Shown here: piece after piece, positions 1-64,000 of the stretch | Position numbering within the stretch: position 1 is the first letter of the stretch | Layout: the number at the start of each line of letters is the position of its first letter | IMG/VR virus record: IMGVR_UViG_3300032223_001420 | Location: 1-64,000 of that record | Length of the DNA: 64,000 nt | Strand: one strand, 5' to 3' | Source of the DNA: a virus | The notes under the pieces: generated by a model | The model's database searches: none | What the model was told of the DNA's origin: nothing | Seen by the model: the letters and a program-made list of their open reading frames with translations, nothing else | Program-made: the position numbers and the translations under genes

Positions 1-70
1 GTTCGTCTATCGGTTAGGACATCGCCCTTTCACGGCGGTAAGAGGAGTTCGATTCTCCTACGGTGTGCCA
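1..70 (+). tRNA. tRNA-Glu (TTC), 5' end cut by window edge
   Basis: The sequence covers the D arm, the anticodon arm with loop CTTTCAC (anticodon TTC), the T arm and an encoded CCA at 68-70. The 3' acceptor strand CGGTGTG implies a 5' strand CACACCG, of which only the last G lies in the window. It is the first of five tRNAs in tandem. Confidence 0.93.
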
Positions 71-120
71 GTTTTTTATAGGAGACCTGTCATGGATAGT
101 GACAAGAGTGGTAAGATGAA

Positions 121-196
121 GGGAGTATGGTCAAACGGTTAAGACAGCGGACTTTTAATCCGTCAGGTCAGGGTTCGAATCCCTGTGCTCCCACCA
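121..196 (+). tRNA. tRNA-Lys (TTT)
   Basis: Acceptor strands GGGAGTA and TGCTCCC pair with one G-U. The anticodon loop CTTTTAA gives anticodon TTT. The T loop is TTCGAAT and CCA is encoded at 194-196. The next base begins the long helix of the structured RNA at 197. Confidence 0.95.
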
Positions 197-399
197 ATAT
201 CATTAATTGTGTTATTATGGAAAATTCCAGTGATCGCTGGATAGTGCTTCCCGAAATGACTTGTTGTCCGGATTATTCAAGTCTATAGGGTGTGACTGAC
301 GAAAAACCTATGACGATAGGAACAATAAGAGCAGTCCTATTAAATGCAAACCCTAGGCGGTGAATCCTAGGTATAACATGATAACACAATTAATGGTAT
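197..399 (+). ncRNA. Unassigned structured RNA between tRNA-Lys and tRNA-Gln
   Basis: The arms 197-219 and 377-399 form a 23-bp helix (21 Watson-Crick pairs and two G-U) that closes a 157-nt interior. Inside are nested local helices: TCCAG 226-230 with CTGGA 237-241; GACTTG 258-263 with CAAGTC 278-283; GACTG 294-298 with CAGTC 332-336, enclosing CCTA 307-310 with TAGG 317-320; and CCTAGG 352-357 with CCTAGG 366-371. No ORF explains it. The helix starts at the base after the tRNA-Lys CCA and ends 4 nt before tRNA-Gln, so tRNA processing would release it. T4 has two stable RNAs of unknown function (C and D) in its tRNA cluster; homology to those is not shown. Confidence 0.6.
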
Positions 400-403
400 C
401 AGT

Positions 404-479
404 TGGAGATTCGCCAAGTTGGTAAGGCATCGGATTTTGATTCCGACATGCACAGGTTCGAGTCCTGTATCTCCTACCA
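404..479 (+). tRNA. tRNA-Gln (TTG)
   Basis: The anticodon arm has loop TTTTGAT (anticodon TTG), the D arm resembles bacterial tRNA-Gln, the T loop is TTCGAGT and CCA is encoded at 477-479. Acceptor strands TGGAGAT and ATCTCCT leave a U1-U72 mismatch. GlnRS substrates normally have a weak first pair, so the tRNA may still function. Confidence 0.92.
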
Positions 480-518
480 AGTTTAAGTTTACAGTGTACT
501 AGTTTTAAGTTTACAATG

Positions 519-592
519 CTCGGTGTGATGTAATGGCAGCATAGCGGTCTCCAAAACCGTTCGTTGCGGTTCGAGTCCGTACACCGAGGCCA
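519..592 (+). tRNA. tRNA-Trp (CCA)
   Basis: Acceptor strands CTCGGTG and CACCGAG pair perfectly. The anticodon loop CTCCAAA gives CCA. The T arm contains TTCGAGT and the 3' CCA is encoded at 590-592. Confidence 0.93.
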
Positions 593-598
593 AACAAC

Positions 599-685
599 GG
601 AGAGTTGGCAGAGTGGTAATGCACCGGATTGCTAATCCGCCGTTTCGAAAGAGGCGCACAGGTTCGAGTCCTGTACTCTCCGCCA
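599..685 (+). tRNA. tRNA-Ser (GCT)
   Basis: This class II tRNA has a long variable arm (roughly 640-657). Acceptor strands GGAGAGT and ACTCTCC pair, the anticodon loop TTGCTAA gives GCT, and CCA is encoded at 683-685. It is the last member of the cluster, 20 nt before a sigma-70 promoter. Confidence 0.94.
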
Positions 686-704
686 ATTACGATTGTGCCA
701 ACGC

Positions 705-733
705 TTGACAAATCAAAAAATTTCTGCGATAAT
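705..733 (+). promoter_or_regulatory. Sigma-70 promoter with no 5' leader
   Basis: The -35 box TTGACA (705-710) and the -10 box GATAAT (728-733) are separated by 17 bp. The predicted start near 740 lies one base before the ATG at 741, so the mRNA would be leaderless. The -35 belongs to a GCTTGACAA family seen five times in the window. Confidence 0.75.
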
Positions 734-740
734 AGATACT

Positions 741-947
741 ATGAATACAAAAATGTGGATTGACCCACCAGCGGGTTGGAAGTATGGCTTTCCTAAAGTG
801 TATGATAAGTCAGTTGATGGCGATTGTACGCAATGGATGCTTAAAAACGGTTATCCGCAACGAGAAATTGATTTATGCGGCAACCATTTTCATGTTAGAA
901 TGTGGGAGTATACCAATGAAGACGAAAATTCCGAAAAAACCACGTAA
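741..947 (+). CDS. Small hypothetical protein, 68 aa
   Basis: No family recognised. The protein is acidic and rich in aromatic residues (several Trp, Tyr and His). A longer reading from 693 exists, but the ATG at 741 is preferred because the strong promoter at 705-733 would start transcription at about 740. No Shine-Dalgarno can exist on such a message. The 3' end overlaps the next gene (916) by 32 nt in another frame. Confidence 0.6.
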   Translation: MNTKMWIDPPAGWKYGFPKVYDKSVDGDCTQWMLKNGYPQREIDLCGNHFHVRMWEYTNEDENSEKTT

Positions 948-1074
948 TTTTGTTGCAAAAGACTTGATGACGCCAAAATATTCGATGAAAGTCGAAAAAT
1001 CGAGTGTGAATTTTTACAATCGTGCGTCAGAAAAATCGAAATTATGCAGGAATTACCATTTTTATGCAAACTAA
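916..1074 (+). CDS. Small basic protein, possibly ArfA-like
   Basis: 52 residues. GGGAG at 904-908 lies at good spacing before the ATG. The core 'LMTPKYSMKVEKS', followed by 'YNR', resembles the ArfA ribosome-rescue motif (L-x2-PLF-x2-RVEK, then a lysine-rich SY-x-RK stretch). ArfA recruits RF2 to ribosomes stalled on broken mRNA. The resemblance is short, so the function is a suggestion, but the phage also encodes a tmRNA at 16934-17205. It overlaps the previous gene by 32 nt. Confidence 0.5.
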   Translation: MKTKIPKKPRNFVAKDLMTPKYSMKVEKSSVNFYNRASEKSKLCRNYHFYAN

Positions 1075-1085
1075 GCGGAAAAAAC

Positions 1086-1520
1086 ATGAATTTATTCAAG
1101 AAAAAAGTTGCAGTTGAAGAAAAAGAACAGGAAGATGGTGATGTTGCCGAGAATTATGACGGTTTCTACTTTCTTCCTGATTTTGAAGACTTTGAAGACA
1201 ACATGCAGTTGGCATTTTTCAAGTTTAAAGATGATATGAAAGATGCAAAACCGATAGAATCATCATCTGTCGGTGATAAATTTCATTTAGCGTTCTTTAC
1301 GCAAGATGAAGACGGTGCTCCAGTGTTTCAAGATTCATTTGAAGCAATTTTAGCCGATCCTGTTGTGTATATTAACAATATGGTCGGTACCGGAATGTCT
1401 GGATGTATCTTACGTAAGACAGAAAAATCAGATGTGTGGTGGACTGACTATTTGGATTACGTAACTGGTGGTGAGTTTAAAGCAAAAGTGAGAGCAGCAT
1501 TTTCTAACCTAGCGGAGTGA
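1086..1520 (+). CDS. Acidic hypothetical protein, 144 aa
   Basis: No family recognised. Residues 1-10 are basic (MNLFKKKV). An acidic stretch at about 10-45 (EKEQEDGD, PDFEDFEDN) is followed by a mixed alpha/beta-looking domain. The ATG at 1086 is chosen over an upstream in-frame ATG (1044) because GCGGA lies just before it and the earlier start sits inside the preceding gene. Confidence 0.6.
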   Translation: MNLFKKKVAVEEKEQEDGDVAENYDGFYFLPDFEDFEDNMQLAFFKFKDDMKDAKPIESSSVGDKFHLAFFTQDEDGAPVFQDSFEAILADPVVYINNMVGTGMSGCILRKTEKSDVWWTDYLDYVTGGEFKAKVRAAFSNLAE

Positions 1521-1524
1521 TAAT

Positions 1525-1818
1525 ATGAGTGATAATGTTTTTACAGGTAACACCAAAGAAGCAAAAGATAGCCGTCAATGGCTAATCGATAATTTGCTTG
1601 AGAGTGTGGTTGAAGTTACGTTTACAAAAAAAGACGGTACTGAACGTGTAATGAATTGTACCTTGCATGAAGACTATTTACCAGAAACTACTGGTGTAGG
1701 CAAAGCAGCAAGTTTGGATGCTCTTTCGGTATTCGATACTGACGTTGAAGATTGGCGTTCTTTCCGTTGGGATTCAGTGAAAGCGGTAAAACTTTCAGTG
1801 GAGAAAACTGATGCCTAA
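1525..1818 (+). CDS. WYL_2 / DUF2693-type SH3-barrel protein
   Basis: 97 residues. The segment 'VEVTFTKKDGTERVMNCTL' followed by 'LSVFDTDVEDWRSFRWDSV' is the pattern of the small Sm-like/SH3-barrel family called WYL_2 (formerly DUF2693), common in T4-like phages. Its molecular role is unknown; the fold suggests nucleic-acid or protein binding. GGAG lies about 7 nt before the ATG. The 3' end overlaps the next gene by 8 nt. Confidence 0.7.
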   Translation: MSDNVFTGNTKEAKDSRQWLIDNLLESVVEVTFTKKDGTERVMNCTLHEDYLPETTGVGKAASLDALSVFDTDVEDWRSFRWDSVKAVKLSVEKTDA

Positions 1819-2101
1819 GTATATCGTCGAGCAATTGATGACATATCGCAATGTGTATGTTGTCGAAGCAGATAATCAAACACAAGCGATTAAAATTGCA
1901 GAAAACGCCGACGATAACTGGCAGAAATTTCTTGGTACAACGACCATAGATATTAATGAATATACCGATGAACGAATCGCATACTTCAAACAGAAAGAAT
2001 ATTTCTGGGATGGCTTTTCATATCTAGATTCTGATGGGTATCTTGCATATACGTATCCTAATGGTGATAAAAACGAACCAAAAGAAATATTAATCAAATA
2101 A
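1811..2101 (+). CDS. Hypothetical protein, 96 aa
   Basis: No family recognised. The N-terminus (MPKYIVEQLMTYRNVYVVEADNQ followed by an Ala-rich helix) looks like the small alpha/beta phage proteins of the form 'YxVxxxxxYxVxAxSxxEA'. GGAGAA precedes the ATG. The stop codon is 6 nt before tRNA-Gly, so message and tRNA are probably co-transcribed. Confidence 0.6.
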   Translation: MPKYIVEQLMTYRNVYVVEADNQTQAIKIAENADDNWQKFLGTTTIDINEYTDERIAYFKQKEYFWDGFSYLDSDGYLAYTYPNGDKNEPKEILIK

Positions 2102-2107
2102 GGAACT

Positions 2108-2182
2108 GCGGGTGTAACTCAGTGGTAGAGTGTCAGCCTTCCAAGCTGTTCGTCGCAGGTTCGAACCCTGTCACCCGCTCCA
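2108..2182 (+). tRNA. tRNA-Gly (TCC)
   Basis: Acceptor strands GCGGGTG and CACCCGC pair perfectly. The anticodon loop CTTCCAA gives TCC. The T arm holds TTCGAAC and CCA is encoded at 2180-2182. It is isolated from the main cluster and sits between two protein genes. Confidence 0.94.
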
Positions 2183-2186
2183 AAAT

Positions 2187-2471
2187 ATGAAATTAAAAAT
2201 ATCAGGTATACTATATGATGTTGTGTACCGTTCAACTGAAGAGATGAATGGTCTTATCGGTTCAGCCGATTTCAACAAACAATTAATCTCAATCAATAAA
2301 GACCACACCGCACAAACTCAAGAAATTGCATTTGTGCATGAAGTATTGCACATACTTAGTGATGCTTATGGTGTTGGTATGTCAGAAGAACAAATCAAAA
2401 TTATGACTCATGCAATAGTTGCATTGTATAAGGATAACGAACTACATGAAAACTTGGACATTAGAAGTTAA
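2187..2471 (+). CDS. Small HEXXH putative metalloprotease, 94 aa
   Basis: The sequence 'FVHEVLHIL' at residues 49-57 is a zinc metallopeptidase HEXXH motif (H51, E52, H55). The protein is very short for an ImmA/IrrE-type peptidase, so it may be a minimal zincin-like domain. No third ligand can be assigned with certainty. The ATG lies 4 nt after the tRNA-Gly CCA and has no Shine-Dalgarno; an in-frame reading through the tRNA (from 2130) is unlikely. The 3' end overlaps the next gene by 26 nt. Confidence 0.6.
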   Translation: MKLKISGILYDVVYRSTEEMNGLIGSADFNKQLISINKDHTAQTQEIAFVHEVLHILSDAYGVGMSEEQIKIMTHAIVALYKDNELHENLDIRS

Positions 2472-2637
2472 AAAAATGATGGTGACCGATGACTATTACA
2501 TTGAGTTTCCAGAAGAGGTGTTAGAAGAAGCAGGATGGAAGCCAGGTGATACTTTGAAGTGGACTGACAAGGGTGATGGTTCGTGGTCACTATCAAAGAT
2601 TAATGAAAATACTGAGTCGAATGAAGAACAGAAATGA
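2446..2637 (+). CDS. AbrB/MazE-like small protein
   Basis: 63 residues. 'YIEFPEEVLEEAGWKPGD' followed by 'LKWTDKGDGSWSL' has the swapped-hairpin pattern of SpoVT/AbrB and MazE domains, which usually bind DNA as dimers. No toxin partner is visible next to it, so it is probably a regulator or structural homologue rather than an antitoxin. The ATG at 2446 starts the conserved 'MKTWTLEV' end and lies inside the preceding gene. Confidence 0.55.
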   Translation: MKTWTLEVKKMMVTDDYYIEFPEEVLEEAGWKPGDTLKWTDKGDGSWSLSKINENTESNEEQK

Positions 2638-2673
2638 TTAAATACTAATGTTGTTATTTTTTGAGGAGATGAT

Positions 2674-2814
2674 ATGAAAACATATAAGTGTGAAGTATGC
2701 GACCATATCCATGATGAGTCGGAACACGGTAAGTTGGAAGATTTACCAAAGTTTGCAAACTGCCCAAGTTGCGGTAGTGACGCAAGAGAAGTTTATAAAG
2801 AAGTAGAATTCTAA
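2674..2814 (+). CDS. Rubredoxin-like protein, 46 aa
   Basis: The N-terminal 'YKCEVCDHIHDE' (Cys6 and Cys9) and C-terminal 'LPKFANCPSCGSD' carry the two CxxC pairs of rubredoxin, which binds one iron in a Cys4 site for electron transfer. The spacing 'EDLP...CPSCG' matches rubredoxin. It is shorter than usual (about 52-55 aa) and has Phe-Ala instead of the usual Trp before the second pair, so a Cys4 zinc ribbon is possible. GAGGAG precedes the ATG. It lies 14 nt upstream of the PqqA-like gene and probably shares its message. Confidence 0.72.
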   Translation: MKTYKCEVCDHIHDESEHGKLEDLPKFANCPSCGSDAREVYKEVEF

Positions 2815-2828
2815 TCAAGGAGATTCAA

Positions 2829-2903
2829 ATGGCTTGGACTACACCTTCAGCAACAGATATGCGTTTTGGTTTTGAAATTACAATGTATATTGCAAATCGC
2901 TAA
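2829..2903 (+). CDS. pqqA: PqqA-like PQQ precursor peptide, 24 aa
   Basis: PqqA is the ribosomal precursor of pyrroloquinoline quinone; PqqE cross-links its Glu and Tyr. The C-terminal half 'RFGFEITMYIANR' carries the E-x3-Y pair (Glu16, Tyr20) at the family spacing and keeps the R-x-G-x-E-x-T-x-Y-I-x-NR pattern of bacterial PqqA. The upstream Trp, Pro and Asp are also at PqqA positions with a one-residue offset. Length fits the family (22-29 aa). AAGGAGAT lies 7 nt before the ATG. No other pqq gene is in the window, so host PqqBCDE would be needed. A bidirectional terminator follows directly. Confidence 0.85.
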   Translation: MAWTTPSATDMRFGFEITMYIANR

Positions 2904-2905
2904 AG

Positions 2906-2930
2906 AAAGGACCTTAGGGTCCTTTTTTAT
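2906..2930. terminator. Bidirectional Rho-independent terminator
   Basis: The stem AAAGGACC (2906-2913) and GGTCCTTT (2918-2925) has a TTAG loop, with T residues on the plus side and A residues upstream that act for the minus strand. It ends the PqqA-like message. The stop codon of the convergent minus gene lies in the loop. Confidence 0.85.
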
Positions 2931-3099
2931 TACCTCTAGCTGGTTTAATCCTAATCAACGAATCATCTTTTACACTGCTGATGGCATGTTCTATTATACG
3001 AGCTAAGGCTTCATTTGAAGTAGCAAGAATCAAGCTGTCGGTTTTATTTGTACGAACGTAGTAAAACGTTTCGTTATCGATTATTTCTTTGTATATCAT
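2914..3099 (-). CDS. Hypothetical protein, 61 aa
   Basis: No family recognised. Short alpha/beta protein with a basic C-terminus. Its start overlaps the end of the upstream minus gene by 26 nt, so the two are co-transcribed, and its stop lies in the bidirectional terminator. Confidence 0.55.
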   Translation of the reverse strand: MIYKEIIDNETFYYVRTNKTDSLILATSNEALARIIEHAISSVKDDSLIRIKPARGNKKGP

Positions 3100-3865
3100 A
3101 AATTTCGCAATCGATCCATTTTAGATTATTATATTTGTCATACAACCAACTTCCTTTAGGTATTAAACATTTACCCAACTCTGGTGATTGTTCTATACGT
3201 ACCTGAACGACTGCCCAAACTAACCAAATGAAATAGATGATGAACATTGTTGCTAATCCATATTTCCATGCTTCACATTTGATTTTGTTAATTCTTTTCT
3301 TCTTCAGTATTGCCGCTTCTCTTTCCTTTTTCATTTTGATGCCAATAGCAATACTTTGTTCTTCTTGGATTCTTTCCATCATCTTTTCAACTTTGGTATA
3401 TAAATCACCCAATTCAGGAGGACTCTGATACACCATAATCTCACGAAGTTCAGCCTGCATGGCTTGAAGTTTGGTTTGCATTAGAACACGCTGCAAAGCA
3501 CGTTTACCTACACTATGCGGTCCTTCATAAACTTCGTATGCATGTCTTTCTTCTTCTTGAAAGATAGCCATACAAGTTGCCATGTTTTCGAAGTAAGCAC
3601 CTAAGTTCTCACCGATGACCGTATAGATATCATCGGGCTGTTTTTTGCTTAGTTCTATTACACGATTTTTTTCTTGGATGTACTGATTATGTTCAGCAAC
3701 GGTAGGAGGGCGATCTTTATGTCGGTCGTGGAACTGCGATTCAAGGTCTGTAAGAACACCCTTGACATCACTGGCGGCAGATGCAATTTCTTTGTAGAGT
3801 TTGCATCCTTGTTTAACTGCGGCGACTGCACCATTTGCTAAGGCAAAGAGGGTTAGTGGATCCAT
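3074..3865 (-). CDS. Conserved membrane-anchored phage protein, 263 aa
   Basis: Function unknown. The start 'MDPLTLFALANGAVAAVKQG' is typical of a protein found in many T4-like marine phages. The ATG at 3865 is chosen over an upstream TTG (3880) because AAAGGG lies just before it. A long charged helical region (about 25-200, Lys/Glu/Gln-rich) precedes one transmembrane segment at about 207-229 (ATMFIIYFIWLVWAVV), and a short domain with two cysteines follows. The layout suggests an inner-membrane protein with a cytoplasmic coiled region. Confidence 0.65.
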   Translation of the reverse strand: MDPLTLFALANGAVAAVKQGCKLYKEIASAASDVKGVLTDLESQFHDRHKDRPPTVAEHNQYIQEKNRVIELSKKQPDDIYTVIGENLGAYFENMATCMAIFQEEERHAYEVYEGPHSVGKRALQRVLMQTKLQAMQAELREIMVYQSPPELGDLYTKVEKMMERIQEEQSIAIGIKMKKEREAAILKKKRINKIKCEAWKYGLATMFIIYFIWLVWAVVQVRIEQSPELGKCLIPKGSWLYDKYNNLKWIDCEIYDIQRNNR

Positions 3866-3923
3866 TTGTCCCTTTAACAACCTTTCGTATATGAAACATA
3901 AAAAAGTTCAAAAAAGACAATGC

Positions 3924-3953
3924 TTGACAATCACCGTATATTTATGTTAGAAT
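3924..3953 (+). promoter_or_regulatory. Sigma-70 promoter upstream of the RNase H operon
   Basis: The -35 TTGACA (3924-3929) and -10 TAGAAT (3948-3953) are separated by 18 bp. The -35 shares the GCTTGACAA context of the other early-type promoters. The leader of about 27 nt contains GATGAGG before the ATG at 3987. Confidence 0.7.
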
Positions 3954-3986
3954 GGAAGTTGAACTAAATAATGTGATGAGGATATT

Positions 3987-5063
3987 ATGAGTAAATCTAT
4001 TGACATTAAAGCAATCTTATCAAACAACAAAGAACCCAAGTTTTCGGGTGAGTTGTCGCAAACGGAACTGACTCAAACGCTGAGTTGGTACGCCCAGAAT
4101 CGTGATAGCAAAGATGCAATAAAGTACGCTACCGAATACTTCAAAAAGAAACTTAAAATTGAGGCTCCTGACGGCTTGAAATCACAAGCCCCTACGTTCG
4201 GCTATATCTGTCGGATTGTGAGCCTAGGCGGCGTTCTGAACGATTCTAACGCTAAATGGTTCGATAAGACCATTGAGGAGCTAAAGAATGCAAAACGAGC
4301 CGCTACCAAGTCCGCCAAAGTTGCAAATGTTATATCAATTCAAGATCATATCAAAAGGAAATCGTCCGACTATATTGGAGAGTTGGAAGGTCAAATTGAC
4401 GAACTGATAACATCCGATTTTAAAACAGATGTTTCACCTTATGCAATGATGAACGCTTTGGAAGTAAAAGGCGCACATACAAAATTTATAATTGACCATT
4501 TTAAAACACGCCGTGCTGAATATGATGAAGTTTTGACAACCGATGATCCAGATGTCAAAGAAGCATATTCTAACTTTTCAAAAGTGCAACTAAAAAAATT
4601 AGTTGCGTATTGTGACCAAGTAATTCTTGATGGTATGAAACTTGCGGGTGATGCTGTTAAATCACGTAAGCCACGTAAACGAAAAGCTAAGTCGCCTGAG
4701 CAGTTGACTACTAAATTAAACTACGCAAAAGATTTTGCCGAATTAAAATTAGTATCGGTTGATCCGAAAACTATTGTTGGTGCAAATCAATTATGGGTGT
4801 ATAATACCAAAACACGAAAACTTGGTGTTTACGTTGCTCTTGATGCTGCTGGTCTAAGCGTTAAAGGCTCGACGATACAAAATTTTGCGGAAAGCAAATC
4901 AATCTGCAAAACGATTCGTGTACCGACAACAACAAGAATGAATGATGTGCTTAATGCAGGCAAAGTTGCATTACGTAATATATTAAATGATATTCGTGCT
5001 GCTGAAAATAAGTTGACAGGACGAATTAATGCTGATACAATTCTATTGAGAACAGTAAAATGA
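3987..5063 (+). CDS. Conserved hypothetical protein, 358 aa
   Basis: Function unknown. A helical N-terminal region (1-200) is followed by a basic patch (KSRKPRKRKAKS, about 228-239) and a beta-rich C-terminal part (LWVYNTKTRKLGVYVA). The basic linker suggests nucleic-acid contact. Its stop overlaps the start of RNase H by 4 nt (ATGA), so translation is probably coupled and a role near replication is plausible. Confidence 0.65.
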   Translation: MSKSIDIKAILSNNKEPKFSGELSQTELTQTLSWYAQNRDSKDAIKYATEYFKKKLKIEAPDGLKSQAPTFGYICRIVSLGGVLNDSNAKWFDKTIEELKNAKRAATKSAKVANVISIQDHIKRKSSDYIGELEGQIDELITSDFKTDVSPYAMMNALEVKGAHTKFIIDHFKTRRAEYDEVLTTDDPDVKEAYSNFSKVQLKKLVAYCDQVILDGMKLAGDAVKSRKPRKRKAKSPEQLTTKLNYAKDFAELKLVSVDPKTIVGANQLWVYNTKTRKLGVYVALDAAGLSVKGSTIQNFAESKSICKTIRVPTTTRMNDVLNAGKVALRNILNDIRAAENKLTGRINADTILLRTVK

Positions 5064-5908
5064 TAATTTTTGATTTTAATCAAGTAGCAATTTCATCACT
5101 GATGGAACAAATCGGCTCTTCCAAGAAACCTGTGGAAGAGAATCTGGTACGTCACATGATTTTAAATGTGATTCGTACATACGTGAAGAAATTCAAAGCT
5201 ACACATGGACCCGAAGTTGTGATCGCTTGTGATAACCGCAACTACTGGCGCCGTGATTTTTTTCCACAATATAAAGCATCACGCAAGAAAAATCGTGATG
5301 CATCTGGTCACGACTGGAATTCTATCTTTGAGTGCCTACATAAAATCAAAGAAGAGTTGAAATTATATTCACCATATAAAGTGATTGATGTTGACACTGC
5401 TGAAGCAGATGATATAATTGCAGTGTTGTCTATGCGCCAATCAGCACATGAAAAGGTAATGATACTTTCGTCAGATAAAGACTTTGCACAGTTGCAGAAG
5501 TTCACCAACGTCGAACAGTTTTCACCTATTCTGAAAAAGTTCATTAAAGAACCTTTGCCTGCTATACAACTAAAGCAGATGATTATTCGTGGTGACAAGG
5601 GCGATGGTATACCTAACATTCTATCGCAAGATAATGTCTTCACCGAAGGTGGTCGTCAGAAACCTATTACCGAAGCAAAGATCATTAACTGGCTCAATCA
5701 GAAACCTGAAGAGTTCTGCAATGAAGATATGCTCCGTAACTACAAACGAAATGAACTGCTAATTGACCTAACGCAAATACCAGAGTCGTTGCAGCAAACA
5801 ATCGTGACTACATATGAAAGCACCTCTGCCAAAACTAGACAGGTGTTTATGAATTATATGATTGCCAACAAACTTAAAAATTTAATTGAGGTCCTGGATG
5901 AGTTCTGA
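5060..5908 (+). CDS. rnh: T4-type RNase H (5' nuclease, FEN family)
   Basis: Removes RNA primers and short DNA from the 5' ends of Okazaki fragments. The FEN/T4 RNase H acidic residues are in place: D5 in 'DFNQVA', D58, the cluster E115-D117-D118 ('AEADD'), D139 and D141 ('SSDKDF'), and D179 and D182 in 'RGDKGDGIPN', the H3TH DNA-binding element. Length 282 aa, near T4 RNase H (305). The next gene overlaps by 11 nt. Confidence 0.93.
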   Translation: MIIFDFNQVAISSLMEQIGSSKKPVEENLVRHMILNVIRTYVKKFKATHGPEVVIACDNRNYWRRDFFPQYKASRKKNRDASGHDWNSIFECLHKIKEELKLYSPYKVIDVDTAEADDIIAVLSMRQSAHEKVMILSSDKDFAQLQKFTNVEQFSPILKKFIKEPLPAIQLKQMIIRGDKGDGIPNILSQDNVFTEGGRQKPITEAKIINWLNQKPEEFCNEDMLRNYKRNELLIDLTQIPESLQQTIVTTYESTSAKTRQVFMNYMIANKLKNLIEVLDEF

Positions 5909-6329
5909 ACTATTGTATTCCGAAATTCTAGACGAATTTACAAACGCACCAACAAAGCAAGATAAAATCAACATTCTTCGTAAGAATGGTGATACTCGAT
6001 TCAAATTCTTTTTAGAATTGGCACTAAGTCCTAACGTCGAATGGGATGTTATTATTCCACACATTTATCGACCAGCGGTTGAACCTGCTGGATTAAACTT
6101 TGCATATCTCGACACAGAGATGCCTAAGATGTATCGGTTTATAAAAAATCATCCGATGCGACCTCAAGGATATACTGCCGAGAAAACAACTCAACAATTA
6201 CAAGTTATCTTAGAATCATTGCACAAAGATGAGTCGGCAATTTTTGCACAATTGATTCAAGGTAAGTTTAAAGTAAAAGGGTTAACTTCTGCCCTAGTCA
6301 AAGAAGCCTTTCCTGATATTAACTTATGA
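5898..6329 (+). CDS. Stand-alone DNA ligase N-terminal domain-like protein
   Basis: 143 residues. The pattern 'TKQDKINILRKNGDTRFKFF' followed by 'LHKDESAIFAQLIQGK' and 'LTSALVKEAFPDI' resembles the N-terminal helical domain of T4 DNA ligase gp30 (TKQKQAILEKN, then RVMMRDLECGAS and NKVWPGLI). No KxDG nucleotidyltransferase motif is present, so it cannot ligate alone. The ATG at 5898 is chosen because GAGGT lies before it. It may be a nick-binding factor working with RNase H upstream. Confidence 0.65.
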   Translation: MSSELLYSEILDEFTNAPTKQDKINILRKNGDTRFKFFLELALSPNVEWDVIIPHIYRPAVEPAGLNFAYLDTEMPKMYRFIKNHPMRPQGYTAEKTTQQLQVILESLHKDESAIFAQLIQGKFKVKGLTSALVKEAFPDINL

Positions 6330-6760
6330 AAATCGTTGTCGTTTCTGGTGGGTTTGACCCCATACATTCTGGTCACATTGCTTTGTTGCGTGATGCTTCA
6401 GAACTAGGTGACATTTTAATTGCAGGTTTAAATTCTGATGAATGGTTAACACGCAAAAAAGGTAAACCATTCATGCCATTCGGTGAACGTAAAATTGTTC
6501 TTGGTGCTATTCAATGGGTAGACACTGTTTGGACATTCGATGACCCTGATAATACTGCCTGTGATTTGCTTAAAAAAGTGAGAGAATATTATTTGCAAGA
6601 TACAACAGAGAATTACGAATTTGTATTCGCAAATGGTGGTGACAGAATCGAATCAAATAACGCAGAGGTAAATGTTGAGGGTTGGGAATTTGTTTACGGT
6701 ATTGGCGGATTCGATAAAAAGAATTCGTCGTCAAAAATTCTGAAAGACTGGAATGAGTAA
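6326..6760 (+). CDS. Cytidylyltransferase-like nucleotidyltransferase (RfaE/TagD type)
   Basis: Adds a nucleotide to a sugar or polyol phosphate. 'GGFDPIHSGHIALL' contains the HxGH motif (H14-H17) of the superfamily, and 'SSSKILKDW' at the C-terminus matches the second motif (ISSTxI). Length 144 aa fits the heptose-1-phosphate adenylyltransferase domain and TagD. The exact substrate is not clear. It opens a run of sugar genes (GT2, RmlC-like, GalE-like). It overlaps the previous gene by 4 nt. Confidence 0.85.
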   Translation: MKIVVVSGGFDPIHSGHIALLRDASELGDILIAGLNSDEWLTRKKGKPFMPFGERKIVLGAIQWVDTVWTFDDPDNTACDLLKKVREYYLQDTTENYEFVFANGGDRIESNNAEVNVEGWEFVYGIGGFDKKNSSSKILKDWNE

Positions 6761-6926
6761 AGGATCAAAACCAAGACCCATAGAAATACCGATGGAAAAG
6801 TTTAATGCTAACTGGGATACAATTTTTAAGAAAAAGGTGAAACATGAAAGTAGCAGTCGTAACGCCAACTGTGGGTGCAAAGATTCTGGAAAAGTGTGTA
6901 CAAAGTGTTCAACAACAAACGTATGA
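6753..6926 (+). CDS. Small conserved phage protein, 57 aa, with Cys-rich end
   Basis: The start 'MSKGSKPRPIEIP' followed by 'FNANWDTIF' matches a tiny protein common in T4-like phages (usually 25-35 aa, function unknown). Here the frame continues 83 nt into the glycosyltransferase gene, adding 'NCGCKDSG' and 'CTKC', a possible metal-binding end. The extension may be only a by-product of the overlap. The ATG overlaps the preceding stop codon. Confidence 0.6.
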   Translation: MSKGSKPRPIEIPMEKFNANWDTIFKKKVKHESSSRNANCGCKDSGKVCTKCSTTNV

Positions 6927-7593
6927 TAACATAGTACATTACATTTTTATTGATGGTTCGGAGCATGATAAAAAAGTCCAAGAAATTATCAAAGATTATG
7001 ATGTATCTCAAGTCTTACTTGAACAGAATGTCGGCAAAGGCTGGTATGGTCATCGTGTATATGCTGCATGTTCTTATTTGGTCGATGCTGATGTTATATG
7101 TTACCTCGATGAAGATAATTGGCTGGAACCTAATCACGTTGAGACATTGGTTCAAAAAATCAAAGAAGGTGCTGATTGGGCATACTCATTAAGAAAGATT
7201 TATGATAAAGATGGCGAATTCGTTTGTGAAGATAATTGCGAATCGCTAGGTAAGTGGCCAGTTTATTTTAACAAAGAACAATTCCATATTGATACTTCGT
7301 CATTCATGGTTAAACTTGATGTAGCCAACAAAATTGGTCCTGCATGGTATGGGCAATGGGGACAAGATCGCAAATTCTTCTCCGCACTCAAAACATACTT
7401 TCCCAATTACGCTTGTTCAAAAGAATATTCATTGTGCTATCGCTTAGATGGTAATGAAAACTCTGTGACTGCTGAATTCTTTGATGTGGGTAATGCTGAG
7501 AATGCTAAACAGTATCCAAATGGTTTTCCATGGAAAGAAAAATATAAACAAGAATATCTTGTCGGTCCAGGCATAACAATCGTAGGAAATTAA
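6844..7593 (+). CDS. Glycosyltransferase family 2
   Basis: Transfers a sugar from a nucleotide donor. The N-terminal GT-A fold begins 'MKVAVVTPTVGAKILEKCV', with 'IFIDGS' at about 34-39 and the metal-binding 'YLDEDNW' (DED at 89-91). A Trp/Tyr-rich second half (about 150-230) would bind the acceptor. Length 249 aa suits a GT2 domain. AAGGTG precedes the ATG. Neighbouring nucleotide-sugar genes suggest glycosylation of phage DNA, a virion protein or a host surface sugar; the target is unknown. Confidence 0.85.
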   Translation: MKVAVVTPTVGAKILEKCVQSVQQQTYDNIVHYIFIDGSEHDKKVQEIIKDYDVSQVLLEQNVGKGWYGHRVYAACSYLVDADVICYLDEDNWLEPNHVETLVQKIKEGADWAYSLRKIYDKDGEFVCEDNCESLGKWPVYFNKEQFHIDTSSFMVKLDVANKIGPAWYGQWGQDRKFFSALKTYFPNYACSKEYSLCYRLDGNENSVTAEFFDVGNAENAKQYPNGFPWKEKYKQEYLVGPGITIVGN

Positions 7594-7594
7594 G

Positions 7595-8092
7595 ATGAGA
7601 ATTGAGAATACACCACTTGATGGTGTGAGATTAGTTAAGCCTGATGTTTATGAAGATTATCGTGGCACAAACTTTGAACTATACAACGAAACAAAATTTC
7701 GTGATGAGGTTATATTCAACAATTTTGTAGTAGATAGTATTTCCACATCACGCAAACATACTCTCCGTGGTATTCACGGAGATAATAAAACTAAAAAACT
7801 TGTGTCGTGTCTGTATGGTACTATTCATATGGTCATCATCAATCGTGATCCCGATTCGAAACAATATAATAATTGGTTCCACATCACACTATCAGATCGC
7901 AACAAATATCAACTGTTGATACCACCAAAGTTTGGTAATGGTCATTTGGTCATGTCTGACGAAGCAGTGTTCAGTTACAAGTTAAGTGAATACTATGGCC
8001 GTGAATCTCAGTTCACAATCAAGTGGAATGATCCGATGCACAATTTCTTTTGGCCAATTAAAAATCCTATTCTTTCTGAAAGAGACGCATGA
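7595..8092 (+). CDS. rfbC: RmlC-like dTDP-sugar 3,5-epimerase
   Basis: Cupin-fold epimerase that in the rhamnose pathway epimerises C3 and C5 of dTDP-4-keto-6-deoxyglucose. 'DYRGTNFELYN' and 'HTLRGIHGD' (R58, H61) match the RmlC active-site pattern (DxRG, LRGLH), and 'FGNGHLVMSDEAVFSYK' matches its PxGxAHGF-x-LS-x-A-x-xxYK strand. Length 165 aa is slightly short of 180. It overlaps the GalE-like gene by 4 nt. Substrate specificity cannot be fixed. Confidence 0.85.
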   Translation: MRIENTPLDGVRLVKPDVYEDYRGTNFELYNETKFRDEVIFNNFVVDSISTSRKHTLRGIHGDNKTKKLVSCLYGTIHMVIINRDPDSKQYNNWFHITLSDRNKYQLLIPPKFGNGHLVMSDEAVFSYKLSEYYGRESQFTIKWNDPMHNFFWPIKNPILSERDA

Positions 8093-9042
8093 GAACAGCA
8101 TTGGTAACAGGTGGTGCAGGTTATCTAGGTAGTCATTTAGCAAAAGCATTAAAGAAAGCAGGTTACACTACAATCTGTTTTGACATTAAATCACCACGCA
8201 ATATGCTGTACTGGAATTATACGATAATTGGCGATGTTCGTTCGAATATTTTAAAAATAGCATTTGCTGAACATCCAATAGATGTTGTATTTCATCTAGC
8301 AGGTCGAATTGAAGTTGGTGAATCTGTAGAAAATCCAGAATTGTTCTGGGATGTGAATGTGGGTGGCACAACAAACCTACTTAATATAATGAGAGAAAAA
8401 AATGTTAGGAATATTGTTTATTCTTCTACTGCCGGTCTATATCGTTCTTCTGGGACGAACCTCTCCGAAAAAGATCAAATAGATGACAACAATCCGTATG
8501 CCAATAGCAAGTATGCTGCGGAGTGTGCAATTCGTAATTCAACTATGAACCATATTATTTTTAGGTTCTTCAATCTTGCTGGTGCTGATCCAGATGGTGA
8601 AATGGGTGAGATGCATAATCCAGAGACGCATCTGATTCCAGTGATGTTCGAAAATCTAAATAATTTCATTATTAATGGTAAGGGTTATAGAACACCAGAT
8701 GGTACATGCATTCGAGATTTCGTACATGTATCTGATGTTGCTGATGCTCATGTCGCTGCTGCCGACTATATGCAAACACGACTGCCAAATCAACCAACTC
8801 TATTCAATCTAGGAACAGGCAAAGGATATTCAGTATTGGAAGTAATTCATGCTGCTATTGAAGAACTTAAAATACCTATCAATTACGGATTCGGAGAACG
8901 GCGTGAAGGTGATCCACCACGACTTGTTGCTATCACAGACCTTGCTAAAAAACATTTAAAATTCAAACCTAAACACGACTTAAAATCTATATTGAGAACG
9001 GCATACGCTTGGCATGAAAAACACAGACGAAATAACATTTGA
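8089..9042 (+). CDS. galE: GalE-like NAD-dependent sugar epimerase (extended SDR)
   Basis: Most like UDP-glucose 4-epimerase. The NAD-binding 'GGAGYLGSH' is at 8-16, Ser/Thr at 112-114, the catalytic pair Y137-K141 in 'PYANSKYAAE', and the GalE signature 'YRTPDGTCIRDFVHVSDVA' in the C-terminal part with 'ERREGDPP' near the end. Length 317 aa fits. It probably supplies a nucleotide sugar for the glycosyltransferase upstream. The ClpP gene starts inside it (29-nt overlap). Confidence 0.9.
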   Translation: MRTALVTGGAGYLGSHLAKALKKAGYTTICFDIKSPRNMLYWNYTIIGDVRSNILKIAFAEHPIDVVFHLAGRIEVGESVENPELFWDVNVGGTTNLLNIMREKNVRNIVYSSTAGLYRSSGTNLSEKDQIDDNNPYANSKYAAECAIRNSTMNHIIFRFFNLAGADPDGEMGEMHNPETHLIPVMFENLNNFIINGKGYRTPDGTCIRDFVHVSDVADAHVAAADYMQTRLPNQPTLFNLGTGKGYSVLEVIHAAIEELKIPINYGFGERREGDPPRLVAITDLAKKHLKFKPKHDLKSILRTAYAWHEKHRRNNI

Positions 9043-9547
9043 CGATCACAACCACTTTCTTACTGGTGAAATAAACGGTGAGAGTGTAGAGAAAGCGATT
9101 CGTTGGATTATGATGGGTTCAAACAATCCATCACCAGATCATCCAATGAGGTTGTATATTAATTCAGATGGGGGCAGTCTAATCGACGCATTTGCTTTGG
9201 TAGATGTAATGCGTACTTCTCCTGTACCTATCGCTACTCTCGGCATGGGTAATCTGATGAGTTCTGCATTTATGATATTTGCTGCTGGTACATTAGGTAA
9301 ACGAGCAATCGCTAAAAACACCAGTATCATGATTCATCAATTCAATTCCGACTATACTGGTAAGTACCATGACATGAAAGCATATGCTGAAGAGATTGAT
9401 AGAATCAATTATCGCATGGTTGCAGAGTTAGCACGAAACGGTAATTTTAATGAAATGGAAGTATCAACCAAACTATTGAAACCGAGCGATGTTTGGTTAA
9501 CCGCAGAGGGATTGGTAGAACTCGGATTTGCAGATATCATTTTCTAG
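9014..9547 (+). CDS. clpP: ClpP-like serine protease
   Basis: Expected to form barrel-shaped self-compartmentalised protease rings. 'YINSDGGSLIDAF' is the oxyanion-loop region. The catalytic triad is probably Ser83 ('GNLMSSAF'), His108 ('MIHQF') and Asp159. Length 177 aa is slightly shorter than bacterial ClpP (about 195). Phage ClpP may process virion proteins or replace host ClpP; no ATPase partner is nearby. It starts 29 nt before the galE stop. Confidence 0.88.
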   Translation: MKNTDEITFDDHNHFLTGEINGESVEKAIRWIMMGSNNPSPDHPMRLYINSDGGSLIDAFALVDVMRTSPVPIATLGMGNLMSSAFMIFAAGTLGKRAIAKNTSIMIHQFNSDYTGKYHDMKAYAEEIDRINYRMVAELARNGNFNEMEVSTKLLKPSDVWLTAEGLVELGFADIIF

Positions 9548-9560
9548 GAGAGTAATAAAT

Positions 9561-9710
9561 ATGTTGTCTGGAGGCAAGAAGTTTCAGAAACCCGAAAAGA
9601 CTAAGTTTCGCAAACATCAAGAAAGCGAACCTAAGCACAACAAACAACAAAAGCATCATGATAAATCCATGTATCGCTTACTGAAACAGGAGAAAGATTA
9701 TGTCGTATAA
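9561..9710 (+). CDS. Small very basic protein, 49 aa
   Basis: No family recognised. It is rich in Lys, His and Gln (KFQKPEKTKFRKHQE), which suggests nucleic-acid binding. TAGGAG precedes the ATG at 9561, which is chosen over 9528. It overlaps the next gene by 11 nt. Confidence 0.5.
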   Translation: MLSGGKKFQKPEKTKFRKHQESEPKHNKQQKHHDKSMYRLLKQEKDYVV

Positions 9711-9861
9711 AGACGAATTGAGGCGTCAAATTGAAGAATTGGAAAAACAAGTAGACTCCGACAAAACTCGTTTGAACAATCTTTATCAAGAATTGAGCAG
9801 CATTAATATGAAAGAACGTGCTGAAGCAGCATTCAGTTCACAACAACTTCTCAAAGGCTAG
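9700..9861 (+). CDS. Small coiled-coil protein, 53 aa
   Basis: Residues 4-40 form a continuous amphipathic helix with heptad spacing (LRRQIEELEKQV, then LNNLYQELSSI). AGGAG precedes the ATG. Function unknown. It ends 18 nt before a late-type promoter octamer. Confidence 0.55.
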   Translation: MSYKDELRRQIEELEKQVDSDKTRLNNLYQELSSINMKERAEAAFSSQQLLKG

Positions 9862-9878
9862 TTTCCCTTTCCTGTTTG

Positions 9879-9886
9879 TATAAATA
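9879..9886 (+). promoter_or_regulatory. T4-type late promoter octamer TATAAATA
   Basis: Exact match to the T4 late promoter, 19 nt before the fibre gene at 9906. GGAG at 9894-9897 lies between. T4-like late transcription needs gp55 and gp33; a gp33-like gene is at 19542. Confidence 0.65.
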
Positions 9887-9905
9887 AGCAAATAGGAGAC
9901 TAATT

Positions 9906-10613
9906 ATGCCATTAGTAAAAGTATCTTCGGGAAACATACAAGACGGAACAATTATTGCCGATGATTTGGCAAACCTAGCGGTCAACGGAGCTAAACTAGG
10001 AATCTATTCTGTTAGTGGTAACAATCTCGGAATTCAGTCAGTCAGCGGTAACAACATCGGTCTAGGCGCTATCAGTGCTAACCACTTTGGCGGTGGCGGT
10101 GTTACTTCTTCTGTTCTATCGCCAAATCTTTCAATCTCTACTGTTAGAGTAGCTGAGACAATTAATATTGTCAGCTATTCGGTTCAAGGTAATTATAATG
10201 TTCATATAGGAAATAGCACTGTATATCATTTCCTTGCAAACTCTTCAGGGAACGTAACTTTTAATTTAGTTGCTAATAGCGGACCCGCTACAGGAACAAC
10301 TGGTCGTGCAAACGATTTAATTAGTATTGGTCAATCTATTTCCGCAGCCATGTTATTTAAACAAGGCTCGACACGATATCGTGCAAACGTTTATATTGAT
10401 GGTGTGTTGCAAACTGCTTATTGGGCTGGAAATGCACAACCGCAATATACAACATCAGCAGGTGCACAGTCGATGACATATGATGCTTATAATTTCAGTA
10501 TCATTAAAATAGGAAACGATCAATATACAGTCTTCGCTTCTAACACACCGTATGGACAAGCGAATGGTCAAGGTATGGGTCCTATTAATGCTCCATTTGG
10601 ACCGGTTCAATAA
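9906..10613 (+). CDS. Fibre-associated structural protein, 235 aa
   Basis: The N-terminal part (5-70) is a repetitive beta-like stretch (SVSGNNLG, SVSGNNIG, then LGAISANHFGGGG) similar in style to the fibre gene at 52315. The C-terminal part is Asn/Ser/Gly/Tyr-rich. It overlaps the glycine-rich protein that follows by one base. It is probably a small tail-fibre or decoration protein; no family was identified. Confidence 0.6.
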   Translation: MPLVKVSSGNIQDGTIIADDLANLAVNGAKLGIYSVSGNNLGIQSVSGNNIGLGAISANHFGGGGVTSSVLSPNLSISTVRVAETINIVSYSVQGNYNVHIGNSTVYHFLANSSGNVTFNLVANSGPATGTTGRANDLISIGQSISAAMLFKQGSTRYRANVYIDGVLQTAYWAGNAQPQYTTSAGAQSMTYDAYNFSIIKIGNDQYTVFASNTPYGQANGQGMGPINAPFGPVQ

Positions 10614-11626
10614 TGCCAATTAGAAGTTCAATCGCCAACTCTATAAAATCCTTTGGTGCTGATCGCACCGGAGGTATTCCCAAAACTGCTCCTCCAGGAA
10701 TTGATTATATCGTACTTGCTGGAGGTGGTGGGGGTGGATATAGTGGAGGCGGAGGTGGCGGCGGCGGTGGTTTAGTAGTCGGTTCTGGTTATCCTGTTGC
10801 ATCAGGTATTACATTAACTTTTACTGTTGGTGGCGGTGGTGCGGGTGGCAATCCTGGTGGTACTTCACAAATAACTGGACCAAGCACACCAACCATTACT
10901 GCCAATGGCGGTGGCGATGGTGCTGATGGACCCGGTGGTGCTAACATTGGTGGTTCTGGTGGTTCTGGTGGAGGTGGTGCTAGAGATCAACCTGCGTCGA
11001 ATTCTGGATCAGGAGCAGGAACACCAGGACAAGGAAATAGAGGTGGTTATGGTGGTCAGCCTCCTCAAGGCGCTGCTGGTGGTGGAGGTGGTATTGGTGG
11101 AAATGGTCAAGATGGTCAATCCAATCCTGGTCAACCATATGATTTAGGAAGAAATGGTGCAGATGGTAGAGCCATACACGATTTTTGGGGTGGCTTTGGA
11201 TATGGCTATTTAAATCCCGCTATTGCTCCTGCTGCTGGACCTTGGACAAGTTTTAATATGGGTTGTGGTGGGGGAAATGGAATTCAACGAGATGGTAATC
11301 AACCGGCTGGGAATGGTGGTTCAGCATCTTCTATACCAGCGGCTTATCCACACACAGGCGGCGATGGTGGTGGTGGTCCAGGTTCTGCAAAACCAGCAAA
11401 TAGTGCTATTCAATACACCGGTTCGGGTGGGGGTGGTGCTCCTCCAAATCCTGGTGGTGGCGCAAGTCCTGCTGGCGGTGCAGGTTCTGGTGGTAGTATA
11501 ATTGTTCGATTTGATGAATTTTATAGTAATTCTGTAAGTATAACTGGTGGTCCATTATTATACACATATCAAAATGGATATCATCACTATCATTTTTTAG
11601 GCACCGGAACATTTGCATTTAATTAA
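10613..11626 (+). CDS. Glycine-rich adhesin-like protein, one Gly-rich domain
   Basis: 337 residues. Residues 25-300 form one glycine-rich domain beginning 'GIDYIVLAGGGGGG' and ending 'GSIIVRF', followed by a short beta tail with 'GYHHYHFLGTG'. Runs of glycine separated by short variable loops resemble the polyglycine-II packing of T-even-type adhesins (gp38-like). It is the smallest of four such proteins here and stands far from the other three. Confidence 0.75.
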   Translation: MPIRSSIANSIKSFGADRTGGIPKTAPPGIDYIVLAGGGGGGYSGGGGGGGGGLVVGSGYPVASGITLTFTVGGGGAGGNPGGTSQITGPSTPTITANGGGDGADGPGGANIGGSGGSGGGGARDQPASNSGSGAGTPGQGNRGGYGGQPPQGAAGGGGGIGGNGQDGQSNPGQPYDLGRNGADGRAIHDFWGGFGYGYLNPAIAPAAGPWTSFNMGCGGGNGIQRDGNQPAGNGGSASSIPAAYPHTGGDGGGGPGSAKPANSAIQYTGSGGGGAPPNPGGGASPAGGAGSGGSIIVRFDEFYSNSVSITGGPLLYTYQNGYHHYHFLGTGTFAFN

Positions 11627-11647
11627 TGTTGTAGAAATACAACACGC

Positions 11648-11676
11648 TTGACAAATAGCCAGTATTGCCGTATAAT
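11648..11676 (+). promoter_or_regulatory. Sigma-70 promoter, leaderless
   Basis: Consensus TTGACA (11648-11653), a 17-bp spacer and TATAAT (11671-11676). The expected start near 11683 lies about 3 nt before the ATG at 11686. Confidence 0.82.
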
Positions 11677-11685
11677 GGTAATACT

Positions 11686-12045
11686 ATGAAAAATTTGCCT
11701 TCTGTTGGTTCGACAGTTTCCGTAAATTGTCAATATTATACTGGTCCCGTGACGTTCGAAGGAGTAGTTATCAATCCACATCGTTGGTTAGAAGCTAACG
11801 AGTTCTGTTTACAAACTGACAACAAAGTTTTTCCTGTGTCAGTTATCAATCTAGCAAATGTTATCGATATTAAAATACTTAACGGTACGACAACATCTGT
11901 TCGCAAGTTCAAGGTTAAAGGTTCCAAGAACGATGAATATATTGTAACATTGTCGGGTAAGCATTTTTCTTGCCCCTGCATTGGTTTCAAATATCACAAC
12001 AAATGCAAACACATAACAAAAGTAAAAGATAAACTTGCCGCTTAA
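11686..12045 (+). CDS. SWIM-type zinc finger protein, 119 aa
   Basis: The C-terminal 'SCPCIGFKYHNKCKHI' is a SWIM motif (CxC-x8-CxH), which binds zinc and usually contacts DNA or proteins. The N-terminal half is beta-rich with no recognised domain. The ATG at 11686 directly follows the promoter; a longer reading from 11665 would start inside it. It is probably an early regulator or DNA-binding protein. Confidence 0.7.
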   Translation: MKNLPSVGSTVSVNCQYYTGPVTFEGVVINPHRWLEANEFCLQTDNKVFPVSVINLANVIDIKILNGTTTSVRKFKVKGSKNDEYIVTLSGKHFSCPCIGFKYHNKCKHITKVKDKLAA

Positions 12046-12049
12046 CCGC

Positions 12050-12078
12050 TTGACAAGTGGCTCACTTTTTGATACCAT
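12050..12078 (+). promoter_or_regulatory. Sigma-70 promoter, leaderless
   Basis: TTGACA (12050-12055), a 17-bp spacer and TACCAT (12073-12078). The expected start near 12085 is about 3 nt from the ATG at 12088, the same geometry as at 11648. Confidence 0.68.
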
Positions 12079-12087
12079 AACTATACT

Positions 12088-12477
12088 ATGATGATTCGCA
12101 TATACCACAAATCAAAGAAGAAGAAAGTAACAAAAAAGCAATTGCAAGAACATCAAGATTTTGAGCGTTCTATCAATGCCATACCGTTACCTTCTGGCGC
12201 CAAGGTCTTACCTACAAAGGTCAAGGTTCAGAAAAAGTCTGTGTTCACGTATCGTGTACCACGTGATATTGTACGTGCTGAGAGCCTTCCTGACACGGTT
12301 AAGGGCGCATTGACTAAAACAGGCATTATGAAAGATTACCACAAGCTCGATTCAAACGACCGTGAGATTGTGGATCATGTAGCATCTTGCACGGCACCAT
12401 TACATAAAGGTAATTATACCTATGTTACCGAAGGTATGAACCCTGCAAGTTTCGGTCGTAAAAACGAAGTATTATGA
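12088..12477 (+). CDS. Basic hypothetical protein, 129 aa
   Basis: No family recognised. The first 25 residues are strongly basic (KSKKKKVTKKQL). The gene starts ATGATG on a predicted leaderless message, so either ATG could be used. Confidence 0.6.
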   Translation: MMIRIYHKSKKKKVTKKQLQEHQDFERSINAIPLPSGAKVLPTKVKVQKKSVFTYRVPRDIVRAESLPDTVKGALTKTGIMKDYHKLDSNDREIVDHVASCTAPLHKGNYTYVTEGMNPASFGRKNEVL

Positions 12478-12482
12478 TCCGC

Positions 12483-12511
12483 TTGACAAATGGCACCAAT
12501 CATGATACACT
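12483..12511 (+). promoter_or_regulatory. Sigma-70 promoter
   Basis: TTGACA (12483-12488), a 17-bp spacer and TACACT (12506-12511) in the same GCTTGACAA context. Here a leader of about 26 nt carries TTGGAG before the ATG at 12544. Confidence 0.72.
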
Positions 12512-12543
12512 ATTATTTCTATTGTTAATTTGGAGTTTATATT

Positions 12544-12969
12544 ATGGCACGAACTAAAACAGGCGCACATGCACCTTACGTAAAACTTCTTGCTCTGTTG
12601 CAAGATGGCAACGTTGTAACCAAAGATGAAATCGAAGCTAGTCTGAGCAACGATATTCATGTCTATCGTCTTTCTACCTATATCTGGGATATTAAGACCA
12701 AAACTGAGGGTATCGTTCGAGTAATCAAGGATGGTCGTGCCGTCACAGGCTATCAGATCACCAATCCCGCAGTTGTCAAAGCCTATCTGGCTAAAGTTGG
12801 TATTGGCGACTTTGTTCCAGGTTCAGGTAATATCAAACCTTCAGCATCAAAATTTGCAGCCCCTAAAGTAAAATCACTTTCTGGTCTGAAAGCCAAGCCT
12901 GCTAAGAAGGCTAAACAAGCTAAGGTTGAAACACCTGTTACTGATGAGGTTGTCGAAATCACTGAATGA
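12544..12969 (+). CDS. Hypothetical protein with basic tail, 141 aa
   Basis: The N-terminal 85 residues (KLLALLQDGNVVTKDEI, then YRLSTYIWDIK and GYQITN) look like a winged-helix domain. The C-terminal 45 residues are a Lys/Ala/Pro-rich, histone-like tail (LKAKPAKKAKQAK). DNA binding is therefore plausible. The gene has its own promoter with a normal leader. Confidence 0.6.
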   Translation: MARTKTGAHAPYVKLLALLQDGNVVTKDEIEASLSNDIHVYRLSTYIWDIKTKTEGIVRVIKDGRAVTGYQITNPAVVKAYLAKVGIGDFVPGSGNIKPSASKFAAPKVKSLSGLKAKPAKKAKQAKVETPVTDEVVEITE

Positions 12970-12980
12970 TAAAAGTTTTC

Positions 12981-13050
12981 GGGGTGATGGCCGTTCTACG
13001 CCTATATTTCATTAAACAACAATGACTGTCGGGAGACAGACACGTGCCCC
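12981..13050 (+). other. Possible folded RNA element in an intergenic gap
   Basis: In the gap 12970-13070, CTGTC (13026-13030) and GACAG (13035-13039) form a hairpin with a GGGA (GNRA) loop. GGGG (12981-12984) can pair with CCCC (13047-13050) around it. No ORF longer than 13 codons is visible. It could be a leader structure for the gene at 13071. Confidence 0.3.
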
Positions 13051-13070
13051 ATTTTCTTTCTAAGGTGATT

Positions 13071-13304
13071 ATGTCGAAATTTACAAGTTGGGTTTCAAAG
13101 AAGTGGTCAGCACTTGAGGATCGTTCACTCAAGGCGATTGACTCTGCACATTTTTACAGTGCGTTATTTACTGAACGACAAAAATTTTATATGCTGGTAG
13201 TAATCATGGCAATTCTTGCAATGATTGGTGCAAGGGGTGCTGTTGAATTTATTGCCTTTGTTTATGTGATGAATAAAATTACACCTGATGAGGATCAGAA
13301 ATGA
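13071..13304 (+). CDS. Small membrane protein, 77 aa
   Basis: A charged N-terminal 38 residues are followed by hydrophobic segments at about 39-70 (MLVVIMAILAMIGA, then AVEFIAFVYVM). TAAGGTG precedes the ATG at 13071, which is chosen over a GTG at 13044. It overlaps the lipoprotein gene by 4 nt. The pairing with a lipoprotein could suit an envelope or lysis function, but this is a guess. Confidence 0.6.
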   Translation: MSKFTSWVSKKWSALEDRSLKAIDSAHFYSALFTERQKFYMLVVIMAILAMIGARGAVEFIAFVYVMNKITPDEDQK

Positions 13305-13549
13305 ATATTAAAATCTTAGTTGCTGCTTTGCCGTTATTGTTGACGGCTTGTGCAGCTACAAACAATCCCAACAAATCAAACTTGTCTGATGCAGAGTTTA
13401 TTCGTATGCAACAAGACCAGATGGTTAAGATGGAACGTGAAATGGAAAAACGTGAACAAGAGTTGAAATTTCAACACTTAAAAGATTTACAAATGATCAG
13501 TATGCAGCAAAAAGCAAAAAATTCCGAATGCAAACTTCTCTGCTTCTAA
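13301..13549 (+). CDS. Small lipoprotein, 82 aa
   Basis: The signal peptide ends in the lipobox 'LLTAC' with Cys17 as the lipidated residue. The mature part is a charged helix (MVKMEREMEKREQEL) likely to form a coiled coil, ending 'CKLLCF'. Outer-membrane spanin subunits share this plan, but the partner upstream does not look like a normal inner-membrane spanin. A lysis role is possible, not shown. Confidence 0.65.
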   Translation: MNIKILVAALPLLLTACAATNNPNKSNLSDAEFIRMQQDQMVKMEREMEKREQELKFQHLKDLQMISMQQKAKNSECKLLCF

Positions 13550-13550
13550 T

Positions 13551-14126
13551 ATGAATATTTTCTACCTCGACCACGATGTTCGCAAATGTGCAGAAATGCA
13601 CAACGACAAACACGTGGTCAAAATGATCTTAGAATATGCCCAACTTCTATCTACTGCTCACCGTATTCTTGACGGTGTTCTATCTACTGGCGTCAGTGCT
13701 TCTGGTCGCAAGAAAACTGTATATGTTCTTGCCGATAACCGTGATACCACTTTGTACTCTGCTACTCACGCTAATCATCCGAGCGCAATATGGGTAAGGC
13801 AATCAGATGCAAACTATATGTGGTTGGCTGAACTACTGGAAGAATGCTGCAAAGAATATACCTATCGTTATGATAAAGTTCATAAAGTCGAACGTGATGG
13901 GCTGATGCAGGCGTTGAAAAATCAGTTCCCTATAAACATACCTCATGGTACATTTACTGAACCAACACCTGCTATGCCTGAAGATGTTAAAGTGCTGCGT
14001 GAAGTTCATACTGATCGTTATGTCTTAGATTCGTTGGCGTCTTATCGAAACTACTATATACAGAATAAGACACACTTAGCCAACTGGAAAAAACGTGAAG
14101 TTCCAACATGGTACAATACTAAATAA
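13551..14126 (+). CDS. Conserved T4-like phage protein, 191 aa
   Basis: The start 'MNIFYLDHDVRKCAEMHNDKHVVKMILEYAQLLSTAHR' segment (residues 1-38) is a hallmark of a protein widespread in T4-like phages. It is sometimes annotated as related to pyrimidine dimer DNA glycosylase, but I cannot confirm catalytic residues. Clustered His, Asp and Lys in the N-terminus look like an active site. Treat the function as unknown. It starts 1 nt after the lipoprotein stop. Confidence 0.6.
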   Translation: MNIFYLDHDVRKCAEMHNDKHVVKMILEYAQLLSTAHRILDGVLSTGVSASGRKKTVYVLADNRDTTLYSATHANHPSAIWVRQSDANYMWLAELLEECCKEYTYRYDKVHKVERDGLMQALKNQFPINIPHGTFTEPTPAMPEDVKVLREVHTDRYVLDSLASYRNYYIQNKTHLANWKKREVPTWYNTK

Positions 14127-14130
14127 AATT

Positions 14131-14427
14131 ATGCCAACATATGATTTTTTAAATACTAAAACTGGTGAAGAATTTGAGTCGTTCATGAGCATGTCTGCAC
14201 GTGAACAATATCTCAAAGATAATCCGCACATTCAACAAATACTAGGAGCCACATCGACGGTTTCTGGTGTATCAATTACTGGTAAAGTACCAGATGGTTT
14301 CAAAGAAGTTCTAGCTAAAGTAACCGAGAATCATAAACAGTCTGCCGTTGCAAATGCACACGGTCGTCGGTCTATGAAAGAAATCAAAACACAAAATTTA
14401 GTTAATAAACATATCGGAAAAATTTGA
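14131..14427 (+). CDS. FmdB-like phage protein without cysteines, 98 aa
   Basis: 'MPTYDFLNTKTGEEFESFMSM' followed by 'YLKDNPHIQQIL' follows the FmdB regulatory-protein layout (MPxYxFxC...G), but all zinc-binding cysteines are absent. A conserved C-terminal part (PDGFKEVLAKV) is common in T4-like phages. The ATG at 14131 begins the conserved sequence. It lies upstream of phoH. Confidence 0.6.
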   Translation: MPTYDFLNTKTGEEFESFMSMSAREQYLKDNPHIQQILGATSTVSGVSITGKVPDGFKEVLAKVTENHKQSAVANAHGRRSMKEIKTQNLVNKHIGKI

Positions 14428-14471
14428 GGGGTATTATATAATGCTAACCTGCTGTCGTATAAGGAGCATTT

Positions 14472-15233
14472 ATGGCAAGAAGAGCGGCGCTAAAACAAGT
14501 TTACAGTAGTGATGAAGCGTTGGATTTTTCAAAACCAACTAATCGATTAAGACTAAGATTAGATGATATGAAAACATTCCAACCACTAACTGAAAACCAA
14601 AATAAATTTTTTCAAGCATACAAACAAGGAGATTACTTTATAGCACTACATGGTGTTGCGGGAACAGGAAAAACGTTCTCAGCACTATACAAAGCAATTG
14701 AAGAAGTATTAGATAAAGGTAATACGTTTGAAAAAATTATAGTTGTACGCTCCGCAGTTCAATCGAGGGAAATAGGACATCTGCCAGGAAGTGTAGATGA
14801 GAAGATGGAAATCTATCAGCAACCATATCGTCAGATTTGCGAAACACTTTTTGGTCGCAAAGATGCGTGGGATAGATTAGAAGAACAAGGTCATATTGAA
14901 TTCATTTCAACATCATTCATTCGTGGTATGTCGTTTGACAATGCCATTATTATTGTTGATGAAATGCAGAATATGACCTTCGAAGAAATTGATACTGTAA
15001 TGACTAGGGTAGGTAATCAATCTAAGATTATCTGGTGTGGTGATTACAGGCAGACTGATTTGAACAAGAAGAAAAATGATGTTTCTGGTTTATTGAAATT
15101 CTTTGATATTGCATACCACATGGGTGCATTTACCAGAATTGAATTTACACCAGATGATATCGTCCGTTCAAGTTTAGTCAAAGATTATATTTTAGCAAAA
15201 CTGAAGTTTGAGGATATTACAGAAAAGACATAA
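14472..15233 (+). CDS. phoH: PhoH-like ATPase
   Basis: P-loop ATPase with Walker A 'GVAGTGKT' (61-68) and Walker B 'IIIVDEMQN' (159-167), plus the PhoH pattern 'VVRSAVQSREIGHLPG' and 'WCGDYRQTDL'. Length 253 aa fits phage PhoH. It is related to the helicase core and linked to phosphate stress in hosts; its phage role is unsettled, possibly RNA or DNA unwinding. AAGGAG precedes the ATG. It overlaps the nuclease gene by one base. Confidence 0.92.
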   Translation: MARRAALKQVYSSDEALDFSKPTNRLRLRLDDMKTFQPLTENQNKFFQAYKQGDYFIALHGVAGTGKTFSALYKAIEEVLDKGNTFEKIIVVRSAVQSREIGHLPGSVDEKMEIYQQPYRQICETLFGRKDAWDRLEEQGHIEFISTSFIRGMSFDNAIIIVDEMQNMTFEEIDTVMTRVGNQSKIIWCGDYRQTDLNKKKNDVSGLLKFFDIAYHMGAFTRIEFTPDDIVRSSLVKDYILAKLKFEDITEKT

Positions 15234-15898
15234 TGCGAATATTTAATCATGTGAAGTTGCCGTCTTTGGACTTCGATTTGGAAGCAGTAACAACCGACAG
15301 TGGTAGACTTTATGCTACTCCCACAGGAGAAAAGTATAAGTCTATCACTACGGTGCTTTCACACCACAATAAACAAGCTATCATGGAATGGCGACAAAAT
15401 GTGGGTGAAGAAAAAGCAAATGAGATATCAGGTAAAGCATCACGCCGTGGTACTAAAGTTCATAAAATCTGTGAAGATTATATCAACAATGAAACTACTG
15501 ACTTCAAGTTGCAGATGTTGATGCCCGACTTGAAAGAATTGTTTTTCAAAATCAAACCAATCATCGATGAAAATCTTGGTGATGTCTATTCGCAAGAACA
15601 AGCATTATATTCCCATAAGTTACGAATTGCTGGTCGAGTGGATTTAATTGGATATTGGAATGGTAAGCTGTCGGTAATTGACTTTAAGACTTCTACCAAA
15701 CAAAAGGACGAAGAATACATTCAGAACTACTTCATGCAATGTACCGCATATGCGTTGATGTTCGCAGAGTTGACAGGCATGTGGATTGATGATATAGTAG
15801 TATTGATTGCTACTGAAGAAGGACCGCCACAGGTATTTGAACGTCAGATTCACGATTACCGAAAATCGTTGATGCAATATATAGATAAATATGCCTAA
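15233..15898 (+). CDS. PD-(D/E)XK exonuclease
   Basis: RecB/MGME1-like nuclease. Motif residues are visible: 'RRGTKVHKI' (H77), 'EQALYS' (E124 region), 'GRVDLIG' (D137), and 'VIDFKTST' (D150, K152), followed by 'QCTAYAL', the usual Q-x3-Y motif. Length 221 aa. It follows phoH with a one-base overlap. The likely role is DNA end processing in recombination or host DNA breakdown. Confidence 0.88.
   Translation: MRIFNHVKLPSLDFDLEAVTTDSGRLYATPTGEKYKSITTVLSHHNKQAIMEWRQNVGEEKANEISGKASRRGTKVHKICEDYINNETTDFKLQMLMPDLKELFFKIKPIIDENLGDVYSQEQALYSHKLRIAGRVDLIGYWNGKLSVIDFKTSTKQKDEEYIQNYFMQCTAYALMFAELTGMWIDDIVVLIATEEGPPQVFERQIHDYRKSLMQYIDKYA
15770..15798 (+). promoter_or_regulatory. Possible internal sigma-70 promoter
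   Basis: TTGACA (15770-15775), a 17-bp spacer and TATAGT (15793-15798) lie inside the nuclease gene, about 115 nt upstream of the gene at 15914. It is a near-consensus match but lies in coding sequence and lacks the GCTTGACAA context. Confidence 0.4.
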
Positions 15899-15913
15899 AA
15901 CAGGAGGCTTTTT

Positions 15914-16483
15914 ATGCTATCATTAAAACAGTACATTGTTGAAGGTAATCCACTTCAGCAGAAAGTAAATAAACACATATCGCATGGTCGTAGTATCGGT
16001 GCAATTTCACCAGAAGGCGCTCATACAGACACACCAGAAAAACTGCATCACGCTCATGCTGAAATAAAGAAGGATTTGGAACATGCACGTAAATCAGGAC
16101 ATATTGGTGGTTGGTCTGGACCACACAGAGGTGAATATCAGTATAAGAGTGATGAGGGGCATGAAAAAGTAAGTCGTGAAGGTTCATACCTAGTTCATGC
16201 AAAAGATGAAGGTGAAGAAGGACATAAAAAAATGGTACATGCTTTAAGTCATATCGGTAATAAACATAAGCAAGAATCTATTTTATCTGTTCACCATAAA
16301 ACTCAAGAATCTAATTGGCATCACCTCAACAATTCACCGAAAAAAGGTGAAGTTGAACATAAAGGAAAATTACATTATAATGTTAAAGTAAATCCCGATG
16401 CAGAAACAGAAGAAGAAAGACAAAAAGGAAGAGGCAGAACTGGAATGAAAAAGTCTGGGCATTCCTTTACTTCCCACGATTAA
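15914..16483 (+). CDS. His-rich phage protein, possibly DUF3293-like
   Basis: 189 residues, unusually rich in His, Lys and Glu. 'GAISPEG' followed by 'DLEHARKSGHIG', 'REGSYLVHAKDE' and 'KQESILSVHH' follows the order of motifs seen in DUF3293 proteins. The function of that family is unknown. The N-terminus 'MLSLKQYIVEG' is typical of many T4-like phage proteins. CAGGAGG lies before the ATG. Confidence 0.55.
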   Translation: MLSLKQYIVEGNPLQQKVNKHISHGRSIGAISPEGAHTDTPEKLHHAHAEIKKDLEHARKSGHIGGWSGPHRGEYQYKSDEGHEKVSREGSYLVHAKDEGEEGHKKMVHALSHIGNKHKQESILSVHHKTQESNWHHLNNSPKKGEVEHKGKLHYNVKVNPDAETEEERQKGRGRTGMKKSGHSFTSHD

Positions 16484-16498
16484 AAAGTGAGTTATACT

Positions 16499-16810
16499 AT
16501 GGATACAATTGAAAATTTAATTGCTGAATTGAAGAGTACAAATGTTTCGTCTATATACGAATCTGATTTAAATAAGTATATTAGTCGTTATCAACAATAC
16601 TATCGTGAAAACGTAGCTATGAATCCTACAAAAGGATTTACCGCAGTTATTGGTTGGTATGATCAGAGGCGAAAAGAATTCTACGAAGAATTTAAAAAAA
16701 TAGGTATTCATGTTAAAGATAATCCAGTTCCACCACTACACGAATACGAACATCAGCTTAAACAAACTGGTATGAATCGATTGAGTGAATTGGAAAGAAA
16801 ATTAAAATGA
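16499..16810 (+). CDS. Hypothetical protein, 103 aa
   Basis: No family recognised. Largely helical and charged, rich in Tyr and Glu. The ATG at 16499 is preferred to a GTG at 16487 that lacks a ribosome-binding site, though neither has a strong one. It overlaps the next gene by 4 nt. Confidence 0.55.
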   Translation: MDTIENLIAELKSTNVSSIYESDLNKYISRYQQYYRENVAMNPTKGFTAVIGWYDQRRKEFYEEFKKIGIHVKDNPVPPLHEYEHQLKQTGMNRLSELERKLK

Positions 16811-16932
16811 GTGATGATAAAAAAGAACCTAAAACACCACTCGATCATTTCGAACGCTGGTTTGATATAGCACTTCGATTTGGTTGGTGTTTGTTCATTT
16901 ATGTGGTTGTCACTGGCAATTACATAAGATAG
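16807..16932 (+). CDS. Tiny membrane protein, 41 aa
   Basis: A charged N-terminus (MSDDKKEPKTPLDHFER) is followed by one hydrophobic segment (about 24-39, RFGWCLFIYVVVTG). The ATGA overlap with the previous stop supports translation by coupling. Function unknown. The tmRNA begins directly downstream. Confidence 0.55.
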   Translation: MSDDKKEPKTPLDHFERWFDIALRFGWCLFIYVVVTGNYIR

Positions 16933-16933
16933 A

Positions 16934-17205
16934 ATTGTTGTAATCCCTTCAAAGCGAAGGCATGTTGGACGAGGGTTCGATTCCCTCCATCTCCACCAAA
17001 AGCATATTGTGTAGTATGTTTTTGATGGGGATGACCAGGTTTCGACAGCGTGAGATAGTGGAGACGGCAACACGGTAGGCGATGACCGTAAATCAAGCAA
17101 AACTACAAATGCAAATGACGCATTTTATGGTGAGGATCGCCTAGCAGCGTAACTCACTTGGGGTTTAGGGAGTGTCCTTATTAACCAATCACTCCCACCA
17201 AATTT
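16934..17205 (+). ncRNA. ssrA: Circularly permuted (two-piece) tmRNA
   Basis: tmRNA frees stalled ribosomes and tags the protein. The acceptor piece comes first: hairpin CCTTC/GAAGG (16946-16960), P2 strand CATGTTG (16961-16967), T arm GAGGG-TTCGATT-CCCTC (16971-16987), acceptor strand CATCTCC (16988-16994), then A and encoded CCA (16996-16998). A spacer hairpin of about 28 nt follows. The coding piece starts GGGGATG (17027-17033), which pairs with the acceptor strand (one G-U), then GGTTTCGAC, and CAGCGTG (17046-17052), which pairs with the P2 strand. The tag frame 17111-17152 reads ANDAFYGEDRLAA-stop. Outer boundaries are inferred. Two-piece tmRNAs are known in alphaproteobacteria, some cyanobacteria and some betaproteobacteria. 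Confidence 0.87.
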
Positions 17206-17213
17206 TATACATT

Positions 17214-17774
17214 ATGAAAATCTATAAATCAAATTACCGTAATCATTGGATTTCTCCTTACACTATTTTGGAGAAAGTTTTCTTTTGGCGTGAGATTGAT
17301 TATAATGAACCGATTATAGAGAAGTGGTCTAATCGTCTAAATCCAATCTGTGTAGCATGGCATGATTTTCTTGACTTTGTGCATCCACGAATCAGTTATG
17401 TGAAGATTGATCGGTATGATACATGGTCAATGGATGACACATTAGCAGATATCATTCTACCTATGTTAAAGCAGTTGAAGGAAACAAAACACGGTTCACC
17501 ATTCGTAGAAATGGAAGATGTGCCGGAACACCTTCGTGGTACAACTACCGAAGATTGGGAACCTCAATTTACCTTTGATTTTTATGAAGAAGATAAAGTA
17601 AGAGAAGGTATAAATGATGTTCATGCTCGATGGGATTGGGTAATGAATGAAATGATTTATGCATTTGAAAGGAAAGCAAACGATACTGATTGGTCAGCAA
17701 CTTGGGAAGAAACTGAACGTATGCAGAATGGATTCCGCTTGTTTGGCAAGTATTACCAAGGTCTCTGGGATTAA
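17214..17774 (+). CDS. Conserved T4-like phage protein, 186 aa
   Basis: The start 'MKIYKSNYRNHWISPYTILE' is typical of a protein of unknown function widespread in marine T4-like phages. It is acidic and rich in Trp, Tyr and Asp. The ATG at 17214 begins the conserved end; the in-frame extension from 17172 would read the tmRNA 3' region. A one-piece soluble domain is likely. Confidence 0.65.
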   Translation: MKIYKSNYRNHWISPYTILEKVFFWREIDYNEPIIEKWSNRLNPICVAWHDFLDFVHPRISYVKIDRYDTWSMDDTLADIILPMLKQLKETKHGSPFVEMEDVPEHLRGTTTEDWEPQFTFDFYEEDKVREGINDVHARWDWVMNEMIYAFERKANDTDWSATWEETERMQNGFRLFGKYYQGLWD

Positions 17775-17789
17775 ATTAACTAAATAAAG

Positions 17790-17818
17790 ATACTGGCATC
17801 ACACACAATCGCCAGTAT
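17790..17818 (+). other. Hairpin in the leader of the next gene
   Basis: ATACTGGC (17790-17797) and GCCAGTAT (17811-17818) form an 8-bp stem with a 13-nt loop. No T run follows, so it is more likely an mRNA stabiliser or an operator than a terminator. Confidence 0.4.
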
Positions 17819-17837
17819 TACACACACAGGAGAAATT

Positions 17838-18110
17838 ATGAGTAATCTAACACCGTTTGAGATTCGTCTTGAACTTCTAAAAATGGCGAAAGACCTTTTG
17901 ATGGAGGAATACTACTCCAACAAAGATCGCCTAACCAATGAATGGCACGTAAAGGTAGAGTCCGCTAAACTAAATGGACAAGTAATACCTGAACATCCAG
18001 CCTTTCCATCATATCCCTCAGAAAACGATATCATAGCCAAGGCACAGTCCTTGAACGGATTCGTTTCAAATATTTCAGTAGATAAACCAAAATCAAAATC
18101 ATCTACCTGA
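17838..18110 (+). CDS. Conserved small phage protein, 90 aa
   Basis: The start 'MSNLTPFEIRLELLKMAKDLLMEEYY' region (residues 1-26) is a helix common in small T4-like phage proteins of unknown function. The second half is Pro/Ser-rich (EHPAFPSYPSENDI). AGGAGAA lies 6 nt before the ATG. Confidence 0.6.
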   Translation: MSNLTPFEIRLELLKMAKDLLMEEYYSNKDRLTNEWHVKVESAKLNGQVIPEHPAFPSYPSENDIIAKAQSLNGFVSNISVDKPKSKSST

Positions 18111-18118
18111 TTGGGACC

Positions 18119-18138
18119 AGAGGTACTTCGGTACCTCT
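18119..18138 (+). other. UUCG-capped intercistronic hairpin
   Basis: AGAGGTAC (18119-18126), TTCG loop, GTACCTCT (18131-18138): a perfect 8-bp stem with a C(UUCG)G tetraloop. It lacks a T run. T4 uses similar UUCG hairpins between genes; here it may protect the endolysin message. Confidence 0.6.
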
Positions 18139-18158
18139 CTAACTAACAAGGAGAAATA

Positions 18159-18698
18159 ATGCGTTTTCTAACACTAGCACTAGGTGCTGTATTCGCAAGT
18201 TTAATTTTATTCTTTAGTCAATCAATGGCACAGATTGTTGTACCGACTAAAATGAATGTTGAACTGCAAGATTTATCAAAAGAAGCAAGGCAAGAAGTTG
18301 AATGCCTTGCACAAAATATGTTCTTTGAAGCGGGGCAAGAACCTAGACAAGGACAACTTGGCGTAGCATTTGTTACACACAATAGAGTATTGAGTGGTAA
18401 GTATCCAACCACTTATTGTGAAGTGGTAAAACAAAAAGTCAATAACGTTTGCCAGTTTTCATGGTATTGTGAAGCAGCAGCACGTAAAAGACTCTTGACA
18501 TTAAGTAACAATCCATTATATAATGATATTACTGAGTTAGCATTGAGATTCTATCTTTTTAGTGATGAATTTGATGATCCAACAAAAGGTGCATTATTCT
18601 TTCATGCAGACTATGTGAAACCTACTTGGAATAATATGAGAAGAACTGCTTACATTGGCAGACACATTTTCTACAATAGGATTAAAAAGAACACATGA
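18159..18698 (+). CDS. SleB-type cell wall hydrolase (endolysin)
   Basis: Cuts peptidoglycan glycan strands, probably as a lytic transglycosylase. A signal peptide or signal anchor covers 1-25 (LALGAVFASLILFF). The Hydrolase_2/SleB domain starts 'CLAQNMFFEAGQEPRQGQLGVAFVTHNRV' region at 49, with likely catalytic Glu57. 'CQFSWYC' and 'HADYVKPTW' are further family motifs. Length 179 aa. The Sec signal implies export without a classical holin, or a pinholin/SAR route. AAGGAGA precedes the ATG. Confidence 0.85.
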   Translation: MRFLTLALGAVFASLILFFSQSMAQIVVPTKMNVELQDLSKEARQEVECLAQNMFFEAGQEPRQGQLGVAFVTHNRVLSGKYPTTYCEVVKQKVNNVCQFSWYCEAAARKRLLTLSNNPLYNDITELALRFYLFSDEFDDPTKGALFFHADYVKPTWNNMRRTAYIGRHIFYNRIKKNT

Positions 18699-18727
18699 TT
18701 TTATCAAGCAAAAAGGAGAAGGTGATT

Positions 18728-18967
18728 ATGGAAGAAGTGAAACAAAAGAGATCGAACGATTTAATTGTAATATCAATTGCGATAGTTCTACTCTCAATTG
18801 TTACTGCCGTAGGTATTTACGAAATGAATGAACGTAAACTTATGGCATCAAATATTGAAAGCGCAATCGCTAAAGGAATTGATCCATTGGCAGTGCGTTG
18901 TTCATATGCACGTAGTGACGATATTACTTGTGTAGCACACGCTGTTGCAAGTGGTCGTAAATTTTAA
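18728..18967 (+). CDS. Small single-span membrane protein, 79 aa
   Basis: One transmembrane segment at about 12-31 (LIVISIAIVLLSIVTAVGIY), then a helix and a short part with two Cys (RCSYARSDDITC). AAGGAGAAGG precedes the ATG at 18728, which is preferred to 18695. Its place after the endolysin suggests a holin, antiholin or spanin-like role, but no family is recognised. Confidence 0.6.
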   Translation: MEEVKQKRSNDLIVISIAIVLLSIVTAVGIYEMNERKLMASNIESAIAKGIDPLAVRCSYARSDDITCVAHAVASGRKF

Positions 18968-18984
18968 TTATTAGGAGATATAGT

Positions 18985-19542
18985 ATGAATAAACTTGGCG
19001 GATATCACAACGAAGAACGTAGTCATTATAATTTTAGTTTTAGTGACAATGAAGGTAAACATGTAACAGTATCATTTGGTGCTGAACCTGATTACGATTT
19101 GGATACAATCTTTAATGAGTTTCGAAACTTTCTGATTGCAACTGGTCATGACGTTGAAGGTCAGATTGGTGAGTTATTTCATGAAGAAGACGAATGGGAA
19201 GATAATCCTTTAGAGGAACAGAATCGGGCATATAGAGAAGCAGCCGTGCAGAATTTTCAACATCCAAGAGATAAGTTCTCAATGGATCATTTGCCTAACA
19301 ACGGATGGCCATTTGGCGGTTTGACATCACAACCATTACCTACAATCACTTCACTTGATTTGTCGGCAATAAAAACTGTTGATTTGAGTTCTTTTAATCA
19401 GTATCCAACAATGGCACCGATTACACAAGAGCAAATCAAATCATGGCGAATTGATGCGCCAGGAACAATGGGTAGCGCAGAGTTGAGTTTCAAACAAGAA
19501 GAAAATGATTGGTCACCACGTTCGAAGGACTATCGAGCATAA
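18985..19542 (+). CDS. Hypothetical protein, 185 aa
   Basis: No family recognised. The N-terminal 60 residues look like a small alpha/beta domain (HYNFSFSDNEGKHVTVSFG). The rest is low complexity and rich in Pro, Thr and Asp. TAGGAGA precedes the ATG. The stop overlaps the start of the gp33-like gene (TAATG). Confidence 0.6.
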   Translation: MNKLGGYHNEERSHYNFSFSDNEGKHVTVSFGAEPDYDLDTIFNEFRNFLIATGHDVEGQIGELFHEEDEWEDNPLEEQNRAYREAAVQNFQHPRDKFSMDHLPNNGWPFGGLTSQPLPTITSLDLSAIKTVDLSSFNQYPTMAPITQEQIKSWRIDAPGTMGSAELSFKQEENDWSPRSKDYRA

Positions 19543-19766
19543 TGCCAACAAAAGATGAGATGATGAAGTTTACACTAGAGATCGAATCTTTAGTTGCAAA
19601 CACAGATTACACTTATCTTGAAGCTATTGTTGAGCATTGCAAAGACACAGGTTTGGAGATGGAAGTAGCAGCAACACTTATCACTCCAAACCTGAAGTCT
19701 AAGATACATGAACAAGCTGAGAGATTGAATATGTTGAAAACTAAAAGTAATCGTTTACCTATATGA
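19542..19766 (+). CDS. 33: gp33-like late transcription co-activator
   Basis: In T4, gp33 links RNA polymerase and the gp45 sliding clamp to activate late promoters. The pattern 'YTYLEAIVEHCKDTGLEME' followed by 'ITPNLKSKIHEQAERLNML' matches T4 gp33 (MSYLEATTAF, then IPSGIIEKIQSEAIDENLL). Length 74 aa, shorter than T4 gp33 (112). Position before gp59 and gp32 is the T4 order, which strengthens the call. It overlaps the next gene by 4 nt. Confidence 0.78.
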   Translation: MPTKDEMMKFTLEIESLVANTDYTYLEAIVEHCKDTGLEMEVAATLITPNLKSKIHEQAERLNMLKTKSNRLPI

Positions 19767-20377
19767 TGACTGGATATGAAGCCTTCTGTTTATACTCTTC
19801 TCTCAAACTGCATTTTACACAAGAATCTTATGACTACTTTAAATATGGTGGTAAATCAAGAACTAGTATAGATGCGTTTGAGAACAAGAAAGATAAATGG
19901 TTTTATTATAAATTGAGTCGGAGATTTTCTAATGTTGAACAGGCTAGAGATTTTCTTGTTGCTAATTTTCTGCATCGTTCTGATGTATGGATTGGACATC
20001 TACTGACCGATGATTCTGATGTTCACTATCGTGCAAGACAGAAAGTGATTCAATCGTTATCGTATACGTTCACAAACGAAATTGCATCAATAATGAGTCA
20101 TGAGAACCCAAATGAATCATTAATAGTACACGATGGAGGATATCCTCAACTGCTGCGTCTGTTGCTATATGGTGAAGTATCGATTGAGACTGTATGCATC
20201 CTAAACTCAATACTAGGTTTCTTGCCAATGTGGGATAAAAAGATTACTGATACAATTCACTATCCAGCAACAAGTTTAAAGATAAAGAAGTACACACCGT
20301 TTATACAATTTGACCCGACAAAGTATAAACTTATACTGAAGAAAGAACTACATGAAAATACAGAAGATATATCTTGA
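19763..20377 (+). CDS. 59: gp59-like helicase loader
   Basis: Loads the gp41 helicase onto gp32-covered forked DNA. 'KWFYYKLSRRFSNVEQARDFLVANFLHRSDVWIG' (about 43-76) corresponds to T4 gp59 'KYFFQKLSEKYKL...FISNLVANQDAWIG'. 'LLRLLLYGEVSIETVCILNSIL' matches its C-terminal helices. Length 204 aa (T4: 217). Order 33-59-32 is as in T4. It overlaps the HAD gene by 26 nt. Confidence 0.82.
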   Translation: MMTGYEAFCLYSSLKLHFTQESYDYFKYGGKSRTSIDAFENKKDKWFYYKLSRRFSNVEQARDFLVANFLHRSDVWIGHLLTDDSDVHYRARQKVIQSLSYTFTNEIASIMSHENPNESLIVHDGGYPQLLRLLLYGEVSIETVCILNSILGFLPMWDKKITDTIHYPATSLKIKKYTPFIQFDPTKYKLILKKELHENTEDIS

Positions 20378-20900
20378 TATGGATGGAGTTCTTTGCGACT
20401 TCTATAAACGATATTATGAAGTATTCAATGTTGACCTTCCGAGTGCTAGGGCACATGGAGAAAAAGTTAGCCTTGAATGGAATAAGTTTGTAGAAGATAA
20501 AAACTTTGAACTTTTAGATTGGCATCCTGGTGGTAAAGAACTACTGCAATACGTTCTGTCATTAGATATACCAATTGAGATTCTATCATCATCTGGTGGT
20601 AGACTTCATCATGAAGATGTAAAGAAGCAAAAAAAGGTTTGGTTGAAAAAACATTATATTGATTTTCCAGCCAATATCGTACCTGGACGTAAGTTGAAGG
20701 CTACCTACGCTAAACCTGATATTATTTTGATTGACGATACCGAAGATGTTATCGATGATTTTAATATGGCTGGTGGCATAGGCATACTTCACACCGATAC
20801 GGATAAAACGATAAAAATAATCAAGTCTATTCTTGACGACACATATATAAATGTATATAATGAATCATGTGGACAAGATGCACATACAACAAACACTTAA
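20352..20900 (+). CDS. HAD-family 5'(3')-nucleotidase-like protein
   Basis: Probably a nucleotide phosphatase. Motif I 'LDMDGVLCDF' has D9 and D11; motif II lies in 'IEILSSSGG'; motif IV is 'IILIDDTEDVIDDF'. The size and motifs suit the NT5C type of deoxyribonucleotidase, but substrate is not fixed. Insertion between gp59 and gp32 interrupts the T4 order. The gene contains the gp32 promoter near its end. Confidence 0.78.
   Translation: MKIQKIYLDMDGVLCDFYKRYYEVFNVDLPSARAHGEKVSLEWNKFVEDKNFELLDWHPGGKELLQYVLSLDIPIEILSSSGGRLHHEDVKKQKKVWLKKHYIDFPANIVPGRKLKATYAKPDIILIDDTEDVIDDFNMAGGIGILHTDTDKTIKIIKSILDDTYINVYNESCGQDAHTTNT
20833..20861 (+). promoter_or_regulatory. Strong sigma-70 promoter for gene 32
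   Basis: TTGACG (20833-20838), a 17-bp spacer and perfect TATAAT (20856-20861), inside the end of the HAD gene. The start near 20868 gives a leader of about 49 nt before gp32, which could allow translational self-control as in T4. Confidence 0.72.
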
Positions 20901-20916
20901 CTATACGAGGTAATAC

Positions 20917-21789
20917 ATGTCTGACTTTTCTTCACTAAAACGCAACCGCAATTCATTCGACAAGCTCACTAAAGCAATCGAATCGACCACACAAACTACA
21001 GAAGCAGGTTCAAAAGAAGATGACCGCTTTTGGCAGCCAGAGGTAGACAAAGCAGGTAATGGTATGGCAATCATTCGTTTTCTACCTGGACCAGCGGTAG
21101 ATGGTGATGATGCACTTCCATGGGTTCGTGTATTCAATCATGGCTTTCAAGGACCAGGCGGCTGGTATATTGAAAACTCTTTGACTACGTTGAATCAAAA
21201 AGACCCAGTATCAGAATACAACTCTGTGTTGTGGAACTCTGGTATTGAAGCAAACAAAGAAATCGCACGTAAACAGAAACGCCGTTTGACTTACATTTCA
21301 AATGTTCTTATCGTTTCTGATCCTAAGCACCCAGAGAATGAAGGGCAAATCAAACTGTATAAGTTTGGTAAGAAAATCTTCGACAAAATCTCTGAAGCAA
21401 TGAATCCTGAATTTGCTGATGAGACACCGTTGAATCCTTTTGACTTTTGGGAAGGTGCTAACTTCAAAATCAAGATTCGTCAAGTTGAAGGCTATCGCAA
21501 TTATGATAAGTCTGAGTTTGATTCTGTTTCAGCACTGCTTGATGGTGATGATGCTAAACTCGAAGCACTGTGGAAGAAAGAACACTCACTCAAAGAGTTT
21601 CTTGATCCTAAACACTTCAAGCCATATGATGTGTTGAAAGCACGACTTGATAAAGTTTTTGGTCTAGATGGTGTTGCACCAGTAAAGACAAAGGCTGAAG
21701 ATACAGTATTGAGTCCAGCTAAAGCAGCACCTAATTTGGATGAACACGATGAAGAATTAGATTATTTCAAGTCCCTAGCAGACGATTAA
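20917..21789 (+). CDS. 32: gp32-like single-stranded DNA-binding protein
   Basis: Coats single-stranded DNA during replication and recombination. The N-terminus has the basic LAST-like motif 'SSLKRNR' for cooperative binding. The core OB region includes 'FLPGPAVDGDDALPWVRVFNHGFQGPGGWY'-type residues at 46-75 and 'DPVSEYNSVLWNSG'. The acidic C-terminal tail (DEHDEELDYFKSLADD) recruits partners. Length 290 aa (T4: 301). The protein has no cysteine at all, so the T4 zinc site (three Cys, one His) is absent, as in other marine T4-like versions. Confidence 0.93.
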   Translation: MSDFSSLKRNRNSFDKLTKAIESTTQTTEAGSKEDDRFWQPEVDKAGNGMAIIRFLPGPAVDGDDALPWVRVFNHGFQGPGGWYIENSLTTLNQKDPVSEYNSVLWNSGIEANKEIARKQKRRLTYISNVLIVSDPKHPENEGQIKLYKFGKKIFDKISEAMNPEFADETPLNPFDFWEGANFKIKIRQVEGYRNYDKSEFDSVSALLDGDDAKLEALWKKEHSLKEFLDPKHFKPYDVLKARLDKVFGLDGVAPVKTKAEDTVLSPAKAAPNLDEHDEELDYFKSLADD

Positions 21790-21816
21790 AACCTCCTTTA
21801 TCTTAGTCAACTGCGG

Positions 21817-21841
21817 ATGCCATCTTCGGGTGGCATTTTTT
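21817..21841. terminator. Bidirectional UUCG terminator after gp32
   Basis: ATGCCATC (21817-21824), TTCG loop, GGTGGCAT (21829-21836), then five T. It lies between the convergent gp32 gene and the minus tail operon. Confidence 0.85.
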
Positions 21842-23645
21842 ATACTTTGCGTGTTTCGGTGACGTTATTGTTTGTGCTACGAGCAGCAATATAAGTTGGA
21901 TTCTGTGGTTTTGATTGTTCACGATAAGCTAACGCAAGTTTAGATGATTCTGCATCCAAACCTTGACCATAATCACCTTTGTAGTTTGCATACTTTTCAC
22001 TTATTGAATAATCTGTTGCAGCAATTTTATCACCAAAACTAATCATTCTGGTAGCACCAGTTTTCACAGGATCAAAAGTATCTTTACCGTCATAAGAAAG
22101 TTTACTGCGATGTTCAAAGTGTAAATGTGCGCCATAAGCATCTTCGATTATTCTACCATCCTTTTTACTACTTCCTCCAACAAGTCCAATCGTTTGCCCC
22201 TTCTCAATCTTGTCACCAGACTTAACAAGCATTTTGCTCAGGTGTGCAAAGCGTAACAATTCACCATTCGTAATGATATCAACAACACGACCATATCCAT
22301 TGTGTGCAGATGCATCAACAACTTTAGCGGCGGAACCTATAAAAGTAATTGGTGTAGCATATGCAGCTTGATAATCAATACCACCATGCAATCTAGGTTG
22401 CTTTTCATCGGGCAATTGACGCATACCATATTTTGAAATGATTTTGACTACATTCGAACCATCCGAATATTTCATTCCTGTATCACCAGAACCTTCTTTT
22501 TCGTCTTTTTCTTTTCTCTTTTCTGCTGTAGGTTTTTTCTCTGGTGGTTCTGGTATAGGTGCTTTCGTACCATCTGATGCGGGTACTTGTCTTACATCTA
22601 CTTTAGGTTTTACTTCTTCTTTTTTAGGTACAGGAGTTGGTGCCTCTTCTTTCTTTGGCTCCTCTTTTACTTCTTCTTTTTTACCAAATACTCTACTAAG
22701 AAAAGGTTTTTTCTTTTCTTTTTCAGCCGCTTCTGCAACTTTCTTTTTTCTTTCTGCTTCTTTTTTGTCTTCTTCGGCTTTCAATAACTTAGATTTTTCT
22801 TCGAAAAGTTTATTTCTTTTATCCGACAGGTCTTTGTCTTGTTTATCTAAGTCATCATATTGCTTTTTTAATTCTTCGGAACGTTTAACTAACTGCTCAT
22901 TTACACTGCGTCTTTCAATAAGTTTATCAACATCAACACCAAGAATATCTTTTGCAACATATCTTCCAATAACTTGCAACTTAGGCGCCAACCATTCTAC
23001 AGCACTTTTAATAAAGCCGCCAATACCTTTTACAATTTCTTTATAAACCGAACCTACTTGTCCAAGCGCACTATCAACTTGCTTTTCACTAATCAAACCA
23101 AAACTGATGAAGTTTAAATATTTTTTGAATGCTGTTTTGAATAAATCTAACCAATCCACATCTTTGAAAAAGGTGGTTACACCGTCGGCTATGTAAGAAA
23201 TTCCTTCAGATATTATGTTGGTAATTTTCTCAATATAAGGCGAAATGATTTCCGTAATTTTATAAATTACATATCCAACAGAAAGCAACGTGGTAATGAA
23301 TAGACCTTGTAATACTTTTACAAAGAAATCTAGTATGCCAGCCAGAAAAGTTCGTTTCTTTTCTTTTCCATATTTTTTAACTTTGATGGTTGCTACTTTT
23401 ATTTCTTTAGATTCTGATAGAGATTTCGTAATATCCGAAATCTGACTTCCAGTTGCCGGTTCAATATTGTGTAATTTTACATAGTTACCAAATGCATTGT
23501 TTAATGCTTTAAGTTCTTTAGCGATTGTTGGAAACAGTAAAGTATTCTTGGCGATGATACGCAACGAAGACACTGCATCTTTTGTGTCTCTGTCTTTTTG
23601 TACCTTACTATCAGGATTTTTTTTGTTAAATAATTTTTCTAACAT
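21840..23645 (-). CDS. Tape/hub paralogue with M23 endopeptidase domain
   Basis: 601 residues. The N-terminal segment 'LRIIAKNTLLFPTIAKEL' (28-45) is shared with the two genes upstream. Hydrophobic segments follow at about 99-135, then a long Lys/Glu coiled region (240-400). A LytM/M23 zinc endopeptidase domain at about 405-530 has 'HGGIDY' (H420, D424) and 'GAHLHFEH' (about 506-513). It would cut peptide cross-links during DNA injection. It is probably a tail tape or baseplate hub protein. It is last in a minus operon, with ends abutting the GH24 paralogue. Confidence 0.8.
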   Translation of the reverse strand: MLEKLFNKKNPDSKVQKDRDTKDAVSSLRIIAKNTLLFPTIAKELKALNNAFGNYVKLHNIEPATGSQISDITKSLSESKEIKVATIKVKKYGKEKKRTFLAGILDFFVKVLQGLFITTLLSVGYVIYKITEIISPYIEKITNIISEGISYIADGVTTFFKDVDWLDLFKTAFKKYLNFISFGLISEKQVDSALGQVGSVYKEIVKGIGGFIKSAVEWLAPKLQVIGRYVAKDILGVDVDKLIERRSVNEQLVKRSEELKKQYDDLDKQDKDLSDKRNKLFEEKSKLLKAEEDKKEAERKKKVAEAAEKEKKKPFLSRVFGKKEEVKEEPKKEEAPTPVPKKEEVKPKVDVRQVPASDGTKAPIPEPPEKKPTAEKRKEKDEKEGSGDTGMKYSDGSNVVKIISKYGMRQLPDEKQPRLHGGIDYQAAYATPITFIGSAAKVVDASAHNGYGRVVDIITNGELLRFAHLSKMLVKSGDKIEKGQTIGLVGGSSKKDGRIIEDAYGAHLHFEHRSKLSYDGKDTFDPVKTGATRMISFGDKIAATDYSISEKYANYKGDYGQGLDAESSKLALAYREQSKPQNPTYIAARSTNNNVTETRKV

Positions 23646-25735
23646 TATGCCGTTACTCTATTTGCCATCGCTGTTCCTGGATCAGTTTTTGGTTTTTCCA
23701 ATGAAGCAGTTTGAGTGTCTACTTTTTTATTGTTATTAACCCTAGCTACATTCACTACATTAGCATCTTTAGGCTTCAATTGTTCTCTTTGTGCTTGAGC
23801 AACTTGCGTAGATTCATCTTGTAAAAATTTACCGGCGGCAGCAACTTTAGTTGAGCCTGTTACTGAAGCAAGTGCTGCCGAACCTTCTTTGTCACTAGCA
23901 GCACCAGCACGAATCAAACTTAATGTTATTGGACCACGACTCTTGACTTGTTTATACCAAGCACTATTTCTAAATTCATCTGCGGCACCTTTAAAGTTTC
24001 CTTCACCTAATAGTGCTGCCGCCTTTTTAAATTTCGTATACCAATAGCCACCCATGTTATATGTCAAATCAACCAATCCAGCTTTACCAGCTTCATTAGC
24101 CTTGTCCCAACCAGGTGCTTTTTCTGCTAGTTTCAAATGTTCGGCAAAATCTTTTTCAAACAATATACGAATTTCTTGATTACTGAATTCTCTGTCATAT
24201 TCTTTAGGTAATTTTTTACCATCACCAATCAAATGCCCAACACCAACAGTCCATAATCCACGAGAATCTTTGTATGGTTTATTTTTCCATCCCTCATTTG
24301 CAATAACCATTTGTTTGATGTTTTCATACTTACCACTTGTTGGAGATGGAGTTGCCGCTACCGGTGCAACCGCAGGCGCTGGTGTTACTGCTGGTGCGGT
24401 TGCGGGTTTAGTTATTTTCGGTTCAGCTTTTGGTGGTGTGGTTTTCTGCTCAACGGGAATACTTCCACCTTCTCTTGTTCGTTTTGTTTCCGCTTCAAGT
24501 TCAGTCTTTTCTTTTTCCTGTTTTGCCTTTTCGACTTTTGCTGCCTCTAAATTAGCTTTTTCGGGACCCTCAGCCATTGACTTAATATCATATTCGAGTG
24601 TGGCTATTTCTATTTCAAGTTGACGAATATGAATTTTTTTCTGTTCGATTTTTTCGTCCATTTGTTGAAAATACTCAGCATATTTCTCACGTTGTTTTGC
24701 TTCTTCTTCCATTCTTTTGGCATTCATTTGCTCGAATGAAGATTTAAAATCTGATGGAGTAGATTCGTTAGTAAATAAAGAGGTAACTTTTTTGTATATA
24801 AAGATGGCAAATTTACTAATTTTTTCTTCAATAAATTGGATTGATTTGTCTATTACATTCAAAGAAAACTTAAAGAAATTATTATACCATTTACCAAAAA
24901 AATCATAGATATCAGACGAATTTTCTTTACCCAATATACCAAAGCTGAATTCATCCATCAGACCAACAATAAAAGTTTTAAAAAAATCTCCACCTTTTTG
25001 ATACTCCGCCCATGCGTCTTTTAGTGGGTCCCAGACCATTAATACGACTGTTACTGCGGCCGCAATCAATGCTGCAAATGGACCAGAAAACGCTACGGAA
25101 GCGGCAAACGCAGTGCCAAATCTAACGGCCAATTTTTGTAAACCTTTTGTGAAAAATCGTTTTAATGCATTCGAAAATACTTTAACTACAGGTTTTATAA
25201 TTTTACTGGCGTTTTTTCTAAACCAATCCATGAACATCTTTTTGACGTTCAGTTTACCCATTATACTTTTTAGACTTGATAATAGTTTTCTTTTGAATTT
25301 CATAAACTTACGAATCCACGTAAGTTTTTTCAACTTCTTCAATGCTGCTGCGGCAAGTTTTCGTTCTAACGGTCTTTCTACTCTATAATTGATATATTTT
25401 TCCATCAACGATTTTACCCAACCTTTATTACTATGGGTTCCATCTTGTGATGCTTTGGATATTTTTGAACCTAGATATTTTTCACGAAGAACATTGAATT
25501 TTTTAGAACGCTCGTCATCTTTCAAAAAGTGTGCATCTGGAGTACCTTTAACTTTGATACCCTCTATGGCCAACCAACGTGAAAAATTTAAACGAATGAG
25601 TTTGAGGTCGTTTGCCATTTTACCAATGGCAAGATAATTAATCGCTGTCTTTTTTAGGGTGCTGACTACAGGAGATGGTGATGATTTATTAAGATCACCC
25701 TTGTCTATTGTAAGACCAAGAAGATCAGATAGCAT
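23645..25735 (-). CDS. Tape/hub paralogue with GH24 lysozyme domain
   Basis: 696 residues. The N-terminal pattern 'INYLAIGKMANDLKLIRLNF' (32-51) matches the family. A membrane-active stretch is at about 205-235 (FGTAFAASVAFSGPFAALIA). A coiled Lys/Glu region (330-420) and a Pro/Ala linker lead to a lysozyme domain at about 470-620: 'VIANEGWKNKPYKD' (likely catalytic Glu near 481), 'WTVGVGHLIG' and 'GLVDLTYNMGG', the T4-type GH24 pattern. It would cut glycan strands of the wall on injection. It overlaps the downstream gene by one base. Confidence 0.82.
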   Translation of the reverse strand: MLSDLLGLTIDKGDLNKSSPSPVVSTLKKTAINYLAIGKMANDLKLIRLNFSRWLAIEGIKVKGTPDAHFLKDDERSKKFNVLREKYLGSKISKASQDGTHSNKGWVKSLMEKYINYRVERPLERKLAAAALKKLKKLTWIRKFMKFKRKLLSSLKSIMGKLNVKKMFMDWFRKNASKIIKPVVKVFSNALKRFFTKGLQKLAVRFGTAFAASVAFSGPFAALIAAAVTVVLMVWDPLKDAWAEYQKGGDFFKTFIVGLMDEFSFGILGKENSSDIYDFFGKWYNNFFKFSLNVIDKSIQFIEEKISKFAIFIYKKVTSLFTNESTPSDFKSSFEQMNAKRMEEEAKQREKYAEYFQQMDEKIEQKKIHIRQLEIEIATLEYDIKSMAEGPEKANLEAAKVEKAKQEKEKTELEAETKRTREGGSIPVEQKTTPPKAEPKITKPATAPAVTPAPAVAPVAATPSPTSGKYENIKQMVIANEGWKNKPYKDSRGLWTVGVGHLIGDGKKLPKEYDREFSNQEIRILFEKDFAEHLKLAEKAPGWDKANEAGKAGLVDLTYNMGGYWYTKFKKAAALLGEGNFKGAADEFRNSAWYKQVKSRGPITLSLIRAGAASDKEGSAALASVTGSTKVAAAGKFLQDESTQVAQAQREQLKPKDANVVNVARVNNNKKVDTQTASLEKPKTDPGTAMANRVTA

Positions 25736-25737
25736 AG

Positions 25738-27423
25738 TTAAGCAGCAGCCGTTCTATTTGAATAATAACTATCAATAAAACTAGTATTAAATGCATCGGC
25801 TGTTTGTTTTGATTTGTTACTGGTCGTACCCATATTATTATTGACGGTACCAGCATCAACAACAATACCAGCATCAGCAGCCGCATCCATTCTCTGTCCT
25901 TCAGCAACATCAGATGATGCTTGTGATAGTGATGCTCCAGAAGTTTTTGGTGTTGCTGCTGTTTCTGCTGAAGGTGAAGCGGCTGCACTTATTGAAGATG
26001 CCGGTGGTGTTCCACCTCCAGCAGTTGCCGCAGGAGGTGTTGCTGTTTGTGTAGTTGGAGCAACTGCTGTAGGTGTTGCTGCTGCTTTCAGTGCTGCTAG
26101 AATTTTATCAGGATTGCCCCCTTCGTCCGCAATATCTTGCCGAACGGCTTCTACTGAAACTGGATAATTTGTTTTTACTCTTGAAAAACCCGTTGGCGAT
26201 TTTGGGTCAACTTGTACACCAACTTTTTTTCTTAAAAATTCTACAGCAGATTCTTTACTTGTTTCCGCTTTGGTTGCTAAAGATTCTTTTGATGCGGAAC
26301 CTTTTGCTCCTTTATCGGGAGTTGGGCTTGTTGCCATACCACCAGACACAACAACACCTTGCTGATCGGTGACAATTTCTCCTTGTGCAGTTTTTGCTTT
26401 ACCTAAATCTTCTTTAGGTGGAGCAATTGGTGTCGCACCACCAGTTGGTGCTGGAGCAACTTCATCCGCAGTTTTCTTAAATGGTCTAAATCCAGGTACC
26501 TGAACATCAGAAAACCCCCAACCAATTTTCTTTAATAAGTCACCGACAATAGGAAGATCATTAATCTTAGATAATGGAATCGTAAATGGGTCCCACCCAA
26601 TATTATCTTTTAACCATCCTACAATTTTTTGAAATGTTTCACCAATAACATCAATCATTGGAGAAATATATTCTGATAAATCATCTAATGATTTGCGTAG
26701 TTCTTTTTCACCAAATAATCCAGCAGTAATAAAATCTAAAAATTTACCAACACCTTTAATCAGCGTCTCTTTAACGATATCCGTTTCGGTAATTGCTTTC
26801 CAGCCTTCTTCAATAGATTTGAATAGGTCTTCAATTAATGGCAATGGATTTAATTTCTCTGCAATACCACTTATAATCTTACCCAAATCAAATGCGGAAG
26901 AAAATGCTAAGGCCAAACCTAAAAAGAGAGTTGCTAATACCTTTTTCAATAAATCCCAAAGATAACCAACAACACCTTCTTCACCACCAGTGTCTTCTTT
27001 TTCTTTTTTAGGTTTACCTTCTTTGTCTACCTGCTTTGGAGCAGTTTCTTTCTTACGGGCTTCTTCAAGTTCTGCTTCTCGTTTGTCTTCGGTTTTAAAA
27101 AACTTATCCGCTTTGGTAATCGCTTCGGCGTTTTTAAACTTGACTAGCTTGACAATATTTTGACGCAACACATTCATATCTCTTGCCATACCAGGCAGAG
27201 CAAGAGAGTTTTTCGCAATGATGTTTAGAAAAGGTATAACATCTGCGCTGATTGAACCTTCAGTCTCACCGCCAGCTTTAGTTGGAGACTTCTCATCCTT
27301 TTTTTTCTGAAATAACGAACCAAATGAAAAACTAGCCCCTTTGTTACCAAGAGACTCTTTCATCATACGAAAATTTTCGTACCCTAACTTCTTAGCCAGT
27401 TCTTCTAAATTTTTATCTGCCAT
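25738..27423 (-). CDS. Tape/hub paralogue without a lytic domain
   Basis: 561 residues. 'FLNIIAKNSLALPGMARDMN' (about 65-84) and 'KFLDFITAGLFGEKELRKSL' (about 238-257) align with the M23 paralogue, showing common origin. One hydrophobic stretch lies at about 165-190 (VLATLFLGLALAFSS). The C-terminal 200 residues are Ala/Pro/Thr-rich with no visible catalytic motif. It is the first gene after gp26/gp51, the place of tape-measure proteins after their chaperones. It may be the length-determining member (T4 gp29 analogue). Its ATG overlaps the gp51 stop. Confidence 0.7.
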   Translation of the reverse strand: MADKNLEELAKKLGYENFRMMKESLGNKGASFSFGSLFQKKKDEKSPTKAGGETEGSISADVIPFLNIIAKNSLALPGMARDMNVLRQNIVKLVKFKNAEAITKADKFFKTEDKREAELEEARKKETAPKQVDKEGKPKKEKEDTGGEEGVVGYLWDLLKKVLATLFLGLALAFSSAFDLGKIISGIAEKLNPLPLIEDLFKSIEEGWKAITETDIVKETLIKGVGKFLDFITAGLFGEKELRKSLDDLSEYISPMIDVIGETFQKIVGWLKDNIGWDPFTIPLSKINDLPIVGDLLKKIGWGFSDVQVPGFRPFKKTADEVAPAPTGGATPIAPPKEDLGKAKTAQGEIVTDQQGVVVSGGMATSPTPDKGAKGSASKESLATKAETSKESAVEFLRKKVGVQVDPKSPTGFSRVKTNYPVSVEAVRQDIADEGGNPDKILAALKAAATPTAVAPTTQTATPPAATAGGGTPPASSISAAASPSAETAATPKTSGASLSQASSDVAEGQRMDAAADAGIVVDAGTVNNNMGTTSNKSKQTADAFNTSFIDSYYSNRTAAA

Positions 27424-27617
27424 TACTTCCTAGCCTGTTTTTGTGCATTAATACGTTCTTTTTCTTCTTCCAGATACTTAATCAAAAGACTAATGTATAT
27501 GTTTCTTTCCCAAGGTATCATATCTTCAAGTTCAGTCAAACTATATTTGTGATGCTGCATCATTGCAAAGTTTGTCTGATAGTAATTACCTAGTGTATCA
27601 TGACGAAATATTAAGCG
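27423..27617 (-). CDS. 51: gp51-like frame, probable -1 frameshift extension of gp26
   Basis: This frame codes 64 residues including 'FRHDTLGNYYQTNFAMM', 'HKYSLTELEDMIPWERNIY' and a Lys/Glu helix. The HDTLGNYY and LPWERxIY-type pattern resembles gp51 (baseplate hub assembly) of marine T4-like phages. No normal start codon precedes the conserved part; the first ATG (27563) would remove HDTLGNYY. The frame is open through the slippery site at the end of gp26, so a -1 shift would fuse it to gp26. This is the logic of the lambda gpG/GT tail chaperones. The stop overlaps the next ATG. Confidence 0.68.
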   Translation of the reverse strand, partial: RLIFRHDTLGNYYQTNFAMMQHHKYSLTELEDMIPWERNIYISLLIKYLEEEKERINAQKQARK

Positions 27618-28342
27618 AAAAAATTTTGTAAGCCTTTGATGACCATTTCTTCCTCATAGCCACATTTAGGGCAATGAAAGTGAACATCTTTTTTAATCTC
27701 AGGCATTGTGTCAAAAAACACACGAATTTTTTCTAAATCTTTTTGCTGCATAGAATCCACGAAGTCTTCAAGTTCTTTACGTGAGGTATCTTTGGCATAA
27801 TAAATTTGTTCATCATCATATAAGAAATCGATACAGTCAATAAGAATATTGACCATGATATCATTTTCATCCATCTGTTCATACTTCTGAACCATCTCAA
27901 ACGTTGGATATTTTAGACTGATGCCGATTTTATCATTCAACATAAACTTAGATTCATGCTCGGTGTGTTTTGTTGGTTCTATTTGTAATAGGTTTACATC
28001 AAACTCAACGGAGCCGTTACAAACGGTATCTTCACCCTTATCGTTTTTTATTGAATTGTTGCATTTATATTTTAGGTTAACGACTTCTTCTACCGATCTT
28101 GCACGAAGATTCATAAACAGATATTCAAGATCAAATGTTGGCAAACTATCAACATCTATCTCATCCAAGATACAGTTTTTTAAAACTTGCTTAATTGTTG
28201 TGATCGTTTCTTTTGAATCTTCTGATTCGGCTGCCATTAAAAACAACTTTTGTTCTTTGACTAAGAATGGACGAATTCTAACATCCTGTCCTGTTGAAAT
28301 CAATTTAACATTGTAAATAGGCACATCAAGTTTTGGTAACAT
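27611..28342 (-). CDS. 26: gp26-like baseplate hub / tail assembly protein
   Basis: 243 residues. 'VDVDSLPTFDLEYLFMNLRARSVEE'-type sequence near 85-110 and 'CNNS...VCNGS' then a C-terminal zinc-ribbon-like 'HFHCPKCGYEEEM' follow the gp26 family of T4-like phages. T4 gp26 is a hub assembly protein; the family resembles tail assembly chaperones. The gene ends 'GLQNFFA', and its last codons form a slippery run leading into the gp51-like frame. Confidence 0.82.
   Translation of the reverse strand: MLPKLDVPIYNVKLISTGQDVRIRPFLVKEQKLFLMAAESEDSKETITTIKQVLKNCILDEIDVDSLPTFDLEYLFMNLRARSVEEVVNLKYKCNNSIKNDKGEDTVCNGSVEFDVNLLQIEPTKHTEHESKFMLNDKIGISLKYPTFEMVQKYEQMDENDIMVNILIDCIDFLYDDEQIYYAKDTSRKELEDFVDSMQQKDLEKIRVFFDTMPEIKKDVHFHCPKCGYEEEMVIKGLQNFFA
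27617..27627 (-). promoter_or_regulatory. Slippery site for -1 frameshifting
   Basis: The minus strand reads AAAATTTTTTC. In the gp26 frame this contains both A-AAT-TTT and T-TTT-TTC, each of the X-XXY-YYZ type. The gp26 stop codon lies 3 nt beyond (27611-27613), and a -1 shift enters the gp51-like frame directly. Confidence 0.65.
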
Positions 28343-28359
28343 AGTTTCCTCTCAAGTAA

Positions 28360-29100
28360 TTAAAATATACTTCTTCCAAGCACACCTAATCCAGTTGCTC
28401 CAAGCGTTGTTAGTGTTTGACCAACATCCCAATTACCTTCATAAATTGGTCGATAACGTTGATAAGCAAACTGTATTGACAAACGATGAAACCCATCATC
28501 TTGCCAGCTTAGTGTTTGTGGAGAAATTCCAATTGGAAAAGCATCAACTAAATCTACCGCAAATATCTGACGAACCACATCATCATATTGTATAATACGA
28601 ATATTTGTCATGTATCTTGATGCTTCGCTTTTTGGAAAACGAGCGTTGTTTGTATCAGACGGTATAATTGCTTCCATCCAACGATCAAACAATTTGCGCT
28701 CGTAAAAATCATTTGTACAGATAAACGTCAGTGTTGTATCTGTGTATTGCATACGATATGGAATCTTATAACTTGGTCCATATATTCTTGCATCGGCTGT
28801 TTCTAATGTACGACCTGGCAATTCTGCTGCTTCACATTGTAACGCTAAGTATCGTGATATCGATGGGTTAGCCGACTTCATTGGTCCATCTTGATCTTGT
28901 GTTCCTAATGCAGAATTAATAGCATCCGAAACATCTGAAAAAATAGAATTAGGAAAATTCAATATTTTCTCGATAACTGAGTTACCTACCGCTTGTCCAA
29001 TATAAGGTGGTATGGGTAATATCACTTCAAATCGTGATGGTTTGGCTGGACCGCCTTTACCGTTTATATTTGATAGAAATAGATTAGGTGAAAACGACAT
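28360..29100 (-). CDS. 54: gp54-like baseplate tail tube initiator
   Basis: 246 residues. The tube-fold pattern is visible: 'SRFEVILPIPPYIG' near 22, 'LQCEAAELPGRTL' near 88, 'LTFICTNDFYERKLFDRWMEAI' in the middle, and 'FPIGISPQTLSWQDDGFHRLSIQFAYQ' near 190. The last segment corresponds to T4 gp54 'IPISVSAPELSYDGDNQ...FAYRV'. gp54 starts tube polymerisation on the baseplate. It is related in fold to gp19. Its start overlaps the next upstream gene's stop by one base. Confidence 0.75.
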   Translation of the reverse strand: MSFSPNLFLSNINGKGGPAKPSRFEVILPIPPYIGQAVGNSVIEKILNFPNSIFSDVSDAINSALGTQDQDGPMKSANPSISRYLALQCEAAELPGRTLETADARIYGPSYKIPYRMQYTDTTLTFICTNDFYERKLFDRWMEAIIPSDTNNARFPKSEASRYMTNIRIIQYDDVVRQIFAVDLVDAFPIGISPQTLSWQDDGFHRLSIQFAYQRYRPIYEGNWDVGQTLTTLGATGLGVLGRSIF

Positions 29101-29684
29101 TAAAATTTATCCTCTGATTCTGACCATACTTTGTTTTTACTTGCTTTAGCAAACGACTCTACAGGCAACATGACGGCGATGTCCCATTCATCTGCTGTAA
29201 TCTCTAAAAACCTAGACTGCACATGACTAAACAAGTATCGTTTGATACAAGGTTTAGCCTGATATATTTTCGATGCTTTTGCTAGGTAATCATAACTTAT
29301 TCTGAGTCTAGTTTTCTCATCGTAGTTATGGTCAGTTAATAAGGTACTCAATTTATCTAAAAGAAGTACACGTTGCTTTGGGCTAATGTAATGTAAATTG
29401 AGCCCTAAAAAGCCGTCTGGGTATTGTTCTATTGGAATCACCAATGGGAACTTATCGTAGTATGGCAACGTATCCTTCGTTTTTGGATCATAAAAATAAA
29501 AGTACATTCTACCAATAATGGACTTTTCTCTGAGTCTTTGCTTGTCACGCATCAAATCACCTTTGGTAGGTTTCAATGCAGAGATTTTAGCTTTTAACCA
29601 AGTACGTGAGTCACGTGTACGAGGTTCTAATCCTTTTTTAGCAAGAGATTCTTTGATTCTGTCTATGAGTGTTTTGGTAGCCAT
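29100..29684 (-). CDS. Conserved T4-like virion-region protein, 194 aa
   Basis: Not assigned. A basic N-terminus (residues 1-55) is followed by 'GRMYFYFYDPKTKDTLPYYD' and 'FLGLNLHYISPKQRVLLLDKL', segments conserved in marine T4-like phages next to gp4 and tail genes. This suggests a structural or packaging-related role. An octamer GATAAATA lies on the minus strand at 29689-29696, only 4 nt before the ATG. Confidence 0.6.
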   Translation of the reverse strand: MATKTLIDRIKESLAKKGLEPRTRDSRTWLKAKISALKPTKGDLMRDKQRLREKSIIGRMYFYFYDPKTKDTLPYYDKFPLVIPIEQYPDGFLGLNLHYISPKQRVLLLDKLSTLLTDHNYDEKTRLRISYDYLAKASKIYQAKPCIKRYLFSHVQSRFLEITADEWDIAVMLPVESFAKASKNKVWSESEDKF

Positions 29685-29696
29685 CTAGTATTTATC

Positions 29697-30143
29697 TCAA
29701 ATGCCTAGATGTTTTTCCGTGATGACTTGAAATTCCCAGCCGTGGTCTTTGCAGAATTCTGTTGCTGCTTTCCACTTTGATTGGTTGATGATGTACGTAG
29801 CCGACTCTTGCAGGTATCGTTTAGTCTTGCGTTTTTGAGTTGGTGGTTTAGTTTGAGCATCTGGCTTAACTTCAATGATATAAGTTTTTATTGTACCGTC
29901 TCTGCGGCGTATTTTGGCTACAAAGTCGGGAAAGTACCGATGTTTCTTATTATCGATTGGATTCCAGTAAGGTATGACCAGTTCTTCCGAACCCCACCAT
30001 ATAACGTCAGGATGCTCATCTAAATATTTCATCACCTTTAACTCCCAGGACGAACGATAGATGATGTTTGTCGCATCCCCTTTATATTTTTGTGGGTTTT
30101 TCGAAACGAAGATTCCTTTGTAAGTTTTTCCTGAATATGACAT
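29697..30143 (-). CDS. 4: gp4-like head completion protein
   Basis: 148 residues. 'KNPQKYKGDATNIIYRSSWEL' and 'VIPYWNPIDNKKHRYFPDF' followed by 'YIIEVKPDAQTKPP' and 'WEFQVITEKHLGI' align along nearly the full length of T4 gp4 (150 aa). The D-x-n-ExK arrangement (PDF and IEVK) is nuclease-like. gp4 acts at head completion before tail joining. It is the first gene of the minus operon, divergent from gp48. Confidence 0.9.
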   Translation of the reverse strand: MSYSGKTYKGIFVSKNPQKYKGDATNIIYRSSWELKVMKYLDEHPDVIWWGSEELVIPYWNPIDNKKHRYFPDFVAKIRRRDGTIKTYIIEVKPDAQTKPPTQKRKTKRYLQESATYIINQSKWKAATEFCKDHGWEFQVITEKHLGI

Positions 30144-30148
30144 AAATA
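30141..30148 (+). promoter_or_regulatory. Late promoter octamer CATAAATA before gp48
   Basis: Fits the NATAAATA late consensus of T4-like marine phages. It lies 28 nt before the gp48 ATG, overlapping the start of the divergent gp4 gene. Confidence 0.5.
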
Positions 30149-30176
30149 CTATCTAGTCAATCATTTTAGGACAAAT

Positions 30177-31358
30177 ATGGCACTTTTCGGTCTTTCAGAT
30201 ATTACCATTTCCCAAGAAAAGAAAACAAGGGGTCCTCTTGCTCCACTTTTTACTGATGAATATGGCACATCAAATACGTTCAGATACCCACTTGATATTG
30301 GTAACTATGACAAAGCGCACTACATGGTTATTCATATTTTTCAACAAAATAAATCAGTTATTAAAGGTATAGAAAGAAACAATAATCTACCTACTGGTAT
30401 TGATATTCAAACCAAGATGAATAACCTGGCAGCTACAACCGCTCAGAATTTCAAACAACAATTTTCAAGCGTCATCAATAATAAAATTGACGGTGCATTT
30501 AATTCAATTAATAATGCAGTTGGAGGGCGATTAAACTTTTTTAAAGCGTCTGGACCATCATTCGATTCAGCAGCAAAGGCACAATCTACGAGTAACAAAT
30601 CTTATATTGACAGTGTGGCAAATATTCAAAATGAATCACTTTTCAAAAATCAAACAACACGGACCAAAGATTCGATTGTTTTGTATATGCCAGACACAGT
30701 ACAATTTTCAAGTACGCAAGGATATGAAAATTTAGACTTAGGTGGATTGGCTGGACAAGCAGGAAAAATTGGTGCGAGTATATTAAAAGGTGAAGAAGTA
30801 AATGTTGGTGGTGCAGTTGTAGCCGCTGCGGTAAACGCTGGTATAAAAAAATTAGGTGAACTTTCTAATTCGGGAGATGCAGCAAAGGCTGCCGCTTTTT
30901 TGGCTACAGGTGGTATTGTTAACCCACAATTAGAACTTCTCTATACTGCTCCGAATTTTCGCTCATTCAATTATGAATTTATGTTCTACCCAAGAAGTGA
31001 ACAAGAAGCATTAGAGGTGCAGAACATTATCGAACGATTGCGTTTTCATCAAGCTCCAGAATTGGATAAAAGTACAGCAAATGTTTTATTGATTCCACCA
31101 TCAGAATTTGAAATTATGTTTTTCTATAATGGTAGAAAAAACCCGAATATTCCAAATATGACACGTTGTGTTTTGGAGTCGATTGATGTCAACTATGCGC
31201 CAAACGGATGGTCTGCTTATGAGATGCCAGGCGAAAGTAGCCCAGCAATAGGTAGAACTGGTATGCCCACAGCAATTCAATTGACACTGGGATTTAAAGA
31301 AACCCAATTCTTAACAAAACGTGATTTCAGAACTTTTGCTTCGGACAATAAGAAATAA
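30177..31358 (+). CDS. 48: gp48-like baseplate tail tube cap
   Basis: 393 residues (T4 gp48: 364). The N-terminal 'FRYPLDIGNYDKAHYMVIHIF' and C-terminal 'YEFMFYPRSEQEALEVQNII' with 'CVLESIDVNYAPNGWSAYE' are the gp48 pattern. An Ala/Gly-rich central region (205-245) contains 'AVVAAAVNAGIKKLG'. gp48 sits between baseplate hub and tube. It starts the plus-strand baseplate operon, with gp53 2 nt downstream. Confidence 0.85.
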   Translation: MALFGLSDITISQEKKTRGPLAPLFTDEYGTSNTFRYPLDIGNYDKAHYMVIHIFQQNKSVIKGIERNNNLPTGIDIQTKMNNLAATTAQNFKQQFSSVINNKIDGAFNSINNAVGGRLNFFKASGPSFDSAAKAQSTSNKSYIDSVANIQNESLFKNQTTRTKDSIVLYMPDTVQFSSTQGYENLDLGGLAGQAGKIGASILKGEEVNVGGAVVAAAVNAGIKKLGELSNSGDAAKAAAFLATGGIVNPQLELLYTAPNFRSFNYEFMFYPRSEQEALEVQNIIERLRFHQAPELDKSTANVLLIPPSEFEIMFFYNGRKNPNIPNMTRCVLESIDVNYAPNGWSAYEMPGESSPAIGRTGMPTAIQLTLGFKETQFLTKRDFRTFASDNKK

Positions 31359-31360
31359 AA

Positions 31361-32032
31361 ATGGCAAATTATTTTAACTTTTTTCCAACAACATATTATA
31401 CCAGTTCGAATACAACTTCCGATTTAGATACTGTTACGAATATTATTGCACGATTTGCTTTTGAGAATTCGACTAAAAATAATAGCAATATTTTTTATCC
31501 TTATGAAATACAAGATGGCGATACACCAGAAATTATAGCATCTAAGTATTATGGCTCACCAGAGAGACATTGGATTGTTTTGTTGTACAATGATATTATC
31601 GATCCACAATATGATTGGCCATTAGACCAAAGAACAATTATTAAATACATCGATAAGAAATATTCCGCACCCGAATATGCAGATACGGCAAATACAAATG
31701 TATCTGGTTTAAGTTGGTCTATGAACGTAAATAATGTATACGCATACACTAAAACAATATCTAGAGTTGGTACAACTGATGCTTCACCAGTCACTATTAC
31801 TGAAACAATTCGAGTTGATGCGAGTACGTATGCAAATGTGATTACTTCAACAAATAATTATACTTTGAAAAGTGGTACAAAAGTTGCCGAAACAACCACA
31901 AAACAAAAACAAACCTATTATGATTATGAAATTCAGACCAACGATACAAAACGAAAAATCAAATTACTAAGACCAGAATATGTAACCGAAAAGGGTTTAA
32001 TTGGCGAATTTAAGAAAGTAATTAGTTCATGA
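31361..32032 (+). CDS. 53: gp53-like baseplate wedge protein
   Basis: 223 residues. 'YEIQDGDTPEIIASKYYGSPERHWIVLLYNDIIDPQYDWPL' (about 47-87) is the LysM-like part of gp53. The C-terminal 'RKIKLLRPEYVTEKGLIGEFK' is also typical. gp53 joins neighbouring wedges during baseplate assembly. It overlaps the next gene by 4 nt. Confidence 0.88.
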   Translation: MANYFNFFPTTYYTSSNTTSDLDTVTNIIARFAFENSTKNNSNIFYPYEIQDGDTPEIIASKYYGSPERHWIVLLYNDIIDPQYDWPLDQRTIIKYIDKKYSAPEYADTANTNVSGLSWSMNVNNVYAYTKTISRVGTTDASPVTITETIRVDASTYANVITSTNNYTLKSGTKVAETTTKQKQTYYDYEIQTNDTKRKIKLLRPEYVTEKGLIGEFKKVISS

Positions 32033-33372
32033 GTTTAGAGATTACCAATTCATCGAAGTTTGAAGTTAATGAACTTACGGTTATTACAAAGGGTGGTAAG
32101 GTTGACATTTCTCGTATATACGAAGAGATAAATCTTTTTGATTCTTTGTTTGTGCCGGTCATGAATGGTATTATTGTTATTAATGATGCCATTGGCTTAT
32201 CCAACAAATTATTATTTGATGGTTCCGAATCTTTATTGATCAATATTACCAAAACATCAAGTTCGAGTGTTTTGAATTTTAAAAAAGCATTTAGAATTTT
32301 TAAACAAAGTGACCGTAAAAATACCAACCAAAACAGCGAAACATATTCTTTACATTTTGTTTCTGATGAGTTGATGTTTTCGGATCAACAATTAGTATCG
32401 CAATCCTATAAAGGAACATATACCGATATTGTAAAGAAGATTTTAGTTGGCTATTTAAAAGTTCCAAATAATAAATTTAATGGTGTGATAGAAAACACAA
32501 CTGGATTGCGTGATATTGTTATACCAAATTTAAGACCTTTAGATGCTATTGAGTGGTGCGCTAAAAGATCGATTGATGAAAAACGTTCACCAAATTATGT
32601 TTTCTTTGAAAATAGTTTGGGATATAACTTTGTTTCGCTTTCGACTTTGTTGTCACAAAAAGAATTGTTTGAGATTAGATTCCGAGCAAAAAATTTAGAA
32701 GAAACGAATGTGGTTGATGATTTGTTTAGCCCTAAACACTATGAAATGATCAATCAAGTAGACAAAATTAAAGCTACCCGTGATGGTATAAATGCTGGTA
32801 CATTTATTGGTTTCGATCCAATGACTCGTAAAATTGCATCACGAAAAATTACTTATGAAGATCATTATTCGGCTATGAAACACGGTAACGATAGCCCAAA
32901 TTATTCGGCTTCCGTTAATCGTGCAGGTGATGATTCATCTCAAGCATACGATTCAAAGAAAACATTAAGTTCATTTGGAACATTTCGTAAAGATAGTGCA
33001 TATATTAAAAAATATGATCCTTCGTCATTATCAAAGTTAGAAGCGCAAGAAGATTTTATTTTTCAGCGTAAAGCCATCTTTTCTAATTTGATGAATAAAC
33101 GCATGAAGTTAGTTATGCCAGGAAACTTTCAATTGACTTCTGGTTTTAATTTGAATGTTCGTGTACCAAATTTTGCTCTGAGAGATAGTAAAGAAGAAAA
33201 TGATGACCGTTCTTTAAGTGGTCGTTATTTGATTATTGCTACAAGACATATTATTGGCTTTCAAAAACATGAAACAGTTTTAGAATTGGCGACAACATCT
33301 AATGAATTACCATTTATAACATCTGCCACAAACCAGCAGTCAAAAGAAATAGAGAATTATGGAACAATCTGA
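32029..33372 (+). CDS. 27: gp27-like baseplate hub protein
   Basis: 447 residues (T4 gp27: 391). The hub fold is suggested by 'ISRIYEEINLFDSLFVPVMNGIIVI', 'LHFVSDELMFSDQQLVSQSYKG' and 'LRPLDAIEWCAKRSID', a pattern shared by gp27 and gpD/VgrG-type hubs. Its position directly before the gp5-like spike supports the call. It overlaps the spike gene by 14 nt. Confidence 0.78.
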   Translation: MSLEITNSSKFEVNELTVITKGGKVDISRIYEEINLFDSLFVPVMNGIIVINDAIGLSNKLLFDGSESLLINITKTSSSSVLNFKKAFRIFKQSDRKNTNQNSETYSLHFVSDELMFSDQQLVSQSYKGTYTDIVKKILVGYLKVPNNKFNGVIENTTGLRDIVIPNLRPLDAIEWCAKRSIDEKRSPNYVFFENSLGYNFVSLSTLLSQKELFEIRFRAKNLEETNVVDDLFSPKHYEMINQVDKIKATRDGINAGTFIGFDPMTRKIASRKITYEDHYSAMKHGNDSPNYSASVNRAGDDSSQAYDSKKTLSSFGTFRKDSAYIKKYDPSSLSKLEAQEDFIFQRKAIFSNLMNKRMKLVMPGNFQLTSGFNLNVRVPNFALRDSKEENDDRSLSGRYLIIATRHIIGFQKHETVLELATTSNELPFITSATNQQSKEIENYGTI

Positions 33373-34228
33373 AGATAATAAAAATTTTGCTGGTAAGAAC
33401 GGGTTTACTTGGTGGGTTGGTGTTGTTGAAAAAATCAATGATCCACTCAAACTAGGTCGTTGCCGTGTTCGTTGCGCTGGCTGGCATACAGATAATAAAT
33501 CAATATTGCCCTCAGATTCGTTGCCATGGGCACAGCCGGCTATGCCAACAAATAATACAAGTACCTATCCACCACGTGAAGGAGATATGGTATTTGGATT
33601 TTTCACCGATGGAGATAATGCACAAGACCCAATAATTCTTGGTGTACTTCCTGGCATACCCCTCACCGCTGGAAATTATCAACAAGGATTTAATGATGCA
33701 CGAACAAGTGCAGAACTTGCTGCTGCACCAGTTAAACCCGAAGATTCTGCTACAAATTATCCACGCAAGTTGGATGAGCCGACAACATCACGTTTAGCAA
33801 GAAATGATACTGATTATCCATCAGCAATTAATGTAGCAAAGAAAGCGAAAAAAGCAAGTAAGGTAGAACCAGATTCGTATTATGCAGCCAAGTATCCTTA
33901 CAACAATGTTTATGAATCTGAATCAGGACATGCATTTGAATTTGATGACACCAAAGATGCCGAACGAATTCATTTATATCATCGTTCAGGTTCTTATGTT
34001 GAATATGGTCCATTAGGTGATCGGTCAGAAAGAATACAAAGAAACAAGTTTGAGGTCGTTGTCGGTAGCGAACAAGTGTATGTTAAGGGTGATGTTACCA
34101 TTTATGTTGATGGTAATGTAAAGATGACTGTTGGTGGTAACTATCAAGCAGATATTGGTGGTACATGTAAGATAACATCAGGTGGTAATATGACACTCAA
34201 AGCACCACGTATAGATTTGAATCCATAA
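33359..34228 (+). CDS. 5: gp5-like central spike protein, no lysozyme domain
   Basis: 289 residues. The OB-fold domain begins 'GFTWWVGVVEKINDPLKLGRCRVRCAGWH' (about 14-43). The C-terminal part is the beta-helix: 'GDVTIYVDGNVKMTVGGNYQ' with repeated VxVxGxxxxxVxG units. T4 gp5 carries a lysozyme domain between these parts; here only a 90-residue linker lies there. The lytic domains appear to sit instead in the genes at 21840 and 23645. It abuts the PAAR gene. Confidence 0.85.
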   Translation: MEQSEDNKNFAGKNGFTWWVGVVEKINDPLKLGRCRVRCAGWHTDNKSILPSDSLPWAQPAMPTNNTSTYPPREGDMVFGFFTDGDNAQDPIILGVLPGIPLTAGNYQQGFNDARTSAELAAAPVKPEDSATNYPRKLDEPTTSRLARNDTDYPSAINVAKKAKKASKVEPDSYYAAKYPYNNVYESESGHAFEFDDTKDAERIHLYHRSGSYVEYGPLGDRSERIQRNKFEVVVGSEQVYVKGDVTIYVDGNVKMTVGGNYQADIGGTCKITSGGNMTLKAPRIDLNP

Positions 34229-34533
34229 TGCCAGCAGTTTCTAGAAAAGATGGAACCGATACAATAACAACAGGTCATGGTTGTGATGCTACAACTGTGA
34301 CCGATCAAGGTTCATCTACAGTTTTTGTCAATAGTATTGGTGCAGTTCGTGCTGGAGATTTATGTAAAGTGCATTTAATTCTTGTGGGTGATTCTTGTGT
34401 ACCACATACGGTGCCATTAACTTCATATTCTGGTAGTGTTTTTGTAAATGGAAAAGGTGTTGGAAGAAAAGGTGATTCTTATTCCGGAGAAGTTTTAACA
34501 TCCGGTTCAGGTAATGTTTTCGCTGGAGGCTGA
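34228..34533 (+). CDS. PAAR-repeat spike tip protein
   Basis: 101 residues. 'MPAVSRKDGTDTITTGHGCDA' and the repeated 'VFVNSIGAVRAGDLC', then 'VFVNGKGVGRKGDSY' are PAAR-type repeats that cap the central spike (T4 gp5.4). His and Cys residues (GHGC, CVPH) could hold the metal at the tip. It follows the spike gene with a one-base overlap. Confidence 0.88.
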   Translation: MPAVSRKDGTDTITTGHGCDATTVTDQGSSTVFVNSIGAVRAGDLCKVHLILVGDSCVPHTVPLTSYSGSVFVNGKGVGRKGDSYSGEVLTSGSGNVFAGG

Positions 34534-34544
34534 ATAAATAAACG

Positions 34545-34967
34545 ATGTCAACAAAAATAACATCAACCGACCCATCTATAGCTTCCGAGAGAAGTTATAT
34601 AGATTTAGATTTGAACTTTACAGCACATCCTGTAAAGAAAGATATTAATGTGCATTATAATGAAAAAGCGGTCATCAATTCTGTAAAGAATTTAGTATCG
34701 ACAAATTTTTATGAACGACCATTTCAGCCAGAATTGGGTTCGAATATTCGTCGTTTGCTTTTTGAACCGATTGATTCTATTGTTGCCGCTTCTTTGGAAA
34801 GACAACTTCAAGAAACGATTGAAAACTTTGAGCCGAGAGTTTCAATAGATTCGATTACTGCATATGCTGCACCGGATGAAAATGGATATAGTGTTAGTTT
34901 AACTTTTTTTATTCAGAACTCACCTAATCCAATAACAATTAACTTCTTTTTAGAGCGTATAAGATAA
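34545..34967 (+). CDS. 25: gp25-like baseplate wedge protein
   Basis: 140 residues, length like T4 gp25 (132). 'NEKAVINSVKNLVSTNFYERPFQPELGSNIRRLLFEP' (about 42-77) is the gp25/VasS signature. gp25 links wedge and sheath. AATAAATA lies just before the start (34533-34540) but is too close to act as a standard late promoter for this ATG. It is followed after 1 nt by gp6. Confidence 0.92.
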   Translation: MSTKITSTDPSIASERSYIDLDLNFTAHPVKKDINVHYNEKAVINSVKNLVSTNFYERPFQPELGSNIRRLLFEPIDSIVAASLERQLQETIENFEPRVSIDSITAYAAPDENGYSVSLTFFIQNSPNPITINFFLERIR

Positions 34968-34968
34968 A

Positions 34969-37029
34969 ATGACAGAACGTCTAAGAGTAACCGAACTTGA
35001 TTTTGATACAATCAAGCAGAATTTAAAAACATATTTACAAGCACAAAACAAGTTTACCGACTATGATTTCGATGGTTCTGGTCTGTCTATTTTGCTTGAT
35101 ATTCTGGCATACAATACTCACTATAATGCGTATTACCTGAATATGGTTGCAAACGAATCATTTTTAGATACTGCTCTTTTACGTGATTCGGTTATTTCTC
35201 ATGCTAAAGTTTTGGGCTACGTTCCATATTCGACTAAAGCGCCGATTGCTAATATTAACTTTACTGTACAAACCACTTCAAATTCAGCAGCAACAATTAC
35301 TGTCCCTAAAGGATTTCGTTTTTTATCAAATGAGATTGATGGTGTAAGTTATGGTTTTGTCACACTACAAGAGAATAAAGTTACCAAAGCAAACACCGAC
35401 TTTGTTTTTGAAAACCTAGAATTGTATGAGGGACAGTTAGTAACATATTCATATACGTATGATACGACATCCAATCCCAAACAAATATTTACAATTCCTG
35501 ATGAAAACGTTGACACAACAACGATTACGGTAGTCGTTCAGCCTTCTACATCTTGTACCGCTTCTGAAGTATATACATTCGCTCCAGATGCATCGGAAAC
35601 GAATACAAACTCTTCTGTGTTTTATCTACAAGAAAATAAGAGCAAAAAATACGACATTTATTTTGGTAACGATGTTATCGGTAAAAGTTTAACTAATGGT
35701 TCGATTGTTTCAATTTCATACTTGATTACAAATGGAAGTGCTGCAAATAAAGCAGCTAATTTTGTAGCCGCAGGTGGGGGATTAACTGATTCGTTAGGTA
35801 ATAATCAAACAAACTTTATAATCGATTTGGTCAACGAAGCATCTGGTGGTGCTGAACGAGAGTCGGTCGATGAAATTAAATTTTCTGCTCCTTTACAATT
35901 TACCACGCAGAATCGATTAGTGACAATCAAAGACTATGAGTCTTTCATTATTAAAAATTATCCTTCGGTAGATTCGGTATCGGTATGGGGTGGTGAAGAT
36001 GAAGCTCCTCCTGTTTTTGGAACAGTATTTCTTTCTCTAAAACCTCGTCAAAACTATTATCTGTCAAACGTTGAAAAGCAAAGAATTATCGATGAGATTA
36101 TAAAACCAAAAGCAGTTGTTGCTGTTCAAACGATCATACGTGATCCAGAATATTTGTATTTGTTAATTTCACCAAACGTAACGTATGATCCCAAGAAAAC
36201 AATTTTAACGCCAGAACAATTGAAGACATCAATTAGAACGGCTGTTGTAAACTATAAAAATACTTACTTGGATAAGTTTAATTCGAGATTTATTCTGTCT
36301 AAACTTCAACAAGATATTGCTTCAGTTGATTTGAACTCAATCATTGGTTCAAAAGTGGTGGTTCGTCTGCAAAAAAGATTTGAGCCAACACTAGGTATTG
36401 GTCAATCATATACTCTCTATTTTAATGCTGCGTTATATCGTGGTACGATTTCTGATAAATTGACATCTACATATTTTAAAACATATGATAGTTTGGGTAT
36501 TGAAAGAGAAGTTCAGTTTGAAGAAATTCCACAATCATACTCAGGTATTTCATCTATTTCGATTATCAATCCTGGTTCAGGATATACTTCTGCACCGAAT
36601 GTAACTATTTCTGGTGACGGAACTGGAGCGACTGCTGTGGCTACCGTGGTCAATGGAGTAATCTCAAACATAACTGTTGTTAATAGAGGCATCGATTATA
36701 CACGTGCAGTTATTACTATTGATGGTGGTAACGGTTATGGTGCATCAGCCGCAGCCGAAGTTGATGCTAAGATCGGTACAATACGAACTGTATATTATGA
36801 TACTCTATCACAAAAACAAGTTGTTGATGAATCCGCTGGTACAATCAATTATGATACCGGTGAAGTTGTGATTAACAATATTCTCATTAACTCAGTCACT
36901 TCGGCCGATGGTTATATTAGACTTTCAATTGAGGCTGATAAAGGTATAATAGATACAGTAAAAAATACAATTATAACTATTGATGAACAAGACCCAATTT
37001 CGATTAGCACAACACTAGAAACTGTATAA
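34969..37029 (+). CDS. 6: gp6-like baseplate wedge protein
   Basis: 686 residues (T4 gp6: 660). The N-terminus 'LDILAYNTHYNAYYLNMVANESFLDTALLRDSV' region (about 42-74) and 'LGYVPYSTKAP' are hallmarks of gp6/gpJ-type wedge proteins. A glycine-rich beta module at about 525-600 (NPGSGYTSAPNVTISGDGTG) interrupts the C-terminal part and is shared with three other baseplate proteins here. It abuts the gp7-like gene. Confidence 0.92.
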   Translation: MTERLRVTELDFDTIKQNLKTYLQAQNKFTDYDFDGSGLSILLDILAYNTHYNAYYLNMVANESFLDTALLRDSVISHAKVLGYVPYSTKAPIANINFTVQTTSNSAATITVPKGFRFLSNEIDGVSYGFVTLQENKVTKANTDFVFENLELYEGQLVTYSYTYDTTSNPKQIFTIPDENVDTTTITVVVQPSTSCTASEVYTFAPDASETNTNSSVFYLQENKSKKYDIYFGNDVIGKSLTNGSIVSISYLITNGSAANKAANFVAAGGGLTDSLGNNQTNFIIDLVNEASGGAERESVDEIKFSAPLQFTTQNRLVTIKDYESFIIKNYPSVDSVSVWGGEDEAPPVFGTVFLSLKPRQNYYLSNVEKQRIIDEIIKPKAVVAVQTIIRDPEYLYLLISPNVTYDPKKTILTPEQLKTSIRTAVVNYKNTYLDKFNSRFILSKLQQDIASVDLNSIIGSKVVVRLQKRFEPTLGIGQSYTLYFNAALYRGTISDKLTSTYFKTYDSLGIEREVQFEEIPQSYSGISSISIINPGSGYTSAPNVTISGDGTGATAVATVVNGVISNITVVNRGIDYTRAVITIDGGNGYGASAAAEVDAKIGTIRTVYYDTLSQKQVVDESAGTINYDTGEVVINNILINSVTSADGYIRLSIEADKGIIDTVKNTIITIDEQDPISISTTLETV

Positions 37030-40000
37030 TGTCAGCAAATACCGATCTAAAAACTTCCGTTCTTGTTAGCCAAGAAGTCCCTGAATTTATTCGGGATGAG
37101 TATCCCACGTTTATTGCTTTCTTAGAAGCGTATTATCAATTCTTAGAAGAAAAACAAGGAACCGAGAATAATGATTTAATTACTCAGTCTAAAAAATTAA
37201 GAACGATTCGTGATGTTGATGAGTCAATAGATGAGTTTGAAACAAATTTTTATAATACTTACGCTACACTTTTACCTTTAGAAGTTCAGTCTGATAAAGC
37301 ACTTCTGTTTAAACAATTAGTACCTTTGTATAAAACAAAGGGTAGCGATGCATCATTTAAACTGTTGTTTAGATTAGTATTCGGCGAAGATATCGATGTT
37401 ATTCTTCCTAAAAATAATGTTCTAAAGTCTTCATCGAGTAAATGGCAGATTGATAATAAACTTCGTGTCAACTCACAGATATCATCACGTTATGTAGCTG
37501 ATGGCTCAACCAAAACTTTTGTTCTTGCACAGATTTCTGGTAAAGAAGATATTAAAGTTTATTTGGGCGACACTTTACAAACTACAGGCTATAGTGTTCG
37601 CAAAGAATATCGTAAATTAATTTTTGACGTTGCACCAGCAAATAATACAGTCGTTACTGTTACCTACACATCTTTTAATACCGATCTGTTAAAGAACCGA
37701 CAGGTTACTGGATTAACATCGGGTGCTACCGCAATCATCGAGTCAGCAACTCGAAGAATTATTACAGACTCATTGAATGTTGGTTTGCCAATTGAATTGT
37801 TAATTGATTCCGCAAATTTAACAGGTACGTTTTTAAATGGTGAGAATGTATCTATACCGATTGTTGATGTAAATGGAATATTGATTGACATTCGTGCTTC
37901 AACATTCTCTGTTGTTAAAGCAATCAATTTAACCAGTTTGGGTGCAAATTATAATGTTGGTGACCCAGTTTATGTTACTGGTGGTAATGCAACATCGAAT
38001 GCTATTGGTACAATCGAATCAATTTATCAAGGTATCGTTCAACAAATTTTAGTATCACATGGCGGTGCTATTTTTGGTCAAGATTCTCCAATTACCGTTC
38101 TTGGCAACACAAGTGCATATGGTTTGGAAGTGGTTGTCGATCAAATTGATTTGAGTGGAACGAATTCTGCGAATAGTCTTGTAGTATCCGATACACTGGT
38201 TGGACCGTATCAAAATGTTTACATTAACAATGCAAACTATGCTTGTACAACCGGCATTTCGACTACTGGTATTTTAAGTCCAAATTTAACAACTAGAATC
38301 GCTGATGTTTTAACTTATACATCAATACAAGCTGGACCGATTGCAAACGTCAAAGTTTTGCAGACATCAATGCCTTTAACTGTCAATCCAGTTTTTGATT
38401 CGTTTGGTGTTGCGTATGGCACAGATGCATCTATAATTACTAGCGTTACAGCAAACGCCGGTTCTGTAGGTGTAAACAGTTATGTTATTTTTAGTGGAGG
38501 CGCAACTTCTAACAGCGCAGCGAATGCAAGAATATATGTCAATTCCGCTGGTTATGTTGTCAACGTAAATCTTAATTATGGTGGTTTTTATGTTGGAAAC
38601 GTTTCTACTGCAACTGCTAATCAAGGTAACATAGCACTTTCTGTTTCATCAGTTAGACTTTCGCAAAGAACTCCAAAAAGTTTAAGATCGATTGGAAGAT
38701 TTAAAATTAATGATGGTGGTTCCAATTATAGACCATTTGATGAGATTGTATTTGGTGGAAACCCATTAGGAACTTATGGTAACTATGCCGAAGCTGTAGT
38801 CAGTGAAGTATACGCTGCAAATGGTGCGATTAGAAAAATTGCTCTTGCTAATACTTCGATTCCTGGAACGGTAACAATTTTTTCTGGTGGCACAATTATA
38901 AACGGTACCGGTACTAATTTTAACCGTGATTTAGTTGTTGGTGACTTGATTGATGTTAATGGTGAATCAAGAATCGTTGCTACAATTTCACCAGGTGGTC
39001 TTCAAGCATCTGTACAAAGCGGAACGCCTTTCACGAATTCTGCTACAGGTAAAAAAATTCGAGTTGCAAATCGTTATCCATTAGGTGGCTTTGGTTATAC
39101 ACAGAATAATTTTCCAACAGTAACAGTTTCATCTGCAACGGGTGCTGGCGCAAATATTGCAATCGATTCTCTTGTTTCAGATGGCGATAGATTCATAGCT
39201 ACTGGAACTGGAACGCAAGGTTCAATTCTTTCTCTTAAAATTCTTGATCCGGGTGCAGGATATCAATATATTCCTTCGGTTGAAATTAGAAGCGCAACCG
39301 GTACTGGTGCAGTAGCAAATGCAACTATTGAGCGTTCTTACGTAACAGCACCTGGTCGTTGGACAACTTCAGATTCTATTCTTTCTACTACTGAACGTAA
39401 ACTTGCTGGTCGAGATTATTACGTTGATTACTCATATATCATCTCTTCTAGAGTTGAATTTTACAAATATAAAACATTATTAAAAGAATTATTGCATCCA
39501 GTTGGTTTTGTAAAATATGCTGAATACAAAGCTGAGTCGGTTATTGACCTGTATGACATTGGTGTAGTTGTACCGAATCCTTTTGGTGATGAGCAATTCT
39601 TAACGATTTCTGGTCGTGTAAATGTTGGTAATGGAAGTATCGTTGTCAGTGGTTCACACGATCAAACAAAGTTTAATATCGCAAATAGTAGAGCATCAGG
39701 TATTTTATCATTAGGTATAAATGATGCATCTTATATTTCAGTTAATGGTGAAATTCGCAGAGTCAATTCTATTATTAGTAATACTACTCTTTTGACTTCC
39801 GCCAAAATAAATGATATCAAAATTGCAAACGTTGGATCAGGCTATTCTAATGGATATGTTGTATTCACTGGCGGTGGTGGTCGATTAACTGGAACAACTT
39901 TAACTTATCCAGGCTCAGGATATTCTAACGGCACATTGTTATTTACTGGTGCCGATGAAGCTATTCCTGCTTATGCTACTGTTGAAGTTTATGCATCTAA

Positions 40001-42560
40001 TGGTTCAATTCGTAATGTTAATTTTTTAAGCGGTGGTTTATATTCACAGCAACCAATAGCATCTTTTGATTCGACTAATGATCCACATCGAGTTCTTTAT
40101 GCAAACACAATAACGGTTACTAATCCTGGTGCTGGTTATACAAATGGCTTCTTTGATTTTTCTGATGCGGGCACGACAGGCAGAACTGCTAACATAGAAT
40201 ACACGGTATATACTTCAAATGGTGGTATTAACGTTCAGTCTATTAAAGTTAATGACTCTGGTTTATACGAAGGTTTTGTTACTGTTACACCAAATTCAAA
40301 ACCAAACACCACGGTTACGTATGTGAATATTGCAAATGCTGGTATCGCACATGCAAATGGTACACTTTTGTTTAATGACAAAGGCGTTATAAGCGTAACT
40401 GCAAATGCTGGTTCAGTAGTTCAATCTGGTAGTGGTCCTGGCGCAACACCAGTAAACACATTTATTACATTCTCTGGTGGTGGGTTAAGTAACACTATAG
40501 CAAATGCTAGAATTTATGTTAATAGTGCTGGTTATATTGTAAACGTAACAATGTGGGGAACAAGTGATTCGACTGGTGCTTTAGTACCACAAACTGGTAA
40601 TGGAATATATTTTAGCACACCAACGGCGACAGTTAATTCTGTAATCGATGGATTGTCTTATTCGAACGCAGTCTTTACTGTAACATCATCAACACTTTAT
40701 ACGAATAGACCCGCTTCTGGAACTGCTGAAGTTTATTCGAGTAATGGATCGCTTCGTAGTGTTACAGTTACCGATAGTGGTTTGTATTCAGCGAATTCTT
40801 ATTCAGTTAGTTCGCTTGGATGGCCATCAACGCCAACCAGTGCTGTAAATTTAAGTTATGTTATATTCACTGGCGGAACTGCACCAAATACAAGAAACAT
40901 TGCAGCGAATGCACAAATTTATGTAAACCTTGCTGGTTATATTGTAAATGTAAAAGTCACTTCTACTGGTTTATATACAAATAATACAATTACCGCTTTA
41001 ACATCTACTGGTGATGTGCTTACCGTAAATCCAGTTCAGTTTCCACAAGCAATATTAAATACCGCACCACTTTCCATCAATTCGATTTCGGCAAATGCTA
41101 TAACATATTATGGTAGAGCGCATCAGAATGGTTATATTAGATTTACTGGTGGCGATCCAATTGTTAATGCCAATGTGACGTATACGGTAGATGCGAATGG
41201 TGCAATAAATGCTGCGTCATTTACGATTGTTAATTCTGGATTGTATCGTTCAGCACCAACTGTTTCGGTTGATAATAATGCTGTTTCAATTACTGAAGCA
41301 TATCCAACTTCTATTGGTTCTGGTTATTCAGATGGATATTTAATTGTGATGGGTGGTGCACCATTAGTCAATTCTTCATCTATAACAATAGATACACGAC
41401 CAATTACCAATGCGAATATTCGTTTAGTTACCGATTCAACTACGGGTGCTATTGTCAGAAGTATCATAAATAATATCGGATTGTATGCTAATTCTGGTAA
41501 TATTACAGTTGATACTGCTGTTCAAAATGTTTATCCAAACGTAGTTACTGTCGCAAGTATAACTGCAAATGCTGGCGCAGTTGGTACGAATAGTTATGTT
41601 GTATTCTATGGCGGTGGTTGGGGTAATACTGCGGCGAATGCTAGAGTGTTTGTTAATACTGCTGGTTACATTCAAAACGTTGTTATTAATTATCCAGGTT
41701 CATATTGGGGTCTTCCAGTAGCGAATGCAAATACTACGGTGTTTGGTGGATCAGCATATAGCAATGCTAACTTTACAGTATCAATGAACGCCAACCCATC
41801 AGTTGCCGTGAATAGTTGGGTAACGTTTATTGGTGGTGGTCCTTTAGCTTTAGCGAATACTGCAAATGCTAGAATTTATGTTGATAGCAGAGGATATATT
41901 GAAAATGTAGTTGTATCGAATGCCGGCATTTATATGGCTGCTCCGATTGCAACAACAAATTCTGTGATTGATTTGTTGTCTTACAGTAACGCAACATTTA
42001 CGATTCAGATGGGTCCGACCATCATTTATGCAGCAAATGGTTATACACAGAATGGTTCTGGTGCTAAGTTTAGATTATCGTACAATTCAAATACGTCAAA
42101 TATTGCGAATCTGATTGTAACGACAAATGCGAATACTTTATATACTGCAATTCTGAATGTAGCATCGTATAGTAACTCAACGACAAATGCATCATTTACT
42201 GTTGCGGCAGTTTCCAACTCTCAGACAAACGCTGTAATATCAGTTTCTTTTGTTGGACAAAACACTGCTGCAAATGCTAATGTTGAAGTATATTCTGATA
42301 CTGGTGCAATTCGCAGAATTACAATTAATAATTCTGGAGAATATTATTATGCTCCAACGATAACACCAAACAGTTCAGGCATAGGTGGAGTATTAACTTT
42401 ATCAAGTAATAGTATAGGTAATTTTACGCAAACAGCAAACTTGCAGACGATGATCATTTATCAATCGCCTTCAATTATTCTTGGTGAGAATTATTATCAA
42501 CTTACGACAGATGATGATTTGCAGACATTATCAATCGATAGTGAAGAAGAAATACATTGA
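37029..42560 (+). CDS. 7: gp7-like giant baseplate wedge protein, 1843 aa
   Basis: The N-terminal 170 residues ('VPEFIRDEYPTFIAFLEAYYQFLEE' and 'FKQLVPLYKTKGSDASFKLLFRLVFGE') and a central segment at about 798-845 ('DYSYIISSRVEFYKYKTLLKEL', then HPVGFVKYAEYKAE) match the wedge protein next to gp6 in marine T4-like phages. The rest is built from beta repeats with cores such as 'GSGYSNG' followed by 'FTGG', and 'NARIYVNSAGYIVNV'. It is far larger than T4 gp7 (1032). The expansion probably decorates the baseplate periphery. Confidence 0.78.
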   Translation: MSANTDLKTSVLVSQEVPEFIRDEYPTFIAFLEAYYQFLEEKQGTENNDLITQSKKLRTIRDVDESIDEFETNFYNTYATLLPLEVQSDKALLFKQLVPLYKTKGSDASFKLLFRLVFGEDIDVILPKNNVLKSSSSKWQIDNKLRVNSQISSRYVADGSTKTFVLAQISGKEDIKVYLGDTLQTTGYSVRKEYRKLIFDVAPANNTVVTVTYTSFNTDLLKNRQVTGLTSGATAIIESATRRIITDSLNVGLPIELLIDSANLTGTFLNGENVSIPIVDVNGILIDIRASTFSVVKAINLTSLGANYNVGDPVYVTGGNATSNAIGTIESIYQGIVQQILVSHGGAIFGQDSPITVLGNTSAYGLEVVVDQIDLSGTNSANSLVVSDTLVGPYQNVYINNANYACTTGISTTGILSPNLTTRIADVLTYTSIQAGPIANVKVLQTSMPLTVNPVFDSFGVAYGTDASIITSVTANAGSVGVNSYVIFSGGATSNSAANARIYVNSAGYVVNVNLNYGGFYVGNVSTATANQGNIALSVSSVRLSQRTPKSLRSIGRFKINDGGSNYRPFDEIVFGGNPLGTYGNYAEAVVSEVYAANGAIRKIALANTSIPGTVTIFSGGTIINGTGTNFNRDLVVGDLIDVNGESRIVATISPGGLQASVQSGTPFTNSATGKKIRVANRYPLGGFGYTQNNFPTVTVSSATGAGANIAIDSLVSDGDRFIATGTGTQGSILSLKILDPGAGYQYIPSVEIRSATGTGAVANATIERSYVTAPGRWTTSDSILSTTERKLAGRDYYVDYSYIISSRVEFYKYKTLLKELLHPVGFVKYAEYKAESVIDLYDIGVVVPNPFGDEQFLTISGRVNVGNGSIVVSGSHDQTKFNIANSRASGILSLGINDASYISVNGEIRRVNSIISNTTLLTSAKINDIKIANVGSGYSNGYVVFTGGGGRLTGTTLTYPGSGYSNGTLLFTGADEAIPAYATVEVYASNGSIRNVNFLSGGLYSQQPIASFDSTNDPHRVLYANTITVTNPGAGYTNGFFDFSDAGTTGRTANIEYTVYTSNGGINVQSIKVNDSGLYEGFVTVTPNSKPNTTVTYVNIANAGIAHANGTLLFNDKGVISVTANAGSVVQSGSGPGATPVNTFITFSGGGLSNTIANARIYVNSAGYIVNVTMWGTSDSTGALVPQTGNGIYFSTPTATVNSVIDGLSYSNAVFTVTSSTLYTNRPASGTAEVYSSNGSLRSVTVTDSGLYSANSYSVSSLGWPSTPTSAVNLSYVIFTGGTAPNTRNIAANAQIYVNLAGYIVNVKVTSTGLYTNNTITALTSTGDVLTVNPVQFPQAILNTAPLSINSISANAITYYGRAHQNGYIRFTGGDPIVNANVTYTVDANGAINAASFTIVNSGLYRSAPTVSVDNNAVSITEAYPTSIGSGYSDGYLIVMGGAPLVNSSSITIDTRPITNANIRLVTDSTTGAIVRSIINNIGLYANSGNITVDTAVQNVYPNVVTVASITANAGAVGTNSYVVFYGGGWGNTAANARVFVNTAGYIQNVVINYPGSYWGLPVANANTTVFGGSAYSNANFTVSMNANPSVAVNSWVTFIGGGPLALANTANARIYVDSRGYIENVVVSNAGIYMAAPIATTNSVIDLLSYSNATFTIQMGPTIIYAANGYTQNGSGAKFRLSYNSNTSNIANLIVTTNANTLYTAILNVASYSNSTTNASFTVAAVSNSQTNAVISVSFVGQNTAANANVEVYSDTGAIRRITINNSGEYYYAPTITPNSSGIGGVLTLSSNSIGNFTQTANLQTMIIYQSPSIILGENYYQLTTDDDLQTLSIDSEEEIH

Positions 42561-42587
42561 TTTTAGTATAAAAATTTAGGACAAAAA

Positions 42588-43271
42588 ATGGCACGAATTA
42601 AAATATCGGATTTACCATCACTTACAGATTCAGGAGTAGACCAAACGCAAGTGTATTTGGTTGCTAGTGATTTTACTGGAACAACTCCAGTAACTAAAAA
42701 AATGTCACTTAGTACCATCGATGCATCTGTCAGCAAAAGTGATGCCAATGCAAATTCTGCTGGTGCTTATGCCAATGGCGCATTTGCTACTGCTAATGTG
42801 GCGGGTACTTATGCAAATGGCGCTTTTATTCAAGCAAACGCTGCATTCTTGGTAGCAAACAATACACCGTTTGCATATAATCATGCTAATGCTGCATTCG
42901 TTCAAGCCAATTCGGCATATAATAATGGTGTTCAAGGAATCAGTGATGCTGCGGTAGCTTCAAGTTTAGCCATATCAGCTTTTGCAAAAGCGAATTCTGG
43001 TGCGATTGCTGCAAATACTCCTAGCCTTACAGCAAATATAGCATATTCAACTTCAATTGGCGCATATGCAAATGCCAATTCCTCTTTCACACAAGCCAAT
43101 GGAGCATTCATTCGAGCAAATGCTGCATCAATTACAGCAAATAATGCTAATGTATTTTCAGCGATTGTTGTGTCAGATTGGAATATATCACCTCCCATAA
43201 CGGTAAATGATGCTATTAATCGTCTTGCAAATTTAGTTTTTGCATTGAACAGTAATCTTCCAATACCATAA
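42588..43271 (+). CDS. Fibre-like protein with ANxA[FY] repeats, 227 aa
   Basis: The N-terminal 45 residues ('MARIKISDLPSLTDSGVDQTQ') look like a virion attachment domain. Residues 50-200 consist of 7-residue repeats of the type A-N-x-A-[FY]-x-x (AYANGAF, QANAAF), also found in the gene at 63039. The C-terminus is short and non-repetitive. It may be a small fibre or a connector between gp7 and gp8. Codon usage is like its neighbours. Confidence 0.65.
   Translation: MARIKISDLPSLTDSGVDQTQVYLVASDFTGTTPVTKKMSLSTIDASVSKSDANANSAGAYANGAFATANVAGTYANGAFIQANAAFLVANNTPFAYNHANAAFVQANSAYNNGVQGISDAAVASSLAISAFAKANSGAIAANTPSLTANIAYSTSIGAYANANSSFTQANGAFIRANAASITANNANVFSAIVVSDWNISPPITVNDAINRLANLVFALNSNLPIP
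42700..43150 (+). repeat. Short repeats coding ANxA[FY] units
   Basis: The same 21-nt repeat type as at 63280 (for example TATGCCAATGGCGCATTT at about 42769), some 20 kb away in a different fibre-like gene. Confidence 0.65.
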
Positions 43272-43283
43272 TAAATATACATT

Positions 43284-44867
43284 ATGTCATCACAAACATC
43301 AAAACAAATATCTTACGTTGTTGCACAACAATTTAAAGAAGGCTTCTATGAGCCTTCCCCAACTCTTGGTTATGTATTTGTAGGTAATCACACTGCGTAT
43401 CCTGACGAGACTACTCCAACAACAACTGGCGATACTATTTCCGATGAAAAGGCGACTTGGAATAACATGTATGCCGCTAAACGAGTTACGGGAAATGACG
43501 TTGAACTTGTTATACCGAAAGTTATTTGGACATCAAATACAAAATATAAGCAATATGATGATAAAGTTGCAGTCAGGGATTTAATAGAACCTGATATTAC
43601 TGGAAACGTAAAGCCATTTTATGTTTATACGTCACAGCGAAATGTTTATAAGTGCTTATCAAATAATGCTTCAGCTAATTCTACAGTAGAACCATTTGGT
43701 GATTATACGTCATCCAATGGTAACATCGCAACTTCTGATGGTTATCTTTGGAAATACATGTATAGTGTCAAACCATCAAACAGATTCATATCAGATACAT
43801 GGATTCCAGTACCAGATTCGACAGCATTATTGGATTATTCTGTTAGCCCAATTGGTGTCGTTGATGGTGAATTGGCATCAATTACAGTTACAAACAAAGG
43901 TTCTGGATATTATGAAAATAAAATACGAGTTCTTCCAACATTTGCTGCTGGCTGTACAACATTAGTTTTAGCCAACACAACAAACGTAGCAGCGAACATG
44001 TATGTTTCAGGAACTGGACTTGCCCCACAGACATATATTTTACAGAAACAAACTTATGTTGGAAATGGCGTTAGTGCAATCGACCTTTCCACCGCAGCAA
44101 TTTCATCAGGTGGCGGCAACACAGAAGCAACTCAATTAACATTAACCACAAGAGTTTATGTTGATGGAGATGGGACAAGCGTAATTGCTATTCCAACTGT
44201 TAGTTCTGGTGATCCAGCTAATGCGAACATTTCAAAAGTAACTGTTTCAACTATTGGTACGGGCTATTCACGTGCAAATGCATACGTTTATGGAACAGGA
44301 ACCGGAGCATCCTTACGTGTAGTTTTAGACCCAAAATATGGTCATGCACATAATCCAGCTTTAGAATTGGGTTCTAATAGTGTTATGATCACAGTTAGAA
44401 TGGGTGAAATCGAAACAACCGAAGGTGGAGTCATTCCAGCAAACACAACATTTAGGCAATATGGTTTGTTTGTGGACCCTCATAAATACGGAGACTCGAA
44501 TGTAGTTTCACCGGCAAATGCGGCTTCGGTGGTTACACAAGCAACTCTATTAAACTTAGTTACTGGTCCGGCTTATTATCAAGACGAATTTGTTTATCAA
44601 GGTGTATCTCCAAGCACTGCAACCGCATATGGTTATGCATTGGATCAACCATCAGCAACTAAAATTCGATTAACAAATGTTGTTGGTAATTTTATTGTTG
44701 GTGCACCTTTGATTGGCGCAAATTCTGGCTCAAGTAGATTGGTAATTAATACCACTCCGCCAGATTTTCAGCCATACAGTGGAACAATATTGCATACAGA
44801 AAACGTTACCAAAGTGACCAGATCAGATGGTCAAGCAGAAAATATCAAACTTATTGTAAGATTATAA
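43284..44867 (+). CDS. 8: gp8-like baseplate wedge protein
   Basis: 527 residues (T4 gp8: 334). 'VAQQFKEGFYEPSPTLGYVFVGNHTAYPDE' (about 13-42), 'DGYLWKYMYSVKPSNRFI' and the C-terminal 'LHTENVTKVTRSDGQAENIKLI' are the gp8 pattern. Inserted beta repeats at about 195-345 (NKGSGYYENK, GTGYSRANAY) explain the extra length. It is followed after 11 nt by the DUF4815 gene. Confidence 0.85.
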   Translation: MSSQTSKQISYVVAQQFKEGFYEPSPTLGYVFVGNHTAYPDETTPTTTGDTISDEKATWNNMYAAKRVTGNDVELVIPKVIWTSNTKYKQYDDKVAVRDLIEPDITGNVKPFYVYTSQRNVYKCLSNNASANSTVEPFGDYTSSNGNIATSDGYLWKYMYSVKPSNRFISDTWIPVPDSTALLDYSVSPIGVVDGELASITVTNKGSGYYENKIRVLPTFAAGCTTLVLANTTNVAANMYVSGTGLAPQTYILQKQTYVGNGVSAIDLSTAAISSGGGNTEATQLTLTTRVYVDGDGTSVIAIPTVSSGDPANANISKVTVSTIGTGYSRANAYVYGTGTGASLRVVLDPKYGHAHNPALELGSNSVMITVRMGEIETTEGGVIPANTTFRQYGLFVDPHKYGDSNVVSPANAASVVTQATLLNLVTGPAYYQDEFVYQGVSPSTATAYGYALDQPSATKIRLTNVVGNFIVGAPLIGANSGSSRLVINTTPPDFQPYSGTILHTENVTKVTRSDGQAENIKLIVRL

Positions 44868-44878
44868 AAGGTTAATAA

Positions 44879-47800
44879 ATGGCAATAACTACAAATTTTA
44901 ATGTTGATCCATACTATGATGATTTTGATGAAGATAAGAACTATCACCGTATTTTATTTAAACCAGGATACGCTGTTCAATCACGTGAATTAACCCAAGC
45001 ACAATCAATATTACAAGACCAAATCAAGAAGTTTGGTAATCATATGTTTAAGACTGGTTCAGTTGTTACTGACGGTCAAGTTACTATTCAGAATACTGCA
45101 TATTTGAATATCGCATCAACTTATTCAAACAATTCTATTTTGTATTCAAACTATGCGAATCAAGTAATTTTTAATTCAGCAAATACAAAACGTGCGTATG
45201 TTTTGGCTTCGTATGATGCCAGCCAAACAAATAAAGAGCCAATTACTTTTGTCATCAACCAACTATATGGTGATGCTTTTGTTCCAGGCGAAACTATATT
45301 TACTTCTAATACTACATCTAATTCAGTTACCTATTATGCAAATGTAGCAGACACATACGTAAATACAGCATCGTATACAGTAAGTCCAGTAGGCAACAAT
45401 CAAACGTTTTCTATTAATGAAGGTGTATTTTATTACGAAGGTTACTTTGTAAAATCTAACGCACAATCTATAGCGATTGATAAGTATAGCCGCATAGGTA
45501 ACGCAATTATTGGTTTTGAAGTTTCTGAATCTATCGTGAATTATACTTCAGATACTACATTACTTGATCCTGCACAAAGTTCATCCAACTATCAAGCACC
45601 TGGTGCTGACAGATTTAAAATTAGTTTAGCTCTTGCTAATCGCCCAATTACCAGTACCGACTTAACACGTTTTATTGAATTAGCTCAAGTTGCTGGTGGT
45701 GTACCACAAAAAGTAGTTCAGACTCCAATTTATGCTGCGATTGGTGATGAGATGGCTCGTCGCACGTTTGACGAATCTGGTGATTACATAGTTAAAGATT
45801 TTGAATTATCTATTACTGATAGTAGCGCAAATTCTGCATATGCAAACGTTGCTCTTGCTCCAGGTAAAGCATACATTAAAGGTTATGAATTTGGAACGAT
45901 TGCTCCAACTATTTTAACTATTCCAAAACCAAGAACAACTGCAACGATTTCTCAACAACATATTAATTCTGATTTTGGTTACTACATTTACGCTAATAGT
46001 CTCTTTGGTAACTTTGGTACTAACCAATATGCTAACGTAAACATTCTAAATGTAGACGCACAAACAGCTTCTGGACTTGTTATTTCTGGAACATCAACTG
46101 CAAACGTATCGAATCTCTCAAATACACTTATTGCAAATGCTAAAGTTAAATTGATGTCATTCTATTCTGTTGGTAACTCCAGCGGTTCGGTTGTCGATAG
46201 TAATACTTACATTTACAAAGTATTTTTAACTGACGTAAATACCAAAACAATTTTTAATACAACAACTGGTGCTGGCTATAATGTTAATACTGGTAGTACC
46301 GTAGCACCATACTCGAATATTGGTTTGCCGAGTGGTTTCCCACAAAACACAAACATCTATGTTGGTGCTACAGTTAGAATGACTGCGGGTGGTCGTGTTC
46401 TCGATGGTAATCGTATCGTTGTTGGCTACGATGCTGCAACAAGAAACATTACTGTTGATCGCCCATATACTGGACCAGTTACAACCAGTTCACAGTTTAT
46501 GCTTGATGCTGATTATAGATTGGGTGAATCTTTAGTTGTATTGAACACTGCTGGATTTGTAATTGCTTCGGCAAACGTTCATCCATCATCAAAAGATTTG
46601 ACGAATAAACTTCCTGGTGTTACACCAGATAACTATTGGCAACCAGTCGTTATTCAAGAGGCTGTGAGTGAACCTTTGTTGTTAAAAGTTGGACAGAATT
46701 TTGTAGCCGATAATACTATTTCTAATTTCTCGTATAGTTATAAACGTCTCTATCAAGGTATTTCGTTTACGTCTGGTGTATCTTCGCCTTTATCAATTGC
46801 TACTGGTGAAAGTTTACAAGGCGCAACAACAAACGCATCTAGACAACAATATTATACAATTATTCCAACAACCACAACTGGTGGATTTACAACTGGTTAT
46901 TCATTGAATTCTGCTGCGTTTACTGTAGATACTCAATCACGTACTTTAACAGTTTCGAGTGCATATGGAACACCATCATTCTCTGCAAACGTATATGCTA
47001 CAATCAACTCAGTAAACCCAACATCAAAAACTAAAACATATATCAAGGCAAATACAACATTAGTTGCTGCTGCTGGTGGTTCTGCTAATGATATTTTTGC
47101 AAATGCTACAGTTTTCGTTTCATCGTTAGATGGTCAAACACAAATTGCAAGTAGTTTGATTACCAAAACACCTGGTATACCACAATATCTTTATGTGACC
47201 GATGTTGATTCGATTGCCTCGATTTATGATTTTAATGGTACAGCAATTACACTGACATCATATAATGCACTTGATAAATCAGAAACTTCATCTGCTAACG
47301 TAACTTCACGTTATACATTATACACCGGTCAAAGAGATTCTTACTATGATTGGAGTGCGATTGTATTGAAGCCTGGACAATTGCCTCCAGTTGGACCTTT
47401 GTTAGTTCGTTATAATCGTTTCAAATCTACTGGCGCAGGTTTCTTCAACGTAGATTCATATACACGTTTAGGTTCACAAACCAATGGTGGTAGTGGTGTC
47501 GATTATGGACAAATTCCTATTTTCAGATCAGAAGATGGTTTCTTATACAAGTTATCAGACTACCTAGACTTTAGACCAGTTCGTAAAGATGCAACTGGTC
47601 CCGCAACAGCAAATGCATTTGTTTTGGATAACGAAGAAGGTGGAGTTGGTTCGAAAATTAGTGAACCAGGAATGGATATTGTAACAAACTATTCTTACTA
47701 CCTAAATCGTATTGACCGAATTGTTCTTTACAAAGATCGTTCGTTCAAAGTTCTTCAAGGCACACCAGCAGTTAATGCGGTCGTACCAGATGAGCCAGAT

Positions 47801-50800
47801 GGCGCTATGACTTTGTATATTCTTGCATATACACCGTATCTGACTTATCCAAGTTCAACACAGATTCAGCGTTTTGGTAACAAACGTTACACAATGAAAG
47901 ACATTGGTAACCTAGAACGCCGAATTCAAAACTTGGAATACTATACAGCATTAACTCTTGCTGAACTTGCTACGCTTCAGAAAAATGATAGCACCATTTT
48001 GGATGATAAAGGTCTTTCACGTCCAAAGAATGGTGTTTTAGTTGAATCATTTATTGATAGAAATAGTGCCGATATTACTGCTGTTGATTTTAGTGCAGCG
48101 ATTGATATTGCTAGAAAACGTATGTTGAATACATCCAATACTTATTATTGGGATTTGTTCTCTAACAACAGTACATCAAATTACAACATTCAAGTTAATG
48201 GACCAGTTCTAACTTTAGGTTCTACTAATGTAGCATGTATTGTTCAGAATAAAGCATCAAGAACTTTAAATATTAATCCGTTTAATATTGTTAATTACAT
48301 CGGTACAATTCGTTTAGACCCAGCATCAGATATTTGGCAATCAACAAACAGAATGGAATCACAAATTGTTGACTTGACTGGTGGTCAAGCAGCACGTGAT
48401 GCATATGCTTCGATGACAAATACTGTTTGGGGACCTGAAGAATATTCAACTGGTGTTTCGGATCAAGTTCTTTCTGAATCAACTAAACAAACAATAACGA
48501 ATAAGAAAAATACGAGTACCAAATCAGGAATTAATAAAAGTGGTCAAAAATTAGATGTTATTGGTGATGTCAATACAATTAAAACCCAACAGGTTTTAGA
48601 AACAACAACCGTAACAGCAACTAAAAATGGTGTGTTGAATCAAATTGTTCCTGTTGAATTGACTAAATCATTAGGTGATCGTGTGGTTAACGTTACCATG
48701 GTTACTTACATGAGACAGTTAAATGTTCTTGTTGTTGGTACTAAATTTAGACCAATGCAAACTTTGTATTCGTTCTTCGATAATGTAAACGTATCCGATA
48801 AAGTTGCAAGAACAAATCGCTTCACATTTGTGAATAACAATTTAAAATATCAAACTGCCATTGGTAACGCTGAAGCGGTTGACATTAAAGATGCAACAAC
48901 TGGCGCCACAATGGGTATTGGTGGTATTGTTTTAACTTCAAATAACAAAGGTTATATTGTAAGTATAACACCAACTCCAGCATATGGCACATGGGCAAAT
49001 GCAACAGGTGGCATCAATATTGTTGGTCGTAAGAGTGGTCAAACAAATAAAGTTACTTCTTGGAATCATTATTCTGGTACCGCAAGTAGCGCAACAGCTT
49101 CGACAATCGTTCTCAGTTATCATGCAGGTGGTTCAGCTGGAACGACTGATTATGCTGGTCAAACAATTTATATCATGGGCGGTACTGGCAAGGGACAATC
49201 AGCAATTATTTCTGCATATGATCCAACGACACGTACTGCAACAATCAACGGAACTTGGACAGTAACTCCAGACACAACATCAGCTTATAGTATTGGTCGT
49301 TTGGGAACTGATGAATCGGGAGGTACTTCGGGTGTATTCTTTATTCCTGATGCTACATTTAGAACTGGTGAAAAGTTATTCCGTTTAATCGATAATGAGT
49401 TTGGCAACATCGAACAATCGAAAACAAACGGTGACGCAAGTTTCTATGCACAAGGTCAAGTTAATACTGTTCAAGAAACGTCAATTTCTGTTCTTGTACC
49501 GAACGTTGTCAAACAAAGTGTTACAGATAGTCACGTTGTATCATCAAAATCTTCGGTTAAGAGTGTTCAATCTATTGATACACAGAAAAACGTTGTTGTT
49601 GGTTACTACGACCCACTTGCACAAACATTTTTGATTAATCCAAATCAATATCCACAAGGTATTGTAATTGATAGCATTCGTGTTTGTTTCAAAACAAAAG
49701 ATATCAACGTACCTGTAACTTTACAACTTCGACCAGTTACAAATGGTTATCCGTCTTCTTCTGTGATATACCCGTATGCTGAAAAGACATTAACACCAGA
49801 TCAGGTAACTACATGTGAAATACCTGATGTTACAGATGCTACAAAATACACCGAATTTAAATTTGATGTTCCTGTACTACTGTTACCCGGTGAACATTCG
49901 TTTGTTCTTATTTCAAATAGTACAGGATATGAAGCATTTGTTGGTGAACATAATGCTACTGATTTACGAACAAGCGTTAAGATTGCTGATCAGCCATATA
50001 GTGGTGTTCTATTCTTATCACAAAATGGTTCGACATGGGACCCAGATGATGAAAAAGATTTGATGTTCAGTATTCAACGAAGAGTATTCTCAACCGATCC
50101 AGGTTATGCATATTTTGAAACTGATATGACATCAAGCGCAGCATCAGCCGCAAATACTGTTTTTGATGCTATGCAACTCACATCAACTGATGCAGTTATT
50201 GCAAATACAAATATTAACTACGAATTCAGTACGAGAATGGTATCTGGTGGGCAACATGCTTACTTACCAGTTGTTCCAAACTATAACTATATGATGACTG
50301 ATGGATATGATAGACGAGTTTTAGATTGGACAACAGGAAATACAACATTTACAGTTCGTACAACATTACAAACATCGAATCCTGATGTTACACCAATGTT
50401 AGATATTACTCGTCTAAATCTGATTACGATTGAAAACAAGATTAATAATCTACCATTAAGAAACAATGACTTTGCAATTACCAGTTCTGGTTCTGGCTAT
50501 ACTGTTACATCTGGTTCGGGTGTTCCAGCATACTTAGTTATTACTGGAGGTGGTGGTAGTGGTGCTAACGCATATGCAAACGTCACCGGTTCAGGCACAA
50601 TCGATAGAATCGTTGTTGTAAATGGTGGTACAGGTTACTATTCATCACCAACAATTACTTTAACTGGTAATGGTACTGTTACATATAACGGCGAAGATAA
50701 ATCGGCGGGTGGCAATTCATTGGTTCGTTACATGACCAAAAAGGTTCAATTGTCAACAGGTTTCAATGCTGGCGATCTTCGTGTTTATATGGATGCATAT

Positions 50801-51145
50801 AAACCATCTGGTGCGGGCATTCTTGTTTACTACAAATTGTTATCGTTATCTGACCCAGAACCATTTGAGGTAAATACATGGCAGTTGATGACACAATTAG
50901 GTAATCTGAGTTTTGTTTCTGATGCTTTAGATACATTTACTGAATTAACATTCGCACCAGGAACATTTGGTAGTGGTTTGGCTGCAAATAAAACATCATA
51001 TACTAAGAATGGAACTTCCTATAATGACTTTATGACATTTGCAATCAAGATTGTTATGTATGGTTCAAGTACCGTAGATATTCCTAAGGTTAGAAATCTG
51101 CGTGTAATTGCGTTGCCACCAACAGCAATACCACAGTCTTCATAA
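44879..51145 (+). CDS. DUF4815-type giant baseplate protein, 2088 aa
   Basis: The N-terminus 'FNVDPYYDDFDEDKNYHRILFKPGYAVQSRELTQAQSILQ' region (residues 6-45) is the DUF4815 signature found in marine T4-like baseplate proteins, in the place of T4 gp10. A conserved middle part ('RRIQNLEYYTALTLAELATLQ', about 1020-1040) and a long beta-rich second half follow. A Gly-rich module 'GSGYTVTSGSG' to 'GGTGYYSSPTITLTGNG' lies at about 1865-1935. It probably links baseplate wedges to fibres. It is the largest gene in the window. Confidence 0.75.
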   Translation: MAITTNFNVDPYYDDFDEDKNYHRILFKPGYAVQSRELTQAQSILQDQIKKFGNHMFKTGSVVTDGQVTIQNTAYLNIASTYSNNSILYSNYANQVIFNSANTKRAYVLASYDASQTNKEPITFVINQLYGDAFVPGETIFTSNTTSNSVTYYANVADTYVNTASYTVSPVGNNQTFSINEGVFYYEGYFVKSNAQSIAIDKYSRIGNAIIGFEVSESIVNYTSDTTLLDPAQSSSNYQAPGADRFKISLALANRPITSTDLTRFIELAQVAGGVPQKVVQTPIYAAIGDEMARRTFDESGDYIVKDFELSITDSSANSAYANVALAPGKAYIKGYEFGTIAPTILTIPKPRTTATISQQHINSDFGYYIYANSLFGNFGTNQYANVNILNVDAQTASGLVISGTSTANVSNLSNTLIANAKVKLMSFYSVGNSSGSVVDSNTYIYKVFLTDVNTKTIFNTTTGAGYNVNTGSTVAPYSNIGLPSGFPQNTNIYVGATVRMTAGGRVLDGNRIVVGYDAATRNITVDRPYTGPVTTSSQFMLDADYRLGESLVVLNTAGFVIASANVHPSSKDLTNKLPGVTPDNYWQPVVIQEAVSEPLLLKVGQNFVADNTISNFSYSYKRLYQGISFTSGVSSPLSIATGESLQGATTNASRQQYYTIIPTTTTGGFTTGYSLNSAAFTVDTQSRTLTVSSAYGTPSFSANVYATINSVNPTSKTKTYIKANTTLVAAAGGSANDIFANATVFVSSLDGQTQIASSLITKTPGIPQYLYVTDVDSIASIYDFNGTAITLTSYNALDKSETSSANVTSRYTLYTGQRDSYYDWSAIVLKPGQLPPVGPLLVRYNRFKSTGAGFFNVDSYTRLGSQTNGGSGVDYGQIPIFRSEDGFLYKLSDYLDFRPVRKDATGPATANAFVLDNEEGGVGSKISEPGMDIVTNYSYYLNRIDRIVLYKDRSFKVLQGTPAVNAVVPDEPDGAMTLYILAYTPYLTYPSSTQIQRFGNKRYTMKDIGNLERRIQNLEYYTALTLAELATLQKNDSTILDDKGLSRPKNGVLVESFIDRNSADITAVDFSAAIDIARKRMLNTSNTYYWDLFSNNSTSNYNIQVNGPVLTLGSTNVACIVQNKASRTLNINPFNIVNYIGTIRLDPASDIWQSTNRMESQIVDLTGGQAARDAYASMTNTVWGPEEYSTGVSDQVLSESTKQTITNKKNTSTKSGINKSGQKLDVIGDVNTIKTQQVLETTTVTATKNGVLNQIVPVELTKSLGDRVVNVTMVTYMRQLNVLVVGTKFRPMQTLYSFFDNVNVSDKVARTNRFTFVNNNLKYQTAIGNAEAVDIKDATTGATMGIGGIVLTSNNKGYIVSITPTPAYGTWANATGGINIVGRKSGQTNKVTSWNHYSGTASSATASTIVLSYHAGGSAGTTDYAGQTIYIMGGTGKGQSAIISAYDPTTRTATINGTWTVTPDTTSAYSIGRLGTDESGGTSGVFFIPDATFRTGEKLFRLIDNEFGNIEQSKTNGDASFYAQGQVNTVQETSISVLVPNVVKQSVTDSHVVSSKSSVKSVQSIDTQKNVVVGYYDPLAQTFLINPNQYPQGIVIDSIRVCFKTKDINVPVTLQLRPVTNGYPSSSVIYPYAEKTLTPDQVTTCEIPDVTDATKYTEFKFDVPVLLLPGEHSFVLISNSTGYEAFVGEHNATDLRTSVKIADQPYSGVLFLSQNGSTWDPDDEKDLMFSIQRRVFSTDPGYAYFETDMTSSAASAANTVFDAMQLTSTDAVIANTNINYEFSTRMVSGGQHAYLPVVPNYNYMMTDGYDRRVLDWTTGNTTFTVRTTLQTSNPDVTPMLDITRLNLITIENKINNLPLRNNDFAITSSGSGYTVTSGSGVPAYLVITGGGGSGANAYANVTGSGTIDRIVVVNGGTGYYSSPTITLTGNGTVTYNGEDKSAGGNSLVRYMTKKVQLSTGFNAGDLRVYMDAYKPSGAGILVYYKLLSLSDPEPFEVNTWQLMTQLGNLSFVSDALDTFTELTFAPGTFGSGLAANKTSYTKNGTSYNDFMTFAIKIVMYGSSTVDIPKVRNLRVIALPPTAIPQSS

Positions 51146-51153
51146 GGATAATT

Positions 51154-51390
51154 ATGTTTGTTCAAATTAAAGATAAAGAGTATCTCATTCGTGACTTGAA
51201 CAGTGGTGCGATATTAAATACTGATGAAGAAGAGTTGAAGGCATATTATGCACGTAGAGAACTTGCTCTAAAAGAGCATGAAGAAAAAGAAGTATTAACA
51301 AATAAAGTAAATAAACTAGAAGAGGATATCACGGACATCAAAGGGATGCTCCGTGAACTCGTACAGATGAGAATTCCAAATGGCAATTAA
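51154..51390 (+). CDS. Small coiled-coil protein, 78 aa
   Basis: The N-terminal 'MFVQIKDKEYLIRDLNSGAIL' is a small beta part. Residues 25-73 are a charged helix with heptads (LTNKVNKLEEDITDIKGML). Similar proteins lie near tail genes in marine T4-like phages; function unknown. GGATAA precedes the ATG. It overlaps the next gene by 11 nt. Confidence 0.6.
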   Translation: MFVQIKDKEYLIRDLNSGAILNTDEEELKAYYARRELALKEHEEKEVLTNKVNKLEEDITDIKGMLRELVQMRIPNGN

Positions 51391-51958
51391 TCAATTATCT
51401 ACAGCAAACTCGTTTTCGGAATGGTTAACCACAACTGGTTATTTGGTTAATGCTACGAATGCACTTACCGATAACGTAGGCGGTTCTGGATTTCTTGCCA
51501 ATACGTCACTGTTTATTCAAGGTACCGATGCATCGTTGAATGTAAGAACTCTTGCAAACATCAATACATTACAAGCAAATACAGGTAATATTGCTAATGT
51601 ATTTTTTGCAGGCAGCAACATTTACGTTCCTAAAAATATAACTGTAAATGGAAACATCACAAGAGCCAACATTACAAGTAATTTGTCGGTTGGTGGTGAT
51701 GCATTCATTTCTGGTAATCTTGTAGTTTCTGGTAATCTAACTTTAGATACTATTGGGTTTCAAGACTTACTTGTTTCCGGTTCTGCGAATGTAGTTAATA
51801 CGCTTTTTGTTTCAAGTAATTCAACATTTGTAAATGCGGTTTCCGCACAACATATATCACTAACAGGATCGTTTACTGGTCCACCAAATACGGCTATTTA
51901 CCAAGCGATTGCTACAGTAGATGCAGGCGCAATTGCATATGCTATTGCTTTAGGTTAA
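51380..51958 (+). CDS. Short tail-fibre-like protein, 192 aa
   Basis: The start 'LSTANSFSEWLTTTGYLVNATNALTD' is a virion attachment-like domain. The middle (90-165) is a repetitive beta stretch of the type 'VNGNITRANITSNLSVGGDAFISGNLVVSGNL', usual in trimeric phage fibres. The C-terminus is short. It is probably a small fibre or fibre base protein. Confidence 0.65.
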   Translation: MAINQLSTANSFSEWLTTTGYLVNATNALTDNVGGSGFLANTSLFIQGTDASLNVRTLANINTLQANTGNIANVFFAGSNIYVPKNITVNGNITRANITSNLSVGGDAFISGNLVVSGNLTLDTIGFQDLLVSGSANVVNTLFVSSNSTFVNAVSAQHISLTGSFTGPPNTAIYQAIATVDAGAIAYAIALG

Positions 51959-51965
51959 ATAAATA
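51958..51965 (+). promoter_or_regulatory. Late promoter octamer AATAAATA
   Basis: Fits NATAAATA, directly after the stop of the fibre-like gene and 23 nt before the ATG at 51989, with GAGGA in between. Confidence 0.5.
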
Positions 51966-51988
51966 CATCATAAAATTAGAGGATTTTA

Positions 51989-52315
51989 ATGGCTAACTCG
52001 TTTAAAAATAGTTTTGTAAATGCAGTGGGTGGAACAAAAACTGCTGTATATACTGCTGGCGCTGGCATACAAGCTACAGTTATCGGCATGAGTATATCAA
52101 ATTTAATCAGCACTCCAATCTCAGTAAACGTTATTGTTACGTCTTCGGGAACAGATTATTACATGATTAAGAATGCTACGATATCTCCAGGTGGTGCATT
52201 AGTTCCAATTGGCGGTGACCAAAAATTAGTAATCAAAGCAACCGACTCAATTTCCGTAAATAGTTCAGTAGCATCTTCTGCTGACGTTATTCTTTCAATT
52301 TTGGAGATTAGTTAA
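51989..52315 (+). CDS. Small beta-structured virion protein, 108 aa
   Basis: Residues 15-105 alternate hydrophobic strands (ISNLISTPISVNVIVTSS, then YMIKNATISPGGALVP and LVIKATDSISVNS), a jelly-roll-like pattern seen in small phage decoration proteins. No family assigned. It abuts the next gene (one-base overlap) and starts an adhesin cassette that ends with the Gly-rich protein at 53139. Confidence 0.6.
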   Translation: MANSFKNSFVNAVGGTKTAVYTAGAGIQATVIGMSISNLISTPISVNVIVTSSGTDYYMIKNATISPGGALVPIGGDQKLVIKATDSISVNSSVASSADVILSILEIS

Positions 52316-52773
52316 TGGCTTATATTGGTAACGCACCAGAATTAACCACTTATGTAATTTCCACTGACAAGTTCAATGGAACAGGTGCTTGTACACAATT
52401 CACATTAGCAAGAAATATCAGTGACGCAAATGCTTTAAGTGTTATTGTTAATGGTATTCAACAAACACCAATTCAATCATATACAGTTACTAATGGTGTG
52501 CTAACTTTTGACGAAGCACCTTCATCAGGTACGACAAATATCACAGTCAACTATCTTGCATCAAGTGTAATCACATATGCAAATCTTGGACCAGGACAAA
52601 TTTCTGCTGGTGCAGTAACATCAACATCATTAGCAACCAATTCAGTTACTACTGATAAAATTGTTGCTCTTGCGGTTACTGGAGATAAACTTGCTAATAA
52701 TTCGGTTTCTGGAAATAACATAGTATCACCAGCAGACATCTTTGATGATGCTTTCTTATTCGGCGGAATGTAA
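52315..52773 (+). CDS. Small fibre-type protein, 152 aa
   Basis: The start 'MAYIGNAPELTTYVISTDKFNGTGACTQFTL' region (1-31) with 'VIVNGIQQTPIQSYTV' is a recurring virion domain in marine T4-like phages. The C-terminus is a beta-helix-like 'GAVTSTSLATNSVTTDKI' repeat ending 'FLFGGM'. The gene at 56197 has the same design, so the two are paralogues. Confidence 0.65.
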   Translation: MAYIGNAPELTTYVISTDKFNGTGACTQFTLARNISDANALSVIVNGIQQTPIQSYTVTNGVLTFDEAPSSGTTNITVNYLASSVITYANLGPGQISAGAVTSTSLATNSVTTDKIVALAVTGDKLANNSVSGNNIVSPADIFDDAFLFGGM

Positions 52774-52789
52774 AAAGGAAAAATAACAA

Positions 52790-53128
52790 ATGGCAAGAGC
52801 ATATAAAATACTTGGTCAGAAGAATCCATCAGCAAATGTCTTAACGACATTATATACTGTACCGTCAAGTAACTCTGCAATCATATCTTCATTAGTAATT
52901 GCAAATCTAAACGAAACTGATGGTACAGGAAACGCATTCACTATAGCAGTAAATGTTGGTGGTGTTGCAATATCAAATACAAATTACTTAGCGTATAAAG
53001 TTAATTGCCCAACAAAAGATACAATTACTTTAACTTTAGGTATTACTTTAAATGCAGGTTCAATCGTTTCTGTTAATGCAAATGGTTCACTTATAGCATT
53101 CTCCGCATTCGGCACTGAAATTTATTAA
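52790..53128 (+). CDS. Small beta-structured virion protein, 112 aa
   Basis: 'LTTLYTVPSSNSAIISSLVIANLNETDGT' (about 19-47) and 'TITLTLGITLNAGSIVSVNANG' form a beta-sandwich-like pattern. Its paralogue at 56595 occupies the same place before another Gly-rich protein. Function unknown, probably a fibre decoration or adhesin partner. Confidence 0.6.
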   Translation: MARAYKILGQKNPSANVLTTLYTVPSSNSAIISSLVIANLNETDGTGNAFTIAVNVGGVAISNTNYLAYKVNCPTKDTITLTLGITLNAGSIVSVNANGSLIAFSAFGTEIY

Positions 53129-53138
53129 TGGAGTTTAA

Positions 53139-55733
53139 ATGAGTCTTCGTAGACTTGCTGTAAATCCTCTTTCGTCACAGAGACTTACTGCTGCTAGAAT
53201 TATCAATAACCTTTTATCTTTACAAAGATTATCGGTACCGGTACCATCGAGCATTGGTAGCATTTTTCAAGTAATTCAAATTTTTAATGGGACATCTACA
53301 TGGTCTGTTCCATCTGGAACAACTTTAGTTGACTATCTAATTGTTGCAGGTGGTGGTTCTGGTGGTTATCAAACTGGCGGTGGAGGTGGTGCTGGTGGAT
53401 TATTAACCGGAACAAATTTATCTGTAACTCCTGGACAAACTTTTACACTTGCGGTAGGTGGCGGTGGTGCCGAAACAACATCACCTTTAAGTAGAGGATC
53501 AAACGGATCGAATTCTGGAATTTATAGTTCATCACCATCACCATTTCCTGCTTTATGGTCTATTGGTGGTGGCGGTGGTGGTTATATAGCTAATGCTTAT
53601 GGTGGAGGTTCCGGTGGTGGCGGCGGTGGAGACGGTCCAGGACCAACAAATGCAGGAGCACCGGGTACACCGGGACAAGGTTTTGGTGGAGGTGCTGGAG
53701 CATTTTTATCAGCATCTCCAGGCATTCCAGGTAATCCAGGTTATCGTTTTGCTGGCGGTGGCGGTGGTGGCGCAGGTACTGCGGGTTTTGATGGATCAGT
53801 ACCTGCTCCAGCACCATTAGTAGTTACTGGGGGTAATGGTGGTATAGGAATTTTTTCAACCATCTCTGGTTCAAATACAGGTTATGCTGGTGGTGGCGGT
53901 GGAGCTGCTATGCTTACGTTACCGGGCAATCAACAAACAGCAGGATATGGAGCGATCACTACTGGTGGTGCTAACGGTTCCATTTATGGTGCAAATGCAA
54001 ATGCAGGAATTTCTGGAACAGGTGGCGGTGGAGGTGGTGCCTCAAATCCTGGTGCTGGCCCAGGATATGTTGGAGGTGGTAATAGCGGTGGATCGGGTGT
54101 CATCATTCTTCGTTATAGTGCATATCAAGCTGGCGCTTATATATTTTCGAATACGGGACAGCTTGTAATTCCTCAAGGTGTAACAGCAATCGATTATCTT
54201 GTTGTTGCTGGCGGTGGCGGTGGTGCATCTTCTGGAATTGGCGCTGGTGGAGGTGCTGGTGGATTATTAACTGGTTCTGGTTATCCAGTAATACCAGGAC
54301 AACTTTATACAATTCAAGTTGGTTCTGGAGGAAATGCTGGATATCCAATAGGTAGCCAAGGATCAAATTCTGGCATATGGAATACATCATCGGGAACCAA
54401 TATATGGACTAATGGTGGTGGTTATGGTGCAGCGGCAAATCCAAGTCCAGGAACTGGAAATGGTGGGGGATCAGGTGGTTCTGGTGGTGGTGCCGCTGGT
54501 GGTGCTGTACCTGTTGCTATTTATCCGGGCGGCGCAGGTACTCCGGGTCAGGGAAATAATGGTGGTAACGCAGGATTTCTTGCTGCTGGGGGCGGCGGCG
54601 GAGCAGGCAGTGTTGGTGTTGTTGGTTCTTCTGGCACAACTGGCAATGGAGGTCTTGGTATTTTCTCCAGTATAAGTGGAGCCAATACAGCATACGCTGG
54701 CGGTGGTGGCTCAATAGGCGGTCCAGGTCCATCTATCAGTTATGGTGGAGGAGGCAACTCTAGAGGACCTGGTTATTATGGTTCAACAAGTTCTTTAATA
54801 GCACCTTATGGTGCATTTATAGGTACGCCTTTTGGTGCGGGTAGTGGCAACACTGGTGAAAGTGGAGTTTCAGGAACGGGCAGTGGTGGTGGAGGTGCAA
54901 CTCCTCTGGCTGGTTCAGGTGGTTCGGGTATAGTAATCATTAAACCTTCTTCAATTCAAACTGGATATGCGACATGGACTTCTTCGAGCATATGGACACC
55001 ACCTGCCGGTGTTAGTTTGATTTCATATCTAATTGTTGCAGGTGGAGGTGGTGGGGGTCTAGCATCACCAAATGCTGGCGCTGGCGGCGGAGGTGGTGCT
55101 GGTGGCCTCAGAGCCGGATCAGGATTCCCTGTAACACCTACAGTGCCAATCACCGTAACAGTTGGTGCTGGCGGTGCTAGTCAAACAAACGGTTCAAATT
55201 CTGGAATTTATGGAACATCTCCATTTCCTGCTATTTGGTCTACTGGTGGTGGACGAGGTGGCAACGATGATGGTGCCACATTTGCTGGTGGTCCAGGTGG
55301 TTCTGGTGGTGGAGCAGCATGTTCTGGGTTTGGCACTCCAACAAGTAGAATTGGTGGGCAAGGTAATTTAGGAGCATATACTCCAGCCGAAGGAACAGGT
55401 GGTGGTTCTGGAACAAGTAATCCAGGTGCTGCTGGTGGTGGTGGAGGTGCTTCTGCGAACGGTATAAGTGGAACACCTTCTGCTGGCGGTAATGGGGGAG
55501 TTGGAATTTTCTCAACCATATCTGGCTCAAATACTGGATATTCTGGTGGAGGTGGTGGTGGTACAAATGCACCAATAACTATAGGCTATGGTGCATTTAC
55601 AAGTGGCGGTGCGAATGGAGTAACTTCGGGTACTGGTTCAAGTGCAGTATCTTATCAAGGCGGTGGTGGCGGTGGAGGTGCTACTGGTGGTGGTTCTGGT
55701 GGTTCCGGAGTTGTTGTTTTGAGATGGGTATAA
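53139..55733 (+). CDS. Glycine-rich adhesin-like protein, three domains
   Basis: 864 residues. A unique N-terminus of about 50 residues is followed by three tandem Gly-rich domains of about 260 residues. Each begins with a 'YLIVAGGGGG'-like strand, contains 'GSNSGI' and a 'PGxPGQG' element, then 'GIFSxISGxNTxYAGGGG', and ends 'GGSGVIILRY'. Such packing of glycine runs with variable loops is known for T-even type adhesins that bind host receptors. Receptor binding is inferred. The stop overlaps a late promoter octamer. Confidence 0.78.
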   Translation: MSLRRLAVNPLSSQRLTAARIINNLLSLQRLSVPVPSSIGSIFQVIQIFNGTSTWSVPSGTTLVDYLIVAGGGSGGYQTGGGGGAGGLLTGTNLSVTPGQTFTLAVGGGGAETTSPLSRGSNGSNSGIYSSSPSPFPALWSIGGGGGGYIANAYGGGSGGGGGGDGPGPTNAGAPGTPGQGFGGGAGAFLSASPGIPGNPGYRFAGGGGGGAGTAGFDGSVPAPAPLVVTGGNGGIGIFSTISGSNTGYAGGGGGAAMLTLPGNQQTAGYGAITTGGANGSIYGANANAGISGTGGGGGGASNPGAGPGYVGGGNSGGSGVIILRYSAYQAGAYIFSNTGQLVIPQGVTAIDYLVVAGGGGGASSGIGAGGGAGGLLTGSGYPVIPGQLYTIQVGSGGNAGYPIGSQGSNSGIWNTSSGTNIWTNGGGYGAAANPSPGTGNGGGSGGSGGGAAGGAVPVAIYPGGAGTPGQGNNGGNAGFLAAGGGGGAGSVGVVGSSGTTGNGGLGIFSSISGANTAYAGGGGSIGGPGPSISYGGGGNSRGPGYYGSTSSLIAPYGAFIGTPFGAGSGNTGESGVSGTGSGGGGATPLAGSGGSGIVIIKPSSIQTGYATWTSSSIWTPPAGVSLISYLIVAGGGGGGLASPNAGAGGGGGAGGLRAGSGFPVTPTVPITVTVGAGGASQTNGSNSGIYGTSPFPAIWSTGGGRGGNDDGATFAGGPGGSGGGAACSGFGTPTSRIGGQGNLGAYTPAEGTGGGSGTSNPGAAGGGGGASANGISGTPSAGGNGGVGIFSTISGSNTGYSGGGGGGTNAPITIGYGAFTSGGANGVTSGTGSSAVSYQGGGGGGGATGGGSGGSGVVVLRWV
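53300..55730 (+). repeat. Three tandem Gly-rich domain repeats
   Basis: Units begin near 53300, 54160 and 54985, each about 750-850 bp and GGT/GGA/GGC-rich. They are alike in strand motifs but differ in loop sequences. Such units could recombine with those at 57145 and 59660. Confidence 0.75.
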
Positions 55734-55736
55734 ATA
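55729..55736 (+). promoter_or_regulatory. T4-type late promoter octamer TATAAATA
   Basis: Exact late consensus overlapping the stop codon of the Gly-rich gene, 34 nt before the ATG at 55771, with TAGGAG between. Confidence 0.6.
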
Positions 55737-55770
55737 ATGATTAGCAATTTTACTTTATAGGAGTGATTGA

Positions 55771-56184
55771 ATGAATAACAAAGAAATTGAATATGCACAT
55801 TACTTAATTGGTAACGATAATAAATTAGTTTGTGGTATCGACACAGCAATTAAAGCACTACGCCCAACCGCACGTTATGATATGGCAGCATCAGGTGGGC
55901 ATTTTACTTTTACTCGTTGGGAAGATGAAGCTGATACAAAAGCACCAACTAAAGCGGAGATTATGGCAGAGTTGGAATATCAGAATAAGTTTATTGAACA
56001 CAATCAGTATTTTTTAGATCGTGCTGCAAACTATCCCGATATTACTGTTCTAGTAAATTTACTTTGGGAAGCAATGGATAATAGTGAGATACCAGGCAAA
56101 GGAACAAAGTTTTATAATGCAATCAAAGAAGTGAATGAGAAGTTTCCTAAACCAGAAGGTGATGCTCCAGTAAGACCAACATAA
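55771..56184 (+). CDS. XkdW-like tail protein, 137 aa
   Basis: 'IDTAIKALRPTARYDMAASGGHFTFTRWED' (about 24-53) followed by 'APTKAEIMAELEYQNKF' resembles the XkdW pattern (an acidic 'DAI-x-Y/LxP' helix, then a 'W' strand and a 'PTxEEI' helix). The family is found near tail-fibre genes; some members may act as fibre chaperones. No chaperone activity is shown. It separates the first and second large adhesin cassettes. Confidence 0.55.
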   Translation: MNNKEIEYAHYLIGNDNKLVCGIDTAIKALRPTARYDMAASGGHFTFTRWEDEADTKAPTKAEIMAELEYQNKFIEHNQYFLDRAANYPDITVLVNLLWEAMDNSEIPGKGTKFYNAIKEVNEKFPKPEGDAPVRPT

Positions 56185-56196
56185 CGAAAGAGTTAA

Positions 56197-56589
56197 ATGA
56201 GTTACATAGGAAACCAAGTCAAGTCAGTACCATACATCACTGATGTTTTTAGTGGAGCAGGTGGCACATCGTTTGGACCACTTACGATTGTACCAGCCAG
56301 CCCCGCTTCAGTTATGATATTTGTTGGTGGTGTATATCAACGACCAACATTAGATTATACACTGAGTGTTGACTATGTAAACTTTGTATCCGCACCAACA
56401 TCAGGAACAAACAATATTGTCATTCATCATATTGGATATGGTTACATGTCAACCCAAGTTCCTGCTGATGGAACAGTAACCGCACCAAAATTAGGTGTAC
56501 AGTCGATCTATTCAAACAATTTTTCAACACAAGCAAATTCAACAATCACAGGAAAATCAGTAGCGATGGCTATTGTATTCGGAGGATAA
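56197..56589 (+). CDS. Small fibre-type protein, 130 aa
   Basis: The start 'MSYIGNQVKSVPYITDVFSGAGG' and 'VMIFVGGVYQRPTLDYTLS' parallel the protein at 52315. The C-terminal beta part 'GTVTAPKLGVQSIYSNNFST' ends 'AIVFGG'. It probably attaches a fibre or adhesin module. Confidence 0.65.
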   Translation: MSYIGNQVKSVPYITDVFSGAGGTSFGPLTIVPASPASVMIFVGGVYQRPTLDYTLSVDYVNFVSAPTSGTNNIVIHHIGYGYMSTQVPADGTVTAPKLGVQSIYSNNFSTQANSTITGKSVAMAIVFGG

Positions 56590-56594
56590 AATAA

Positions 56595-56990
56595 ATGGCA
56601 GCACCAAATATCGTCGCAGTTTCAACCATTAATGGTAAATCAAATGTTGCCAACGTAACCACAGTTACTTCGAACGTTGTTGTGAATGCAATAGGATCAG
56701 GTAAAGTATTTAAGATTAATACGATCTATATTTCTAATGTTGATGGTACAAATTCTGGTAATATTACTGTTGGTCTTTATAAAGCAGGTAACACTGGTTC
56801 ACAAAGGTCTGCTGACGGCACACTTTCAAATACAGTATTTTCACTTGCTAACGTAGTTACTGTTCCTGCTAAATCAACACTTGATCTTCTAAGTAAAACT
56901 CTTTATTTGGAAGAAGGAGATGTAATTACTGTCAAAGGCGATTCAAATAATCGTATGCATATGATTACATCATTCGAGGAACTAAGCTAA
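56595..56990 (+). CDS. Small beta-structured virion protein, 131 aa
   Basis: 'VFKINTIYISNVDGTNSGNITVGLYK' (about 37-62) and 'TVPAKSTLDLLSKTLYLEEGDVI' form a beta-sandwich-like domain, as in the protein at 52790. It lies 1 nt before the next Gly-rich gene. Function unknown, probably an adhesin partner. Confidence 0.6.
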   Translation: MAAPNIVAVSTINGKSNVANVTTVTSNVVVNAIGSGKVFKINTIYISNVDGTNSGNITVGLYKAGNTGSQRSADGTLSNTVFSLANVVTVPAKSTLDLLSKTLYLEEGDVITVKGDSNNRMHMITSFEELS

Positions 56991-56991
56991 G

Positions 56992-59508
56992 ATGCCACTT
57001 GGTTTAAATGGTGGTATAATTGGTGTATTAAATTCATCCACAAAAGCTGGCGGGGCATCTGGTCTTTGGTCGCACAGTGAAGTTGGTATCAATAGATTAC
57101 AAGGATTGTGGCCAGACCCAACCAGTGTAGTTCGCACATTTACATCATCGACTACGTGGACCGCTCCAGGTGCAGTAACGATTGATTATTTCGTTGTTGC
57201 TGGTGGTGGCGGTGGAGCATCTGGCGCAGCAGGACCAGGTAATGCTGGCGGTGGTGGAGGTGGCGGTGCTGGTGGTTATCTCTCGGGCACTGGGTTACCA
57301 ATATCATCCGGACAAACATATACGATTGCAGTTGGTTCGGGTGGTGCAGGAGGAACAGCACCACCCGCCAATTTTAGTAACTATGGAAGTAACGGAACAA
57401 ACTCTGGTATATTTGTTACATCATCTGGTGCAAATTTAATTCCTTCTTGGGCATATGGTGGTGGCGGTGGTGCTGGTGGAGATGCAACACCCACAAGCAT
57501 TGGTTATTCTGGTGGTTCAGGTGGTGGTGGAAATTCTAACGGTCCAGCCGCAGGTAAAGGAATTTATCCTGGCTCGGCTTTCATAGATGCTCCTAGACAA
57601 GGTTATGATGGAGGTACTGGTAGTACCGCAGGAGGCGCAGGTGGTGGTGCGGGTGCAGCCGCACTTTCTCCAGGTGGCGGAAATTTTACAACTATTCCTG
57701 GTGGTTTGGGAGTATATAACTCACTCGTTGGTTCAAACACGTATTATGCTGTTGGTGGTGACGGTGGTCGAAATGATTTCCCTTCACCCACTTTAACAGG
57801 TGCGACCGCTGCCAGTTCGACTGGTTCTGGTGGAGGTGGAGGAGGACAAGGAGGTGGCGGTGCATATTTAGGTGGTGCTGGTGGTTCGGGTATTATCGTA
57901 CTCAAATATTCTTTGAACCCCACACTAAATTCCACTCCAATGGTTTTTTCAAATACAAGTCAACTTGTTATTCCAGATGGCGTAACATCTATAGATTATT
58001 TAATTGTTGCTGGTGGTGGAGGCGCTGATTCTGGTGGCGGTGGTGGCGGTGGTTTAATAACAGGAACAGGTTTTCCTGTAACCCCAAATCAATCATATAC
58101 TGTCGTTGTAGGTGCCGGAGGAGCAGGCGGTCGTAATGGTGGTGGATCAGGACCTTTATCCACTGCTGGTGGTAATTCAAGTTTTTCATCACTGTGGACA
58201 CATGGTGGAGGTAGAGGAGGTTCTAGTAATTCACCAAACTATCTAGGCGGTGTTGGTGGTTCTGGTGGTGGTTCGGGTCAAGCACTTTCTCCACCATCTG
58301 GTGGTGGAACATTTAATGGTGGAGCAGCGAATTCTGTAGTAGTCCAAGGCTATGCTGGTGGTCAAGGTGGAACTGATAACGGTTCATATCGTTATTCTGG
58401 TGGAGGTGGCGGGGCGGGTGCTGTTGGTGGCAATGGCACATCAACTGGTGGTGGAGTTGGTGGAAATGGTGGAGCAGGATTATTATCATCTTTATCTGGT
58501 ACACCAACGTATTATGCTGGCGGAGGTGGTGGAAAAGGTGATTCTCCAACTGGTCAATCAACAGGCGGCACAGGTGGCGGTGGTGCTGGTGCATTAGGAC
58601 CTACTGGAAATGGAAGTAGTGGTACTGCTTCAACCGGTGGCGGTGCGGGCGGTCAAAATTCAGGCAGTGCATATGGTGGTAATGGTGGTTCTGGTGTTGT
58701 TGTTATTAGATTTTCTGGCACGAAGCCTAATGTTTTTTCTGTATTTACTAGCACATCTTCGTGGACTGTACCAACAGGAATTACAGGAATAAGTTATATG
58801 ATTGTTGGTGGTGGCGGTGGTGGAGGTGCAGGATTTTCTGGAGGTGGTGGCGGTGGCGGTGGATTCCGTACAGGAACATTTTTAGTAACTCCAGGTTCAA
58901 CATATACAGTTACAGTTGGCGCTGGTGGTGCAATTAATTCAGGTAATGGTTCCAATTCAGGAATCAGTGGTACTACAGGGTCCGTTTGGGCTGCTGGTGG
59001 GGGCGGTGGAGGTGGAACCGGTTCTGGTGCTCCTTCATTAGGATATGGTCAATCTGGTGGCTCTGGTGGCGGTAACGGAAGTAAAAATCCAGATGGTACT
59101 ACAGTCGGGCAAGGAAACTCACCATATACAACACCGGTACAAGGATACAATGGTAACACAGGTGGAACTCCAGGTGGTGTTGATTGGGGTGGTGGCGGTG
59201 GTGGTGCAGGTGGAGCCGGTGGCGGTGGCGGATACAACGGTGTCGGTCAAGGCGGTTTAAGTGTATTTTCTTCATTCTCTGGATCAAATACTTCATACGG
59301 TGGCGGTGGTGGTGCAGGAACAGCAAACGTTCCAGGTGGTTATGGAAATGGTGGCGGTGGTTCACAAGCTGCACCAATAGGAGATTTATCTGGTGGTAGT
59401 ACAGGTTCTCCAGGAATAACAAATTCTGGTGGTGGCGGTGGCGGGCAACCTCAAGCACCCAATATTGGTGCTGGTGGTTCTGGAATCGTTATCATCAAAG
59501 GATTATAA
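56992..59508 (+). CDS. Glycine-rich adhesin-like protein, three domains
   Basis: 838 residues. An N-terminal anchor of about 50 residues ('NGGIIGVLNSS' to 'GLWPDPTSVVRTF') resembles that of the next gene ('NGGLIGTPNLT' to 'SWPQATPVVYTF'), so the two are direct paralogues with a shared virion attachment end. Three Gly-rich domains follow. The ends of the domains read 'GGSGIIVLKYS', 'GGSGVVVIRFS' and 'GGSGIVIIKGL'. It abuts the next gene. Confidence 0.78.
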   Translation: MPLGLNGGIIGVLNSSTKAGGASGLWSHSEVGINRLQGLWPDPTSVVRTFTSSTTWTAPGAVTIDYFVVAGGGGGASGAAGPGNAGGGGGGGAGGYLSGTGLPISSGQTYTIAVGSGGAGGTAPPANFSNYGSNGTNSGIFVTSSGANLIPSWAYGGGGGAGGDATPTSIGYSGGSGGGGNSNGPAAGKGIYPGSAFIDAPRQGYDGGTGSTAGGAGGGAGAAALSPGGGNFTTIPGGLGVYNSLVGSNTYYAVGGDGGRNDFPSPTLTGATAASSTGSGGGGGGQGGGGAYLGGAGGSGIIVLKYSLNPTLNSTPMVFSNTSQLVIPDGVTSIDYLIVAGGGGADSGGGGGGGLITGTGFPVTPNQSYTVVVGAGGAGGRNGGGSGPLSTAGGNSSFSSLWTHGGGRGGSSNSPNYLGGVGGSGGGSGQALSPPSGGGTFNGGAANSVVVQGYAGGQGGTDNGSYRYSGGGGGAGAVGGNGTSTGGGVGGNGGAGLLSSLSGTPTYYAGGGGGKGDSPTGQSTGGTGGGGAGALGPTGNGSSGTASTGGGAGGQNSGSAYGGNGGSGVVVIRFSGTKPNVFSVFTSTSSWTVPTGITGISYMIVGGGGGGGAGFSGGGGGGGGFRTGTFLVTPGSTYTVTVGAGGAINSGNGSNSGISGTTGSVWAAGGGGGGGTGSGAPSLGYGQSGGSGGGNGSKNPDGTTVGQGNSPYTTPVQGYNGNTGGTPGGVDWGGGGGGAGGAGGGGGYNGVGQGGLSVFSSFSGSNTSYGGGGGAGTANVPGGYGNGGGGSQAAPIGDLSGGSTGSPGITNSGGGGGGQPQAPNIGAGGSGIVIIKGL
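57145..59505 (+). repeat. Three tandem Gly-rich domain repeats
   Basis: Units begin near 57145, 57960 and 58760. They follow the same order of motifs as the repeats at 53300, with different loops. Confidence 0.72.
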
Positions 59509-61944
59509 ATGGCTAAAAGATTCAATGGTGGTTTAATTGGCACACCAAACTTAACAACAATCACTAGAGCTACTGGTATTTGGTCACTTGGTGATGTACG
59601 AAATAGTATTTTAACGAATTCATGGCCACAAGCAACTCCAGTCGTATATACATTTTTATCATCAACTACATTTCAGATACCTGCGGATGTAGGTGCTATA
59701 GACTATTTTATAGTTGCAGGTGGTGGTGCGGGTGGTGGGCAAGGTAATGGTATTGGTGGTGGCGGTGGTGGAGGTGGAGGTTATCTAACAGGTTTAGCTG
59801 TACCAGTTATTTCTGGTGCAACATATACTATCGCTGTCGGTTCTGGTGGTACAGGAACAAGCGCCCAAACACAAGGTGCCAATGGAGGTAACTCTGGCAT
59901 ATTTAATACAAGTTCTGGTACAACAGTAACACCGTGGGCAATTGGCGGTGGTGGAGGCGGTGGTGGTAATGGTGCCGCATCAAGTAATGGTTATGCTGGT
60001 GGTTCTGGTGGTGCTGCAAGTAATGGTAATGCTGGCGCAGGAACACCAGGTCAAGGTAATAACGGAGGTTCAGGAAATAATAGTGGAGCACCAAACTATC
60101 GACTATCTGGTGGTGGCGGTGCAGGAGCTATTGGGCAAGATGGTAATTTTGGTGGTGCTGGCGGCGCAGGAATTTATTCATCGTTCTCTGGTGCTAACGT
60201 AGCATACGCTGGAGGTGGTGGCGGTGGAGGTAATGGGGGTTCTGCTGCTGCTATCGCAATTGGTGGCGGTGGTATAGGTGGCGGTGGAAGTGCAAATACA
60301 AACACCGGTGGTGGTGGCGGTGGCGCACAAAATGGCGGTACCAGTGGCAATGGTGGTTCGGGTATCGTTATGATTAGATGCTATCAATATACCACTGATG
60401 CTCTTATATTTAATAACACAACTCAATTTACAATACCTTCTGGCATAACAGCAATCGATTATCTTGTTGTTGCTGGCGGTGGCGGTGGTGGTGCACAATA
60501 TGGAGGCGGTGGTGGCGGTGGAGGTGGTTATGTAGTTGGAAGCGCATTTCCGGTTTCTGGTACATTAAACATTGTTGTTGGTGCTGGCGGCACTGGAGGT
60601 GGAGCTGAACCAAATAGCGCACAAGGAACAAGAGGAGGTAACTCTTCAATAGCTGCAATTTCTTCGAATACCGCAATACTTGCTGTTGGTGGTGGATATG
60701 GGGGTCAAGGTGGCGCATATATTGCAGCCGGTGGCTCAGGTGGTTCTGGTGGAGGTGGAGGTGGTTTTGCTGGTGGTACAACAGCGATAGGTGGTATTGG
60801 ATTTTTAGGTCAAGGAAATAATGGTGGTAGTGGTTATGGAACTGCAAATTATGGCTCCGGTGGAGGTGGGGGTGCCGGTCAAGTAGGAACATCTGCAGTA
60901 ACAAATGCCCCAACATATAGTTCAGGAAAAGGTGGCGATGGACTATCATCATCATTATCTGGAACACCCACATATTATTCTGGAGGTGGTGGCGGTGGAG
61001 GTAATGGTGGTTCGGCAGCAGGTGGCTTAGGTGGTGGTGGAACTGGAGGTTCTTCTAGTAATCCCACAACACCCGCTCCTGGTTATTTTGGAACAACTGG
61101 TACACCAAATACTGGTGGCGGTGCTGGTGGTTCTGGAGGCAATTTGGGTGGTGTGAATGGTGGTTCGGGAATCGTAATCATTCGACCTTCATATTATCAG
61201 TCACAATATAAAACTGCTGTATTTACTACAACCACATCATGGGTTGCAACAACTTCATTAGTTGATTATCTTGTCGTTGCAGGCGGTGGTGGTGGCAATG
61301 AAGGCGGCGGCGGTGCAGGAGGTTTCTTAACTGGCACTGGAATGTCATTAACGCCAGGTCAATCGTACTCAGTTATAGTTGGTGCTGGTGGTAGTGGTGG
61401 ATCAGGAAGTTCGGTACTAGCAACAAACGGAGCAAACTCTTCATTTAATGGTATCAATTCTATTGGTGGTGGTTATGGTGGCGGTGGTACCAATGGTGGA
61501 GCTAATAATGGTGGTTCAGGTGGCGGTGCATCAGCATCAACACAAGGTGGTCCATATGCTGGAGGAATTGGAATACTAGGTCAAGGTCTTGGTGGTGGCG
61601 GTGGTATAAGTGTTTCTGGTGTAGGTAACTTTACTGGTGGTGGAGGTGGTGCTGGTGCTAACGGAGAACCAGGTATTGGTAGCACTAGATCAGGTAATGG
61701 TGGTATAGGTTTATCATCTTCTATATCTGGTATGCCAACTTATTACGCCGGCGGTGGTGGTGCTTGGGGTTCTCCTGGTACATTAACAACATCAGGAGGT
61801 ATAGGTGGTGGCGGCAGCGGCACTACCGTAAGAGGAGATTATACTAACGCAGGAACGCCAGGAACTGGTAGTGGTGGTGGCGGTAATCCAAATCCTGTTG
61901 GCGGCAATGGTGGTTCGGGTATAGTAATTCTCAGATGGACATAA
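59509..61944 (+). CDS. Glycine-rich adhesin-like protein, three domains
   Basis: 811 residues. The N-terminal anchor (1-50) is like that of the protein at 56992. Three Gly-rich domains follow, with ends 'GGSGIVMIRCY', 'GGSGIVIIRPS' and 'GGSGIVILRWT'. The last matches the end of the first big protein (GGSGVVVLRWV). Its stop overlaps a late promoter octamer. Confidence 0.78.
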   Translation: MAKRFNGGLIGTPNLTTITRATGIWSLGDVRNSILTNSWPQATPVVYTFLSSTTFQIPADVGAIDYFIVAGGGAGGGQGNGIGGGGGGGGGYLTGLAVPVISGATYTIAVGSGGTGTSAQTQGANGGNSGIFNTSSGTTVTPWAIGGGGGGGGNGAASSNGYAGGSGGAASNGNAGAGTPGQGNNGGSGNNSGAPNYRLSGGGGAGAIGQDGNFGGAGGAGIYSSFSGANVAYAGGGGGGGNGGSAAAIAIGGGGIGGGGSANTNTGGGGGGAQNGGTSGNGGSGIVMIRCYQYTTDALIFNNTTQFTIPSGITAIDYLVVAGGGGGGAQYGGGGGGGGGYVVGSAFPVSGTLNIVVGAGGTGGGAEPNSAQGTRGGNSSIAAISSNTAILAVGGGYGGQGGAYIAAGGSGGSGGGGGGFAGGTTAIGGIGFLGQGNNGGSGYGTANYGSGGGGGAGQVGTSAVTNAPTYSSGKGGDGLSSSLSGTPTYYSGGGGGGGNGGSAAGGLGGGGTGGSSSNPTTPAPGYFGTTGTPNTGGGAGGSGGNLGGVNGGSGIVIIRPSYYQSQYKTAVFTTTTSWVATTSLVDYLVVAGGGGGNEGGGGAGGFLTGTGMSLTPGQSYSVIVGAGGSGGSGSSVLATNGANSSFNGINSIGGGYGGGGTNGGANNGGSGGGASASTQGGPYAGGIGILGQGLGGGGGISVSGVGNFTGGGGGAGANGEPGIGSTRSGNGGIGLSSSISGMPTYYAGGGGAWGSPGTLTTSGGIGGGGSGTTVRGDYTNAGTPGTGSGGGGNPNPVGGNGGSGIVILRWT
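59660..61940 (+). repeat. Three tandem Gly-rich domain repeats
   Basis: Units begin near 59660, 60430 and 61240 with the shared 'DYxVVAGGGGG' opening. They make nine such units in the adhesin region, ten with the one at 10695-11510. Confidence 0.72.
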
Positions 61945-61947
61945 ATA
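61940..61947 (+). promoter_or_regulatory. Late promoter octamer CATAAATA
   Basis: Fits NATAAATA and overlaps the stop of the Gly-rich gene. An overlapping AATAAATA follows at 61944-61951. The ATG at 61995 has GGGAG before it. Confidence 0.5.
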
Positions 61948-61994
61948 AATAACTAAATAGATTGAAATAGTTTTTAACAAAGGGAGTTTTTTAG

Positions 61995-62378
61995 ATGGCA
62001 CATTTTGCACAACTTGATGATAATAATATTGTTACTCAGGTCATTGTTGTAGGTAACAATGAATTACTTGACGCCAATGGTCAAGAACGTGAAGAGCTTG
62101 GAGTGGCTTTTTGTCAACGACTATTTGGTGGTAATTGGAAACAAACATCATACAATCATAATTTGCGTTTTAGATATGCTGGTATTGGCTATCATTACAA
62201 CGCTGATCTTGATGCGTTTGTTCCACCAAAACCATTCCCATCATGGGTACTCGATAATACGACAGCGAATTGGAAAGCGCCAGTAGACTTGCCTTCTGAT
62301 GCTGGTACAGGTGAACCACCTAAAACTTATCATTGGGATGAAGCAACAACTTCATGGGTTGCAGATACAACAACATAA
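61995..62378 (+). CDS. Conserved phage protein of the tail-fibre region, 127 aa
   Basis: 'MAHFAQLDDNNIVTQVIVVGNNEL' (1-24), 'FGGNWKQTSYN' and 'RYAGIGYHYNADLDAFVPPKPFPSWVLD' are strongly conserved in marine T4-like phages and many other tailed phages. Function unknown; it is usually encoded beside fibres. A terminator follows directly. Confidence 0.75.
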   Translation: MAHFAQLDDNNIVTQVIVVGNNELLDANGQEREELGVAFCQRLFGGNWKQTSYNHNLRFRYAGIGYHYNADLDAFVPPKPFPSWVLDNTTANWKAPVDLPSDAGTGEPPKTYHWDEATTSWVADTTT

Positions 62379-62398
62379 GTTATTATCATTCAAAATAA

Positions 62399-62421
62399 AC
62401 CCTGCTTCGGCAGGGTTTTTT
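62399..62421 (+). terminator. UUCG Rho-independent terminator
   Basis: CCCTGC (62400-62405), TTCG loop, GCAGGG (62410-62415), then six T. It ends the adhesin operon. Confidence 0.88.
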
Positions 62422-62469
62422 ATTAGGCAATTCTGGAATGACTAAATAAACGATTAGAAGGAGAATACA

Positions 62470-62805
62470 TTGGCTGCTTTTGTTGAGCTTACAATCGAAC
62501 AAGGTGCAAACTTAACATCATATGTCACAGTAAGTGATGATTATGGTGTAGGAATAAATTTGCAGACCTATTCAGCCACATCGATGCTTCGTAAATCTTA
62601 TTATTCTACAACAGCCGTGCCAATAACTGCAACTGTTACTGGTATTGCTAATGGTGAAATAACACTTTCCATGACCGCAGCAAACACGGCTAATCTTACT
62701 CCAGGACGCTATGTGTATGATTTATTGGTTACTGATTCGACAGACAATAAAGTCACAAGAGTAATAGAAGGAACAGCAGTGATTCTTCCATCGGCTACGA
62801 GGTAA
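62470..62805 (+). CDS. Small virion protein with TTG start, 111 aa
   Basis: Residues 5-105 form a beta-sandwich-like domain ('FVELTIEQGANLTSYVTVSDD', 'GEITLSMTAANTANLTPGRYVYDLLV'), a layout of small fibre or decoration proteins in T4-like phages. No ATG is available at the conserved start; AAGGAG is placed correctly for TTG at 62470. It follows a terminator and starts the next operon. Confidence 0.62.
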   Translation: MAAFVELTIEQGANLTSYVTVSDDYGVGINLQTYSATSMLRKSYYSTTAVPITATVTGIANGEITLSMTAANTANLTPGRYVYDLLVTDSTDNKVTRVIEGTAVILPSATR

Positions 62806-62808
62806 GAT

Positions 62809-63030
62809 ATGGGCACAATTACAATTTTTCAACCAAATAGAACCACAATAACATCACCCAATTTTAAACCAACACCTAATGTTGCGTTTGCGGGTTTGAA
62901 TGATGTTAATACAATTGGTTTACAGAATGGATATACACTCATTTATAGTGCAGCAAACAGCAAGTATGAAATGAAAGCTGCACAAGAACTCACATCGTCG
63001 ATTACATCAATCGATGGTGGAACTTTCTAA
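62809..63030 (+). CDS. Small virion-region protein, 73 aa
   Basis: No family recognised. 'FAGLNDVNTIGLQNGYTLIYSAANSKYEM' (about 27-55) resembles the short 'DGYxLxYxxxxxxY' beta motif of phage fibre proteins. It lies 3 nt after the previous gene and 8 nt before the long fibre gene. Confidence 0.55.
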   Translation: MGTITIFQPNRTTITSPNFKPTPNVAFAGLNDVNTIGLQNGYTLIYSAANSKYEMKAAQELTSSITSIDGGTF

Positions 63031-63038
63031 GAATCTAA

Positions 63039-64000
63039 ATGTCTAATACAGCTATTCAAATAAAACGCTCGACGGTTACCAGTGCGCCAACTAAGCTGAA
63101 TATTGGTGAGCTTGGCTATTCTTATACGAGTAATACTCTTTTTATTGGTAGTCGAGATGGTCAAGGATCATTAGCCGTTGGTGGTAATGCATTTATTGGC
63201 ATGTATCAAACGATGTATGATCGTTCGAACACTGCTTACACCACAGCGATTCAAGCATCAATTGATGTTGGCGCAGGATTTAGTCAAGCGAATGGTGCTT
63301 ACAATCAAGCCAATGCTGCTTATATTTCACAAAACACTACTGGTGTTGTTGCGAACTCTGCTGGCATTTATGCCAATGGTGCATTTGGAGCAGCCAATGC
63401 TGCTGGTTCTTATGCCAATGGTGCATTTATTAAAGCCAATTCTGCTTATCTGTCACAGAATGTAACTGGCTCATATGCAAACTCTGCTTATGCGAATGCT
63501 AATGCGGCATTCTCTCAAGCTAACTCAGCGTTTGCAAATGCGAATGCTTCTTTTGCACAAGCGAATGCTTCGTTCATTCAAGCTAACGGTGCATTCATAC
63601 AAGCGAACGCTGCTTATATTTCACAAAATACAACCGGCGCTGTTGCAAATTCTGCTGCAATATATGCTAATGGCGCATTCGTTACCGCTAATGCTGCTGG
63701 CGTTTATGCCAATGGCGCATTTGCTGCCGCTAACGTAGCTGGTACATATGCTAACGGTGCTTATGGTTTTGCGAATTCAGCTTCGTCGTATGCCAATGGT
63801 GCTTTTATTACAGCTAATGCAGCATCTTATTACGCAAACATCCCATCGTATGGTGCGAACTCAGCTTCGGCATATGCTAATGGTGCATTTGCAGCCGCTA
63901 ACGTATCGGGCATTTATGCGAATGGTGCTTATGGATTTGCAAACTCTGCTTCAGCATACGCCAATGGTGCTTTCGCTGCTGCAAACGTTGCTGGCATATA
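63039..64000 (+). CDS. Repeat-rich tail fibre protein, 3' end outside window
   Basis: At least 320 residues, still open at the edge. The N-terminal 50 residues ('AIQIKRSTVTSAPTKLNIGELGYSY', then 'TLFIGSRDG') match the virion-binding end of phage fibres of the Mtd N-terminal type. From residue about 72 onward the protein is made of 7-residue units A-N-x-A-[FY]-x-x (QANGAYN, YANGAF), like the protein at 42588. The regular aromatic and Ala/Asn pattern suggests a long trimeric shaft. It is likely a long or side tail fibre. Confidence 0.75.
   Translation, partial: MSNTAIQIKRSTVTSAPTKLNIGELGYSYTSNTLFIGSRDGQGSLAVGGNAFIGMYQTMYDRSNTAYTTAIQASIDVGAGFSQANGAYNQANAAYISQNTTGVVANSAGIYANGAFGAANAAGSYANGAFIKANSAYLSQNVTGSYANSAYANANAAFSQANSAFANANASFAQANASFIQANGAFIQANAAYISQNTTGAVANSAAIYANGAFVTANAAGVYANGAFAAANVAGTYANGAYGFANSASSYANGAFITANAASYYANIPSYGANSASAYANGAFAAANVSGIYANGAYGFANSASAYANGAFAAANVAGI
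63280..64000 (+). repeat. Short tandem repeats coding ANxA[FY] units
   Basis: Many imperfect 21-nt units with cores like GCCAATGGTGCATTT; longer blocks (for example around 63360-63430 and 63650-63730) also recur. They run to the window edge. Confidence 0.75.

Follow-up and report, generated by a model that had tools for sequence, protein, structure and literature searches.

The locus and its RNA element

Does the stretch that separates the tRNA-Lys and tRNA-Gln genes at the start of an uncultured phage contig serve only as spacer, or does it hold an RNA of its own? The contig, IMGVR_UViG_3300032223_001420, is an incomplete virus record of 86,490 bases, of which bases 1-64000 were analysed (hereafter the window). 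T4-type baseplate proteins are encoded in the window, and the nearest cultured relatives of its baseplate wedge protein (34969-37029), about 39% identical, are Pelagibacter phage HTVC008M and Methylophilales phage Melnitz. The tRNA cluster is already under way where the record begins, with a partial tRNA-Glu (1-67; called a tRNA by Rfam, its identity being read from the sequence). This is followed by tRNA-Lys(UUU) (121-196) and tRNA-Gln(UUG) (404-479), both on the plus strand, and by tRNA-Trp (519-592), tRNA-Ser (599-685) and tRNA-Gly (2108-2182), as identified with ARAGORN and Rfam. The gap between tRNA-Gln and tRNA-Trp (480-518) contains an imperfect tandem TTTAAGTTTACA repeat, which overlaps a weak promoter-like match (488-517) and also precedes tRNA-Trp in L003 and L004. 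Elsewhere in the window, a phage-encoded permuted tmRNA (16889-17243; Rfam beta_tmRNA, 154.9 bits; tmRNA_permuted, 154 bits), to which ARAGORN assigns the tag ANDAFYGEDRLAA, hints at a host or source among the betaproteobacteria.

The element upstream of tRNA-Gln (197-399, plus strand) had been described in the first-pass annotation as a structured RNA running from the first base after the tRNA-Lys CCA to 4 nt short of tRNA-Gln, a placement that is exact by the tRNA ends given by ARAGORN. The 23-bp closing helix claimed for it can be read from the sequence as a mismatch-free pairing of 197-219 with 377-399 (21 Watson-Crick and two G-U pairs), and is also found as an inverted repeat. The minimum free energy of the element is -63.4 kcal/mol, compared to -40.9 +/- 4.0 kcal/mol for dinucleotide shuffles (z -5.67; 0 of 200 shuffles as good), and the longest stop-free runs, 30 codons in the forward and 38 in the reverse direction, leave it without coding potential, as had been stated. 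It was also said to resemble no group I intron, 6S RNA or riboswitch consensus; consistent with this, no Rfam 15 family matches the element at gathering thresholds in a cmscan search of the whole window, while a search of 190-410 up to an E-value of 10 returns only two chance-level matches on the opposite strand (E 6.2 and 7.7).

A new RNA family with a covarying fold

The gene at 3987-5063 was used to gather 33 related viral loci. A homologue of the element is found directly behind tRNA-Glu in L030 (39% identical in this gene), and sequence patterns of the shared part were then run on IMG/VR to fetch further copies. A profile search confirms 27 full copies and three copies cut off by contig ends, and a later sequence-only pattern taken from the 3' half alone yielded seven more members. 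The family comprises 34 full copies, in the window and in 33 other uncultured viral contigs, with pairwise identities of 45-100% (mean 63%); as its members were collected by short sequence patterns, this number is a lower bound.

A covariance model (R1), built from 25 sequences, contains a 23-bp closing helix (P1), a 6-bp P2, a P3 with an outer helix of 4 bp and an inner one of 6 bp, P4, P5 and a 6-bp P6, and matches the window at 196-400 with 173 bits. In alignments of the 34 sequences, which are fitted to the structure and carry no phylogenetic correction, 90.5% of the cells of the 56-pair consensus are paired, double-sided changes occur in 45 of the 56 pairs, and the covariation score is 0.585; shuffles reach 0.205, and registers in which the partner strand has been slid score no higher than 0.111. 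The seven members held out of the model are likewise 90.5% paired and score 0.715. RNAalifold, to which no structure was supplied, recovers P1, P2, inner P3 and P6 with 32 covarying pairs. A scan for extra covarying pairs lengthened P3 by 2 bp and otherwise gave only one pair of column pairs, which is confounded with the split between subtypes A and B. The strong covariation among 34 full copies means that the element is not a product of chance: 197-399 is a structured non-coding RNA inside a tRNA cluster, and it belongs, with its P1-P6 consensus, to a new structured RNA family outside Rfam. This part of the reading of the first-pass annotation is thereby upheld, both by the covariation found in relatives and by the absence of a match to a known Rfam family.

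No homologue of the element turned up when 50,697 phage records were searched with BLASTN, and a one-pattern search across 84,980 species genomes of bacteria and archaea gave chance matches only, so that the family is, as far as the present evidence goes, one of uncultured tailed phages. R1 has no match in the Melnitz phage genome. The single weak match of a relative, in Microcystis phage MaAM05, lies between the ferredoxin and pgi genes with no tRNA annotated nearby, and was rejected.

Secondary structure

The closing helix P1 (5' arm 197-219, 3' arm 377-399) covaries on both sides in 19 of its 23 pairs, and its 3' arm ends in AATGGTAT, the complement of ATACCATT, which in relatives is a tRNA-derived end. 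The 5' arm is followed by an unpaired GAAAAU (J1/2, 220-225), invariant or almost so in the family, and by P2 (226-241), a 6-bp hairpin with a GAUC (GNUC) loop, paired in 100% of cells and with two covarying pairs. P3 (250-290) consists of an outer helix (CCC, 250-252, with GGG, 288-290), 82% paired and shifted in register in subtype A, the one represented in the window, and of an inner helix (GACTTG, 258-263, with CAAGTC, 278-283), which is 91.8% paired and covaries in six of six pairs. P4, within 294-336, takes in subtype A the form GACTG (294-298) with CAGTC (332-336). It is the weakest helix of the pooled model (60% of cells paired) and is misfolded in the single-sequence minimum free energy structure, but is set right by the comparison of relatives, compensatory forms being read from the sequences of L042 (GAUUG/CAAUC) and L067 (GGUUG/CAACC). 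The P5 hairpin (307-320; CCTAT/ATAGG with a GACG loop) is 79.5% paired and all six of its pairs covary, as do the six of the P6 hairpin (352-371; CCTAGG/CCTAGG), which is 99.4% paired and carries a conserved CGGUGAAU loop, nearly invariant across the family as CGGUNAA. Between these hairpins lies an unpaired conserved AAUAAG (324-329), the AUAA of which (columns 135-138) is invariant. The interior helices, of which at least five had been claimed, are all present as P2, P3, P4, P5 and P6.

One base reaches at least 95% in 37 of the 92 unpaired columns, compared to 16 of the 112 paired columns, and the conserved unpaired blocks read GAA.AU, AGUG, AUAA, AAA..CAAAC, CGGUNAA and AUAA. To judge by these columns, the conservation of the junctions is greater than a mere spacer would need. 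Two additional pairings were considered and rejected: one of the 3' end of 16S rRNA with GGUGA(A)UCC in the P6 loop fits subtype A and is broken by GGUUAAGG in several subtype-B members, while a pseudoknot of CGUU in J4/6 with the GACG loop of P5 fits only part of subtype B.

Position in tRNA arrays and pairing with the tRNA tail

Within 1.5 kb of the first 27 members, 271 tRNAs lie on the strand of the element and none on the opposite strand, and the seven later members are likewise found in the sense orientation among tRNA genes; a sense-strand position in a tRNA array is thus characteristic of the family. The commonest site is directly behind tRNA-Glu(UUC), others being behind tRNA-Lys, tRNA-Asn, tRNA-Ile and other RNA elements. 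In 16 of the 19 members situated directly behind a tRNA, all four bases of the tRNA NCCA pair with a UGGN at the 3' end of the element (L030 is included despite a bulge that a simple register search overlooked), and two more pair three of the four. The pairing takes the forms ACCA/UGGU and GCCA/UGGC, the GCCA being found behind tRNA-Asn (L074/L077) and, separately, behind tRNA-Glu (L229/L231). The window copy is the exception, with two of four bases paired and with a ATATCATT arm of its own after the tRNA-Lys CCA. The pairing is a common feature of the family, though neither universal nor defining, and since the window copy leaves the upstream CCA unpaired, masking of the NCCA is not required for retention of the element. 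The window copy may have come from a tRNA whose end had supplied its 5' arm, and its own ATATCATT arm is what would be expected from such a move.

Identity to the window copy is 93% for the copy of L037, 92% for that of L043 and 91% for that of L053. The baseplate protein of the L043 phage is 49% and that of the L053 phage 44% identical to its counterpart in the window, and another protein 31-36%. The phages nearest to the window in protein are L005 (72%), L017 (68%) and L004 (68%), and R1 has no match across their records, which may be incomplete. L005 has another stem-closed RNA, of 108 nt (ACCATATTAAAACACATT...AGTGTGTTTTAATATGGT), at this Lys-Gln junction, and it too pairs with the tRNA ACCA. 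Copies that are 91-92% identical in phages whose baseplate proteins share 44-49%, together with the absence from the closest relatives, point to horizontal spread, and the element appears from these comparisons to move between only distantly related viruses.

Other stem-closed RNAs in phage tRNA arrays

Among 228 distinct inter-tRNA gaps (49 loci), 78 elements with a closing stem of 15-26 bp were found, compared to 11.7 expected from dinucleotide shuffles. This count, which requires a stem of at least 15 bp and includes members of the window family, replaces a first one of 97 versus 43 obtained with mononucleotide shuffles and looser stems. Elements that start at a tRNA end number 48, and 30 of these take in the three or four last tRNA bases. 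One stem, ATATTGAARCACAYT...ARTGTGYTTCAATAT, is common to many elements with different interiors. The second inter-tRNA class so formed has a conserved stem of 16-20 bp (ATATTGAARCACAYT...) that encloses unrelated interiors, about 35-130 nt long, and is found, among others, at L006:646-720, L010:853-943, L016:398-473, L042:7628-7713, L059:3262-3388, L181:6338-6463, L146:1054-1122 and L069:3879-3949. Several of its elements take up the whole gap: they start with the A of the upstream CCA and stop at the base that adjoins the next tRNA.

At L017:220-341, a stem of the window type (TTAATTGTGTTAT/ATAACACAATTAA) surrounds an interior of another type, 94% identical over 90 nt to L007:792-915, a combination which indicates that stems and cores are exchangeable. 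Another stem-closed RNA of about 120 nt, with the core GTAAGCCATGG...AACGGTAA...GCATAGCAAATAGT, occurs within at least three different stems (L006:880-1003, L007:792-915, L016:632-755, L026:204-328 and L027:2362-2480); its L006 copy has no Rfam match, and it is a candidate for a further RNA family. Inside stems of 16-18 bp, L043:6804-6899 and L017:762-854 hold tRNA-like bodies with a T-arm and no normal acceptor stem. An RNA-like segment ending in GTGGAAAGCGTGGCCTAAGCA (L043:8900-9215 and L012:209-400) directly precedes a family member in L043 and another element in L012.

One tentative explanation is that tRNA arrays carry exchangeable cassettes, in which stems that clamp the NCCA surround varied cores, recombine and move between distant phages, the clamp controlling or protecting tRNA 3' ends and the core being released as a trans-acting RNA. 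If this modular reading holds, the clamp might, for example, guard against nucleases that attack tRNA tails, and the window family would provide one of the cores. The family itself belongs to a wider and apparently undescribed habit of phage tRNA arrays.

Proposed role and alternative explanations

The reading we favour, with a probability of roughly 0.55, is that the element is a stable tRNA-array RNA cassette, co-transcribed with the tRNAs and excised at its closing helix, the conserved core of which acts in trans. The element would be transcribed as part of the tRNA precursor, where P1 would form a duplex of a length suited to RNase III and would also, in most relatives, pair with the NCCA of the upstream tRNA through its UGGN, stack on the acceptor stem and cover the immature CCA end. 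A cut in P1, most likely by the RNase III of the host, would free the tRNA and release an RNA of about 150-200 nt, the five-branched core of which, with its invariant junctions, could then act in trans. P1 would thus be a module for excision and protection, and the conserved core the functional part. RNase III is proposed as the nuclease on account of the length of P1 (23 bp; 15-26 bp in similar elements), stems of 15-26 bp being of a size that suits this enzyme. That the unpaired blocks are conserved speaks for a core that acts in trans, and the restriction of the element to the neighbourhood of tRNA genes makes it most likely that its role is connected with translation or the tRNA pool, where the target of the core would presumably be sought.

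The main rival is a cis-acting device for tRNA 3'-end maturation, in which only P1 is selected, holding the NCCA and directing cleavage, while the interior is a scaffold or cap. That NCCA pairs with UGGN in so many of the members that directly follow a tRNA, and that the discriminator base covaries, would be explained in this way, as would the many unrelated interiors within similar stems of the same arrays and the one interior that has three stems. Such contacts have counterparts elsewhere: a UGGN strand of T-box antiterminators pairs with the tRNA 3' NCCA, and a GGU of RNase P RNA contacts the CCA, whereas the pairing in the window family is in cis, within the same precursor, and runs on into a helix of about 20 bp. 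A cis-acting device does not, however, account for an interior in which unpaired blocks stay invariant and five helices covary in members down to 45% identical. Moreover, nearly half of the members, such as that of the window, lie behind another RNA element or are without pairing to a tRNA CCA, and most tRNAs of these arrays have no such element behind them. On balance this rival seems doubtful, and readings of the element as a DNA transposon, a ribozyme or a degenerate tRNA are each less likely. A mobile DNA element of the MITE or Correia type, with P1 as a terminal inverted repeat served by a transposase in trans and with an incidental fold, is unlikely, despite the terminal inverted repeats, the patchy distribution among close relatives, the near-identical copies in distant phages and the other elements that share one conserved terminal repeat around differing interiors. 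The Correia repeat enclosed elements of Neisseria, short and non-coding with terminal inverted repeats, can be bound or cleaved by RNase III (PMC2649163), but they are dispersed mobile DNA repeats, whereas the window family has a single confident copy in each of six carrier records that were searched throughout, is confined to tRNA arrays, always in the tRNA orientation, and has a covarying RNA fold. The sequence of P1 varies while its complementarity is kept, unlike that of a repeat read by a transposase, the interior helices covary as well, and the TA beside the ends is missing where the tRNA ends in GCCA.

That a self-cleaving or otherwise catalytic RNA excises itself from the tRNA precursor could be supposed from the invariant multi-helix junction and the placement exactly at tRNA ends, yet it is quite improbable: no Rfam ribozyme family is found above chance (the best matches of any kind have E-values of about 6 and 8), and the hammerhead-like CUGACGA of subtype A is missing from subtype B and hence is not a conserved core. 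Comparison with T4 bears on the remaining possibility, a degenerate tRNA or a relative of T4 RNA C or RNA D, to which the first-pass annotation had likened the element. These RNAs (species 1 and 2; rnaC, 139 nt; rnaD, 119 nt) are likewise small and non-coding and abut tRNAs at the edge of the tRNA cluster, so that the likeness holds for layout, but it does not extend to homology, as R1 finds no match to rnaC, rnaD or anything else in the T4 tRNA region and the whole of NC_000866. RNA C is tRNA-like, ends in a tRNA T-arm and is without the long terminal helix of the window family, and RNA D, unlike the window element, folds no better than shuffles. The shared kind of location, the T-arm of RNA C and the acceptor-less tRNA bodies with a T-arm in L043 and L017 would suit an origin from a tRNA. 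Neither Rfam nor ARAGORN, however, calls a tRNA in the element, its CGGUNAA loop in P6 is not a T-loop and several of its junctions are 5-16 nt long, which makes this origin very improbable indeed. Other highly structured RNAs of phages and prophages, GOLLD and ROOL, are also often found near tRNA islands (PMC12286853). GOLLD is often longer than 800 nt and both form RNA nanocages, whereas the window family is about 200 nt long and of another architecture; neither matches the window at gathering thresholds or 190-410 at E<=10, and neither is among the matches listed for 11 related loci.

Implications for phage tRNA arrays

The element adds a well-supported structured RNA family, found neither in Rfam nor described in the open-licence literature searched, and indicates that what separates tRNA genes in phages is not always just spacer but can be a folded and horizontally exchanged RNA. 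Selection for an RNA arm that pairs with the 3' NCCA of the neighbouring tRNA would provide a specific idea of how phage tRNA precursors may be processed or guarded, and the long-standing puzzle of T4 RNAs C and D gains a comparative setting.

What the first reader, a model, noticed from the sequence alone, without database searches (positions are those of the whole stretch)
2674..2930. Phage-encoded PqqA-like peptide next to a rubredoxin-like gene
A 24-codon gene with a strong ribosome-binding site encodes a peptide with the PqqA E-x3-Y pair (Glu16, Tyr20) and the flanking R-x-G-x-E-x-T-x-Y-I-x-NR pattern; about half the residues are identical to well-known bacterial PqqA. PqqA is the substrate from which PqqE/PqqD make the PQQ cofactor of methanol and other dehydrogenases. 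A phage carrying only the precursor could raise PQQ output in infected cells using host enzymes, or divert them. The neighbouring rubredoxin-like gene hints at a redox cassette. The gene is too short for ordinary ORF calling, so it may be overlooked in related phages.
Basis: partly seen in the sequence, partly recalled or inferred. Interest (0 to 1): 0.92.

Follow-up and report, generated by a model that had tools for sequence, protein, structure and literature searches.

The report
Phage gene for PQQ precursor peptide
A phage that probably infects a betaproteobacterium carries a 24-residue gene for PqqA, the peptide that host enzymes convert into the redox cofactor PQQ; phages of methanol-eating bacteria carry such genes very often, yet they are usually left unannotated.

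Summary
ORF 2829-2903 (MAWTTPSATDMRFGFEITMYIANR) is a genuine PqqA: PF08042 41.4 bits (cut-off 21.1) and TIGR02107 equivalog 40.5 bits (cut-off 20). It has an AAGGAG ribosome-binding site and a terminator whose stem shows a compensatory change in the closest relative. The window lies in a T4-like virus with no PqqE, PqqD or PQQ dehydrogenase in its 86.5 kb record. The case is not isolated. In a scan that left Glu16 and Tyr20 free, 120/120 kept both. None of 89 pqqA-bearing viral records has PqqE, while 5/5 candidate hosts do. Nine cultured Methylophilales phages carry pqqA, unannotated or hidden under another call. Likely mechanism: phages supply the one consumable of PQQ synthesis and host PqqBCDE do the chemistry. 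The peptide and a beta-type tmRNA suggest a Burkholderiales-like host. Viral PqqA was reported before (Lake Baikal, 2020), so the kind is known; the prevalence is the news. The rubredoxin-like neighbour is absent from the closest relative, though related large phages place pqqA beside rubrerythrin far more often than chance.

The parts
2829..2903 (+). pqqA: 24-aa PQQ precursor peptide MAWTTPSATDMRFGFEITMYIANR with Glu16 and Tyr20
   Evidence: PF08042 41.4 bits and TIGR02107 40.5 bits, both above curated cut-offs; syntenic orthologue in the 69.6 kb relative
2817..2822 (+). Shine-Dalgarno AAGGAG, 6 nt before the ATG
   Evidence: sequence; anti-SD pairing -8.5 kcal/mol against a median of -5.1 for large ORFs
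2903..2929 (+). intrinsic terminator hairpin directly after pqqA
   Evidence: dG -14.9, z -4.2; compensatory A-T to G-C pair change in the relative
2674..2814 (+). 46-aa rubredoxin-like / zinc-ribbon protein (two CxxC), probably co-transcribed with pqqA but not a conserved partner
   Evidence: sub-threshold Rubredoxin and FmdB hits; absent from the closest relative; homologues near pqqA in 7 of 249 viral loci
2449..2637 (+). AbrB/MazE-like small protein, upstream neighbour conserved in the relative
   Evidence: PF04014 just below cut-off; phrog_661; synteny
3074..3880 (-). 268-aa ORF of unknown function, convergent downstream neighbour conserved in the relative
   Evidence: tblastx synteny; no PHROG match

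Best explanation
The gene encodes a functional PqqA precursor peptide. During infection the phage makes PqqA in quantity from a strong ribosome-binding site. Host PqqD and PqqE would bind it and crosslink Glu16 to Tyr20, and host PqqB, PqqC and a protease would finish PQQ. A phage that shuts down host expression therefore needs to bring only this short gene to keep PQQ-dependent alcohol or methanol dehydrogenases charged and the host's energy supply running. Shown here: family identity, substrate-residue invariance, purifying selection, translation and termination signals, absence of the other pqq genes from the phages, and presence of PqqE in bacteria with the closest PqqA. Inferred: expression, processing by host enzymes, and the benefit to the phage.
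For: PF08042 and TIGR02107 above cut-offs. A pattern scan leaving Glu, Thr and Tyr free returned 120 of 120 with all three. 249 viral copies encode 107 peptides on 204 distinct DNA sequences; pN/pS is 0.11-0.13 within the two main types (biased down because the search patterns fix some residues). Strong SD in nearly all: 245 of 249, median -7.4 against -5.1 kcal/mol. Terminator-like hairpin downstream in 128 of 246 against 11 expected. PqqE over cut-off in 0 of 89 viral records and 5 of 5 candidate hosts; PqqD in 0 of 48; pqqB beside pqqA in 1 of 399 viral loci against about 52 of 149 bacterial loci. pqqA in nine cultured Methylophilales phages from several unrelated groups, and in 5 of 6 near-complete relatives of phage Venkman chosen by terminase alone. 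Methylophilaceae hosts have 3-12 pqqA copies but generally one pqqBCDE set (PMC4109929), so PqqA dosage seems to matter to them too.
Against: No expression, modification or PQQ measurement exists for any phage copy. The host of this phage is inferred only: PqqA type (best bacterial match 92%) and a beta-type tmRNA (RF01850). Whether new PQQ is needed within one infection cycle is unknown. The virus record is incomplete (86.5 kb, T4-like), so pqq genes elsewhere in the genome cannot be excluded for this phage alone.
Confidence: 0.78

Rival explanations
1. Decoy: the phage peptide occupies PqqD/PqqE without being converted, lowering host PQQ or diverting the radical-SAM enzyme.
For: Precursor-only carriage would also suit a decoy.
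Against: Glu and Tyr, the residues consumed in the reaction, never vary in an unconstrained scan; three viral peptide types, 44 of 249 loci, are identical to bacterial PqqA. A decoy should tolerate or favour loss of the reactive residues.
Confidence: 0.07
2. Redox-stress role: pqqA belongs with rubrerythrin and rubredoxin-like genes in a phage cassette against peroxide, PQQ being wanted as a redox-active compound or for a detoxifying oxidase rather than for methanol oxidation.
For: In large phages of the same PqqA type a rubrerythrin lies within 2 kb of pqqA in 16 of the 24 records that have one (1.0 expected, P about 1e-17); rubrerythrin, rubredoxin-like and pqqA stand in that order in L063, L080 and L364.
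Against: No rubrerythrin in this record; the rubredoxin-like gene is missing from the closest relative and lies near pqqA in only about 3% of loci. None of the loci with a rubrerythrin nearby has the Methylophilaceae-type PqqA. Co-location may only mark a shared island of host-derived genes.
Confidence: 0.1
3. Passenger: a recently captured bacterial orphan pqqA without function in the phage, or bacterial DNA misfiled as viral.
For: Bacteria do carry scattered orphan pqqA copies. One small 'viral' contig (L533) and an 'Acinetobacter phage' record are really bacterial pqq operons.
Against: Purifying selection, conserved synteny and compensatory terminator change, presence in sequenced isolates and in 100-367 kb phage contigs; median identity to the nearest sampled bacterial gene is only 83%.
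Confidence: 0.05

Closest known systems
PqqA, PQQ precursor peptide (PF08042, TIGR02107)
   Same: Length, W-x2-P, R-x-G-F-E-x-T-x-Y core, Glu-x3-Tyr pair, C-terminal NR; 92% identical to a Burkholderiales PqqA
   Different: Encoded by a phage, far from any pqqBCDE genes
Viral PqqA of Lake Baikal population VP_266 (PMC7678222)
   Same: PqqA in a T4-like virus of betaproteobacteria
   Different: VP_266 also encodes methanol dehydrogenase; that report covers one population. Here no dehydrogenase is found and PqqA is shown to be widespread; only 1 of 49 pqqA records tested has a PQQ_2 protein
Orphan pqqA copies of Methylophilaceae (3-12 per genome, PMC4109929)
   Same: Stand-alone extra pqqA genes served by one pqqBCDE set
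   Different: Chromosomal, not phage-borne
Cyanophage psbA (D1 protein), an auxiliary metabolic gene that replaces the fast-consumed part of a host system (own knowledge)
   Different: D1 is a protein subunit lost to damage; PqqA is a peptide substrate turned into a cofactor

Membership tests
PqqA (PF08042 / TIGR02107) | Score above curated profile cut-off | tested here: met
   41.4 against 21.1 bits and 40.5 against 20 bits
PqqA (PF08042 / TIGR02107) | Glu-x3-Tyr pair that becomes PQQ | tested here: met
   Glu16, Tyr20; invariant in 120 of 120 viral peptides found without constraining them
PqqA (PF08042 / TIGR02107) | Short peptide of about 20-30 residues with its own start and stop | tested here: met
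   24 aa, SD and terminator; 23-25 aa in 249 viral copies
PqqA (PF08042 / TIGR02107) | Crosslinked by PqqE with PqqD | not testable with these tools
   needs enzyme assay; the host enzyme gene is present in 5 of 5 candidate host genomes
Phage auxiliary metabolic gene | Lies in a virus genome and has a cellular homologue | tested here: met
   T4-like tail, baseplate, PhoH and ssDNA-binding genes in the window; bacterial homologues; cultured phages
Phage auxiliary metabolic gene | Alters host metabolism during infection | not tested
   no expression or PQQ data
Rubredoxin (PF00301), ORF 2674-2814 | Score above curated cut-off | tested here: not met
   21.6 against 23 bits; NCBIfam rubredoxin 24.4 against 90
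Complete PQQ biosynthesis locus | pqqBCDE alongside pqqA | tested here: not met
   PqqE, PqqD absent from the 86.5 kb record

The most novel reading that the evidence does not exclude
Stand-alone pqqA is a near-standard gene of phages infecting methylotrophic and other PQQ-making Burkholderiales-type bacteria, acquired many times. PQQ supply is thus a common bottleneck of infection, relieved by giving the host only the consumable ribosomal peptide; this would be one of the smallest metabolic genes used by viruses.
Probability: 0.55. Interest if true: 0.75.

Novelty: new member of a known kind. Interest (0 to 1): 0.62.

Why it matters
If phages of abundant aquatic methylotrophs feed their hosts' PQQ synthesis, infection would directly steer methanol and alcohol oxidation, and hence carbon flux, in lakes and coastal seas. 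The gene is below the size that gene callers and phage family libraries handle: PHROGs has no match to it, and three of the isolate papers that I searched for PQQ say nothing of it while the fourth names PQQ only as a medium ingredient. The question can be tested now with cultured phage-host pairs (P19250A, Venkman, Melnitz, MEP301, MEP401/402).

Tried and rejected
Idea that viral pqqA are fragments of bacterial operons: rejected. Idea that the rubredoxin-like gene is a fixed partner: rejected for this phage and for most others. The first guess of a Methylophilaceae host was dropped for a Burkholderiales-type host, because the peptide matches Comamonadaceae, Limnobacter and Thauera forms better than the Methylophilaceae form. 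Acinetobacter phage MD-2021a was excluded as bacterial DNA. Phages MEP431-434 and HIM624-A could not be located in the collection, so 'all cultured methylophages' is not claimed. The paper that links PqqA to defence systems (PMC11118758) concerns bacterial PqqA and was not used.

Full report
What is there. ORF 2829-2903 (+) encodes MAWTTPSATDMRFGFEITMYIANR. It passes Pfam PF08042 (41.4 bits, cut-off 21.1) and the NCBIfam equivalog TIGR02107 (40.5 bits, cut-off 20) over their full length. AAGGAG precedes the ATG, and a terminator hairpin (dG -14.9, z -4.2) starts at the stop codon. The window is part of an 86,490-base virus record with T4-type genes: ssDNA-binding protein, PhoH, tail tube and baseplate wedge.

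Conservation in the nearest relative. A 69.6 kb virus record with 72% identical baseplate protein has pqqA at the same place between the AbrB/MazE-like gene and the 268-aa ORF. The two genes match at 64 of 75 bases; the differences are three amino acid changes and six silent codon changes. The terminator stem changes on both sides, from GGACC/GGTCC to GGGCC/GGCCC, so the hairpin is kept. The rubredoxin-like ORF is absent there, so pqqA does not depend on it.

Extent. Every hit of the first two is a 23-25 aa PqqA; across all three, 249 of 253 viral loci yield a complete PqqA ORF. In the second scan Glu, Thr and Tyr are present in 120 of 120. Two exact 21-mers that make up 6 and 4 of the first 120 hits occur in 103 and 54 contigs of the whole collection, which gives about 120 x 157 / 10 = 1,900 contigs, uncertain by about a factor of two. 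Among annotated phages, pqqA occurs in nine Methylophilales phage genomes (Melnitz x4, P19250A, Venkman, MEP301, MEP401, MEP402) and one podovirus from Manatee Spring. It is unannotated in the five short-genome isolates, and in Melnitz-2 an antisense ORF was called instead. Of six Venkman-like contigs of 20 kb or more chosen by terminase alone, five carry it. The isolate papers do not mention it.

Selection and expression signals. 249 viral copies encode 107 distinct peptides on 204 distinct DNA sequences. pN/pS is 0.11 and 0.13 within the two main types; this is biased down because the search patterns fix some residues, but the Glu, Thr and Tyr codons do vary silently (GAA/GAG, ACN, TAT/TAC). 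SD pairing is stronger than for large ORFs in the same contigs (-7.4 against -5.1 kcal/mol). A terminator-like hairpin follows in 52% against 5% for random stretches.

Precursor only. None of 89 pqqA-carrying viral records reaches the PqqE cut-off, while all five bacterial genomes with the closest PqqA do, four of them on the same contig within about 3 kb. PqqD is absent from 48 of 48 records. Only 1 of 49 has a PQQ dehydrogenase domain. Of 399 viral loci only one small contig has pqqB next to pqqA, and that one looks bacterial.

Host. The peptide is of the DMRFGFEITMYIANR type found in Burkholderiales, Thauera and Limnobacter rather than the EMRFGFEVTMYVMNK type of Methylophilaceae. The best bacterial match is 92%. 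The window also has a permuted tmRNA matching the betaproteobacterial Rfam model (RF01850, 154.9 bits). The host is therefore probably a PQQ-making betaproteobacterium; genus unknown.

Mechanism. PqqA is consumed one peptide per PQQ, whereas PqqB-E are catalytic (established biochemistry, own knowledge; the Glu-Tyr crosslinking by PqqE with PqqD is Barr et al. 2016, cited in PMC9851590). Methylophilaceae keep 3-12 pqqA copies with generally one pqqBCDE set (PMC4109929), and adding pqqA alone or the whole cluster helped a PQQ-dependent production strain (review PMC8102297). A phage that shuts down host expression would lose the supply of this peptide first. Supplying it keeps PQQ enzymes charged. 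This last step is inference.

Rubrerythrin link. In the same PqqA type, 24 of 46 large records carry a single-domain rubrerythrin. In 16 of these 24 it lies within 2 kb of pqqA where 1.0 would be expected (P about 1e-17). Three loci have the order rubrerythrin, rubredoxin-like, pqqA. The records may share ancestry, so the P value overstates independence.

Known or new. PqqA in a methylotroph virus was reported for one Lake Baikal population together with methanol dehydrogenase (PMC7678222), and pqqA appears in a 2026 list of viral genes (PMC13188868). The gene is therefore a member of a known kind. What appears to be new is its extent, its independence from the other PQQ genes and its systematic absence from annotation.

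Noticed in passing
window 16889-17207: Phage-encoded permuted tmRNA of the betaproteobacterial type (RF01850 154.9 bits, RF04321 154 bits); ARAGORN reads the tag as ANDAFYGEDRLAA.
   Followed up: partly
window 1-685 and 2108-2182: Six tRNA genes (Lys, Gln, Trp, Ser, Gly and one cut off at the window start) around the pqqA region.
   Followed up: no
L063, L080, L364, L300, L314, L315, L330, L358, L368 and others: Single-domain rubrerythrin next to pqqA in large phage contigs, in some with a separate rubredoxin-like gene in between, as if a two-domain rubrerythrin had been split.
   Followed up: partly
G021 (record of L051), 34406-35671: A viral record with both pqqA and a 628-aa ORF matching PQQ_2, probably a viral methanol dehydrogenase as in the Baikal report.
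   Followed up: no
L274 2967-3062 (Melnitz-2, MZ577096): Annotated minus-strand 'hypothetical protein' is antisense to pqqA and probably not a gene.
   Followed up: yes
L275 (CAKLQF020000010.1) and L533: Records filed as viral that hold bacterial pqqA with pqqB and further pqq genes: misclassified DNA.
   Followed up: yes
G476, G479, G480, G482: Viral records of 46-214 kb with clusters of several weak radical-SAM hits (3-5 each) besides pqqA, far below the PqqE cut-off; what they do is unknown.
   Followed up: no
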